Shown here piece by piece: positions 1-64,000 of a DNA stretch of 64,000 bases; positions within the stretch are counted from its first letter, which is position 1; each line of letters begins with the position of its first letter. A program made the translations under genes and the position numbers. Origin of the DNA: Salminus brasiliensis. Lineage: Eukaryota; Chordata; Actinopteri; Characiformes; Bryconidae. The notes under the pieces were generated by a model that saw nothing but the letters and a program-made list of their open reading frames with translations, was not told the origin of the DNA and made no database searches. The stretch spans positions 27,212,269 to 27,276,268 of the forward strand of contig NC_132892.1 of the NCBI RefSeq assembly GCF_030463535.1, written 5' to 3'.

Positions 1-62
1 TTTGTCCTCCTGCAGCCTCCGTAAGAGCCTCCCAGCTCTCAGTCCGCTGCCCCGGTCCTGCA

Positions 63-86
63 TGGCTCAGATTAACCGTGTGTGAG
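63..86 (+). promoter_or_regulatory. Short upstream ORF in the gtf2f2 leader
   Basis: An ATG at 63 opens an eight-codon frame (MAQINRV, stop) that ends about 70 bases before the gtf2f2 start at 157. If the transcript begins upstream of 63, this small frame would be scanned first. The transcription start is not visible, so its use is inferred. Confidence 0.3.
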
Positions 87-156
87 AGGCAACAAAGAGT
101 CCTATCGAAGAGTCTCTCCATGAAACTGTAATATCTCACATCTGTGAACAGTGAGG

Positions 157-3100
157 ATGTCAGACAGAGGAGACGTGGATTTAACCGGAGCCAAGCAGAA
201 CACTGGAGTCTGGCTGGTTAAAGTGAGAGCTGACGGCTAATGGGAGCATAATGGGACTGGAGCTAGAGCGAGTTAGCCGCACAGCTAGCACTAGCTATGT
301 AGCTAGCAGTGCTTGTATCACTTAATGTCGAATATGAAACCAGTACACATTAACTGCAGAGTTTTATTGGCTTAGTAGGATCTTTATAGCATGGGCAGGT
401 CCTTGTAAACATGCTTTATGTTCAAAATGTGGTCTTAAGAGCTTCTTAGTGTATCGCTATGAGAAAGCTAACGCTAGCTAGCGCTAGCTAATGTGTTCAG
501 TCAGCTAGAAGTAAACATGCCCCATCAGAGGTGTTTACTTTCAGCTGAGGGTTATAATAATAGACTTCTCACACATTTGATGTCAAACAGGTACCCAAGT
601 ATTTGTCGCAGCAATGGGCCAAAGCAACAGGAAGAGGAGAAGTGGGAAAACTGCGAATTGGAAAGTAAGTAGTTTTTTTTTAACCTTTTTTTTTAATGTT
701 ACTCAACTGGGTCAGACTGAGCAGTTGCTGTTAATGAACAGTAACTTTCTAGTATACACCGATCAGTCGTAACCTCAACACCTGCCTAATCTTGAGAAGG
801 TCCCTCATGTGCCACAACAGCAGATCTGACCATTCGAGGCATGGATACCACAATACCTCTGAAGATCTACTGTGATATCTGGTGCCACGATGTTAGCTGT
901 AGGTCCTTTGAGGGCTGTAAGTTGTAAGGTGAGGCTTTCATGAGCATCATTGAGATATAGGTGCCCATGACCCTGTCGCTAGTTAGGAAGGTAGAGACCA
1001 CTGCATACCAGGACCTCCCCACAAGATCTGCCTATATAAAGCGTTTTTCCTTATGTAGAACAATCTTCAAAATTCGATATTGCTAGGCATCCAACGTTTT
1101 CAACAGTTCAATTTAGATTCTGACCTTCTTAAGTCTAAGACACAAGTATGAGGCAGTTGTACAATTAAGAAAATGAATTGTTCCCAAGAGAAAGTTAAGA
1201 AAATCTTTTGAAGAACAACTGTTTATAGTAAGGTCTATCCTAAGTATGAAGTTAAGGGAGTAGGGGGAGAAGAATTATCTTTCTTGAGACACCTTTAGAG
1301 TCCAGCCCCAGAAGGTCGCTGGTTCAAACCCCCTGGACTGGCAGGAATTCATTTTTTTTTTTTTAAAGCTGTTGTCTTAATTATCTGCTGAATTCCACAA
1401 ATGCTTCTGATGTGATTGTGCATTTGTACCACTGGTGATGTTTGTTCTGGGTCCTGTTTAGGGGTTTAAGGGTGTATGAAGGCTAGTTGTTTGCTGAACC
1501 TGATTAAAAGGACATATTCACTCACAGTGTCTTTGTTTGCTTTTCAAAGAAATCAAGGGAAGGCAGAGGTAAGTACTACTACTGAGTTTTGTTGTCCTTT
1601 AACATTGTACTGGCATAATGAAAATGTCCCATATCCTCCAAGAGTATAAAGTCCTATACAAAGTATAGTGTGTGTTGTGAATTGCACATCTAGGTATCCA
1701 CACTGACTTTTATATTTGGCAGCATCTAGCTTGAGGAATCTTTTGCACTCTAGCCGATACTAACTTGCTACGGTTATTTTTAGGGAAGCACTTTTGTAAG
1801 TCTCTCTGGGTAAGAGCATCTGCTAAATGTCTTAAATGTAAAAGGTGCCCTAAGCCCATATGTGTTCCTTTAGGTTAGGTGACACTAACAATGTGCAGAC
1901 ATATGGGTGTCCTAAATCTTGAGTTTAAAGGCATACTTTTGTGTAGTGCATGTGTTTTGCATGCGCTGTACAAGGTGAGATTAGTGAATTTGCCTATCTA
2001 CAGTGGCTCAATCTAAAGTACAAGCCCAGTCCAGCTCAATCAATAAACCAATGCATTTTAGCATGTTGGCAGACGGCTGTTAAGAAACCCATCTCCTCTG
2101 ATTCCTCCTACCCTACATGTCAAGGAGTTCAGGGTGATCACAGGCTGCTGCTTTCAAGTGTAGTAGGCTGTGCTTTAGTAACTGTATGCTTTATTAGGTA
2201 TGAATCAGCTGGCATCTGTCAATTTTGGCTTGTTTGGAATATGTGCTTATTGCAGTAAACCATTTGTTTCTGTACTATATGTCCACATATTTGTGGACAT
2301 CCCCTTCTAATGAATGCATTCATCTACTTTAAGTTGTAATAAAGTGAATCTTACAACAATGTAAAAATGCAGTGTAGCAATAAGTGAACATCAGTGCGAT
2401 CTTCATAAAAAGTCATGAAAGGGTGCATAGAGGGGCTGCAGGGGAGCTGTTTGGGACAGGGCTTGAGAATACTTGCAAGACCACTGCATCATGAAACTAT
2501 TCGGGCAAGCTTTGCTGAAGACAAGTGCTTTGTGTTCTTCCGTAATTTTGTCAGGTGTCCTTCACGTTGAATGAAGAGTTGACCACGATAGACAGCATCA
2601 GTGAGAAAGCTTCTATGGTGCGCGCTCCCCGGGAACACCCCTTCACCATGCAGACTGTGGGTGGCCAGACTTTGGCCGTCTTCACAGAGACCTCCTCAGG
2701 TGAGAGCTGGATAACATGCTTCGGATGGACTGAGTGGCCCGTAGGCTTTTTAGACCCGACTACATTCAGCTTGCTCTGTATTCCTTGGAGCTGTGTGGGC
2801 TTAAATAAGGATGGAAATTAAACTTTTGTGTTTCGCTGTGATGTCTTCTTCACAGTAATGTCTAAGATGGTATATTGAAGCCATTCACACTGTTTGTAGA
2901 TACTTACGGCAATCAATTAAACTTACTCTACATTCATTTGTGGAACAATTTTTTAAGGTAAAAAATTGTGAGAATTACAAACCTACCAAACGACTACAAC
3001 CAAGAACCTTTTTATTTAGTTATTTATCATTGTTTTTTTATCATGGCACCAGGTGCATCTTGTCAGCAACCAAAAAGCAAAGCTATATGTTGCAGTGTCT

Positions 3101-6100
3101 CTTGCTGACCTTTGTTTTGGAAACAAGCCTTGAGAGCAACAAATATGGCATTTGGAGCCTAATAATTTCATAATCACTAATTCACCAGTTCCATCTTGTA
3201 CTTTAGTAGTAGTTTTTAATATAACTGCTCTTTTTCACTTATCCACAACAATAAAAAAAAATAATGCAAGCAGTAATCCTTAGAATATATTCCTATAAAT
3301 ATAGTCATAATAAAAATATTATGACCATCCCTGGTATGAAGTGAACACCGCCTGGGACGTCACAGATGCCACATGATAGGGTTAGCTGCGTGTATACATA
3401 AGCGAGCACACCAGTCAGTTGTAGCACAGTGCAAAACCATCATCATGGACAAGAACACAATCTGATTTATGCCCAAAGGAGATGATAATAGGGTACAGCA
3501 TCTCAGTGCTGCTAACTGTGTGGGGCGTTCTAGAGACTCTGTAGTGGAGGTGTAGTGAAAATGGACTTGTCGAACATTGAGTGCCTCCCAACAGCATAAC
3601 AATGTTGCCCCATGGGCCACTGATGTTGTGATGACTCCGGCGAGTGGTACCGAGCATTCAACGCGTCACTGTGGAGCAGCTAACCTCAATAATGAACACC
3701 TTTCCATACCTAATACAGTCAGTGCCACAACATTTCACAAGTGTCATCCAAGGATGGTTAGTCTCACTAATTAGGTAGGTGGTCATAATATGCTGATATG
3801 ACTGTGTAACCTAAGTCATATTTGTGTTTAATCCTGTAATATTTCTGTACTGCCTCAGTCCATGCTCTTCTTTCACATTTAGTGGCGGTTCTGTACCTCT
3901 CAGCCAGGAGAAAGAAAAACGTAATGATGCTTTGACTAAACTATTTGTAGAGTAAATTTGAGTGTAGCTATTATAAAGTGGCTGTTATCGGACTGCGTTT
4001 CTACCTGCGTGTTTTGATTTTGTTAGCTTGCTAGCTGTCTCCTTTAAATATCATTTGGCACTTATTTGTTGTGGAATTTAAATACTTAAATATTTACTTT
4101 TGGCTCTAGAGTAGCTGTTTGTTGATGTTCAAAAATACTGAACAATAATACTGCATATATTAAGCCATTTTCACATATGCAGTCCGGTGAATCAGGTCGG
4201 GACGTTTTTCGCTGTTGCCCTTTTGCACATCTAGGGTACAGCCGAAGCTTTTCTGTGTCAGGCATGTGCTCACTACAGGAAACATTCTGCATTGTTTAGG
4301 CAAGGGGTGTCAATTATTCAGAAACTGAACTGCTCGATATATACACATGGACTCACACCTGGACTTTGTACTTTGGGGGGCTGGCAGGATAAAGTCCGGG
4401 CAGTTACCATGTATTACATCTGAAAGGGGCTTAACACAGTGCCTATAAACTGCTAGGTTCAAAAATAGTGTGTTTACCACATCTGGTGTGAAATGGGCTT
4501 TATATTTGTGGGGTCTCTGACTGCAAAAGGAATCCGGCCCCCAGTGTCCTATGTGCATGGTGTTGGTGTTATCCACTATGCCTCATTTTAATGTGTCATT
4601 GTATGTGTGCTCAGGCTAAAAATAGGAAAATGCTAAATTATCAGTTGTAATATCGGTAAAAATAATTGAAATTTTCGAATAGTCGGATAGTAAGAACACA
4701 ATACCAGCCGCTGGGGTATTGTGCACTCTTACTGAGGTAGGGACATAAATGATAATAAGGAATTTGACTTTATGGAAGCTGTTGGGTAAGTGATTTCTGT
4801 GGTAAGTGACTTCTGTTCATTTGTTGGAGTTTAATGTTCTGCTGCCAGCTCATTTTTTTTTTTTTTGCTCCTTCGCCATTCTTCTCTCTTCCTTCTTCTC
4901 ACTGTTTGACTCACTTTCTTCAGCTAAGTTCTTTATTTCTTTCTGTTAATCTTTTTGTTTGGTTCTCAGTGCACAGTGCTGTGTGCCGTGTGGCGTTTTT
5001 GGTGTGATGATCCTGTCGGTTTCTGCTGAGCTTCTGCCGTTGCCCGTGTGCAACCTTACCTCTGCTTTCAGTCGATCAGTGTGTCGTGCCATGGGTCGTG
5101 TGATTCAGAAGCGTGTGCATAGTAGCAACTTGCAGTTCTGTGATCTAATCCATTTCCTGGTTCCCACAAACCAAATCAAAGCTGACTCCTTTTCTTACTT
5201 GATTGGAGTATTGGAGTTTTTTAGTGTGCTACGCTTGGGGTGTGTGTTTTGTGTGAAGTGTGCATGACTTTTAAAAAGTGCTGACATTTCTTCGAGGATA
5301 AGCCTGAGTTTGTCTCTGCGCCAGGATCGAGCTGGAACATTTGACTCTGTGTGGGAGGCAGCGTTGGCAAAATCTCACTCTTCACTCATTCCACTGTCCA
5401 CTTTCCCTCAGGGAAGACCCTGCACTACAGTTTGCTCAGTGTGCAGTAAAGTCTATTTTAAAGGAAGACTCCAGTGTTTTTCAAATGAGCTCTGTCTGCT
5501 GCAGCTGTAGTTTGTGGGGAGTTAGTACAGGAACAGAAAACTCATTGGCTGGAAAGTAGGATAAATTTATTGTAAAAAATTTTTTTTTTTTTTTTTTTTT
5601 TGGGGGGGGGGGGTATTTATTTATTTATTTATTTTTAGCAGCTACAGCCTCTGTGTTTTGGCTTCCTGTACACACACACATGGCATCTGTACTTTTTTGC
5701 ATACAACATTTTACACTGGCCACCAGTGGATCAGTGAAAAGAATATGCAGCCACAATAATAGAAACACGTTTGCGTTTGCAATTAGCCTGTAAGTTTATT
5801 TACATCATGTTAACCTTTTAACGGGCATTGTAATGTTGAAAATGTTCTCCAGGCTGGAGATTTTTAAGAACATTTTTAGTGTTTTTGTGTGGACAGGCAG
5901 ATCACAGCTTTTTAAAAACATTGATGACATGTAGTTAACGTGTGTGTGGTTGTTGCCAGTTTGGTTCACTGATAAGAAATGGCTGAGTGATTGAGGCACT
6001 AGCATTGCTATGGCATAAAGAAAATCCTCTAGATCTCTTTTGTCCAGGTACAAATCAACATGCTTCATTCTAGGTCTGTATTTAGGTCTATTTTGACTGT

Positions 6101-7347
6101 TACTCTGCTTTGTGATATGGGTGATATGGGTGACACCAGTAATAATTGTAATTATGTAACTGCATGTCAAGCTAGTATTACACATGTGCACACCAAAGAT
6201 GATACCGAAACTTTAGTTCAGAGCTTATGTTGAAAAAACACTGGAGTCCTCCTTTATGACCACACTCTCAATTTTACCCTTGTGTTTTATGGGTGTTTAT
6301 GCAGTAGTTCTTAGAAAAAATTATTCTGTCAAGGTAAATCCCTGACACGATACATGGAGTCCTCCAAGTGTGCCACTCTTAGACTTTAGATAAACCACCA
6401 GATGTCTGCCTAGTGGAGTGGAAGTGGAGTGAGCATGCTTCTGAATTGAGATTGAGCCAGTGTGTGGCTGTGTTAAAGCAACGGATTGGCCAAAAATCCA
6501 ATTAACAGTTTTTCTTTTACTTCAAATGTTGTCATTGAGCTATGTTTGAAATAAAAAAAGAAAATAGTTGACACAAAAAATGATAGTAAAAATAATTGTG
6601 TACTACACCCCTAACAATTATATTTTTGTTGGATGGTTGGAACATGATTATTAAATATATCTGTTACCCTAAAAAGTGTGTAACCGTTCGGCTGAGTTAG
6701 GATAAACTGAATTGGATAATAATGTTAGCTCAGCATAAACGCTGCACGAGATCATATCCTTATCCATCTCCTTGCTAGACTAAACTGGTATATATTTTAC
6801 CTTCAGTTTGGCATATCTTTAAAGCCATTTACCCTTTACATAACAAGATATCTTAGCTGATCTTAACGAACACTGCTATCTAGATAGATAGATAGATAGG
6901 TAGATAGGTAGTTATCCTTCAACATGTATACAAGTCTGTAATTGAAGATATGGACATATTTTTCCATGTTTAATTAGATTGTTGTTCTGTTGTAGAACAG
7001 TGGGTGTTCTGTTATGTTTATTAGTTCACAACTAAAAACGCCCTAACTGGTCGGGGTGAATTGGCTGGTTGACTTGTGTATCTGCTTTGTGCTTGGGCCA
7101 TCTGAAAATTTGTATCGATTATATATATTTTTGCAGATGTGATTCTTAGTGTGACAGTTAAAAGGTTAATGAAACTGCCATAAACATATCTTGACTGATT
7201 GCATGAGTTTGAGGCAAGAGGAAAACTGTAAATGTGATTTTTGTCCAAACTGTCCCTTTAACTTGGTGTTTTGAGTGTAAATGATGAGGTAATGTGTGAG
7301 CAAGCAATCAGACTAATTGAGTACTTAATTGGTTGATTACTGCAGAT

Positions 7348-7397
<50 letters not shown>

Positions 7398-10300
7398 CGC
7401 GTGCGCGAGAGAGAGAGAGAGAGAGTGTCACTTAAGTATTGGCCTTTGTGTGCTTCGCTCTTGGCTAACTCCTTTGTGGCTAGACAGAAATCAAGCTATG
7501 CTAGCACCGCTGCGATGTGTGTGTGTGTGTACATACATATGAGAGTGTGAGTGGGTTCCTTGGTTCTCATGTTGCCATCCCTCTCATAGGCCAGTCAGAC
7601 GCTGAAGGCAGCAGCTCAGGTACTGGTACAGGCCCAGGTGAGTCCTCACCGCCGCCACCTATCTGCTGTCAGGAGTATTGCTGGGCCCTAAAGGGGGTCC
7701 CACACAAAGCCTTCATTAACAAGACCAAAATGACTGAAGTCTTGAGCACACAAGACACCAGGCAGACAGTTCTTAAAGTCATCATACTGCCCAAGACGTT
7801 GGGGCAATTTTGATATGAATTGGGGTTGATCACCCAGACTGTACAACTGATCTTCCTGTTGTGTAAGAGTGGGTGGCAGTTGGTGTGTTGCAAAGGAAGT
7901 GTCCACATTTTTTTGTAAAGAACACAGGCTGGAACAGAAATGATGGAAAATTGGGTCTCTGATTGTAGTTGGCCTCGTCACACTGTATGTTGCCCTGAGC
8001 CCGCATGTCTGTGTTGTACCATTAACTGTTCATGCCTCTGTCTCCTCACAAAGACAAAATTGCACTGGAGGGAGTGGTGGTGCAGCGAGCTGAGTGCAGA
8101 CCAGCTGCCAATGAAAACTACATGAAGCTAAAAAAGTAAGGAGGAGCAAACACACACACACAGTACACCAGTACTCCTCAAATGTCTACTTGTAACTTTG
8201 GAGCTTTTTTTTTTTCTTCCTCTTTACTTCCTGTTGCAGGCTGCAGATTGAGGAGTCGTTGAAGCCCCACAGGTTCTCCCAGCAGCTTGAGAAGGCGGTC
8301 ACCACCAACTATAAACCCGTTGCCAACCACGCTTATAACGTGAGTCAGAATTGGTTTGAGCCAAAGGGTGGCAATATGAGTACCACAATCACACGGCCAT
8401 CCATGGCCAGGGGTCTGGAGGAGCATAATTGGCTAGTTTTTAAACCTTATTCTGCTGCATTATAAGAGAGGTGGGGTTACACTTAGAACCATCTGCAGGA
8501 CCTGCATGGCTTTCTGTTCATGGAGAAGCTGAGTTGTAGTGGAGCTTGTATGAGCTGCACTTTTACTGTTGGAACATTCCACTTACCGGACAAACTGGGG
8601 AAGATCTGCTCCACTTTGGTACCGTAAGCTCAATGAAGGTGGCCTGAGACACACTTGGTCTGGAAGAAGGGGTGGGTCTACCAAATGAGTAGGCGAGTTT
8701 GGCTCCACCTCTGATGTCTACTGCGCAGACTCTTGTTGCAAATTCGACAACATGGAGGACAGTTTTGGCGTCCTTTCTGCAGAACGGAAGGGAATGGAAC
8801 CATGGAGTCCATGTTTTCTCCAAAACACTCTGCATTGACCGTGAAAGGTTGTTGTTAGTAGAAGGTTTGTTTACCCATGCCCACCTCCTCACTCTTTTTT
8901 TTCCACTTTGCTGAAGTTATGTTTTGGGATCTGGTTCTCGGAAAGCTGCACTGCCCCGCTGTGCTTGTTATGGTCTGTTGACACTTCGAGTTGGATTGTT
9001 GTTCTTGTATAACAATAAAGTGGCCAAAAGTTTATATACTCCTCCTCATGCAGCAATTCTTCTGAAATCAAAGGTTTGTTGGGGTATTATCAACTCTTCT
9101 GTGAAGGCTTTGTACTAGATGTTGGAACACTGCTGTGAAAATTTGCTTGCATTCATCCACAAGATTAGTGAGGTCAGCACGATCAGTTTAGTTTAGTACA
9201 TTTTGTGGAGTCCCACAGGGGCGTCTTTAGGTTTTTTTTTTTTTTTTTAAGAAATGAGGTATAGCATCAAAGTAAGGGCCTACAAACAGTCTGTAATTGG
9301 AAGGGTTGGAAGAAAAAGTCATCTTGCCTTTAGTAGATTAATAAGTGTGTGAAAGAGTTGAGTTGTCTGCAGGAGCATCAGACAAAATAATGGAAGTGTC
9401 TTTTTGAATTCAGCAGAGTTGCAATAAGCACTGTAAGTATGTTTTAGGAACGACCTACATGATTCCCACCTTAGCTGAAACCTCACAGTCTCACCATCCC
9501 ATGGCCTTTCTCCTCAGTTGGACTATGATAAGAAGAAGAAGGAAGAGGGGAAAAGGGCGCGAGCAGACAGGCAACAAGTACTGGACATGCTCTTCTCTGC
9601 CTTTGAGAAGCATCAGTATTACAACATCAAAGACCTGGTGGACATCACCAAACAGCCTGTGGTAAGAGAAAGTGCTCGTCTCCTAATCTGAGGCTTTAGA
9701 ATGTTTTAGTAAAAGTTTGAAGATGCGTTTAGATAAAAATAGATGTAAAAATATTTTTAAGACAAGCTGTAGGTAAGTTTCTTTCTCAGATACAAAGCCA
9801 GTCTCTGTAAGCTTCCTCCTATAAAAGCCCATTCACGCCACATAGAATTTTTATTTCATTCCAGAAGCATAGTATCTCAAAATAATGAGAAAGTGGCTGA
9901 AAATTGTGAGTGTCATATTAAGAAAGTGTTGTAAAATTTGAGAAGGGGTCTCTAAATTAATGAGAAATCCTCTCAAAATATAGAGAAATCGTCTCTATAT
10001 TTTAGGTCATAATTTAGGTCATTTCAAAATATCACCTCAAAATAAGGTCAGCAAATCACTGTAAAATAATTAGGTGTTGGGTATATCTTTGTATGGGGGA
10101 ATGGGCTTCCATACACTCCAGGTGTTTAAATACTAGACAAGCAAGTTTCCCAGGTGCAGACAATCTCTTTTTAGTCTAATCTTATTCACACAGGGCTGAT
10201 ACAAACACTTTACTACTCAAAACGGTTCTGGTAGTGCAAAGTATTTACACTAATGATCCAAATGTAGATTCATTAGCAGGAGTCTCTCAAGAAGTATATT

Positions 10301-10514
10301 TTTGATGTGCCTAGAACTAACTGATGAAGCTGTATAACAGCAGTGCCACTTTTGACCAAATATTGTCTCCCTCTGTGTTACTCTTCCTGTAAAGATTTAT
10401 CTGAAGGAGATCCTTCGTGACATCGGCATCTACAACGTAAAGGGAACCCATAAGAACACCTGGGAGCTGAAGCCTGAGTACAGGCATTACCAGAATGAGG
10501 AGAAGAGCGACTGA
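157..10514 (+). CDS. gtf2f2: General transcription factor IIF subunit 2 (TFIIF beta, RAP30)
   Basis: Small subunit of TFIIF, a nuclear factor that binds RNA polymerase II and helps place it at promoters. Coding exons with GT-AG borders and matching phases: 157-222, 591-664, 1550-1568 (a 19-nt microexon), 2555-2699, 8054-8135, 8240-8339, 9518-9661 and 10395-10514. They sum to 750 nt, that is 249 residues plus stop, the length I recall for human RAP30. The start MSDRGDVDLTGAKQNTGVWL, the central VSFTLNEEL and APREHPF blocks, and the C-terminal winged-helix stretch (DMLFSAFEKHQYYNIKDLVD, then KGTHKNTWELKPEYRHY) are family hallmarks. The N-terminal ~118 residues form the dimerisation domain with the large subunit; the last ~75 form the DNA-binding winged helix. 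A possible extra in-frame exon lies at 7590-7637 and is listed separately. The gene faces tpt1 tail to tail. Confidence 0.97.
772..1015 (-). pseudogene. Tc1-like transposase relic in gtf2f2 intron 2
   Basis: Antisense fragments of the same transposase family as 38590-38880: the shared text CACAATACCTCTGAAGATCT and GGTGCCACGATGTTAGC, then a deletion joining to GGTGCCCATGACCCTGTCGC from nearer the N-terminal half. Decayed and non-coding. Confidence 0.6.
1785..1850 (+). repeat. LINE/SINE 3' tail fragment
   Basis: CACTTTTGTAAGTCTCTCTG, then GTAAGAGCATCTGCTAAATG and a TTAAATGTAAA end. This is the same tail found on the LINE relic and on the family 1 SINEs elsewhere in the window. Confidence 0.55.
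2272..2345 (+). mobile_element. Repeat A fragment (left end)
   Basis: It opens with ATGTCCACATATTTGTGGAC, then CCCCTTCTAATGAATGCATT and ACTTTAAGTTG, matching the left end of repeat A. It lies in gtf2f2 intron 3. Confidence 0.5.
5456..6256. mobile_element. Non-autonomous DNA element with ~26-bp inverted ends
   Basis: The left end TAAAGGAAGACTCCAGTGTT is mirrored by the right end AACACTGGAGTCCTCCTTTA (reverse complement, one mismatch). The 0.8 kb between them holds a T22-G12 homopolymer junction (5580-5613), a TATT run and no supported gene. It lies in gtf2f2 intron sequence. Confidence 0.5.
5580..5613. repeat. T22-G12 homopolymer junction
   Basis: Twenty-two T are followed at once by twelve G, then a TATT tetramer run to about 5636. 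The exact lengths may reflect sequencing or assembly error. Confidence 0.8.
7348..7425. repeat. GT/GA compound microsatellite
   Basis: About 24 GT units, a GTGCGTGCGC transition and about 8 GA units, 165 nt upstream of the candidate gtf2f2 cassette exon. The open frames over it are artefacts. Confidence 0.9.
7590..7637 (+). CDS. gtf2f2: Candidate in-frame cassette exon of gtf2f2
   Basis: A 48-nt block inside the large intron 2700-8053 has an acceptor ending CTCTCATAG and a near-consensus donor (CCCAG followed by gtgagt). Its phase (1 on both sides) matches the flanking exons exactly. Inclusion would insert 16 residues, GQSDAEGSSSGTGTGP, between TSS and DKIALEG, without a stop. Gly, Ser and Thr dominate, as in a flexible loop. 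Skipping it gives the normal 249-residue protein, so it would be an optional exon, placed in a loop of the dimerisation domain near residue 101. Chance occurrence is possible. Confidence 0.5.
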
Positions 10515-10852
10515 GCTGGTTCCTCATCGACCAGCATTGTTGATCAGTTTTCCTGTCTGTTTAAAGGAGAATCCTACCCTAGAGCAGCACGTTTGACCTG
10601 TAGGTGTTTTACTGAATGGACCAGGTTTGAGCAACTGTGGTTTCTGCTCCTCCTCAATGCCAGATAAGATAAGACCAATCTGAGATTGGGGAACTGTTTT
10701 TATGAAACATTAAGGTTTTATTTCTGCTGGACTTGTTAGAAACCACCATGTAGATGACCATCTGTATCATATTTCTAACAAGGAGAGAAGCTAACAACCC
10801 TTTTGTTGTTTTTTTATTGTTTAGTGTTTTAATCTGCTGAGTGATGTGTTCA

Positions 10853-10858
10853 AATAAA
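10853..10858 (+). terminator. gtf2f2 polyadenylation signal
   Basis: A canonical AATAAA lies 339 nt after the gtf2f2 stop codon and is followed by a GT-rich stretch (tgtgtgatc), which fits the 3' end of the transcript. Confidence 0.7.
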
Positions 10859-10927
10859 TGTTTTGTACAAAAGCAAATGTGTGATCTTAATGTGGTTAAA
10901 GGTCCCATGCCAAATGTTCAAATGTTA

Positions 10928-11175
10928 CGGGCAGTGGTGGCTCAGCAGTTAGAGCACCAGGCAATTGATGGGAGTTTTGCTACCTGCCACTGTTGGGACT
11001 CTTAACTGGCTCACTAGGTGCCGCAGAGATGACTCCACCGCTCTGGGCTTGACTGTTGACTGTGTGTTTGCTCACTAATGTGTATGGGTGTGTTCACTGC
11101 ACACGTGAGTTAAAGGCGGAGGCCAAATTCCATTGGTGACAAACACAAGTGGTGAATGAGTGCCTTGTCTTGTTA
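10928..11175 (+). repeat. tRNA-derived SINE (family 2), degraded
   Basis: It begins with an A-box-like segment (GTGGCTCAGCAGTTAGAGCA). A region follows that resembles the body of a common teleost SINE, with repeated CTCACTNNTGTGTATGGGTG and TTCACTGCAC motifs and ending near GTTAAAGGCGGAGGCCAAATT. The B box is decayed. The copy sits just after the gtf2f2 polyadenylation site. Confidence 0.55.
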
Positions 11176-11179
11176 CCAT

Positions 11180-12500
11180 GAGGAGTGTGTGTGTGTGTGA
11201 GAGAGAGAGATATTAGACTCTCTAGTTTGTTTCACAACCCAAAAGCAGTCCAGGCTAAAAAACACTTCTTATAATTGCAATATAAATGGGTGGAGCTAAT
11301 CTGCTGTAGGCTTAAGTAAATAGATGTAAATTTGTTGGCTAAAGGATATTAAACCATTCATTTCCTTTTTGCCAGTTTGATTCCATATATTGACAGGTGT
11401 TGAATTTGTGTTTACATGCTGAATCAAACTTGTGTGAGACATTTGTTTAAATTACATTGGTCTATTTTGACATGATTAGTAGCCACTTGCAGAGAGCAGC
11501 AAGTAGTAGGTCAAGAAGAGCTTATGTCTATAATTATGTATCCCATAAACATGAGGGGAGTCTGTGATCTTTACTTCCAGTTTAAAAAGAATTTGTTTCA
11601 TGCACCAGTGTATACCGGTCAATATACTCTTAATCACCCAGAACAAAGAAGTAAAAACATGTCTTTGAAGAGATTTAAAATTAGAAATAAAAAGTGAAAT
11701 GCATTTTTGTGTAACAGCACAATGTGGTCAGGTGGTTTCATTATCCTTGACCTTTGTATATTAATATAAGGGCCACCATAGCCTCAATAATATTGGAATG
11801 AAAGGAATTTGGCATGACCATGGAACCTCATTAGTGGCAGGGACAGCCAGCCACATACAGAAGACATGCTTTGAGTACATCCAGAGCACACACACACACA
11901 CACACAAACTGCAGTCTCTAAATCCAGCAGTCAATTAATTGGTCAAGGAAAAAAACCCCAGATCTAACCCCCTCTAATCACACATCTACAGAGAAACCTG
12001 AACATGGCCATTCACAGATGCTCACCATGCGACAGTTTGAGAAAATCTACCATAAAGAACAAGATCAACTGCTCAAGGGGTGCAAAACATGTAGAGCCCC
12101 AGTCAAAGAGCCTAACAGCTGTATTTGCTGCATAAGGGGCTTCAACAAAGCATTTAATAAAAGGGTCTAAATACTTTAAAACCTCATTTTATAAACTCTG
12201 TCATTCTGGGCAACTAAAGTGCAAAAATGAAAACACCAAGTGACCAAACAGTCACCAGTAATTAAACAGACATGTTCAGTGCGAGTGTTTTCATTTAAGG
12301 CTTATGCTGGTAGGTTTGTGTGGCCTTTTACAATTATAGTTTGTTCCCAATATAGATATATGTATAATCATGAACAAATGAAATAGTCAGAATTAAGCAT
12401 TCTGGCTTACAGGTCTCAACATTCTGTAAGAGTTCATAAGAGCACAAAAGATGGACACCACTGGATTGCACAGTACACAGAGTTGTTTAGCCAGCAGCTT
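11180..12500. other. Intergenic space between convergent gtf2f2 and tpt1
   Basis: No coding exon is supported here. It holds a short GT/GA run near 11190-11210, a CA run near 11888-11906, and AT-rich unique-looking sequence. It separates the two facing 3' ends. Confidence 0.6.
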
Positions 12501-12503
12501 AAC

Positions 12504-12515
12504 TTTATTTTTATT
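12504..12515 (-). terminator. tpt1 polyadenylation signals (two)
   Basis: Two minus-strand AATAAA hexamers (plus-strand TTTATT at 12504-12509 and 12510-12515) lie about 485 nt past the tpt1 stop codon. They mark the likely 3' end of the message. Confidence 0.65.
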
Positions 12516-12997
12516 TCACAAATAGTGCCAATAAATCCTATTCAGTCCTGTGATTTGAGAAGGGACATGTGGCAAATAACTGTACAACTTGCTGTCTGAG
12601 AGCTGACATGCACACAGCAAACCAAGGCCCAGGCAGTCGACTTCACCGTTGTGATAGCTAATTAAAAAAAATGAAAACCAAAAAACCCTAGTGAGCTGCG
12701 TCTGTTCACTAACGCAAGCTCTTTGCAAGATGTTTCAGCTCACTAAAATACTGTTCTCCCCCAAAAAACATTGATTCACAGCAGGGCCTCAAAGTCTTTT
12801 GGATGGACAGACACTGAAATCAAAGAAATCAATATCCTTTTCTCAGCAAGGGGGGGAAAGAGAGGGTTAAAAAGAGCTTCTGGTTCTGATGAAGTTGGGA
12901 GGAATGAGGTGATCCAATTGATCCGCAAGCCCTCACAGCCACCGGGCTGATGTCTGCCACTGATGGGGGAGGCACTTTAGGATGCGCGCAGGGGAAT

Positions 12998-15900
12998 TTA
13001 CTGTAGACACAAGAAACATGTATTTAAGTAAGCAGTTGAGACATTTATGAAGTTCCAACATCTACACCATTTCACCAACAATATCTTAATACGTGGAGCT
13101 ACACTCAATGTGCTACAAACTGTAGCAAGGATACAGCAGACCTTGGCACTGTTCTATACATCTTGAGCATTCAGCAACTTTCAGATGCAACCTGACTGCT
13201 TCAATTTTGAGTTTGAGAACGTCACACCCACTGATGCACTTTGGTACATCAGAACATTTACATGGTCAACAGTTGGACCAATTCAGGTAGTCTGTTCTCC
13301 TCTCTTCAATCTGATACCGACACTGTCCTGACAGTTAGAAAGCGCGAGGAGAATTGCTGTTGCATCCAAGTGCAAACCTAGAGACCACTGTGAATGGCCA
13401 AAGGTCTATCAGAGGATGCCAGAAGCAAGGCTTTGAGAAGCCTTACCAATAAGCGAACACACTGGCTAGACTAGAAGTATCTATCCAATGATGCACGGAA
13501 CTTAAAATGAATCACTGGAAAACAACTGCTTTGAGGAGGATAAAATGGTTGACTAAGGCCTAGTGTTAAATACTGCTGCAAATGATTGGGCAAACCTAGG
13601 ACCCCAATCACAGCAACAGCCGTCACTAAACCAAAGTATTATGGTTCATATTCTCTACACTACCAATCATACAGTGGATACCACTCATGCACTTTACTAC
13701 CAAAGCACAGCTGTTTAAGAACAGTAAACCTGGTGCGGGATTCTCATTTGTAATATTTAATTATAACTGCTTTGACAAGCAAACAGCTTTTGCAACCCAT
13801 TCTCAAAGGAATGAATGGACAAGATTGTATCCAAACATCAGTTGTTTTGGTATTTTATCAACCAACAGTAAATAAGTGAAGGCTAAATCATGGGCATTTG
13901 ACTAGGGCCAACAAGGACATATTCAAGGTTTATGTTCTTGTTTCAAATTACATCTCATCAGTGGCATGAGATTAGCTTTATCACATGGCAGTTTACCACA
14001 AGTGGTTCACCCTTTACACAGAATGATTCTTACAATCAAACAAGACAGTCAAGCCTGTTAAATGAGAATCTATACAAAATATATAGTGCAGTGTTCAGCC
14101 CCTGTAGTTCAGACTTATTTATGAATATTAGCAGACAACTCAAACTTACGCATTTCTCAATCTCAAGACCGTCTTTGAAGAAGACCATGAAGGGAGTCTG
14201 ACCATCCGGACGGAAGTCAAGGAGGCCGATGGTGCCATCTGGGTTCATAGACTCTCCTGTGAAAAACTACAGAAGGGGGGTGGGGGGGTGGGGGGTTTAG
14301 GTCAAGTCAAGAAACACGCCATTTGGCAACTACGGCTTATTTCAGCGAGTTAAACTTGCGGAAATAGATACCCATTTCCCCTGTTTGCATCACATGTTTC
14401 TCAGCTTATGGAATGCATGACACTGAACAGCTGTGCTGGAATAGTGAAAACACTACACAGAGCAACTAGCTCATCAAAGTCTACTCAACTTGGTTGTGTT
14501 TCACTGGCCATAACCTCCAACTATCAAGACTGGCATCAATATGTTTTGTACAGTAATAAACTTTGTTAACATACCTGAAAGTTCTTGATGTTGCCTAGGA
14601 TTTTCTTGACCTCAGCTGGTGCGTTAGCCATGAAGGGCTCTACCCGGTCAGGAGCTGTTTCCTGCAGTTTAGCTTTCACGCTGTTATACAAATCAAAGAA
14701 CATCGATTAGTCATATACTATAAACAATTCAACTATGCACAAGTGAACTTATCAGTACACATCAATAAGGAAAGCATGTTCTGTTGTCCCCAATTCAATC
14801 TTCAACGTCACAGACAGGACATGAAGAAAGCGCAGGGACTTTCATTTAGCATCAATATCTTAAAACCCAGACATCCAAACATCACAAGACACTGGGCTGT
14901 CAAAAGATGCAATAGCTATGATCACAGATGGCTTTGTGTTCGGAAAGGTATTTATACAGGATAAAGAATCTGCAACCACTGAACCACTTCTACAGCCAAT
15001 GTGAGCAACATGCTTTAGACTTTTATGCAAAGACTTTTTGAAACCACTTAAATGTTGTTCCTGAAAAGTACAACTTAAAACTTTAAAATGAATCTGGTAA
15101 TCATTCTGCTTTGTTGTCCTTGCTTCTACACTCCAATGTTTGGAATACAGTATAAATCAGTATTTTTAGGCATCCAGGTAGGCCAGATCTTCAAAAAAAG
15201 AAATACAAGCATAAAACAAGCACTCAATCAACCATCAGTGATTCAGTGCTGAATACCGGTAATCAAACTTTTTTGATCTTGAACATCTTAAAGAAAGTGA
15301 AGCTGCATGCATATAAATGTACATGCAGCAGACCTTACTTGATAATCTAGTCACCATATCACCATTCATGGTTATATACAGATACTTAAAGTAGAGTCTA
15401 CACAGCCATCACAGTCCATATTTAGAGTCAGCATCCCAGTTGTAGTTTGGGCTCTTAAATCAATTCGTGATTGGTGCAAGCAATTTAAACCAGCAGTACA
15501 AAATGAAACCCTTACAGAAGCAAAAGAACTATTGTGAATGAGGACATTGCATACATAAACTACTGCAGACAACCACTACGCTTCAAAACCTTGTTCGGCC
15601 AGAGCACACACTTACGCCTTCATGTAGTCCTTGATGTAGGCTGTGTAGGACTTCTTGTCGTAGCTGGTCTCCTGAAGTTTGTGGTTGAGGATGATGTCAA
15701 CCCCACTGATTGTCGTGGAATCGCAGCCTTCATCCACAACTTCTGCTGACGCATTGCCACCAATAAGCGCATCATCGATATCTCCCTCTGCTCTGCTGAT
15801 CATCTATAAATACAGAGTGCGTCACACTGGATGCAGAGGTTTAGATTTAAACAAACACCAAACACTCGAACAGGAGAGGGAAAGCAGCTCCACCCGATAC

Positions 15901-18269
15901 CTTTGGGATGAGATGAGAGTTTGTGGTACACTGCTAATTACCCAAAATCAGCACCTGGCCTTAACCAAACTCTAAACATTGCTATGAAGTTCTGATTGCA
16001 TATGTAAACATCTAGCATCAAGCCTTCACCAAAGCAGAGGTCATTACTGTAGCAAAGCAGAAAAGAATGAAATAATGGAAGCAGCAACGATGGATATGTA
16101 CATTATTCATACAGCTATTATACAACTGTGGCCTTTCCACCAGGGCCTCCTAAAGCGTGGTCCACAGGTAACCTGTGAAGATTTCTCAGAAGGAGCACCC
16201 AAGATCAGCCACTTGAAGACTCCTGAAGAGTCCAACTTATTAAGCAAGTGAAATCAGGTGTGCTCCGGCATGTTGAGAAGGACAGGTTATTTGGACATCT
16301 GCGCTCATTGTTGGACTACCTGTCTAGTGTCCAGGAAGAGCTTTCTACTAGATTTTGAAGCACTGCTGTGAGGATTTTATTGCATTAGATGATCACCACC
16401 CCACCTCATCCCAAAAGAACTTGGCAGAACACCAGATCATTCCAGAGAGCAGAACTACTGCTCCACAGTTCAATGCTTGGAGGGATGGTGTTTATATGCC
16501 TGACATTAGGCACAGGGCCAACAGGTTCAGGTTCATCTGCCGCAGAGAGTCTTCTATTGCTTCTATTGGCAGCACCTCTCTACAGGGACTTTAAAAAAAA
16601 AAAAAAAAAAAAGCTGTGTGTGCATTTGCACATCCGTGTCAGCAATAAGTGCAACTTTAAGCAGCTAAATGCATTCATTATAAGGCAAGCCCACAAACAA
16701 TGACCGGGTACATTTTAAGGGGAGAATTACATTTATGTAATTTACACTTCACCTCAATAAATTCTAAATATCAAATTCAACTTCAAACCAAGCATTTCTA
16801 GGTGGGCCTGCTGCCCATCACAGTAATTTGGCCCCTCAGAGAAATGTTTGAGTACAGCTGGTTTAGGCGACAGGGTGTTTACCTTCTACCCCCCTACCCC
16901 CTTTTCACCTTTACTGCATTACTAACTCAATTACTGAGCCATTTTAGAGTACCGACTCAGTCCCTCAGTTTAACAAAGACAGCTTTCAACTGAGGGAACA
17001 GATCATGGGTTATTTCTCTACCTTCATACTTCAAGGATTTCATTCAACCCAAGTCAAACATCTCTATAATAACCAGGCAGATATACTCAGTGTTAATGCT
17101 TAAAAAAATTAAAATCACACATTGAAATGTAACCAGTCTACCAAGATGTGCAAATGCAAATATGATTGACTTTGGGAAGAATAAAGAAATTTAGGTATCT
17201 AAACCTTTGGGCAAAAGCATACAGGCACTCAAACCGGTGTCTGTGGGAAGGAGGGGGGTGGTACAGGGAGGGCGGATGCTACAAATTAGTCATAGGATTG
17301 CGCAACGTCTCACAAAGAAGCCAAACCACTTATACAAGAATATGAAGACGATGGATATCCCAAATTTCCAATTATTGAATAATTCATAAAGGCAGATGGG
17401 CAGCCAAAAAGGCCAGTCACTTCATGTCTTACCTTTCCCTCGACCTCGAGCATCATTCCGTTTTCCGACTCTTTGATTTTGTAGATGTCCGAGAACATCT
17501 CGTCTCCTGTGAAACACATTAAATAAGTTTTACAGCAATTTTACAACACGATCATATACACCATATAAATATGAATTACTCCGGCGGTCCTCGAAGCGCA
17601 GTGGCTGATGCGGTGCTGTATTTAGGGTCAGCTGACTTTTTAAACACCTCAGGCCTGGAAAACCAGCATGTCGCCCAACAACCAGCACAGGCCGACCAGA
17701 GTTATCTAGCGTAGGCTTATTCACCAAGACACAAAGCACTAGATAATAAAGCCAGGCCCTAACAGAGGTACCAGGTCACGAAACACACGGGGTTCTTCAG
17801 CTACTTTAAGGTGTACGTGGCGGTAGACTGTTTAGCGAAGAGCGCCTAGCGCTAGCCTGCAGGCTAACAGCAACTTTTGTGTAGTGAAAAAAAATCTGCC
17901 GGCGAGCTAGCCAGCCAACAAACCGGCATTTCAGTCTAACACCTAATTCTGACCCATATCTCACTCCTAACACTAAAATACCAAGTAGTCAGACAACATA
18001 AACGCGTTAAACACACAAACCCCGCCATAAAAGACGGTCAGACTGACCATATAGGAGAGGAAAACAGAGCTAGTGCTAACTTCTGTTAGCCGGTCTGCTA
18101 ACGGGGCGCTAAAAGTTAGGCCTCAGTTCGCCAGCGCGACAAAAACAGAGGAAAAAAACAACTAAATGAGCCTGGTACTGAAAAATACACACACAGTCCA
18201 CTACATTAGACACATTTAACCCGATATATGTGCCTCCTCACCGGTGATGATGTCCTTGTAGATGATCAT
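12998..18269 (-). CDS. tpt1: Translationally controlled tumour protein (TCTP)
   Basis: Abundant cytosolic calcium- and tubulin-binding protein linked to growth and anti-apoptosis. Minus-strand coding exons, 5' to 3': 18269-18242, 17506-17433, 15803-15616, 14680-14575, 14266-14150 and 13000-12998. They sum to 516 nt, that is 171 residues plus stop, the expected family size. Visible landmarks: N-terminus [25 protein letters not shown] then [20 protein letters not shown] (TCTP signature 1 region); [28 protein letters not shown] (signature 2 region); and the C-terminal DGLEIEKC. Exon 5 ends on the last Cys codon and exon 6 opens with the TAA stop, so the stop codon alone is on the last exon. Neighbouring gtf2f2 is also its neighbour in human, as I recall. 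Confidence 0.97.
16128..16325. repeat. Dispersed repeat B, copy in inverted orientation to 19092-19320
   Basis: The segment shares an inverted match with 19092-19320, most clearly the CTTGAAGACTCCTGAAGAGT core and the flanking TTAAGCAAGTG and GGACATCTG motifs. It lies in tpt1 intron 2, directly before an antisense copy of repeat A. Confidence 0.5.
16325..16690 (-). mobile_element. Tc1-like non-autonomous element (repeat A), antisense copy
   Basis: Read on the minus strand it carries the body shared with 18600-19085 and 31325-31735: GTGGAGCAGT, then GTGATCATC and the GCATTTAGC motifs. An internal A19 run lies near 16593-16611. The copy sits in tpt1 intron 2. Confidence 0.55.
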
Positions 18270-18326
18270 TTTGGTGGATACTGTTGAGGGCTCGGAGCAG
18301 GCTACGCGCTGGCGGCGGACTCAGCT

Positions 18327-18333
18327 GGAAAGG
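18327..18333 (-). promoter_or_regulatory. Candidate 5' TOP start of tpt1
   Basis: On the minus strand a pyrimidine tract CCTTTCC lies about 60 nt upstream of the tpt1 ATG. Vertebrate TPT1 messages are known TOP mRNAs, which begin with a C followed by pyrimidines. A degenerate TATA-like TATCTAGA sits about 27 nt further upstream (plus coordinates near 18353-18360). The start site is inferred from position. Confidence 0.4.
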
Positions 18334-18373
18334 CCGAGAGACCGAGATCAGCTCTAGATACTGCCAGAACGAA

Positions 18374-18381
18374 TGACGTCA
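18374..18381 (-). promoter_or_regulatory. Full cAMP response element in the tpt1 promoter
   Basis: A perfect palindromic CRE, TGACGTCA, lies about 105 nt upstream of the tpt1 ATG and about 45 nt upstream of the candidate start. CREB/ATF factors bind this octamer. Mammalian TPT1 promoters are reported to use CRE sites, so this looks like a conserved input. Confidence 0.6.
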
Positions 18382-18599
18382 GCGCGCTCGGCTTTTGTAG
18401 ACCACGAGCGACCTCAAGCGGCCGCGATCCAATCAGCGTCCTCACCTTCAGTACAGCCTGTACACTCCAGTACTGGATAAAAGGGACAGCACCCTAATTC
18501 TGCAACAGGCAGGGCTACTTTCTGCAGACACTACTGGTTGGTTACCTGTTAAAAATGTAATTGTAACCTAACTCAAAGAATTACTCGTAATCAAAATCC

Positions 18600-19085
18600 A
18601 CCATGTGTCCAAATGTTTGCGGACACCCCTTCTGATGAATGCATTCAGCTACTCTAAGTTGCATCCATTGCTGACACAGATGTGCAAATTGCACACCCAC
18701 ACACACAGTGCCTTCTCTAGAGAGGTACTGCCAATAGAGTAGCTCTCTCTGGGACTCTGGAACCTATTGGCATCATGTCTAGTGGGCTTAAAAAATGGGC
18801 TTTAAAAACAGCATTGAGCTGTGGAGCAGTGGAACTGTGTTCTCTGGAATGATGATGGTGCTCCATCCAGAACTTTTTGGCATAAATGTAGGTGTTGGGG
18901 GTGAGGTGGGGTGGTGATCATCCAACAACCTGACCTACACTAACGACAATGCTCTGAAATCTAGGAAAAAAGTGTTCCCTGGAAAGTAGAGACTCCAGCA
19001 AAAGGCTTAAAGTTGGAATGCCCTCGTTTCCCCAAGCAACAATAAATGTGCAGGTGTCCAATTATTTTTGTCCATCTAGTGTAGA
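18600..19085 (+). mobile_element. Tc1-like non-autonomous element (repeat A), near complete
   Basis: It starts near GTGTCCAAATGTTTGCGGAC and ends with AATTATTTTTGTCCATCTAG. Both ends carry related GTCCA-type terminal motifs in opposite orientation. The body holds GTGGAGCAGTGGAACTGTGT and GGTGCTCCATCC. No coding capacity is seen. It lies just outside the tpt1 promoter. Confidence 0.6.
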
Positions 19086-19091
19086 TGTAGG

Positions 19092-19320
19092 CTTTTCTTC
19101 TTAACTTGATTCCACTTGCTTAATCAGTTGGACTCTTCAGGAGTCTTCAAGCTGTTGATCTTGTGAGCTCCTGCTAAAACTTCAAGCTAACTTTCTGGCA
19201 GGTTAGCATTTTCCAGGTTAGCCATGGCCTGCACCCTACGCTTTAGGCAGCCCTGACCCTTGATTTTGGAAGAAATAATGAATGAGCAGATGTCTCAATA
19301 CTTTTGTCCATTTTTGAACT
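19092..19320. repeat. Dispersed repeat B, second copy
   Basis: Inverted partner of 16128-16325. It contains ACTCTTCAGGAGTCTTCAAG and ends in GAGCAGATGTCTCAATACTT, a tail also seen near 22965-22990. It directly abuts the repeat A copy at 18600-19085. Confidence 0.5.
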
Positions 19321-19379
19321 ACTGTCCAACTGTGGGTGAGATAAAAATTTCTATGATGTTTTAGAGGCAGTCGAGAGGA

Positions 19380-19440
19380 GGAAAGATAAGGCATTCAACC
19401 CCAAGATCACTGTACCTGTTAAGCATGGTGGTGGTTGCAA
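19380..19440 (+). pseudogene. Tc1-like transposase relic, small fragment
   Basis: The short stretch translates in one frame to AFNPKITVPVKHGGG. This resembles the segment just before the catalytic region of Tc1-family transposases (KHGGGSVM-like). It is truncated and not functional. Confidence 0.4.
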
Positions 19441-19640
19441 CAGTTATGTGAATATGCATGTGACGTTTGGAAGACGTTGGATTTTGCGTACCTAACATCT
19501 CAACGTAAAACCAACACAATATCAACGTCTGCTGTCCTCACTATTCTACATCAAATTGACGTTGGCATTAGACGATGTGCTAACTATGACGTTACGATCT
19601 ACATTCGACCAGAAAACAACGTTTATCGACGTTGGTGGCC
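19440..19640. repeat. ACGT-rich degenerate repeat
   Basis: About 200 bases hold eight copies of ACGTT or AACGT in both orientations (for example GACGTTGG three times). This is far above what AT-rich surroundings would give. It looks like a decayed tandem or inverted repeat, probably part of a transposon next to the Tc1-like relic. Confidence 0.4.
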
Positions 19641-19863
19641 AACTAGGAAGGGTTCAGGTGACTCCCAGTCTGGTAGGCTGTAAGTGGTCAGGTGAAGTCG
19701 AAGCACCGCTAGATGTCGCTATGCCCTTCCTTTCACTACGGCTGTGGTAGAAGAGCAGCAGTTGGAGAGCAGTGTTTAGTAGGCTTGTCACGACTGGCTG
19801 GTCCCACTTTGCCTTCTTCCAGTGGGAGGATATTTGTTCCTCTCACAGAGCTTAAGCCTGCAC

Positions 19864-19896
<33 letters not shown>

Positions 19897-20079
19897 ACCA
19901 GCCTCACTGCAGATTGACACCAGCTGAGATGAAGTCCTGTTATGAGCACTGCCCTGAAAGGTGAGTCTTATGATACTAAACTCACTTTTGAAAAGATCTC
20001 ACAGTCTTTCTGTGGACGCCAGCACAAATCTCTGTAGGTAGAGATATCCTATCTCCACAACAGCAACTTTACAGGAGAA

Positions 20080-20258
20080 GCCAAAAACCTTCCTAACTTT
20101 CAATGGAAGTCAATGTAAAAATATTTTTGCCAAAGTAATTTCAGAGCATTTCTGTTGATCCGATCATCACAACATTTTGGCACAATGTAAAGAATAACTT
20201 ACTGATTCAGTTTAGGCCAAACAGTGAAAAACAGCAAAAATAGAGAAAGTGATTGATA

Positions 20259-20295
<37 letters not shown>

Positions 20296-21130
20296 CATAA
20301 GTAACTGACTTTCTAGTGAACATTTAGCCTGATAGCCTCCATTCAGCCCTCTTTCACAGATTGAAGGGTCAGTGCTGTTTTTTAGCCTTAAAGGTATGTG
20401 GTAGGTGATATTGTACTTTTTTATTTAACATGGTTACCTAACATATTGCATCCTATAAAAAGTCTATATTCTTATAATTTAATATTATTATGCAAGTATA
20501 TCAGTTACAAATGATGGACAACTTACCACGTAAGCAGCATTAAAGTCAGTGAGCCTATGTGTTCTATAATCTATCTATCAAAATCTGTCTATCGATCTAT
20601 ATCTATATCTATATATATATCTATATATCTATAGGTCGAACAGTGAAATATATATATATATATATATATAAAGCTTGTTTTAATTGATTTTGAAAGGTCA
20701 TTGTATACTTTATTGTAAATGTGAAACCAGATAGAAACCACATTTTCAGAAAAGGAACTGTTTATTTTAGTTTTTATATATTCTGTTCTTTTAGAACAGT
20801 CTAGAACCATGACAAAACTATAAAAAAATAGTTTGAGCATTATATCATGAACTACTTGTGAAATATCTTGGCAAAAATCTCAATCGAACTAAAAAGCGGT
20901 AATACATTATAGATGACACGTTGGATCACACTAGTGTTACTGTTCCCAGAGAACAGTACAACAGAAACCTTGTATGTCAATTATTGTGTCAAATGTATAT
21001 GAAGAATGGACCAATAAAAATGCTCTGAAATCATTTGGAGGAAAATCTTTTACACTGACTTCCATTAAGTGTCAGGAAGGCTTTTTCCTTCTCCTGTAAA
21101 ATACAACGTTTTTGTCCAACAGCGACAGTA
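20080..21130. repeat. Dispersed repeat D copies (two)
   Basis: Segments at about 20080-20170 and 21025-21130 share GACTTCCATT, the AAATGCTCTGAAAT motif and CTTCTCCTGTAAA with copies near 29070-29190, 35630-35765 and 50690-50805. The family has no coding capacity. Confidence 0.45.
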
Positions 21131-23280
21131 TGCACTTACGCAGACCATGTAATGGGGTGCAGTGTTGAAAGGCTCCTGCCAGCTGTAAAGCTACCTTTGA
21201 AGTAGGGTAACTGTTCTTGTTGCCCAGCCCCATGCCTTTCCAGTAGTCATCCTGTTCCAGTAAGCAACGTGTTGGTAAGTGAGGGTCTTTTGTCTGTGAC
21301 CCCAATGCAGACCAGTGAGTGAATTTTTAGCAATGCGAGGAAACAAATTCATGCCTCGCATTTTTTTAACAGAGCATGATTTGCTTGCTTGTGAACTGGC
21401 TTTTTCTGAGGGTTTAGTGGTTTACCATGGCTGTGGCAGAGAGAACTAAAGCCAGCTGTTTAATTTCCCATCGGGCAGAGGCTGGTAAAGCCAGACAAGC
21501 TCCTTTACTTGAGGCCTGTGGAGGGCGTGTGGCTGCCCTGTGGCATTTTCACAGAGCGCCCCCGAAATCTGCCTTCAGCAGACCACTAGGAGTGGATTTC
21601 CTGGCAGTGTTGGATACTTGAGGTTAAACACTAGTGGTTTTAATAGCTACTGTTACACAGAGCTGCTTTATTTATACCCAGGCTAAAGCAGTGATCTCTA
21701 TGGTTTAAAACTGTGATTTACTAAACAAAGAAATAGACAAAAAATCTTTAAAATGTTTTTAAATGAACTTTAAATCAATAATGAATTAATTAAAAACATA
21801 ATAATGATAATAGTAAAATTACCAAAAAATTACCATCTTAACATTTCCACTTCCACCTTTATTTTTTTATCAATTTGAGTTCATTTTTGTATTAGGTTGT
21901 TATTATTAATATTGTCTAAGTCAGTTTTTCAGCCCTCAGTTCAGTTAATTTTATATTATTTATTGTATTATTATTAATATTACTGTTATAATTCTATTTA
22001 CTTTTCTTAATCAGCTTTTCCTAGACACTGTCCCCCATATCTGTGCCTGGTTGTTTTATTATATGTGTTGTGCTTTTCCTACGTCAGTCTTTTTGTCTGT
22101 GAATAAGTGTTGAGTGGTGTTAAGCTTTATGGTGAACTGCTTTGCTGCTGGGCTGCAGTGTGTAGTCTAGACATCAAAGCAGGGGGATGTAAATGTTTTC
22201 CAGATGATGCTAACAGAAGCAGAAAGGTAACGGGCCACTGCAGGGTGCAGGTGGTTTGTGATGACAAGGTGTTGTTTTCAGAAGGTGTCGATTATTCAAA
22301 CAAATGCCCGTAATCTCAACGTGCCCACCAGGAAAGGCCACAGAGAAAGGTCCTGACCAATGGATATTCTACCGTATTTGAGTTTGAGGACATTTTTGAT
22401 AAAGTAACCCAACAAAACCACCACATTTATAAAATAGATATTTATAAAATAGGACCTTTAGGTGTGTGGTTCTCAGGGACCCTCAACTGGTTCAGAACAT
22501 AAATCCACCACCCAGAGAAACCTTTTAAACGTTTAAAGAACCATCTCTTATTAAAATGATCTTTTCTTTAAATAATGGAAATGCAGTTAAAACCGCTGGT
22601 CTTTTACAAGGTGGCATTGTTACTATGAATACTGAAGAATCTTGCTGTAGATGCTGTGTTCCCTAGGGCATCATCATGCTTATCGCTGTGATTGTTGGCT
22701 GGCAGATTGACATTCCTAGACTAATATTAATGACAAGTTGGAAAAGTTGAAAATTCAGAACATATGACTGATTCATCCTTTGGTTCTCTTCAGGAAACGT
22801 GATAAGCAGGCTGTGTTCTGCTTTATCCCACTGCTTTAGAACAACACTGAGTCATTTGTAATCATAGGTGAAGTTGTTGTTGAATGAGACCCAATGTTCC
22901 AGCGTCTAGTGTAAAACTTTCCTATAAGAGTCGAGGCTGGTCCTAAAAGCCTTAATTTCAGAAGAACTGTTGGATGAGCAGATGTCTACAGGCTTTTGAA
23001 GGTGGGGTGTACTTTTAACCTTGAATCTCTGAAATCCAGCTTGGGTGTTTTATCTCGTTTTGCTGCGGTACCAGCCTTTACTCTTCTGGAAAACAATGTA
23101 CATGAGGAGCTGGAACAATGGGCCTTGAAGAGGAAATGTTCTCTTTATAGCTGTTGGTGAATATGGCCCACTGCTAGAATTAGAAGGGGCATCTAGATAC
23201 ACTTAGACATACGGTATACAGGTTAAACAAGTAAGTATTTTATTCTGCATCATACTAATTTTGATGCCTTCTTCCCACAG

Positions 23281-23374
23281 CTTGCTGGCTGTCTGTAAGC
23301 GATGGCTGTTGACTAGGATGAGTGTGGGCTCTGCGTGCTAACTCCAACAGTAGAAGCCTTGGTTTGGAAGTTTG
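23281..23374 (+). other. Candidate 5' untranslated exon of the CD200-like gene
   Basis: A good acceptor (polypyrimidine tract, TTCTTCCCACAG) and a good donor (TTTG followed by gtgagt) bound 94 nt about 0.9 kb upstream of the coding start. It holds two tiny ATG frames (MAVD stop; MSVGSAC stop). It would splice to the exon that begins at 24215. This is inferred from splice signals only. Confidence 0.35.
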
Positions 23375-24220
23375 GTGAGTCTGTCTGCGGCTCTTGCGTA
23401 ATCTGTGATGTCTGTGAAGCCTTACTCTGTCTTCTCCCCGTTCCCTCATATGTTTTCATTATGCTGCCTTGAGAAAACCACTGCAAGCACACCCTTCATA
23501 CCCATTGAGTGAGTCAACACCTGTAGTAATCTAAAGTAATTACACATTTCATGCCCTTTGGTTGAGTGAAACCCAGTAGTAAGTTATGGTAATTACAGAT
23601 GTGGAGGTAAAAAAATCTAAATCTCATCACTTGGATCATCTCATTTGGTACTGTTGTCTTTTTTTAAGATAGTAGTATGGTCGGTCACTCCTTTAAATGG
23701 GAATTACACCATGGCATTTTCACAAGTTCTGTATAATTAAATACTTGTGTTGGTACCAGATGTCTGAAGTGTTTAAGGACTCTAAAAGCTACTAAAAGGT
23801 TTTAAAAGCCGATGCCTGACACGTTGTTTTATAAGTTTTAGGATACAATATTGTGAGAAATGTAATTTCTTTTAATCCGTTCATGGCATAAAAGGAAATT
23901 CAGGGTGCTATAAGGCAAAATAGCCCCTAGTGCAACACTATTTCACTATTTTAGCTAACACAACATAGGTTCGATGACATAAGTTAACTCATTGATTTGG
24001 ATAATATAAAATATACTATATATTCATTGTAATTTTGCAAACCCTGGTTCATATTACCGCCACTGTAAAGTAGATTCTCGATCCATGTAATTCCCTTTTG
24101 AAATAGTACTGTATTGTGATCAAATGTGAAAGTATTGCTTTATTGTGTTTATTTATTGTGTGTTTTCTGTTGCTTCTTTTAGAATTAATATGTGCTGTTA
24201 ATTGGTTCCTGCAGGTTAAG

Positions 24221-27200
24221 ATGTGTAGGTGTGCTCCACCTCTATGCCTGTGGTTGGCTCTGGTACTGCTCTCTCCACTGCACGGTATGCCTTAAACAGC
24301 CAACTTTGCATTACATCTAAACACAACAAAAAATGAAAGTTTAGATCTTAAGTTGAGGTTTAGGTCTTACAAAAGTTAAATGAGTAGAAGTTTAGATTTG
24401 GCAAAAGTTGGATAAGTGAAATTTAACTGTAGAGAAGAGGTTTAGCAGTTTAAATCTTGTAGAAGTTGAATGAGTGAAAGTTTGTATCTTTTAGAAGTTG
24501 GATGGTTAGTAGTTTACATCTCCAGTAGAGTTGTAGATCTTGCAGAAGTTAAATGAGCAGAAGTTTAGATCTTGCAGAAGTTGGATGTTGGGCAGAAGCT
24601 ACAGATAATTAATCTATTTGTTTAACTACAATTACATTCATTCAGTCATTCGCAGCATGACATTTGTAAATAATTTTCCCCAAAGCAGAAGATGGCATAG
24701 TTAAGAGAGACATAAATTGAAGCATAGGTCCTAATAGGATCCTTAGGGCTCATGCGATTAAGGACGACTATGAATGAATGCTAACTGATGGTCAAAGAGC
24801 TACTATACTGTCCTATTTCTCTACCTATCACATGTGCATTGTAACCTGATTGGCTCATTTTTTTTGACTGACATGCCCTAGCAAAGGTCAGCGCCCCAGC
24901 CCAGCTGCACGCGGCACTGGGGCTCCCGTTTATGCTGGGCTGTAACGTGACGACAGAAGTCGGGGACAACATCAAACAGGTCCGCTGGCTGGACGTCCGG
25001 AATAAGACCATCCTTCACTACGAGCCTCAGAATCCCAGTGGCCTTACCAGTCACGATGGAGTTAAGCTGGTCAGCCAGCATGCACACACCAGCGTAATTG
25101 CCATCCAGAATGTCAAGCCAGGGGACGAGGGCTGCTACACATGCGTGTTTGACGTGTACCCATCAGGGCAGCAGCAAGGGAAGACTTGCCTCTTTGTGAT
25201 GGGTAAGGTGATGCTAATCTTCATTCTCTCTGTATGATAGAAACTGTATATGCCTTAAGTGCCTGCATGGGAGGAGGAGCTTATACAACATCAGCAGTCG
25301 TATGAATATGGGAACTGTTTACAATTTCTACAATATAAAACTCGTTAAAACTAGTTGTCCTTTTGACTCTTTGTTCACACTAAAATAGAAGACACATATC
25401 GCAACAACCGCTCAGCGTTTCAACACATTCCCAGTGATAAGCCCAGCTGTCAGCTACTGAAACTCCTTGATAGCTCCTGTGATGCTGGCAAAGATTAAAC
25501 CAAAACCTCGCATGAAGCATTGCTCTTTTGCACATGTGTGGCAGTTTAGGAGCAAATATCCATATGTTGGATATAGGTCACATTAAAAGGGTAGTGTGAG
25601 TAGGCTAGAATAACATCGGATATGGTGAGAAAATTGTATTTGGACCACTTTACCTGCTGCGTGAGCGTAACCTTCTGAATGAATTTCGGGTGAACGCTTT
25701 GATAAATTAACTATTTTTCCAGAAGGAAGAATTTCTTATAATTTGTTTTAAGTGAAGCTTTTTGGATGAGGTTTTCACAGGCTCTGCCTAATCATTGTGG
25801 TTACCAGAGAATGTTAAAGAAATATTTTAACCATTCATGCTAATGTTGCTAACAATTAATGCAAGCTAGTAGAAACCAATTAGCAAGATATTGAGCATTT
25901 GAGCAATGCTAATCTGAGAACTATCCCTTCAAAAACAGCAAAAATAACCAGAAATTTGCCAGAAACATCATAGCACAAAGATGATTTTCAAATGATCCAA
26001 ACTTTCAGTCTTTACATTATAAACACAACAACTAAAGAGCTAACGGAAGACCGGAGAAGGAAGAAGCAAGGAGGCTGCTTAAAGGCTAAAATATCCCCAA
26101 CCAATGTCACAACCTTACAATTTATACTTTAAATAACAACTTTAAACATTAAATAAATGCATGGAATGGTTTTCTTGGCGCTAGTAAATGTGTCAAAATT
26201 ATTGGGTAACTAATGATGCAGTACAGATGCAGCAGATTGAGGTTATATTGAAGACCTCTGGAGTATTCCTTTAAATAAGCTGGACACACTTAAGTTGATA
26301 GCATTGTAAACCTTCAGATAGACTGATGATTTCCCCACTTATATCTTGAGAAGTAGAACACACAGTCTGTGTAGAGAGCAAGAGTAGAGAGTGGCTTTAC
26401 TTGGTACAGTTGCTACTGATGGTTTGGCCAAGTTTCAGAGATCAGTGAAAAGCTTTGACAAGGGCTTTAATTGTCCTTGTGTTCTGGCCTGTGAGGGCCA
26501 GGGCAGGAAGAGGTTTGGTGTTCTTAATTGAGGCAGTGCATAAGAGTCTAACTTCCTTTCCTATAATCTTCCTGGACTTCCTGTTTAACTCACAACAAAG
26601 TGTCATGACGACTGAAGTCCACATCAGAAACAAAGTCAGAAAATACCAGCTGTAGTTTCAGATACGAAAGGCGGTATCCTTATATGTCAAGAGTTGTGCA
26701 GAATTTGTGAGCAATTGATGACAATAATTAATGTTATCTAGATTAGATTAGAATACATGCAAAGAAATAAAATGATCTAGCTCCAGACACTGCTTGGATT
26801 TGTTCAGTTCCATCACCAGCACATCTGATTTAAATGTCATGCAATTAAAGTACTATCGGCTGAACTCAGTATTGGATGGTAACTAGTAATGGATTTGAAT
26901 ATGCAATGCTGGGGTAACTTGACACAGGTTTCACCTTTATATGTGACTGAGAAACAAACCCATGTTGACGCATGGCTCTCTGGCAATAAGCAAAGCCAGT
27001 CATAGTTATCTTTTAATAATAATAAAAAATATAGAATAATAATAATCATTAAATTGTCAAAATGAGTTACTTATGCAAAATAATTGTGCTAATATCTCAA
27101 GCTGCTCAACATATTGTTTTAGCATTGATCTCACAGTGTATGGATGTGCAGTGCTGACATTGCAGGACATGCAAGGTCAAGTGAGACAAATATGTCTAAT

Positions 27201-30200
27201 GAAACATCATACTATAACTTGTGTTATACAAAAGGAAAGTGTGGAGTGTTCTCATCTCCCATGATAGATCTTCCAGATTATATTATATCTATTATATCTG
27301 CCCAATGTCATTTGTTGTACTCCAATCTTGGATTTACTGAGTGCATTATTAATATCATGACATACTGGATCACTGACGTCTGGAGAAATCCAGTGAAAAT
27401 TCCAGTATTTTTTAAAATCGCTATTTAATATTGCAAAACAACAACATATCTCAATTTCAGTTTTTTCTAATATTGTGCAGCCCTATTTTATCCCACATTT
27501 GTGTTAAATTGAAGAAAAGATGATTTTCTATAATTACATTTACATTTATGGCATTTAGCTGACACTCTTATCCAGAGCGACTTACTCGTCGCTTTACTCT
27601 ACTTACTCGTTTACCCGTATTACAGAGGTGGGCCAATGTAGTGTTAGGAGTCTTGCCCAAGGACTCTTATTGGTGTAGCGCAGAATAGTCACCCAGACCA
27701 GTAATCGAACCCCAGTCTCCCACATGGTGTGGTAGCTTACTGGCCAGTAGTGGTGTTATCTGTTGCGCCACACCAACCACACCAATCACACACTATAATG
27801 ATATGAATTTCAAATCTATGCAGCTTGTATGTGGGCCTTTTATTTTTTGGCAGAAGTTACCGAATAAATACATCAGTATGCCTCAAAACCTTCATAGACA
27901 GCATCTTATATTCTTAATTTTTTTTTTTAAATAAAACATGGTACACAGCATAAAAATATGCTACACGTATGTTCTTTAAGTGATGCCATAGAAGTACCAC
28001 TTTTGGTTCCATAAGTAAAATAATACGAGATATTTGAGTGTAAAGAGCCTTTTAAAGGCAGATTATGTAAATATTTTTTACAAATGGTTCTTTATGAACC
28101 AAACAAGTTTTCTCTAAGGCATGGTGGCTCACAGCTTTGAGCCACCACAAAATGACACTCATTTCTGGACAAGCTGAGAGAAACAGAACCGTCACAGAAA
28201 GTGGAAGAGGCATGTGGACTGAGGCGGAAGAGTAATATTACAGGATTTTACACAAATACTCGGGTTGCGTTGTGTTAAGCAGTCCTTGTGAGCATTTCCT
28301 GCCCCCTTTAACAAAGTTACATAGTACAGTTAGCAGCATGATGATCCCAGAGTGGGAACATTAGAGATGTGGTTCTCCCTATTATAGTCAGTGGAGCATG
28401 TATTTTTTGTTGCTATTTTTAGGTAAACATTCTACATAATGTAAAGTAGTGTAAGTATAAAGGAAAAGCACATTGGCACTGAATCATTGTAAAAAATTAA
28501 ATAGCACAACAATGTAACAATAGATGCCTAAGGGTTAAACCTGCACACCAGACATGGCCGGTTTAATTCAATGACCAATTGTTCCCTCTTTTCCTCTCAG
28601 CAAAGGTGGAATCTCTGGGCAACAAGACAGCAGTCAGAGGAAAACCAGCTACACTCTCTTGTGCATACGCCCTTGCGGAAAGAGTCCAGCAGGTCCTGTG
28701 GAAGAAAACAGCAGAGCAGGGCGACACGGTCACCGTTGCCTCCTACACCAAGCAGGGCAGCCTTACTGTGGATACGCCGTTCCAGGACCGGGTGAAGCTG
28801 AGCCACTCCCTGGGGCACAGCCAGCTGACCATAAACCCTGTTCATACCGAGGATGAGGCGTGCTACACCTGTGACTTCCACACATACCCGCTGGGCTCGA
28901 AGAGCGTGACAGCGTGCCTGGCTGTCTATGGTATGTCCTGAGGATAATGATAATGATGGTGTGTAAAATATTGTCAAATAACAGTATAGTGAATTACGGT
29001 ACTGTTGCCAATTTACCATGGAGCAACTGGGGCCCCTAGATTAGCATCCCGTCCCAGTGTAGTGGAAGTAAAAATTTCATGATGAATGGAAATGCTCCAA
29101 AATTTATTTCACATTGACCTCCACTGAGGGTTAAGAAGGTTTTCCTTCTATTGTAAAGTTGCTGTTTGGGTGTTTTTGAGATTTTGCATGGCAGCAGCTT
29201 AATAAACAGACAAACAGGGGAACTATATGGTGGGACAAGCAAAACAGAAACCGTCTCTGGAAGAGCTTACAGACAAGACACAGGACAAATGGGTGGAGCT
29301 GGGAGGAGCATAGAAACCATAACAAATGCACATGGCAGAGACTCACAGGAAGCCAAACAAAAACAAATAGCGATGTGGGACAGGACAAGGAACAAAAACA
29401 AAAGGAGTGATAGACAAAGACATAGCTAAGGCCGGGCAATCATTACACCCAGCAAACCCGGACAGTGCCGTGCCCCTCTACAGTTACTGTAACTATAGCA
29501 CTATCCACAATACTAAACTGCTGATTAATCCATAACCTATAATCTAATCCTTAGAAATAGACCATGAAAATCATATTAATCAAACCCATCATTACCTTAC
29601 TGTTCAGTTATGTCTAATGCATTTAAAATGTAACACTTTAATTTAGAATTCTCTTTAGTAAATTATTACTTTAGTAAAAAATTATTGAATCTATCTTTCT
29701 GTCTGTCTATCCGTGTGTATGTCTTTCCATCTGTCCGTCTGTCTATGTAGTCATGTAGTTGTTATATAACTAGTATATAACAAGTATAACTAGTAAAAAA
29801 TGAGTGTCTGTCTCTCTGTCTGTCTGTCTATCCATCTGTCTATCTATCTGTCTATCCATCTGTCTATATGTCTGGTGTGCCTATATATCTATATGTCTAT
29901 GTGTCTGTCTGTTTGTCTATCTATTTATCTTTCTGGCTGGCTGGCTGTATCTGTCTGTCTGTCTTACATACACATCAAGTTGGCTTTGTAAACAAAAATG
30001 TATAACTTCACATATTTGTCATAATCACATAATCAGTCCTAAAGTAAAGTAGTGCAGTTCAACACCCTTTACACCAACACACATGACTTTATTGGACTTC
30101 CCTCAAACCTGAACATTTCTACATTTTCCCTTTTACCCCAAAAGTAGTCAGTAATTATCTGTATTGCACCAGCAATAAGAGGGAGCATCATGTAAACTGC

Positions 30201-33200
30201 ATATGTTATACACTGCTATTGTTATTATTCTTGATTCCAGGCTGTGCTTTGGTCCACTTTGTGGATGAAAGGGGGTCATACAGTGTTAGAAACCACATAA
30301 TTAAGAAAATCTGAGTCTACTTAACAGCCTAACATGGTGTGAGGCCAGTGTGTGATAACTTAGGCATGCTGTTTGCACAGTGTTAATTAGTGGTTAATAG
30401 CTTCCCTTATTTCGTCGGCCTTGAAGCTCCAGTGCAAAAGTAAAGAAGCAAAGTTTGGACACCAAACTCATCCTGGCCTACGTTGTTAGAGAATCTGTCT
30501 TTAACACAGAGCCTGGCTACATAACATTGATGTAATCGTGCGTTTTTAGCATGAGTACTGTTTCTGTTATATCCGTGCTTGTTGTATTCCTGCGGTGTTG
30601 TATTGGTAAACCACCACCTTGGAATTTAGTGAAAATGTGACCACAGCACTTGTTTATTTACTCTACTACAGTGTAACTGAATTGTTTTTGGTCTGTTGGG
30701 TCATGGAAGGTTCCTGACATTTCTTGGCTGTGATACAAAGCGAGTGTTTTCAAGGAAGCGGTGAAAGAATGAATGTGCACACACCAATGATTACCCACTG
30801 TCATTGCTGCACCACTCAGGAAAAGGAAGACATTACATAAACAAACCATCATTTCAGGACAATAAAAAAGGGATAAAGCTTGAGGGTGAGCTACTGGTCA
30901 CATAGTTTTTACACTCTGAAACAGACTTGGCTCTGCCTCTATTTCTCTCTAAATAGATCCACAGGGGCACTTCCTTAAGAAATGCTAACATAGCAGGGTC
31001 ACAGTTAATAGGTCACAGGATGCAGTGGCCATTTCTCAGTTTCTACATTAGCAAGCTTGCAGTGCTCTTGGCCAGTTCTCAAAGGCACAAAGTGCATTCA
31101 GTGCATGCAAATTCTGAGAAGCTCCTAGAAACAGTGTAACAATAGTAAGTATGCCTGGAGGTCTGTTGAACAAAGTGTCTGTCTCTCTATCTGACCCTAT
31201 CTGTCTATCTGCCCGTGTGTCTATTTACCAATCTGCCTGTCTGTCTCTCTGTATGTCTATATCTCTATATATTTATTTACGTATCTGTCTATCTATCTAT
31301 CAGGTTGTCCAGCTATATATCCACAGTATCTGTCCAAATGTTTGTGGACATCTCTTCAAATGAATGCGTTCAGCTACTTTTAGGTCCACCCATTGCAGAC
31401 ACAGGTGTGCAAATGCACACATACACAGCTTGTCTAGTTGCTGTAGAGAAATACTGACAATAGATTTAGACTCTCTGGAGCAGGTAAACATGAACATGTT
31501 GGCACCATGGCTAATGCCAGGTGTGGGCTAGAGCGGTCCAAAGCCACCCAGCATTAAACTGTGGAGCAGTGGAGCTGTGTTCACTGGAACGGTGGTTGAT
31601 GCTCCATCCAATATGTTTGGGATGAGGTGGGATAGTGATCATCATCAACTTTGTGACCTCACTAGTGCTCTTGTTGCTGATTGCAATCAAATCCACCCAG
31701 CAAGTATTGCAGTTGTTCCAATACTTTTCCATAGGTTATATCTTTTTATCTATTTTCAGTACATACTGCACATACAGATTTATTGATAGACAGACAGATA
31801 AATCTATAGATAGTAGAATTGACTGATGGACAGATTGAGGGATTTTATTGATCACTATAGATAAATGTAGGTGTAGCAGTAGATGAAGAGCATGTAACTT
31901 TATATACACAGAATAAAAAGGCCTATTTCATTACATACACAGTTCTATACATCTATACATGCACAGAAATACTCAGACCTTCATGTTCAGTGGCATGTAG
32001 GAACATTAGCATATGTGCATTAACATAAACACCCGTTTACGGAACAGTAGATTCTGCCATTGGCCTGGAACGGCAGCTTTTATCCCAGGCTGCTATGTCT
32101 CACAGTGCTAGGCTGTCATTGTGAGGCCAGTTTAAGGGGGTTGCTTTGGACCACGGCCATTTACCGTTACTGAGCCAGTGTTTGTCCCAGAGACAGAGGA
32201 CCACTGTGTGTCTCTCTCTGTCTCACCACTGTTAATGTTCGCCGAACAGCCTGGCTATTGTTACTAGATGATCATCACTAACCCAAACAGTGGATGGAAG
32301 CACACCCTCACTTGCTGTCTGTTGTCTTTTCACGGCCTGTGTTTTTCCTTTCCGTGCGCTATACGTCACAGTGTCCTTTTTTCACTGAGGCCGTAACAGA
32401 CGTGACCTATGTCTAAAGTGTCTTTTATCGGTGCTAGCACACAAGCACATCCTCTGTTGTCTGGGCTAAGGGGGAGATGATGATGGTACCACTCTGACGA
32501 CAAAGTCCATCTCAATGTAACCAACAGAGGCCATACACTTATGATCTCAGTCCTGCAGAACCGTCCAGAGAACCTTCATTTATTTATTTCTTATCCTAGT
32601 GTTCCGCTTAGTTTAGCCATCTCCAGTTGTCAGTTGTATCAGTAAATTGGTACTGTTGTGACGTTTGACCCTCAAGGACACTTTCAAACCTTTAATCAGG
32701 ACATTTATGACATTTATGTTGTCTTCACAGTCCTGCCCAATCCTGAAGTGAGCTACAGCATTGAGCTGGGCGTGGTCCAGGCCAACTGCACAGCTGTGTC
32801 CCGTCCACCAGCCGAACTCATCTGGAATGTGGAAAATCATAACCGCACATTGGGTCCCTCAGAGACTTCCTTTTATCAGCACGGGGACGGCACCACTACG
32901 GTGGTCAGCACCATTCTGCTACAGGCCGGACTGCTGGACGAGGAGCAAGTGACCTGTACGGCCCTGCACCAGGGCCTGGGAACGAACATTTCTGTTCATC
33001 TGAACAAGAGTGAGTGTGCAGAAATAGCTTTTCAGTGTTAGACAGGAAGAAATGAAGAATAACTAGCTAATATAGCTTAGTGATTATGTTAGTAATTAAG
33101 TAATCCAATCATTATTTTATTGATTAACTGAGAAATACTGTTACTATACTGTTTTAGTATAGAATTAAAATAATTGAACAGTTTAATGATGTAAGGCCTT

Positions 33201-34020
33201 TCAAATGTTTCACAATACATGCCTGGAAAAGAAATGAGTACTGTGCAAATGTTTAAAAAAACTGTTAAATTCTGCTTATCTGGGCAGTTAGTGTTTATTT
33301 CCTCAGTAAAACATTAATATTAAAATAAATACTGATGAAAAGCGTCATGGTTTTCCATCACTGTTAATTAAAACATCCCCAAAGTGGGATGTCTAGTATT
33401 ATTTACAGCTATCATCCAACACCTGGTTTGGTAAATCAATGCTTAATGATGGTAAATCAGGTGAGCTGCTGCGGATGGAATCTAACATACAGGGCATGCA
33501 CATTCGCTCATAAAATCTCAGCTACTTTCTTAAAAGTTTAAAAGAACTTTGTGTTCATTTTTATTTATGTTTAGCTGCATCTGTTCTAACAGGATCTGGA
33601 GTTTCTACAGTAAAAACTCAAAAAATGCTTTAATAAGGAATAAGGTAGTCTAAAGTCTGGGTGTCTAAAACTTCTGCACAGTACTGTATATAAAAACATG
33701 TGGCATGACAAATTGGGATTGTTGTGTCTTAAATAGACATACAGAAAGTTTCTATTTTTGTTCACATGCTCATAACAGACTATCATAGGCCTTCTCTGAT
33801 GCAATGGTTGCACTGTTATGTTCTTTGAGCACTGTGCTCTTTATTTAGCCAGTCTTGTTTAGGTTTGCTAGGCTGTGCCTTGTTTTGTCTGCTGTGGCTT
33901 ACTTGCTGTATTTTTCCTCTGTGTATTGCAGCTAGAAATACCTACATCATCTTCCTCTCTGTGGGCTGTGTAGTGCTTTTACTGCTCATATGCCTGTGTG
34001 TCTGTCTGAAGAAGTGCTAG
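24221..34020 (+). CDS. cd200: CD200/OX-2-like membrane glycoprotein with two V-type Ig domains
   Basis: Cell-surface Ig-superfamily protein; mammalian CD200 engages CD200R to restrain myeloid cells. Coding exons, all joined in phase 1: 24221-24284 (signal peptide, MCRCAPPLCLWLALVLLSPL), 24882-25202 (V-type Ig), 28601-28930 (second V-type Ig), 32731-33009 (C2-type Ig) and 33932-34020 (transmembrane). The total is 1083 nt, 360 residues. Both V exons start AKV and show the CD200 pattern CYTC.F..YP.G with a further Cys near the domain end. The C2 domain has QANCTAV, ELIWNVENHNRT and QVTCTALHQG. The membrane segment ends in KKC, so the cytoplasmic tail is three residues and carries no signalling motif. 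With one V exon only, the protein would match human CD200 in layout and size. Orthology is supported by neighbouring btla. The symbol could belong to a cd200 paralogue. Confidence 0.88.
24882..25202 (+). CDS. cd200: First V-type Ig exon of the CD200-like gene (extra relative to mammalian CD200)
   Basis: This 321-nt phase 1-1 exon encodes one V-like domain: Cys in FMLGCNV, Trp in VRWLD, then KPGDEGCYTCVFDVYPSG and a third Cys in GKTCLFV. Its borders, phase and motifs mirror exon 28601-28930, which points to tandem exon duplication. Because both exons are symmetric, either could be skipped without a frameshift, giving V1-C2, V2-C2 or V1-V2-C2 forms. Confidence 0.85.
27537..27790 (-). mobile_element. 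tRNA-derived SINE (family 1), minus-strand copy
   Basis: The reverse complement runs from GGTTGGTGTGGCGCAACAGA (A-box region), through a GGTTCGATTAC-like B box, to the tail GTCGCTCTGGATAAGAGTGT and CTAAATGCC. It matches the copies at 34891, 45380 and 54294. It lies between the two V exons of the CD200-like gene. Confidence 0.75.
29692..29962. repeat. Imperfect GTCT/ATCT tetranucleotide microsatellite
   Basis: Long runs of GTCT, ATCT and CTGG tetramers with interruptions, in the intron between V exon 2 and the C2 exon of the CD200-like gene. Open frames across it are repeat artefacts. Confidence 0.85.
31180..31305. repeat. GTCT/ATCT tetranucleotide microsatellite
   Basis: A second tetranucleotide tract of the same kind as 29692-29962. 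It ends directly before a copy of repeat A. Confidence 0.8.
31325..31735 (+). mobile_element. Tc1-like non-autonomous element (repeat A), partial
   Basis: It opens with GTCCAAATGTTTGTGGACAT and holds GTGGAGCAGTGGAGCTGTGT and a GTGATCATCATC core, as at 18600-19085. The right terminus is degraded near 31715-31735. It is intronic in the CD200-like gene. Confidence 0.6.
33239..33690. mobile_element. Small inverted-terminal-repeat element in the CD200-like intron
   Basis: The left end reads GTACTGTGCAAATGTTT and the right end reads AAACTTCTGCACAGTACTGT, an inverted pair typical of Tc1/mariner-type non-autonomous elements. The internal TCTGGGCAGTTAGTGTTTAT segment recurs near 54125-54290 and near 55150-55180. 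No coding capacity is seen. Confidence 0.55.
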
Positions 34021-34236
34021 CAACACGCGGCCAGTACGGTGAGACGGTCAGTAGTCACTTCAGCATTTTCTGTTCTTATTAGATCTGTCAAAATCATGTT
34101 TGAAATGTCAATATTTATTGAATTCAATTTCAGAAATGCACATTCAAAAATATAAAATGTCCATTTGATCATTTAAAGCATCATCTGGAGCCTGTTTCAG
34201 AGCTGTTAGTCGCAGAGCATGCCATTGCTGATTATA

Positions 34237-34242
34237 AATAAA
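34237..34242 (+). terminator. Candidate polyadenylation signal of the CD200-like gene
   Basis: A canonical AATAAA lies 217 nt after the stop codon. A possible splice donor at 34039-34040 and an acceptor-like site before 41681 offer an alternative 3' UTR, but the simple terminal exon is the more economical reading. Confidence 0.45.
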
Positions 34243-34643
34243 AACGGACAATTTTAATTTCTTTAATTTCGTATTCAAGTGTATTTTGAAGTATCTTTAA
34301 ACACAATAACCCTCTTGAGCAGCTCGGCCATCTTGACAGCTATATGTTTACTTTTAGTGATCTAGTAATTTGTAATCTGCCCATTATTTCAATGATTAAT
34401 TGAGAAATAAAAAACAAGCAAAATCTGCTTTAATTTTATATTTAAGTGTATTTTTAAAATATATTTAAATATCCAACAACTTTCAGTCACCAGCTCACTC
34501 AACAGCTCAGTCACTCTGAATAAAGCAATTTGTTTACTTTTAATGTTGTAGTAATTAGTAATTTACCTATTATTTTAATGACTAATTGTGTAATTAAAGA
34601 AAAAACAAAGTATTTAAGTGTTAAGTATTATTTATTATATTTA

Positions 34644-34645
<2 letters not shown>

Positions 34646-34698
<53 letters not shown>

Positions 34699-34732
34699 GT
34701 TGATTATATATATATGTTGATTATATATATAT
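34646..34732. repeat. TA dinucleotide run with TGTTGAT interruptions
   Basis: Alternating TA with two TGTTGAT interruptions and a terminal ATCAACA that is their inverse, so the right part can fold back on itself. It lies just after the CD200-like gene. Confidence 0.8.
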
Positions 34733-34890
34733 CAACATCCAACAACTCCTTAACAGCTCATTTTCTCTCTGAATGAAACAATGTGTTTACTTTTAAAGCT
34801 CTGTAGGCCAGTAAGTTAATGATCATGCCATGTCTGTATACTGTGATCATAAGTTGTTAGTTTAGTTAGTTTAGGAATGCATACAACCGT

Positions 34891-35113
34891 GGTTGGTGTG
34901 GCGCAAACAGATAACACCACTACCTGCCACTGAGCTACCACACCATGGGGTTGGGGTTCGATTCCCGGTCTGGGTGACTATGCTGCGCTACACCAATAAG
35001 AGTCCTTGGGCAAGACTCCTAACACTACACTGACCCACCTCTGTAATACAAGCAACCTTGTAAGTCGCTCTGGATAAGAGTGTCTGCTAAATGCCGTAAT
35101 GTAAATGTAAATG
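34891..35113 (+). mobile_element. tRNA-derived SINE (family 1), full length with target-site duplication
   Basis: The A-box region GGTTGGTGTGGCGCAAACAG is followed by a B box GGTTCGATTCC at 34955-34965, so Pol III promoter parts are intact. The body ends in GTCGCTCTGGATAAGAGTGT and an ATGTAA-type tail. The flanking 7-mer TACAACC (34882-34888 and 35114-35120) is a likely target-site duplication. Confidence 0.8.
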
Positions 35114-37879
35114 TACAACCTTGTATCTTCATTGAAACATTGACTTCCATTTTAAAATGGAATTCCATCTTATGTGAAATTGCCATTTTGAAGATATATT
35201 TTTTTTTGTGTGGCACAGATGATTTCTTAATTAGTTTAGCTGTTACCTGGCTAAGCAGTGCTACACAGTTCAGCTAACTGCGCTGGCTAGACTTTTTTTT
35301 GGGCCTTTCGCTTTTGCGCTCCAGAGTTACTCAGGGTAACTCTGAGTTTCACTGGCTTGGACCATTTTATATAATCTGTATAATACATGTGAAATGAACC
35401 CTTTTTATGACAATCATGTGCCTCCAGGCTGAGGACAGTCTGTGATGTTTTTGGGAACACTTGATATATATTGAGCCCACTCATGCATAAGAAACACATT
35501 GCATGCAGTTATTCTATTTCCTCAAAAAACAAAAACATTAGATGTGATTATAGTCACTATGACACAAAAACCTTGTATCTCCATGTCTGTTTTTTTTTAA
35601 CCTTTTGGCTTAATCTAGTAGCTACAAAATGTCATAATGAATGGACCAATAGATGTGCTCCAAAATGACTTGGAATTAAAGGTTTTTACCTTGACTTCCA
35701 TTGAAAGTTTTTGTCCTTCTCCTGTAAAGTTGCTGTTTTGATATTTTTGCATGACAGCAACAATATTCAAGTTGTCAGCTCTTTTCTTCATACATATTCT
35801 AAAAATGTGTCCTGTATGAAGCACATTATTGTTAAAAACACATCAGTTGTAAACTGTAAACAGGCTGAAGCAAATTATTGAAGAGTAAATTATTTACACT
35901 GCAGTTAAATTGTCAGGTACCAAGAGATCAAGAGAAAATAGAGTTAATAGAAAACCTCTATATTTTGTAAGTTTAGGTTTAGAACTGGATGTACATGTAT
36001 CATTATTCTTATAAATGTCTCATGAGTTACTGTGTTTATCTACTTTCCTCCACCCTTCATCTGTTTCAAGTGACACGTCTTGTTCACAGTTCGAGTTTTA
36101 ACCTTTCATGGTGTTTCATAATATTAGTAGCTATTTTTTGCTCCTTCTCAGACCATCCATTTGTGAGTTCGGACCATGCCTTCAAGATATGATAATATAT
36201 GAGGAGACCGAAAGACAGAGGGAGGAGCTCTGGTCTGAATTTGGGGTGGCTTCTGCTTTGTAATAGATGGCCAGACCCCCCCCAAGATAAGTGGAGCTAG
36301 GAATGTGAGATATGCCAGAGTTACAGAGAGGTGACAGGGTGGTGGTGGGTTGCAAAGACTTTGTCATGAACATGTGAACAAGATAGAGATGGTATTTTTA
36401 GGACGTCAGATTGTGAGGAGGAAGGGCTTCAGGCATGTTCCTCTTCCCATAATTCAGTCATACATACATAGATGATTTAGTTTCAGTGGCCTAATTAGAT
36501 AGCTGGACCCCACTGAGGCTGCTAAATCAAACAAATTCACATAGGAGGCGTGTTTCCAGTACAGCTTCAACATAGTATTCAGGAAAGGGCGTATATGGAG
36601 AGATAGTGTGGTCTTGCACACTGTAATTTTTCATGTATGAGAAATGGGACACAATTTGACACTAACCAGAAAGCACATAAACAGAAATCCACAAGAGCGA
36701 TTTTTGGGACCGCTTGCTTCCCCTGGGTGCCATCGATGTTAATGTGGTGTCTTGATTGGTTCTGTTGACGCATGGCTTTTTTTTATCAGTATTTCGGCCT
36801 GTTTGCTTATTCTGTTTCTCGTACTTCGCTGTGCTTCCAAGTATAGTCTTTCCATTTCTGTTTTTTGGCCTTTGGATTCCCCAGTGATCACTTTGTCTTC
36901 CTCCCCCCTGGTTCATCCGGTCTGTTTGGACTCATTCATCTCACTCATGAAATGCATCCTGCCTGCCCACTCGTATCCTCTGCTATGTTCTCTGAGACTA
37001 TGTTACAGGCAGTTGTTTTTAATAAATTGAATAGCCATCTTATGTATCTCTGATGTGTACTGGTTTGCCAACTAGTTGTTGTTTAATGCATTTAAAAGCT
37101 GCACTTTCACAAGTATTTCGCTCCCTTAAAGCCATCAGATTTTGAAAAACAATCCTGAAATAAATTTCATTTGAAAAATAATAAAACCTGAAAAAGACAC
37201 TAGTTCTTGGTAAAACCACCTAATTAATCACATTTCTGTCAGCGTTCCACACTGTTAGTGAGAAGTCTTCATCCATTTATCTTGAAAAATTTGCTCTGTG
37301 TTGTTAGGGTTCATTGGATGATGCCTGTGGACTAGAGATGGAAGAATCAAACGGCTGTGTATCGATACTGGCCAAAATATGCGCTTAGTGATCCGCCACT
37401 ATTTCTCTAAGTACTCAGTCCTTAGAGTCGATCAGAGCATATTCGTGAGTTAAGGTGTACAACAGCTCTGCATAGCAATTAACCGCTAGCTGGCGCATGA
37501 CTGCAGCTACCCAGTAAAAAGTCAGTGTTGGACTCAGTGCTTTGTGTGCTGTGTTCTTCAGTCTGGCGTTTTCTCACCTATTTGACTGAAATTCACATAT
37601 TTGTAGAATGTGAAAAGATAGCACACACTCGTGGAGAAAGATTGAAGATCATTGTAGAAGCCCTGCTTGATGATGCATTGAAGTTTGTCTGGAAACATTA
37701 ATGGGGCATCCAGTTATGCCTTCGATCGGTATCAGCGATTGGATGATTGTACTGAAAGACGATCTGTGATGGGTAACGGCCCCAAAAACACGGATCAGTC
37801 CATCTGTACGATGGACTGCAATTTTTTCTGAACAGTACTACAGATCAAACCTTGACGTAACCATTGCAGAATATTCACC

Positions 37880-38420
37880 TTTTTGTTTTTTCATCTACTT
37901 CTCTGTTGCTTTGGATCTTTGTTTTCTGAAGGGTGAAGTTTCTGTCAAGGCTTTTTTTACAGGTTGTCTTGCAGTATTTCCCTGTATTTTGAACCATCTA
38001 TGTGGCCATCAGTTATAACAAGATGCCCAGTCTTCACTGAGGAAAGGCATCCCCACAACGTGATGCTTTACTGTTGGCACAGTGTTTGTGGAGGAACTGA
38101 TATGGCCACACTTTGGCTTAGCAGCAACAGCCTCTCTTAGGTGTGACCCTTGAATGAGGTTGTATCAAAGTGCCATCAGTCATGTAGCTAAACCGAGGTG
38201 TCAGGTTTTGACCATGATACAGTTAAAATGGCACTTCCTTTGGGGGTTGTTTTCAGGGAGATTTCTTACTTAGAACAATGTGCCATTCATCAGAGAGGTT
38301 ACACTTTAAACATGCCAGCTGACTGCTAAAGTAGGGGCAATTCTCTAAATAGACTTTGGCATCTTTGAGCCTCTTGGCATTTCACACCAGAATGAGGGTT
38401 ACAGAAGTACTGCCGCTTTC
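37880..38420 (-). pseudogene. Possible second transposon relic next to the Tc1-like fragment
   Basis: The plus strand has CATCCCCACAACGTGATGCT and similar phrases, which look like antisense Tc1-family transposase sequence (around the KHGGGSVM region). It is too diverged for a firm call. Confidence 0.3.
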
Positions 38421-38589
38421 TCAGGAAGTGACTTTTCGTCCACTTTTGTTATTTAATAATGCAATTTCTCAACACTGCCATCACATTGATTTTGCTGGAC
38501 TACCAAGCTCTGAAAATTGATTTTTCTTTGTTGTTGTTACAATTAGAAACTACAGTTTTGTGTGAAGTATCAAATGCGCAGGACTTAGG

Positions 38590-38880
38590 TAAGCATATAA
38601 GCCACAACATTATTATGCTGGTGGTCCACCCCATGTCCCCAAAACACCTCCAAGCCTCCAATGTATGGATTCCATAAGACCTCTGAAGGCGTCCTGTGGT
38701 ATCTGGCACTGAGATGTTAGCAGCAGATCCTTTAAGTACTATGAGTAGGAAGACAAAGTCTCTATGAATTGGGTTGATCCACCACATCCCACAGATTCTC
38801 AGTTGGATTAAGATCTAGGGAATTTGGAGACCAGGTCTTTTTGCCTACCTGTTCCTTCCACATTTGGTACATTGAATGTA
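38590..38880 (-). pseudogene. Tc1-like transposase relic, C-terminal part
   Basis: Minus-strand frames give LKDLLLTSQCQIPQDAFRGL and WDVVDQPN-like pieces, the familiar C-terminal end of a teleost Tc1-family transposase. Frameshifts and stops break it up. The related sequence at 772-1010 is another relic of the same family. Confidence 0.65.
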
Positions 38881-41800
38881 CTTCGCTTACAGTCTAATAT
38901 ATGCCAGCCTTATTTGTGAGTGGTGGTTAGTGCTTTGGCTCATTGTTGAATTGTAGGCCATTTATTGTTACTGTGATGGACAAATGTCAATAATCAGTAA
39001 ATATCTACATTTAATCTTAACCTAATGATCCTTTTTGGTGATATTCAGAGCTATTTTAAACTTTATTATAAAGAACCATCTACCAGGTCTGGTTTTGGTT
39101 GAAGAACCATTTAAGCAATTTAATGTTTCTTTGAGTTGCCACGGTTCTATACAGCACCTCTGCCTTTACAGAACATATTTTTAACGGGGTACTGGAGCCG
39201 TTCTTAATATTTCAGATCCATTTTCATGCAGGAAAATGAAATGTTGGTTTAAATCTTTGAGATATTGGTTAAAATCTTTGAGATATTGGTTTACATCTAC
39301 AGAATATTAATCTGAATTCACAGCAGGTGGCAGCTGCTTACAGGGCACCTTGTATTCAAATGAAAATAATCAGACACAGAAACACAGAAAATCTAGGGCA
39401 GCAAAGGTACTGTGAGGTTTGGTTCTTGCTGGGCTCTATTTATCTGCAGCTCCGCAGGAAATCTGAGGAGTTACCACTTCCTGTCTTTTACAAGAAGTCC
39501 TCCAATCCTTACCTGAGAGCATCACTGACAGTGTTTGAGTCGTCAGATGCAAAAAGTTGCAGGAAGTTGCATTCTGAAGAGTCTTTTCATTTGTGATTGT
39601 TTCATGGTGTGAAGAGGATGTCGAGCACATGTTGAGCGCATCCTGCTACTCGCAATCAACCAAACCCAATACTTCACAAAGCAAGTTCAGTACCCCCAGC
39701 AGTCCTTTCTTAACATACACCACAAATAAACAGCCTAAACTAACAGGCCAAAAGTGTTCACTTTCACAGTGCTCATGATAGTCTCTGAACATGTGGGGGC
39801 CTTAACTAGTGCATTCTTGGGGTCCACCCTGATCATATTAGTTAGTGTGGAAGCATGAATAAGAATTAATGCCACAGTTTGCTTATCCTTTAAAGGTCAT
39901 TTTCGAATCTACTCATAGCCATGTTAAATGCATCCTGACCCTCGACATGTTCCTTTATGTTATAATCAGCCTTATTTGTGAGTAGTCATAATGTTTTGGC
40001 TCTTCAACATCCCTGTTATTTAAACAAAACAATCTAATTTGCTCTTTGGATTGGCTGATTTATGGCACTGTGACCGCTCACAGGAGCCATGTTGCATATT
40101 TTTCTTATCGGATGCTGTCCTCTCAGCATGGCATAGTTAGCAAGCTGAAGAGATAGTAAAAGCCAGTCAGCTATGGTTAGCTTTTAGCCTAGAGACATAC
40201 TAGCTTCCCCAGTTTTTGCTTTGTTGCATGCTGCTTTTGAGCTTTACTTCTGTGGACACCTAACACAGGTAAATCAACGGACATGAGGCCTGGTCCCTGA
40301 GCCATTATCTAGCGGAGTCTGGTGGTAAAGGGATTTTCTTTGCAAAAAAGAGTCTGACCAGTGTTTGAGATTCATGGTTTCTCTAATTGGAGAAGCTTGA
40401 ATTTGGCTTGTTATCTGACCAAACTGAGAAATGCTGCTTTGTGAAATATTCGATCAGTTGGCATACGTTCACCTTAAACAGAGAGGTCAAATGCACAACC
40501 CCATTCAGGGTCTCCAAAAGAAGTGAATTTATGTATCACTCTGCAGGAAAGTTAAGAAAATGCACTCCACCTTGTTGATTGATCATTGGTTTGCTTGGCT
40601 GTTGGTTTTCTGACTTGTGTCTGAAACGATTTGCTGCCAGTTCGTCTGCAGACATCTGATAGGGATGTTTTCTTTGATCACAGCTCCTGATTGCTATTGA
40701 TATTCTGGGCCTTTGAAAAGAAACGGGCAAAATGTTTTTTTGCACTTGAACGAATTTCAAATGGATCTCTGCATGTCGGCTGGCATCTGTTTCCGCAATG
40801 ATGGAATCTCGCAGGACTCAGGAAAAGGTGCGATAGCAGGACTTAATGGGTGGCTGAGTCAGATACTGTGTTGGCACACAAGCTCTGGGCAAAGCTTCCT
40901 TCCACTGCCTGATCAGTGTTTTATAAAGGCAAGAAATAGCTGAGCCTGCCTCGATTATATAAAGTCATTTATATTTCCATTATTTGCTATAGATTTGTTG
41001 GATTCATTCATTCTGAATAAATATAATATTTTGCTTGCAAACAGGTTTCAGAATATTTAAAAAACACTGACCCCAGTCCATATGGTCCACAAGCTATCAT
41101 TTTTATCTCATCGTTTTCTCTCAACAAATTATCAAATTATGCTCACCCCACGGACAAGTCACCTTTTTTGTTGATTTTCTAAATTAAAATGTTCAATTTA
41201 ATATGCAATAACTGTTTATTAGCATCATTTAAAATATTAAATGACAAAAATTATGTAAATGTAGAATGCACAAAAGATTTGCCACATTTTAAATGCTGTC
41301 AAATTTGGAGAAAAGTGTCATATTCATAGTTTGTTTGTTTAGAGGGTTTGTTAACTTAAATTCTTTAAATGCTATTCCACCTTTGACAGGTCAGCATTAA
41401 AGTTATAAGGTGTGTTACAAATGGGACTGGTTTATAAGTCTTAAAAATGTAAAGATGGTCTTGTAGAAATACAAAACCCACTTAGATCTCAAAAAAATCA
41501 ATTACAAGAAAAATGTGTAATATGAACCATTAAAATAAATGTTTACATTGTTGAACAGTGATCGTTTATGCACTGTTTACTCATATTTAAAATGACAGCT
41601 GCTGCAGTATATATGAATAAACTGTACAAGCCACAGAAAACATACAACCCCTGTTTTTGTCTCCTTTTCTCTTTAGACTGACTTGGAAGAACCGGGATGA
41701 ATGAAAATGCTGCTACGATTGGACACTTAAGTACAGCTGACAGGGCAAGAGTGTGCCTTAAATACAGTACGTTTTATGACTGGGTTTTATGACTGAAACT

Positions 41801-44800
41801 TCTAGGTCTATTAGGCTCTTTTTTATTGAATATTACTGTAAATTATGATAAATCACCACAATATCAGGAGAATATAGAGTCTGGTAATCTTGTAAATAAT
41901 AACTATCACTGGAAACACTAAAAAACTTTAGTTTTCTGTATATTTTAGTAAAGGCTAATGTTTATATTTCCAAGCCAACAAAGAATGTTATCTTTGCTAT
42001 GAACAAAAAAAAAACATTCTTTTTGTGGCCAATTATTTTGATAGTTAGATCAGAAACCAGGCTTATCGCTCGGAAAAACCCTGTTTTTGTGCCCTTAGGT
42101 TTCATGCTATTGTCTCCATATTACTAAGTGTGTGTTTTATTTCCTGCACATGTACCCCCGCTAGGGGGAAGTGTACTCATAGCCTGGAGACTTTCGTCCT
42201 CAGATTGTCTTCCACTGTGTGCGTCAAGTTGTACATTGACATTTTACATAAATACAGACAGTATATACTAAATATATCCGTATAATTGACCTGTCGTTGA
42301 CGTAACTTCAGGGTACTTCTCATTGGAAGGGATGCAAGAAGATGGCTAGAATGGGGAGCTTTTGACTGCAAACTGATGAACTAACACTGAAAACTCTATA
42401 GGAAAAGGCATTGTGTTGCTTTTTCATATTGTTTGATTTTGCTTCTAAGTTAAGTGTGTCTTCTACAGTAGTCGCTCTGGCTGCTGCTTGACATTTTAAG
42501 AAAATAAGACAAGGAAAAACACAACATGCCATGTCTCATCTTCAACCTGGTTTCTACACCTAACCCACAGACATGGTCATGGTATTTTGTTGCAAACACA
42601 GGAAAGTACCCAAACAAGTGTTAAACACGAAATCACAATAGAACATTTTGCTTTGAGCAGTCCTGACACACTGTTTTTATATATTTAACTTACCCCTTGT
42701 TGTCAAATGTAACTCTTTGCTGTTTATTTTTTGTGTTGGAGTAAACTGTGTGTATGTGTCTGGTTATTCATGTGTATGTGGTAATATAGAAAGCTGCAAG
42801 TCTTGGGACAGCTAATAATTTAATTTGGTTGGCTTGATGTGCTGATTTGAAGTTGAATTATAGTTTAATTTGTTTTTTATAATATTACATTTTTTTTTGT
42901 GGTAACTTGCCATTAAATTCCTAGTTCTCTAAATGTATGCTGCAAACAGATTCTGCTTTGACACTTGAAATCATTCACTAAAGCTTAACACTTACAATTA
43001 ACTCAAATTAAACTAAAATTCTATACTAAAAAGAAAGTCTTCTTCCTCATAAGGATGTATCTTATGATCACCAGACCCACTCTGGTATCACTAGTATCAC
43101 TCTGAATATCTACAGATTTTATGGGTAATAATACATTGACAATATCAGTGTGTATCAGGCAATGTAAAGATCCTTCACCAATTTTTATACAAAAAACTAT
43201 TTTATCTGAATAGGATATTCTATCTGAATAGGATTTTTACCAAGGCTGAGTAAAGTTTGTTTAAACTCGTAACAGTTACTACAAAAAAATAAAAACAGGC
43301 TTAGGCCTCAAAAAAGACATAGGATTTAAGATCTCAGTGTATTGCTCATTATCTCTTTCCTTTCAGATGTTTTCTTAATCCATTAAACCTCTAAGTACTG
43401 TCAGTTGATATTTCTTCAAAGGTGCCTTTATTCAGTATTTAAGATGTGTGGTGTAGGAATAGTAAGTATGTGACTATAGTTGGGGTAAGAAATGCTCATA
43501 TGCGGTTTAACAAGCCTATATCACCCTGTTATTTTGTCTCAGGAAAAAAAAGAACACTTTTTCATTTTCCCTTCACTCATGAAAAAAATATAATGAGCTC
43601 CGCTTTGTTTGGATGGTTACGTCACCTCAGCAGCTCACAGGAGGCACGCAGCATAGCACAGCATAGCATAGAATGGCTTTGTTTTTAGCACTGTTTAGCA
43701 CTGTGTAATTTGTTCAAACCTCTCTTCATCCTCTCAGCATACAGTGTGTGTGGTTACCTATCTGAAGCAATCGTAGCTGGTTGGCTACTTCTTGGTTTTG
43801 TCTAGCACTGTAGCTGTTTACTTCCCAGGCTTTATCTCCTTGCTTGTCGAGTTCAAGCTCCCTTTTCTGTGGACAATGGCACAGGAAACGCTGTGGTCAC
43901 AAGACCTGGTTCGAGAAGCAGTCAGTTTTCCTTTAACTAGCACTGACTAAAAGTATCAACAACACCATATTCCAAAGTGGCTTTTGCTAATTACTATTAG
44001 CTATATGAACTAAAGCACTATAGCACTTAAAAAAAATTACAGCAGTTACTGAATCATTTTTTAAAGTAGTTATGGAGTGATAAACCCAGGGTTCACAGGT
44101 TGCAGTACTAACAGTATGTCTAATGGTAGTAAGCACCACAGACTGTACAGCTTTCATTGTTTTAAATGCAGGGGGTTTTCAACTGCAGACCCTGGGGGGG
44201 GGCGTTCGACATATTCTCGCACTTCATAAGCTTGCCATTCTCCTAAACAAACTCCTAAACTCCTCAGTGAGCTCTTCACACACTCAGTCAGGTGTGTTAG
44301 ATAAGAGCCTGACACCCAGGATGGCAGTCGCTACCTTTAGTCGTGTAAAGGACTAGGTCAAACAGCTAGGATACAACATGAGCTGTCAGTCACTGCAGGC
44401 CTGCATGCTTTGCACACATGCTCCTGAAACCCGCAAATTATACATCCTCTACCACAGCATCCTCTGAGAGTCGACTCGACTCAACTGCCTAAGGTACATA
44501 CAGTGTTTACTTCAAAGAGACTCAGACAATGAAACATCTTCTGTTTGTCACAATACCCCACAGACAGGCACAAGACAATTGAACCAGATGTGAAAAGAGC
44601 TCACAGAGGAACCTATCTGCTGAACTGAAAGAAGTCAATACTACTGATTTAGGCCTGCTGTGAACATTCAGCTGGAAGTGAAAATTTCTTCTGCACCTTA
44701 GGAGAGGAACAAAGGTGGCCTGTAGTTTCACGCCAGTCTTATCACTTCTGTATTACTATAATTGGCCGGGAGGCTGTTCACTCTTCTGCACTGATCTACT

Positions 44801-45379
44801 GTCTGACCACAGTTTACTATTCAAATGACCATCTCTCCCACCATTGAAGACACTAAATAAAGCTGATCCCTGACCAGTGGAAAATGGCAAAACCATTAGT
44901 GATGGCTTGAAGAAGCACCAGGACTTTTGGATGGTTGTGAAATGTTAGTGTTTCTTCTTTCACAGTTATAGTGAAAGTTATAGTTATAATAATCAATAGA
45001 CAATATCTCTTAAAGTTTTTGGTTCTTTGGCGCACTGCCATAGAGGAGGCTTTTAATTGGTCTGTTTTACTTCTAAATAAAAAAAAATGGTATATAATAT
45101 ATCTGATTTACAATACTCAGTATTATCTTCATCATACCAAAACCATATTTAAAATTTTTACATTTCTGAAAACTGATGGATGCCATTTAAGTTGTGTGAT
45201 TGTTTCATGATGAATAGGCATATATAAATGGTCCATATTTTCTTGATATAGCAGAATTTACAAGCATTAAACAAGCATGAATAATTCAGTTCTGCATGAT
45301 ATGTCAGTGTGGAACCCTTATTTTTAGTGATATAGTGAGACAGTGGTCAAAAGCTTTTGTTATGTTTTTTTTTTTTTTT

Positions 45380-45585
45380 GTGGTTGGTGTGGCACAATGG
45401 TTAAGACCACCACCTGCCACTGAGCTGCCATATCATGTGGCAGACTGGGATTTGATTCCGGGTCTGGGTGACTATGCTATGCTACACCGATAAAAATGCC
45501 CTTGGGCCTACCACTGCATTGGCCCACTTCTGTAATGTGTGTAACCTTGTAAGTCGCTCTGGATAACAGTGCTAAATTGAATGGA
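45380..45585 (+). mobile_element. tRNA-derived SINE (family 1), diverged copy
   Basis: GTGGTTGGTGTGGCACAATG with the B box decayed to GATTTGATTCC, then TCTGGGTGACTATGCT and the GTCGCTCTGGATAACAGTG tail. A T-run precedes it. Confidence 0.7.
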
Positions 45586-46596
45586 AATTTGATCAGTAAC
45601 TTTATTTGCACCAATTTTGCAATAAAATAATGCTTTATGGAACGGCCATTCCATTACTCTCAGTTTAAGTTTCTTCATGCTCTTCAACCAGTACTAAGCT
45701 GGAAATAACTACAGCACAACATCCATTTTAAGTGCACAACCCGGAGGATAGAGCACAAACTGTACAGATATTTGACAGAACTCAGAACATTAAATGAATG
45801 TCTTATTGCATGCTTTTAGGTGAAGGGCTGTTTTGACTTCCACATTTTTTCCCCAATCCACTGTAACCAGAGCTCTCAGATAATTTCCCCATGATCTCAG
45901 ATCAATTAACATGTTAGGGCTATGGCTTGTTCACAGTTATCATTAGAAAAGGCCAGGTGATGCACATTTTAAGGGTTGATTAATCCTCGGACCTTGCCTC
46001 ACATTTGGAAGCCATGTGCACCTTTAAGTGGCTGCATGTCTTGATGCCCATCAAACCGAAGAAGGCTATATGAAGATAGCGAGGGGTTTTCAGATAACTG
46101 TTTCCTCAGTACAAAATGTAGTTAGGAAATGGCAGTTAACAGGAAACGTGGAGGTCAAGTTGAGGTCTGCAAAAACTTCGAACTTTCAAATCAAAACCTC
46201 TTTTTGACTGGAGAAGACTGAAAATATGGTCATTTCAGGAAGATGTAGTAGTCTCTGGAGTGATGGTGCACTGTTCTGCTGTGCATGTTCTGATATACCA
46301 CCCTGTATTTACTGCCTTATTCCAAAAGCTGCCCACGCTAAGGTTCAGGCTGGACAGCTTTGTGAATTAGGCATTATATGGGAATGGACAGAGCTGTAGG
46401 CTGAATAGGCTCAATGTTTTTTGAGACGTAACAAACAAAGCAGCCTATTTTTTATAAATCAAAACGTGAAAACTGTTTAAAAATGTAAAAATACTAATTT
46501 TAAAATTGCACAATAATTATAAAATTTTTCATAAAAAAAAATTAAAAATCAGTTTTGCTTGGTATGAACCCTAAAAAGTCCAGTGGACCTCTATAT

Positions 46597-46796
46597 ACAC
46601 TTTTTAAAATAAAGTTGCTACAAAGGTTTCTTTGAGTGATGACATAAAGAACCATTAAAAAGCTTTTTTCCATAAAATGTTTTTCACACTGATATCACTG
46701 ATATTACACAAATGTCTCTTTTATGGAACCAAACAGGGTTTTACTATTGCATGGCTTCAAAGAATCTTTTGTAGCACCTTTATTTTAAAGAGTGTA
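46597..46796. mobile_element. Small element with inverted ends (AAAGGTTC type)
   Basis: The left end TACACTTTTTAAAATAAAGT is mirrored by TTTATTTTAAAGAGTGTA at the right, with a GAACCATTAAAAAGC body. Related pieces lie near 22490-22620, 27940-28125, 39040-39180 and 53395-53515. Confidence 0.55.
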
Positions 46797-47354
46797 CTGT
46801 AGATGTCCTACAGCAATCCTCTGTTTTATTCGAGCTGATCAATCTCAGGAGCTGTTCATGAGCCACTGTGTTGGAGTGTTTTACAGTGTAAAAAGGAAGA
46901 ATGGAGGGACTTATTCACTTATACCCCCCACACACACAGGTACAGTGTGAAGAACGACAAAGGAGTAGGTTACTCATCCATTACGAGGCCGCCCAAATTA
47001 CACTACAGGTGTCAGTCGCGCCACGGCGTGTTCCGTTCGTCACACACTCCTCTTCCTCACACAGGAAGTGTGATCGTGTGTTGTAGTTCTTCACTTTCAT
47101 AACTTGCTGAAACCTGTCCCACCATGCACTTCTTAACCACTACTGAACCACTCCCAGGCTTGTTGAAGAGAAGAGATTTCCTAGAATTTCACTTTACATT
47201 ATTCAGGACTCTGATCACCTCTAAACATGGATCATATTTATTAGCTTGGCTGCTTTGGCCAAGGTGAATAGAAGTATATAGACCAGTGGAAATAGTGCAA
47301 AGTTACATAGAATAAAACCCAGTTACTATTTCACACAGGGTTTTGTTACACAGT

Positions 47355-48075
47355 GATAACCCCAGTTATCTGGGGTCTTTTCACTGATGGATGGGAAGTC
47401 CTGGTTTGGAGGAGCTCCTGCACTGCACCCTTTAGTGGTTCCCTGCTCTGAGTCCACTTCCACATTCAGGAAGGGCTTGTTAATTAGCTGATAAGCTAGA
47501 TCAGCCAACAGCAACATCATTGATGGAGTAACAGAACACTTACAGAGTCAGAACTTGGTAACACCCCCTTTCAGGCTCTTCTTTGCACAAGGTGGTCTTG
47601 CATGCACAGCTCGTCTAAGGTTCTATCTGCTTACAGCCTTCCTCTGCTGTATGGGCATCAATTATTTCCGTTTTCAGGTCTTTACACCTTCAGTTGTTTA
47701 CAGGAACCCATATTTGCTGAGTTTGCTTGGACATTTGATTCAGCGGACAGCTCCTAATTACAGTTGGTAACATGCCATGAAGTAATCAATGCCCACAAGG
47801 CAGAGGAAGGCTATTAAAAGATAGACCTTAAACAACCTGTGCATGCAAGACCACCAAAGGAATGTTTAGAACTAGAGGCCTTGTGCGAAGCAGAGCCTGA
47901 AAGTGGGTGTTACCAAGTCATGACTCTGTAAATTTTCTGTTACCCCATCAATGATGTTGCTGTTGGCCTATCTAGCTAATCAGCTAATTAACAAGCCCTT
48001 CCTGAAAGTGAAATAGTCTCAGGGAGCAGGGAACAACTAAAGAGTGCAGTGCAGGAGGTCCTTAGCCCACTGGAC
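47355..48075. repeat. Long imperfect inverted repeat (~320-bp arms)
   Basis: The left arm (about 47360-47665) and right arm (about 47770-48075) are reverse complements with scattered indels. Shared blocks include CTCCTGCACTGCA, GGAAGGGCTTGTTAATTAGC, CAACAGCAACATCATTGATG, CAGAGTCANNACTTGGTAAC and AGCCTTCCTCTGC. Further partial copies lie at about 48315-48440 and, weakly, near 46030-46085. No coding frame is shared. The likely origin is a transposon inserted twice, or a foldback element. Confidence 0.6.
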
Positions 48076-48848
48076 CACTTGAAACCCCAGGAAGGGCTTA
48101 TTAATTAGCTGATTAACTGGAGCAGGTCTGTTGGGAAGTGGTTAAACACTAACAATTTAAAGAATTTATTTATCATTTAAAATGCAAAATGTCTTTTTGG
48201 TCAAACGGGTCACAGATTTTTAACAACCAAATTTAATTTCTTAATCAAACTTTACAAATTCAGACTCTTCAAACATGGGTTCCTCTATGCAACTGAAGGT
48301 CTGAAGATCTAAAAACGAAAGTAATCGATGCCCACAAGCCAGAGGAAGGCTATAAGAAGATTAAATAGGCTGTGCATTCAAGACCACTTATGTCTATTTT
48401 AGAACTAGAGGCCTTCTGCAGAGTCTGTAAAGAATTCACTGCAGAACTACAAGTACTGAAAGAATTCTGGCTAGCACAAAAAGTGCTTGCAACCTGTGAT
48501 TTCTGCCAAAAAAGGTCCTTACTCTGTGAGGTACGTTTTGCACAGTCCACAAATGTTTTATGTTATTAAACGCAGACTTACTGTGCATTAGGAGTGTTTT
48601 ATGTTTGATTCACTATAGAAAATCTGTTTTTCTGTATTTTTACTAAAAAAAACAGCAAAATGTGGCATTTGGTCAAGGGTGCCTGAACCTATGCATATGA
48701 CTGTAGATCTTTTATATAAGGTAGACCTATTTAACATTTCATCACTTTTTTTTATCTACTTATAAACTAAATTGATATAATACTTGTTGTCAGACACAAA
48801 TGGGTTAAAAAGTAAGTAACATGACCGGCAATCTTGTTTTAAATACGC

Positions 48849-48852
<4 letters not shown>

Positions 48853-48901
<49 letters not shown>
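48853..48901. repeat. TA dinucleotide run
   Basis: About 24 TA units after a short GT run. The small open frames that cross it are artefacts. Confidence 0.85.
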
Positions 48902-48902
<1 letters not shown>

Positions 48903-49323
48903 TTTTACAAAATATTAAGTTGTTAAGATATATAAATAATAGGTCTGTGACTTTGGTCGGGTCAAAAAAACTCTCAAATTTAATTACCAAGCCTATTTAC
49001 CACCCTGTTATTTAGCTGATATAGGCCAGTGTGTGTAGTTCCAGTTCCAGTTTGGCTGGAGGTAGTTGATCAGCTGAGGTAGTTTCTAGTTCTAGGATGA
49101 TTGAGAGTAGAGATGGTACAAGCCACTCAGCTAGCGTTAGCTTTTAGCTTAACATTTATTCCATTTTGCCACCCCCAGTTTTTACTTTGCATGAGCTCCT
49201 TCTCAGAGGACACTGGAAAAGCACAAGAAAAAAACAGGATAAACAACACCATGTTCCCCTGAAGGCAGTGTCATGTTTTACGGCTTCAACAGTTTTGACT
49301 GGGACTTTCTATAGTGGGTGGGG

Positions 49324-49329
49324 TTTATT
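49324..49329 (-). terminator. Candidate btla polyadenylation signal
   Basis: Minus-strand AATAAA (plus TTTATT), about 500 nt past the btla stop, is the nearest canonical hexamer I find downstream. Confidence 0.4.
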
Positions 49330-49826
49330 TCAGTTTTGGAGGTGACAATATAATGAACCTGACTGTTCGGTAGCAGTTTTGGGGTCTTGTATTGATCTGT
49401 TTTCCAGCTCTGTTTTTATTCTGCTGGATTTTCTTTTGAAGGATGAACAGCCATGTTTGAGGTTCACGGTTTGTCACTTCCATGTACTGAACTCTCATTA
49501 TTCTCATTATAATATGGTCCATATTATGTTTGTTCTTTATACTGATAGTTCTTTGAATTCTTCAGATGTTATATAAGCAGTTCACACACACCACCATAGC
49601 TAAGGTTTTTAGATTTCTTTACAGTGCAAGTGAATTTTGTGCAATTTAAATACAATCATTAGTTATTTTAAATCAGTGACATCAATCCTAGCCCATAATA
49701 TCTGCTATAAACACTTCATTATTATGTACAAAGCATTTGCATATTATGTGAGAAACAGTTCCATCTGTTGCAGTCAGTAACACAAAGTTCAAACTGTTCT
49801 CAAGTCAGCCTGAAAAATATTTAAAC

Positions 49827-52800
49827 TCAGTAGACTCGAATGGCAGCATATTCGGAGGTCTCCTCCGGATGAGTGACTCTGACTGGCGCCCTTGACTTCA
49901 CTTTGTGATTCAGAGAGGCGTACACCAAAGGATTGTCCTCATCCTCCACCTCCGCACTGAAACGGTCACACCTCCGGCCTGGCTTGGCTCCGTGACTGGC
50001 TGGATGTCTTCTGGAAGGGCCATCTCTCTGAGATGAGGCTCTAATAGGAGCATTACCATAGATGCAGTTTGATTCTGGACTGAGCTGGGCTGGAAGACTG
50101 TGGGTGTTGCCAGGTCGATTGGCCCCATGTACAGGTGGAGTATAAGAAGGCGTCTGAGCTGCACTGAACTGTAGACAAGAAGGAAATATTAGGTAGTGAT
50201 TACTAATGAACAGTTTTTGAGTAGAGCGCTTAGCTAGACAGAAACTATGGAACAAGATCAAAAATGAAAGTCACCGTCATATCAAAACCTTTTTATTTTT
50301 TATGCTCTCAAACTTATCATATTACTTACAAATACCAGATTACCTATATATTGTGAGATGCAATTTTATGCAATGCCTAATTTTACTACTTATACTATAT
50401 CTAACAACAAAATAATGAAATAATATTTACTTTTGATTGGTTTCTGTGATACAATTCTGTACAGAATTTTAAAACGTACATGAAGAGACGTACAGAAACC
50501 TTTTTTTTAATGCCCCCCGCCCTCCCGCCCTTACATTCTCTTTTTAAAATTCTCATTTCATTAAGCAAATTGCAATTGTTTTTGTTAAAATTCAAAAGAC
50601 AGAATTTAATTCATTATATTTAATTTTAATTATAAATTAAACCTTTGTTTTACATTTTGTTAAAATTTCAAGGTGACTGTTCCAATAGAAATGACCTCCC
50701 AAATGACCTAAAATGTAATTTTGTACATTGATTTTCATTAAAAGGTTTTTCACATCTTTTGTAAAAAAAAATTTAGATGTGGGTTTTTTGCAATGACAGT
50801 GATGACAAATTAAACAATATATAAAAAGTCTTTAAAGTTATCAGTTGAGATGTGTGTGCAGTTACTGTACCTGATTCTCAGCTATTTGCTCTTTCCTTGA
50901 CTGTTTTGTTCCTAAATTAATTGAACAGAACATCATGTCAGTAAAAACAATTTCCAAGCATCCAGTATATTATTGAATATAGAGTTCAGCATGTGGAGGA
51001 AATTGATCACTACATACCTCGGCACCAGATCAGGAGTAGAGTCACAACTATCACTATGAGGACCAGCACTACAATGCCACTGCAGATGTACACGTAGGGC
51101 CACAGCCAAACCATATCTGGAGGCTCACTTTGAGATCCATCTGAAACAATGAGTATTCGACAATGAGATGTTTTGATAAAGCAGTTGTTTATTATTTGTT
51201 TGTGAAATATGGTGCAAAGAAAAGTACTCTTACTTGTGGTTTTGTTTTCATTGCTTATAACTTCAATGTCTGTTTCAGACTCTGAAAGATTCAAGATAAT
51301 TAATAAACGTACATCTGTTTCAACAGCCATAAATGTTCTGGGTTATTTGTAGGAAGTATACATACTTACACACATAAGAATATAAACAGCATTTTGTGTT
51401 TACCTGTCACAGTCACATTGATATTATGGCTTTCAGTGGATACAGGTGCATGTGTCTGACACCTGTAAAGACCAGCATCCTCCATAGATAAGTTCCAGAA
51501 AGTCAGGAAAAACATCCGTTCATTCCTGTTATCATTAGTCCATTCTGCTGTTGTGCGAGTGTAATGGTTTAAAGGTGTGCATTTATTATTATCATCATCA
51601 ATTCTGCACCATAAAGCTGATACGTTCTTCCAACAGTGGGATTCAGCTATAACAGTACAGTTAATCTTCAGAGTTCTCTTTTCAGGAGCTTTCCACACTG
51701 TGCTCCGAGGAACTCTGATAGATGTAAGACAGTCCAACTCTAGAAAACAAAAGATGGGGATGGGGGAGGGGGTAGGTTGTACATTACATATAAGGTGTGT
51801 TTAGTTTAAAGTGACATAAGCCTACACACAGCTTACTACATAACCCAAGTAAACTTTATGCCCAAAAGTATGTGGACACCCCTTCTGAATATTGTATTTA
51901 GGCGTTTGTCACCTATGTTATTGATGTGTTTTTGAATTGATGTGTAAAATCAAGCATATAGCCATGCAATCTACACAGACATACTTTTCCAGCAAAATAG
52001 GCTGGACTGAAGATCACAAGGATCACACCACCTTTTCCACATGTTTGTCTGCCCTGCTAAAGCTGCCACAGTCAACTGTGAAAAGCTATTGTGAAAAGCA
52101 AGCATGCACAAAAGAAAAAACAAAAAAGGCTGCACAAACTTACAGAGAGGAACCAACAAGTGCATGGTGAGTTAAAATCAACTATCCTCATGTCATGAAT
52201 TGGGGTTGCATGTTTGAGCAGCTGCATATAAACCTAAGGTCACAATAGGCAATGCCCCGTGTTGGCATAAAGTGGCATAAAGCATGTTGCCACTGGACTG
52301 TGGAGCAGGGGGAAACATGATAAAGTGAGTGGATGCCAAGATAATACTACCAACCAGACTGCATAGTACCATTCTGTTAAGTTTGGTGAAGGAGGGACGA
52401 TATCTGGGGCCGTTTTTCAATGTCTGGGCGTCATGTACAGGTGGACTGAAGGGTGATGTTCATGCTAAAGCTAATAAATGTTTCAACATTTTGTGGAAAC
52501 TGTCTGGGAAAGACCCACTGACTGTACCCCTGTACACAAAGTGAGGTCCAAAAACGACATGATTTGACGAGCCCTGACCTCAACCCCACTGAACACTTTT
52601 GTAATGAATCAGAGCAGTGTTTCTTAACCCTGGCCCTGGAGGCACGCTGAACATACCTGATTAAGTGAATCAGTTCATTAACAAGTTCTTTCAGAGTATT
52701 AAAGCAGTGAAAACCGCTAAAATGTGCAGGGCAGGGTGCCTCCAGGACCAGGGTTGAGAAACACTGAATTAGAACATAGGGTCTTATTCACCCACCATCC

Positions 52801-55800
52801 TTAAGAAGAACCCACTCACGCAGTTTTCACGAAGATTCTGACATTTACTAATTTTTTTGTATTTTCCACTTTTCTCAAGAATAAATTTAGGAAGTTAATT
52901 AAGGAAAATGCTTGCTGAATAAGGCCTATGTGATCCAGTCCTCTTTTTTCAACATAAGTGTTGGACCTCACAAATGTTATGGGAACAAACTCCCACAGAA
53001 ACTCCAAAATCTTGTGGAATGCCTACCAAGAAGATAGGAGTGATGGCTTTTATAGCTGTAAATGTTCGGGATGGGGGGGAATAGCAGAGTGACTTGTGTG
53101 ACCTTACTGACTTGTGTTTAGTAGTGTCTAAACTTAGAGGTATCTTTGAATTATTAGTCTATTCAAACTAGCTGAGATTCTTGGGTAAATAGCAAAGCAC
53201 TTTTGTAAGTCGCTCTGGAGAAGAGTGTCTGCTAAATGCCTTAAATGTAAATGTAAATGTAAATATAGGTGTACTGAACAAGTGTCCATATACTTTTGGT
53301 TAAATTTGGTTAAATAATGTATAAATTAGCAGCACTGAAGTGATAAAAACAGTTTAGTTGGGACTATGCACTCTTGGTTCCCTACAGACCCTCCAAATCG
53401 ATGGTTCTGTAAATAATATTTTATGTAATGAAGTGTTTGAAGGTGAAGAACCTTTTAGAGTTGTTGTTCCTAATAATGTAAATGTTTTAGAACCCTTAAA
53501 GATTTTTTTGGCTCTTACCTAAGCCAAGAACAGCTTAGAGGTGTACACACCTCCACTACAAACTCGCAAAAGGAGCAGAAGCGTCATCTATTCATTTCTC
53601 AAAATCACACATTTTTGTGGCATTTCTTTCAGTAGGAGTGTTATGTACCATGAGCAGGGGGATAGGGGGCTGAAGGTTGCCCCCTCCCTCCCACCTCTTT
53701 CACCTTCATCTGAAAATGCACATCCTGTTTTCGGCACGCTGTTTTAATATTAGACAGCTTCCAAAGCCTTTAGAGCATGACTTCTCTCTCTGTTTCAGAA
53801 CAGAAGAGTTTCAGGAGAACTGAAATCTCCCAAGCATGACCTGTCTATTAGCATAATGTTCCACAGCTCAAAAAATAAGCAACAAACAAAACACAACAAA
53901 CACCCACAATAAACGGTACAGCTTTACTACAAGAATTACAGATGATTTCGTTGTTCAGCAAGATTTTACAAGCTGTAATGTAATAATTCAGTGAGATCTG
54001 AATTTATGAACCTGTGGTTAATGAAAAATGCACCATATCATTGACTTTAATGAGCAATTTAAACATACAGTACTATGAACATGTTTTAGGCATCTGTTGA
54101 AATTAGAACTGAAAAACTCATTATCTGGGCAGTAAGTGTTTGTTTGCTCAGTAAAACACTGATATTAAAATTAACATTAATAACATTCCTACAGAAAGTC
54201 GTGGTGGTTTTCCATCACTGTGTTCATTAAAACAGCTCCAAAGTTCTCCTCATGAAGTCTAGTATTATTTATAGTGATCATCCGATACCTGGTTTGGCGT
54301 GGCGTGACAGATAACACCACTACCTGCCAATGAGCTACCACACCACGTGGGAGACTGATGATTCCCGGTCTGGGTGACTATGCTGCGCTACATCAATAAG
54401 AGTCCTTGAGCAAGACTCCTATCTCTACATTGACCCACCTCTGTAATACGAGTAACCTTGTAGGTCGCTCTGGAATTCTGAAACCAAGCTTTGTTCTTCA
54501 GACTAGCTCACGAGATCTCAACTGAATCTAACCCTACACCTAACTCTAACCCCTACATTGACCTTACCTTTTAAGGTATTAGATTTGAAGTTTTGGGTTA
54601 GGGTCATGATTTAGGGTTCAATCAAGGTTAAGGTTCAATAGATATTCAGTTGAATGTCAGGTGAGCATCTACAAGACATTTATAATGGACCACCCAACTA
54701 AAGTGATACCGAATACCAACCAGCAGTGTGTTTTTGCCTGTAAACCACTATAGACTATATTTCAGAATAAATACAAATAAACATAAGTTTATTATATTAG
54801 TATTAAGAACATGCTGTTTGGAGTACAGTTATTGATAGGTTAGAAGAACACAGGTTCAGTTCCACCAGCAGCTCACCTGATCTACTTTAATGACCAACTT
54901 ATTAGATAAATTAGTTATGGGATGTGAACTGGTTTAAAAAACCATATATATATATATGTGTAGTCTATAATAGTATAGTCTAGTATAGTCTAGTATAGTC
55001 TACAATGTGACCGACTTATTAGATAAATATATATATATATATATACACACACATTATAGACTATACTAGACTATACTAGACTATTATAGACTACACATAT
55101 ATAGACACATTGCACTGTGCAGAAGATTAATGGCTATGGGAAATGATACTTGGGCTATTTATCCAGACATTAAGTGTTTGTTTATTTTTTTTAACTAACA
55201 TGAATAAACACAAATAAGCACATAAACAAAACTCAACGATTTGTGAATGTGAGTTGACTTAACCACTTCCAAAGCTATGCTCAAAGAAGGCCAGTATTTC
55301 CAGTTTCCATCCAACAACTAGTTTATCTAACTGCTCAACATTCAGGGAGCTACAGGTCTTCACTGTGATCTCTGTTTCCTTTGAGCACTCTTGAGCACGC
55401 TTGAACAGTCTTGGTGTAGTTGTTGATTTCGAGTAAACCTTCACGCCACATGTTGCAAACCTGACACAGGCATGCAAATTTCTCCTCTACATTTCTCTCT
55501 AGGGAGGCCTCCCAGGTACTTCATACCCTTCACTGGTTTCTGATAGCTGCCCGCATCAGATATAATACCCTGACACTGGCCAACAAAGCCAAAAATGCTC
55601 CAGCTGCTCCCTAACGTATAGCAATCTGTATCCGTCCCAAGAACAACCGAAGACCATGTCACGCTTTAAGTACGGCTTGGCTTGACCCACCATCTTTCAG
55701 GGTCAACCATGGCAGTATCCAGATTATTTTCTGTCCTGGCACAGAGATGGTAAAACAAACTCCCCTTGAGTGTCCAAACAGCATCAATCACCTGCTAGCT

Positions 55801-56154
55801 TCAAACGTAAACTGAAGACCCACCTATTCTTGTTCTCCACAGAAATTGTGTACTGCAAATCATTGTATTAGGGTTACTGGGTGCTCATTCTTGAAAGGGC
55901 CATGAGGCTCAAAGGTATCTTGATTTTGGAGTCTATTGACACTAGCTTTGGATTTTAAGTATCTGGATATGGGTGACAAACATGTACATGTAAATCTAAT
56001 GAATCGCTTAATAAAGTAGATGAGGTGAGCTTCTGGTGGAACTGAACAGATTCATACAGTAAACCTGAACCTGTGTTCTTCTGACTTACATAAAAATAAC
56101 TGTACTGTATTTGTATTTTTTCTCTTATATCATATTTTACAGGCAAAAACACAG

Positions 56155-56229
<75 letters not shown>

Positions 56230-56774
56230 CTATTATTTAAATTGGTCACATCATGCTGGGGCTATTTCTAAAGACTGCTTCATTTATTGTGCTTCTACAA
56301 AATAGGGCCTGTTTACCAGCATGACTTGTGATACTAACAAATCAGTGCAAAAAAAGGCAGGGATACGTTTTTTTAAATGAAATTAAATTAAAATTTTAAC
56401 ATAAGTAGAACATAACAGGGTGGTGCCCCAGTCTGGGTGCAGACTAGGCTAAATGTCACTGTAACACTTTGTAAACAATACATTTTAGGCGTTTACTACG
56501 TGTCTCAAAATGTATGTCTTGTGCTGTTTTTCAATTTCTTAGCCAATACCAATTCTTCACAGGAAGAATAAGATTAACTGGTTCAGGAATAAAGTCTCCC
56601 AAGTGAGCAACTGAGCACACAGACTTTCAACATTCAAAACCTGGGTGAATAATTAAAAAATATATCAAAAGAAAGGTGCAGGTAAGACTTACCTTCCGTA
56701 TTTGTCCTGGTTATGAGCAAAAGCCCCTGCAGGACTACCAGGCTGATAATCAAGTGGAAGACAGGGGACGCCAT
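49827..56774 (-). CDS. btla: B and T lymphocyte attenuator (BTLA)
   Basis: Inhibitory Ig-superfamily receptor of lymphocytes. Minus-strand exons, 5' to 3': 56774-56693 (signal peptide, MASPVFHLIISLVVLQGLLL), 51739-51404 (single Ig domain), 51281-51234 (48-nt stalk), 51140-51018 (transmembrane, YICSGIVVLVLIVIVVTLLL), 50911-50871 and 50168-49827 (cytoplasmic). The total is 972 nt, 323 residues, with all phases matching. The Ig domain has the BTLA cysteine layout: INC, SHC, LWC, NKC and LYRC. The tail holds CIYGNAP (YxN, Grb2-type), PLVYASLNH (ITIM) and SEYAAI (ITSM-like), in the order and with the VYASLNH text I recall from human BTLA. The position facing the CD200-like gene repeats the human arrangement. 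A diverged paralogue is possible, but the tail makes BTLA the best call. Confidence 0.9.
52615..52766. mobile_element. hAT-type MITE, 152 bp, with 8-bp target duplication
   Basis: The ends are CAGTGTTTCTTAACCCTGG and CCAGGGTTGAGAAACACTG, near-perfect inverted repeats. Flanks AATCAGAG (52607-52614) and AATTAGAA (52767-52774) match at 6 of 8 positions, which fits the 8-bp duplication of hAT transposons. The host sequence, read across the insertion, rejoins into the Tc1-like element. Confidence 0.75.
52778..52925. mobile_element. Second nested small element (TTATTCA ends)
   Basis: It begins GGTCTTATTCACCCACCATC and ends CTTGCTGAATAAGGCC; the ends are short inverted partners. It sits a few bases after the hAT-type MITE inside the same Tc1-like host. 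Confidence 0.5.
53095..53268 (+). mobile_element. LINE 3' end fragment nested in the Tc1-like element
   Basis: It contains AGGTATCTTTGAATTATTAG and GTCTATTCAAACTAGCTGAG, paralleling 55910-55950 of the LINE relic. It ends with CACTTTTGTAAGTCGCTCTG and an AAATGTAAATGTAAATG tail. Confidence 0.55.
54105..54293. repeat. Partial copy of the 33239-33690 element
   Basis: It shares TTATCTGGGCAGTAAGTGTT and GTGGTTTTCCATCACTGTGT with the intronic element at 33239-33690. A family 1 SINE follows directly and appears to interrupt it. Confidence 0.5.
54294..54475 (+). mobile_element. tRNA-derived SINE (family 1), truncated copy
   Basis: TTGGCGTGGCGTGACAGATA to GTCGCTCTGG. The B box is damaged (deletion before GATTCCCGG) and the distal tail is missing. 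Confidence 0.65.
54945..55102. repeat. AT-rich near-palindrome
   Basis: Left arm about 54957-55008 and right arm about 55047-55096 are reverse complements except for one ~5-bp indel. Each arm contains two to three copies of the 10-mer AGTATAGTCT or its inverse. The spacer holds GACCGACTTATTAGATAAA, which repeats 54892-54910 in direct orientation. Confidence 0.75.
55490..55990 (+). pseudogene. LINE relic, end of the reverse-transcriptase ORF and 3' UTR
   Basis: Broken frames include SFKRKLKTHLFLFS, a motif found at the C-terminal end of fish non-LTR retrotransposon ORFs. The 3' UTR-like GGTATCTTGATTTTGGAGTC follows. Stops and frameshifts show it is dead. Confidence 0.5.
56157..56224. repeat. 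TA dinucleotide run
   Basis: About 33 uninterrupted TA units directly after the right inverted end of the 1.4-kb element, within btla intron 1. Confidence 0.9.
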
Positions 56775-57164
56775 GAACAATCAACCGCCTTTCACCAGAT
56801 ACAGATGAAGTCAGGTGTGCCTACAGATGCAGGCATGGAGACCTTTGACACTTTCTATTCCCTATCAGACATGTATGTGAAAAAGAGCACAGTTACAGTG
56901 ACTGTTGTTCTTTTGTCCCATCTGCCATCAACGTTTCTCTTTCACTCTCGTAGTTCTCCTTTACGATTTGTGTCTCTAACAAGTTGGTTATGCTCATCGC
57001 CTGTGTGTTGTGGTTACACTATACCTTCATAGTCGCCCCAGCTCAACAGCTCCATCACATGGATCACGGCTTAACAGCAGATTCTCAGGGTTTCACCTAG
57101 GATCAGTTCTCGTCTTGGCTCTCAGGTTTCCAGGCCTGCCTATTTCTCCTGCATCCAACATGTC

Positions 57165-57300
57165 GACCATGGGAGAAATGGGCAGGCCTGATGACCTGAG
57201 CAACTTCGACAAGGGCCAAATCCTTATGGCCAGACAACTGGGTCAGAACATCTGCAAAGCTGCAAGGCTTGTAGGGTTCTCCTCTGGTCAGCAGTTGTAA
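57165..57300 (+). pseudogene. Tc1-like transposase relic, N-terminal helix-turn-helix part
   Basis: One frame reads DDLSNFDKGQILMARQLGQN then CKAARLVGFS, the first DNA-binding helix-turn-helix of a teleost Tc1-family transposase. It is truncated at about 57297. It lies between btla and the alpha-tubulin gene. Confidence 0.7.
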
Positions 57301-57450
57301 GTACCCAACCAACATGCTTGTGTGTGGCTCACATGAGTGGAACGTGGGCTAGGTGGGTTTCAGGTGGGCATTGAGCATCTGAGCGAGTTTGTACATGCGT
57401 TTTTACTGGGCCCCAGTTAGTCCCCCTCATTGCAGCCCACCTTAATCTCA

Positions 57451-57503
57451 CATGGGTCCCATCTGGACCCCATACGCAGTGAACAAACCAGATGGGACCC
57501 ATG
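57451..57503. repeat. Perfect 16-bp inverted repeat with 21-nt loop
   Basis: CATGGGTCCCATCTGG (57451-57466) and CCAGATGGGACCCATG (57488-57503) are exact reverse complements. The surroundings (57385-57520) look like part of a dispersed teleost repeat rich in GGGTCC and CCCATCTGG motifs. Confidence 0.75.
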
Positions 57504-57574
57504 TTAAAATAGAGTCCTATTCTATTAGCATTACTTCTCCTCAGGGATTAGATTAGCTGTGTGTGTATATGTGT

Positions 57575-57672
57575 GTGTGCATTTGCACATTTGTATCAGC
57601 AATGGGTGCAACTTAAAGTAGCTTAATGTGTTTATTAGAAGGGGTGTCCACAAACATTTGGACATATAGGGT
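57575..57672 (-). mobile_element. Repeat A fragment (left end, antisense)
   Basis: TGTCCAAATGTTTGTGGACA on the minus strand, with GCATTTGCACATTTGTATCA on the plus strand, matches the left end of repeat A. Confidence 0.5.
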
Positions 57673-57674
57673 AC

Positions 57675-59279
57675 ATGTAGTGGTTTGTGCTGGGACAACA
57701 AGCCTGATTCACAGTGGCTCTACCCGACCATCTCTTAGGACCCCCCTCCCCCATACCTCAGCAGGTCAGGGCTGCATTGGTGGTGGACCAACAGCTTATT
57801 AGGCAGCTGGTCGGAATGTCTTCACTCATCATTATAGAGATCATGGAGGCTGAATCTAGATCCCTTCTCTGAAGGAAAATAAACAACTGGGCCTGAGCCA
57901 AATGAGGGCTGGGTCTACCATGAGTGTCTGAAGCAGGATTAGTAATGACTGGTTACTTCCAGTCAGTTCAAGATGTTTATATTGTGAAGCTTTTAAGTGA
58001 CATCTGGTGGTCTACAGCAAATATAGCAGCCATGATGATTGGTTAGTCAAGCTGTGTTTGGTTCATTTGTTTTGGCTTTTTACTTAAACCCTGTGCAGTT
58101 TAATGACCTCATAATTCATGTGAATATGGATGATGAACACTGAACTGAGATTTGTTGGTGGTGTGGACTAGTTATTATAAATTTAATAATCTTTTAATAA
58201 ATATTTTAAGTCTTACTTCGACACTACGGTCTTCCTGCGCTGTGGCTCTTACCACAAAGTCACTAGTAGCCGCGCACCCTAATCTGACGTGCAGCTGGTA
58301 AACGACAAATGCCCAAGGTGTTCAAGTTGTTTCCGACCAAAACCACTGGAATAGAAATTATATTTTATTTACGAGCTTAAAAGGCTTGGTTAGTGCTTTC
58401 GTTTAATTCAGGCTAAATCAAGCTTTGCCAATTGTGTTAATAATAATTTATAATTTGCTAATTATTAGTAACATAAACAATAAGAGTCCTTGGGCAGTAA
58501 TACCAGGTCAGGGATGTGAATGGGCTTCACAGGGGCACCGTCGTTTAAAAGGCATTGTAGTAAAATAAATAAATAAATTAAAAAAAAATAATAATAATAA
58601 TAATAGAAGAAGAATTCACTTAATGAGCAGTTCATATCTATATTTATTTAATTTGAGGAAAAATATTAATAATAAATCCAGTGTCCAAGGCTTCCAAAAA
58701 ATACGCTTACCCAAAACCAGATCTTCCATGTTTTGGCAGTTGTCTGATGGAAATACTGACTTTATAGTATCTCAAAGTTCTTGATGTTAAAATGATTTTT
58801 AAAATAAGTTTCAGACCTCTATAAGTTATAATCTACAGATCAGGCAAAAGCAAGGACACCAACGAGGCCAAAACAGGCTTGCAGGCAGTGCAGTGAGGAA
58901 GGGCTCTGTAACCGATTCACGAAGGCAACTAAACGCTCTGGCTTCGCCAGTGTACAGACAGGACACTGCTAGGTGTCCATTACACACGGGCGGGGGACTG
59001 CTGTCTGGGTAGGCAGTGTTTCTTCCGTTTCTGACGCCCTCACTGATCTCACCTAGGGACTTAATTGAAAGGCCACGCCCCTCTAATTGCGAACACTCCT
59101 CATAAAGCTCCTAATGAGGCTAGTGTAGCGCAGCTGCATGGGGTAAGCATTGTCTTCGTGGCTGGTGAAGTGATGCAGTGCTGTGACGCTAATATTTACT
59201 GACTTCTTTTAACGTTATTATTACTGTGTGTTTTGAGACTTTGCAGATCAAGGCTGTCTCTCTGTTTACCAAGATTACG
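57675..59279. other. Intergenic region upstream of the alpha-tubulin gene
   Basis: No coding exon is supported. It holds AT-rich sequence, an AATA/ATA run near 58560-58605 and, near its end, the presumed tubulin promoter. btla and the tubulin gene diverge from here. Confidence 0.5.
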
Positions 59280-60956
<1,677 letters not shown>

Positions 60957-62830
60957 AATTGTTCTTGTTAAAGGTTCTTGTGCAGTGTTTAATTCTTAAG
61001 TAAAAGATGTTTTGCAGCAAATATGAAACTCTATTGGTCCATTACTGCTGTCAGATACACTCTTAAATTCTACTAACGGTTGTTTTGCGCACTACAGGGG
61101 CAACACCAAAGATGCAGGTTTAGTGGGTCTCTAGGACCAGGCTGGGGCCCAATACCATAAAGAATAGTAACAGGGAATGGCCCTTTCAGAAAGATTACAA
61201 TTTTAACCTTTTTATTTTTGGGTACCATATCTTGATCGATTTGAGTTTGTAGAATGTAAGTAAAACCTCAATTTTTAATTGGTGCATTTCCAAGGAGGAA
61301 TTGACCAATCTATAAAAATCTGTAATCATTTCAAAATGGGGTAAAGAACTTTTTGGGAAACTTTGCTTCTAAACTTTTCAGAAGTTATTGGGCTATTTGC
61401 ACACAATGCAATGCCTTCACATGTCCCATTATTTCCCCCCGTACACTGAGCTTTTTGCACTATACACATCAGTGGGCCTTACGCTTTAGGTGTAGAGGAG
61501 TCTGGCAATATCACAGAAGCATGTGCAGTAAACTCAGTGACTGATATGTTCATAGGACATGCTGACCACTGTGTTTTATGAAGATGCAGAATTTCCAGTC
61601 TGCAAGATTAGAGCTTACCACCAAATTGACAGTAAGAGCCATTAACTGTGTCTTCAGAGTCCTTAAAGCTCATCATTAATTGAGTGATCTTCACTAATGA
61701 ACTTTTTGGATGTGCCTCTCTGTCTGGATGCACAGCTCATGTTCAGCACTAATATGTAATAGAGCGCTGAGTGTTCACACCTGCTGCTGCACCGAATTCA
61801 GTCTGCAACTTTTGAAAGACACCAAAGGGAAAGGGCGTCTGAGACTTATGATCTATGACATAATTACAAGCATACGTTTGACTCATCATATAAAATGATC
61901 TTTCTTCGAACTGCTGCCAATGTGGCATCGTCGGGTAGCCGACACACTCAGAGGAAAGCGCCTCCAGCTCCAATTTCACCAGCTAACAGAAGCCTGGGCT
62001 GGCCAGTGTCGTGTTGTAGTGATTAGGGCAGACAGCACCATCTACCCACCCATAGAGAGCATGGCCAATTGTGCCCTCTTGGATGTTGGCTGCTGACGGC
62101 CGAGCTGCATAAAAAAAATAATAAATATGTATTGACAGAAATAATAGTTATATGATTAAATAAAATACCATGAAATACATCATAGAAAGTGTCTTTAAAC
62201 TCTCTTTAACTCTCATTTACTGTTTCTGTAAAGTTAAATTATTTCATTTTTTCTAATTGGCTAGACACATTTTAATCTATTAGAAAGGAGGTGGAGCGTT
62301 AACTAAAAACATCTGCTCCATTAAAGGAGCTCAAACTTAATTTTCCATTTAACTCAGATGTATAGAAAGCTAAAAAGGCCATAGCTTCAGGTATTTATTT
62401 TACTATGTTTTCTGGTGAGTTATTACACGTATTATCTTGATAAAACAATTTTTGTAACGTTATCTCAAGAAAACCCTGAAGAAAAAATGCAAGGTCATAA
62501 CCTAGTTTTCTGAGTGGTAGATAAGTCATTTAATATGTATATTCATTAAATTACACAGCTTTAAAAATGAGAAATTAAACAGAATCCCAGAAATTTGTGT
62601 CCAAGTGTATTTAAATGAAGACTGTTCGTGTTAAAACAGACCCGTCAGTATTTTTTCAGGATTCAACACTAGATGGAGACACTCAACACTGTAGGTGTTA
62701 ATTCTGCTCTGAGGATTCTGATATCACTGTTAATTGGATACCCCTAATAGAAAGCTGCTTGTCCTGTGTAGTTATATAGTCTAAGTGTTGTGATTGGTCT
62801 GTTTATGCTTAGTGGAAGAGCTGCACTGAC
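60957..62830. other. Region between the alpha-tubulin gene and the unknown gene
   Basis: No coding exon is supported. An AGTAAA variant polyadenylation hexamer lies near 60998-61003, about 40 nt past the tubulin stop. A segment near 61990-62110 (GTGTTGTAGTGATTAGG and GGCCAATTGTGCCC) looks like a decayed SINE. The rest is AT-rich. Confidence 0.45.
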
Positions 62831-62838
62831 TCTGTATC

Positions 62839-62855
62839 GTTGCTATGGCAGCAAC
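62839..62855. promoter_or_regulatory. Candidate RFX X-box
   Basis: GTTGCTATGGCAGCAAC is a near-perfect palindrome that fits the X-box consensus bound by RFX factors (GYTRYY, spacer, RRNRAC). It lies about 90-110 nt upstream of the first donor of the unknown gene. RFX sites of this kind mark many ciliary and spermatid genes. Confidence 0.55.
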
Positions 62856-62863
62856 AAAATCGA

Positions 62864-62871
62864 TGACATCA
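62864..62871. promoter_or_regulatory. CRE-like octamer next to the X-box
   Basis: TGACATCA, one base from a full CRE, sits 8 nt after the X-box. A TATA-like TTAAATAG follows about 25 nt later. Together these look like a compact promoter for the gene that follows. Confidence 0.45.
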
Positions 62872-63087
62872 CAATAGGCAACTCCGGGATGCACTTAAAT
62901 AGTTCAGACAGTTCAAACAGAAGCTCATTAGGACAACGACCACCCTGCAGGTAGGACCGCCCCCTCTACTCCTCCCAGCCACACCCTCTCTATTCTCTTA
63001 ATTATTATTAATAGGCAATAATTATTCATTCATTTTCTTATTGTGTTTTATCCTTTTTAGGATTACATCACTGTAGTGGTGGATATC

Positions 63088-64000
63088 ATGGAGGGCAGCA
63101 GTGAAATCTGCGATCTGGTGATATCTGCTGAAGAAAGCATGGAAAACATGGCTTTATATTCAGAAGAAAGTCTTTCTGTGCCAGACAAAATGGACACAGC
63201 TCAGCTGCCCAGTGAGGGTCTCCAGGCAGAGTCCCCCAAGGCTATAACCCAAGAACATCTGGACAGCACTGGAGAACTGATGGAAAGCAGCTACTTTCCA
63301 AGCAGCTATGTGCCCAGCAGCCTCGCCACTGATGAAGATGTGGAGATGCTTATGGAAATGGCTGAGTCAGGGATGATCATTGATTTAATGCGACTACCCC
63401 TTGGGACCTCATCTAGGGACCCGGTGGACATTATTGCTGAACTACTGATGAGATCCTGCAAGTCAGCTAATATTAACCCTGAAGAAGAAGAGGAGAAGAA
63501 GGATCCTTTGCCTGAGGAGCATGAGCAAACTGGCCTTGATAGAATTTATGAAATGGCTGTTTTGGACATCAGGCCTTTTCTTGCTGAATGCTCACCTATA
63601 AGCAGTGATGAAAGTGACACTTCTGAGGAACTTAGTGTCTCTAATGAAGAGGAAATGTCCCACACTGCAGAAGTCACCCCTCCCCCAGAACCAGTTCCTG
63701 TGGAGAAGAAAAAGAAGAGCTTTTTCCATTTCATTCGGCCAAAAAAAGCTTCTACCTTCAGGTTTGGACGAAAGGTATGGGAGCTTTTGCTTTAGTAGTT
63801 TGGTGATAAACACGTCATATAATTTGTTGCATTATTAATTATTGTGTAAATAATACGACAGATCATTTAGCTTGAGCTCTTTTATGATATTTCTGTGTTT
63901 GATGAGATCTTGACTTTTGTTTTGTTTGTTAAATGTTTGCTCATCAGAAGAAAGTATGTCCCGCTGGCCTGTCTGAAGATCATCAGCCCAGTACATCTGG
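63088..64000 (+). CDS. Unrecognised acidic protein, 5' part only
   Basis: I do not recognise the product. A non-coding first exon ends at a donor after 62950 (CCCTGCAG, then gtagga), and the coding exon begins at 63061 after a good acceptor (TATCCTTTTTAG). I chose the ATG at 63088 (MEGSSEICDLVISAEESMEN); upstream in-frame codons are GTG. The exon runs to 63774 (229 codons, phase 0) and joins 63948 onward (KKVCPAGLSEDHQPSTSG), which is cut by the window edge. The protein is rich in Glu, Ser and Asp, with an EEEEEKK cluster near residue 135 and a basic, aromatic stretch, KKKKSFFHFIRPKKAST then FRFGRK, near residues 210-229. There is no signal peptide or membrane segment. The promoter has an X-box and a CRE-like site. 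Confidence 0.75.

Follow-up and report, generated by a model that had tools for sequence, protein, structure and literature searches.

We conclude that the window, the whole 64,000-nucleotide stretch of Salminus brasiliensis DNA analysed here, probably contains a single gene of the CD200 family, encoding chiefly a type I membrane protein that carries three Ig domains, in the order V1-V2-C2, and a very short tail. We favor one gene because the two V exons lie together between a single signal exon and a single transmembrane exon, both in the window and in a second gene copy on another contig of the genome. The features are:

24221..24284, plus strand: signal-peptide exon, MCRCAPPLCLWLALVLLSPLH, with start ATG at 24221, ending in phase 1 with the donor ACG/GTATGC
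24882..25202, plus strand: V1 exon, 321 nt, phase 1-1, outer CD200-type V-set domain
28601..28930, plus strand: V2 exon, 330 nt, phase 1-1, CD200-type V-set domain
32731..33009, plus strand: C2-type Ig exon, phase 1-1, Pfam ig 1.7e-4, 22.3 bits (cut-off 21.8)
33932..34038, plus strand: transmembrane exon, with an acceptor, a hydrophobic run, and a strong donor at 34039
Beside the CD200-family gene, minus strand: BTLA-like V exon, fitting a loose Ig V pattern

Both V exons, first noticed in a preliminary description of this DNA, are intact at these coordinates, phase 1-1, and bounded by AG and GT (..ccctag/CAAAGG...TGATGG/gtaagg for V1, ..cctctcag/CAAAGG...TCTATG/gtatgt for V2), with open reading frames, Pfam V-set scores of 3.3e-9 (37.4 bits) for V1 and 3.1e-12 (47.1 bits) for V2 against a cut-off of 26, and a GC content of 0.57-0.58 vs 0.35-0.41 in three measured introns. 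When all 28 stop-free stretches of at least 100 codons in the whole window (15 on the plus strand, 13 on the minus) were compared with a loose Ig V pattern, the three that fit were V1, V2, and the BTLA-like V exon on the minus strand. A TAG stop at 34019-34021 lies inside the transmembrane exon and leaves LKKC as the cytoplasmic tail.

Contig C8 of this genome holds a second locus, with signal, V1, V2, C2, and transmembrane exons in the window order; the signal, V1, and V2 exons are identical in length in the two copies (64, 321, and 330 nt), and the C8 signal exon has the start context GGTTAAGATG in common with that of the window. The best non-self genome match of window V1 is C8 V1 (3.2e-23), that of window V2 is C8 V2 (7.6e-34), and window C2 matches C8 C2 at 8.4e-24. 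As the C8 copy retains the two-V layout, the doubled V appears to be an enduring arrangement and not an accident. V1 had been described as the more diverged domain, and between the gene copies it is indeed only 42% identical vs 57% for V2. V1 is kept open under purifying selection: pN/pS between the copies, read at a dS of 1.2-2.3 that is near saturation, is 0.63 for V1, 0.41 for V2, and 0.47 for C2; the V1 ratio reached 1 or more in 3 of 1000 bootstrap replicates, and a shuffled-codon control for V1 gave a median of 1.04. A third CD200-type gene in this genome has a single V.

Assignment to the CD200 family, proposed earlier from the letters alone, is borne out by a search of the PDB in which mouse CD200 (4bfi) is the best match of V2-C2 (E 1.4e-15), ranking first of 23 rows at E <= 1e-6. 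This closest-structure evidence comes from V2-C2 and not from V1 alone, which in the window reaches 4bfi at E 0.019 over residues 69-104 only, while the 25 rows that C8 V1 draws at E <= 0.1 include no CD200. Of the top three PDB rows for V1 by whole-sequence score, two are recA fusion chains matched in weak repeated pieces, which we took as chance. A V1 profile scores 4.2e-16 against a CD200-type profile of three sequences, and more weakly (1.2e-7) against a set made up of two nectin-like V sequences and one of array type. C8 V1, at 25.2 bits, falls narrowly under the V-set cut-off of 26 and passes ig (24.2 vs 21.8). V1 and V2 of the window gene are 33% identical to each other, and 22% and 29% identical, respectively, to the mouse CD200 V.

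The CD200 V domain is described as having a disulfide between the F and G strands, conserved in CD200 orthologs and unusual among Ig domains (PMC3664923). As previously claimed, each V exon encodes a V-set domain with CD200-type cysteines, the F-G pair being present in both V1 and V2; the G-strand cysteine, however, is the fourth of each domain and not a late third. All five CD200-type V domains examined (V1 and V2 of both copies, and the V of the third gene) have the pair, and in these and in mouse CD200 the F-to-G spacing is 14 residues. Unlike them, the Nectin-3 and PVR rows of our V-domain comparison lack the pair, as do, by eye, all four distinct nectin-like sequences and the one array-type V sequence printed from this genome. 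The F-G cysteines of V1 and V2 may form a CD200-type disulfide. In nectins and PVR the V domain is followed by two C domains; in this gene one C2 exon turned up ahead of the membrane exon. CD200R is described as having a signalling tail with conserved tyrosines (PMC8007030), and the LKKC tail is not of that kind. The short tail without a signalling motif is that of CD200 in the strict sense; the one-V, one-C2 layout of CD200 is not, because two in-frame V exons precede C2 in both copies.

The receptor face also departs from strict CD200. V1 and V2 of both copies each keep 1 of 17 mouse CD200 receptor contacts, as compared with 6/17 in the third, one-V gene and 4/17 in Nectin-3 and in PVR; the position of mouse F96 is Tyr in both window V domains, and Thr and Ser in those of C8. 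There is no sign in V1 or V2 that this face is specially conserved between the copies, contact positions agreeing at 9 of 15 lettered positions in V1 vs 36 of 91 elsewhere (Fisher p 0.16), and at 9 of 17 in V2 vs 53 of 92 elsewhere (p 0.79). The contact count, a comparison of residues with mouse, thus speaks against the two-V gene as a simple CD200R ligand, but fish CD200R may differ too, so that few mouse contacts do not exclude CD200R binding. With its single V and 6/17 contacts, the third gene may be the one that acts as CD200 in this fish.

Four joins that we tried among the signal, V1, V2, C2, and transmembrane exons are all in frame because every exon is phase 1-1; phase therefore cannot choose between isoform models. 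The donors of signal, V1, V2, and C2 in both copies (n = 8) all stand at or above the 96th percentile, and the transmembrane-exon donor GTACG/GTGAGA at 34039 is at the 99.1 percentile of 4,002 GT sites. By an untrained scoring matrix, the lowest acceptor score obtained in the gene belongs, in each copy, to V1 (-0.9 and -0.4) and the highest to V2 (9.0 and 8.4), so that V1 may often be skipped. V1 could then be a regulated cassette, giving V1-V2-C2 and, by a 24284-28601 join that preserves the frame, V2-C2 forms, with V1 covering or replacing the V2 site; skipping of V1 would yield a two-domain, CD200-like form. However, two alpha-tubulin acceptors in the window score similarly low (0.9 and -0.2), so the V1 acceptor score decides nothing on skipping. 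We regard the cassette as a serious possibility, though one we would not bet on; it is compatible with the three-domain explanation, and the probabilities of the two overlap.

A different question is where V1 came from. It could have been gained from another CD200-type gene before the gene duplication (or V2 could be the newcomer), as in the genome search V1 is about equally close to the V of the third gene (34%, 9.0e-7) and to V2 (32%, 2.5e-4), and V1-V2 sisterhood is without tree support: in an 8-sequence tree V1 is not joined to V2, which instead has Nectin-3 and PVR next to it, without support (0/21). But V1 and V2 share the same gene, the same phase, and the same F-G cysteines and spacing, for which tandem copying is the simpler account. 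V1 is thus likely a tandem copy of V2 rather than a V exon from another CD200-type gene, and a gain from outside appears unlikely. Mouse CD200 joins the V of the third gene at 26.7/53 and 5.5/47 in a 6-sequence analysis and is weakly placed in the wider, 8-sequence tree, so that V1 may have been lost by tetrapods or gained by fish.

The preliminary description had also raised the possibility that V1 and V2 are mutually exclusive alternatives spliced to common C2 and membrane exons, and V1-C2-transmembrane and V2-C2-transmembrane products would each be in frame. In mutually exclusive exons, joint inclusion is blocked because it would shift the frame or because the intron is too short. Neither hallmark is present here: 321 and 330 nt are both multiples of three, making joint inclusion harmless to the frame; the V1-V2 intron of the window gene is 3,398 nt; and a strong V1 donor faces a strong V2 acceptor. 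We consider strict alternation improbable. Still less probable is that V1 belongs to a gene of its own, or is a leftover exon that the CD200-family gene does not use, as its higher divergence and weak acceptor might suggest. A membrane exon for V1 alone, the finding that would have undone the proposal of a single gene, was not found between V1 and V2 in either copy at the thresholds of our scan. Specifically, a scan of both copies for signal and transmembrane exons in the V1-V2 intron, and for transmembrane exons in the V2-C2 intron, restricted to phase-1 sites and set thresholds, found i) no transmembrane candidate in the V1-V2 intron of either the window or C8; ii) one weak signal-type candidate in that intron, at 26157 of the window, C8 having none; and iii) one weak transmembrane-like stretch in the V2-C2 intron of the window (30145) and none in C8. 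In both copies, moreover, V1 has an open frame under constraint and a length of exactly 321 nt.

Independent V-exon doublings in the two gene copies, or a recent doubling, are scarcely credible: the AKV start of both window V exons, noted earlier, does appear once each is joined to the phase-1 signal exon, but it is a poor sign of descent because C8 V1 starts GRV and C8 V2 ASV, V1-V2 identity within the gene is low, and two fixed trees (6 sequences) pairing V1 with V2 inside each gene are rejected (p-AU 0.0013). In the 8-sequence tree the V1 domains of window and C8 pair at 98.6/99 (SH-aLRT/UFBoot) and the V2 domains at 96.6/82. This grouping, with the rejected alternatives, implies that the V doubling predates duplication of the whole gene, so that the two-V arrangement, judging from these trees, is not recent.

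Next to each copy lies a BTLA-like Ig exon in convergent orientation (1.3e-12 against a set of open stretches; E-values for these Ig exons from a three-sequence comparison are flattering). The BTLA name of the window neighbor is presumptive and is taken from a tail motif in that gene; no BTLA occurs among 16 PDB rows for its V domain, and a pattern scan found no BTLA tail motifs at either C8 or the third locus. Between C8:7905001-7964000 and the window, the sole gene pair seen in common is that of the CD200-type and BTLA-like genes. Alpha-tubulin has no match in that interval or in the adjoining 20 kb on one side (C8:7885001-7905000). Further matches of the interval to the window are short, and we took them for repeats. 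The gene duplication may derive from the teleost whole-genome duplication.

On the three-domain explanation, V1 and V2 would be joined within one transcript; V1, as the outermost domain, would make the first contact with a receptor in trans; that receptor could be CD200R or, given that most mouse contact residues are altered, another molecule; and V2 would be partly covered, because it is attached to V1 by its N terminus, close to its FG loop. The fish gene resembles mammalian CD200 (OX-2, 4bfi) in its V2-C2 order, in its F-G cysteines and their spacing, in its short tail, and in its BTLA-like neighbor, mammalian CD200 and BTLA being adjacent; it differs in the extra N-terminal V domain and in how few of the mouse contacts either V retains. 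Tandem V-type domains also occur in CD226 and JAML, which have two, and a Y/F-P-x-G turn after the F strand is common to the fish gene, nectins, and CD226. Mouse iSEC1 and iSEC2 are described as duplicated CD200-type V domains beside CD200 with extra F/G cysteines (PMC5098219); the fish gene likewise carries an extra CD200-type V with F/G cysteines but, unlike those separate neighboring genes as described there, has it inside one gene. Among the literature matches listed, in titles and abstract starts (subscription papers and fish-annotation databases lying outside), none reports a fish CD200 with two V domains.

CD200 is an immune "don't attack" protein. A broader reading, which we offer as speculative, is that ray-finned fish keep an old three-domain CD200 branch beside a one-V CD200; V1 would serve as a further recognition domain under a constraint of its own (KxVRWLDxxNxT, located in the C strand and C-C' region), the branch would have shifted from CD200R to another receptor or come to use two, and V2 would be covered or exposed according to whether V1 is included or skipped. 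In the account of PMC3664923, CD200 and CD200R are two two-domain proteins that touch through their outer V domains and span about four Ig domains; a three-domain relative retained in two fish gene copies would alter the geometry of this contact. CD200R sequences are among those reported from bony fish in PMC8007030, which would make the pairing directly testable, and the two-V fish gene would be a natural test of how an extra V domain affects receptor choice.

The two V exons of the window gene, V1 and V2, lie exactly where the preliminary description had placed them, and each is an open phase 1-1 exon with AG/GT borders. The gene and its second copy on contig C8 have the same exon layout, with signal, V1, and V2 exons of equal length:

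24221-24284, plus, signal exon, window gene
24882-25202, plus, V1 exon, window gene, 321 nt
28601-28930, plus, V2 exon, window gene, 330 nt
32731-33009, plus, C2 exon, window gene
from 33932, stop at 34019-34021, plus, transmembrane exon, window gene
C8:7952494-7952431, signal exon, C8 gene, 64 nt
C8:7951820-7951500, V1 exon, C8 gene, 321 nt
C8:7947710-7947381, V2 exon, C8 gene, 330 nt
C8:7941313-7941029, C2 exon, C8 gene, 285 nt
C8, from 7936003, transmembrane exon, C8 gene
51369-51800, minus, convergent Ig exon by the window gene
C8:7910930-7911304, plus, convergent Ig exon by the C8 gene
C15:7192765-7193079, minus, V exon of a third CD200-type gene

Both V exons match the Pfam V-set (V1 3.3e-9, V2 3.1e-12), and a loose V pattern fits 3 of the 28 stop-free stretches of at least 100 codons in the window, namely V1, V2, and the convergent Ig exon. 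The window transmembrane exon has an in-frame stop 17 nt ahead of a strong donor (34019-34042), giving the tail LKKC; the C8 exon has no such stop and continues to a GATG/GTGAGT donor (LWKCVLRKD), so that the window tail is the shorter.

The best PDB chain for window V2-C2 is mouse CD200 (4bfi, E 1.4e-15). Hatherley et al. (PMC3664923) describe an exposed F-G strand disulfide in the CD200 V domain, conserved across the CD200 orthologs and otherwise unusual. Cysteines occupy the F and G positions in V1 and V2 of both copies and in the V of the third gene (L035, C15:7187000-7196900, at 7.19 Mb; one V and one C2), spaced by 14 residues in all five domains and in mouse, and the pair is missing from Nectin-3 and PVR; the late cysteine singled out in the preliminary description is thus a CD200 mark, but it is the fourth and not the third. 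By eye, the pair was also absent from four distinct nectin-like and one array-type V sequences of the genome (from 6 of 11 loci, the other five yielding no sequence). V1 alone is too diverged for a clear CD200 match in PDB (window V1, E 0.019; C8 V1, no CD200 at E <= 0.1). By profile it is nevertheless nearer to the CD200-type set (4.2e-16) than to two nectin-like and one array-type V (1.2e-7). A genome search with window V1 (22 matches at E <= 10, 27 candidates) gave as its best matches, itself aside, C8 V1 (3.2e-23), the third gene V (9.0e-7, the single match at that locus), and window V2 (2.5e-4), ahead of a nectin-like V (0.0020) and C8 V2 (0.0024). Some 0.45 Mb away from the CD200-family gene of C8, six near-equal V-type matches lie within ~170 kb at C8:8403552-8571464 (L046-L050 and L052); the L046 sequence contains ...DEGIYTCIFNIFPSGP...

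Searched with V2-C2-TM, the 1.07 Gb genome (103 contigs) yielded 30 matches at E <= 10 (45 candidates); on C8, identity is 57% for V2, 50% for C2, and 40% to V2 at the V1 site. In a tree of eight V sequences, V1 pairs with V1 (98.6/99) and V2 with V2 (96.6/82) across window and C8, and two fixed trees with separate V doubling in each gene were rejected (p-AU 0.0013, six-sequence set); two V exons were therefore present before the gene duplicated. The eight-sequence tree does not show V1 and V2 as mutual closest relatives: V1 stands apart, and the placement of Nectin-3 and PVR next to V2 has no support. The pN/pS between copies is 0.63 for V1 (bootstrap >= 1 in 3/1000), 0.41 for V2, and 0.47 for C2, with a median of 1.04 when the V1 codons are shuffled; V1 has thus been kept, yet is changing faster. 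The stretches of V1 that vary least are KxVRWLDxxNxT and DEGCYTCxFDVxPSG.

The two convergent Ig exons share 32-33% identity (E 1.3e-12 against the set of open stretches). The window exon belongs to a single-Ig receptor (49830-51800, minus; tail VYASLNH...SEYAAIRVY), which we take to be BTLA-like from the motif VYASLNH...EYAxIxV; a PDB search with its V did not return BTLA, and the tail motif was not found at C8. Another BTLA-like Ig V exon, 27% identical to the window one, adjoins the third gene on the same strand, and hence is not convergent. With dS of 1.2-2.3 between copies, a two-gene block on two chromosomes fits the teleost genome duplication, although two gene pairs are no proof; extending the C8 region by 20 kb on one side revealed no further shared pair. 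The window also holds a gene of at least three coding exons, presumably alpha-tubulin-like (59373-60953, plus), and an open stretch of 244 codons for a predicted acidic protein (63061-63792, plus).

We looked between V1 and V2 in both copies for the separate V1 gene, with its own membrane exon, that the preliminary description had raised against a single gene, and found no transmembrane-type exon and one weak signal-type candidate (window; none in C8); a V1 membrane protein would therefore most likely use the membrane exon common with V2. All four joins tried keep the frame (V1-V2-C2, V1-C2, V2-C2, and C2 alone). The V1 acceptor, the weakest scored within the gene in both copies (that of V2 being the strongest), would be in keeping with a V1 that can be skipped, but this argument is spoiled by the alpha-tubulin exon 2 and 3 acceptors (-0.2 and 0.9), which are as weak or nearly so. 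Mutually exclusive use is disfavored, as the hallmarks of such exons are absent from V1 and V2. Joint inclusion of V1 and V2 is the default expectation.

At 17 receptor contact positions of mouse CD200 named in PMC3664923, the V1 and V2 domains of the two copies each keep 1 mouse residue, the third gene V keeps 6, and Nectin-3 and PVR 4 each; over the rest of the domain, identity to mouse is 26-27/77 for V2 and 17-19/75 for V1 (both copies). CD200 descent is thus clear from the domain frame, though not from its receptor face; with 6 contacts against 1, the one-V third gene resembles a CD200R ligand more closely than the window gene does. The window gene product may still bind CD200R, as fish CD200R may have changed too.

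Among the papers listed by our literature searches, none dealt with a CD200 of fish carrying two V domains, and this speaks only weakly for novelty. The product is most likely a CD200-family ligand of three domains with V1 at the tip. A V domain joined to the N terminus of another sits near the FG loop of the latter; V1 would thus lie near the FG loop of V2 and be the more exposed domain, V2 being perhaps partly covered unless V1 is skipped, and the ligand may pair with CD200R or with some other receptor.
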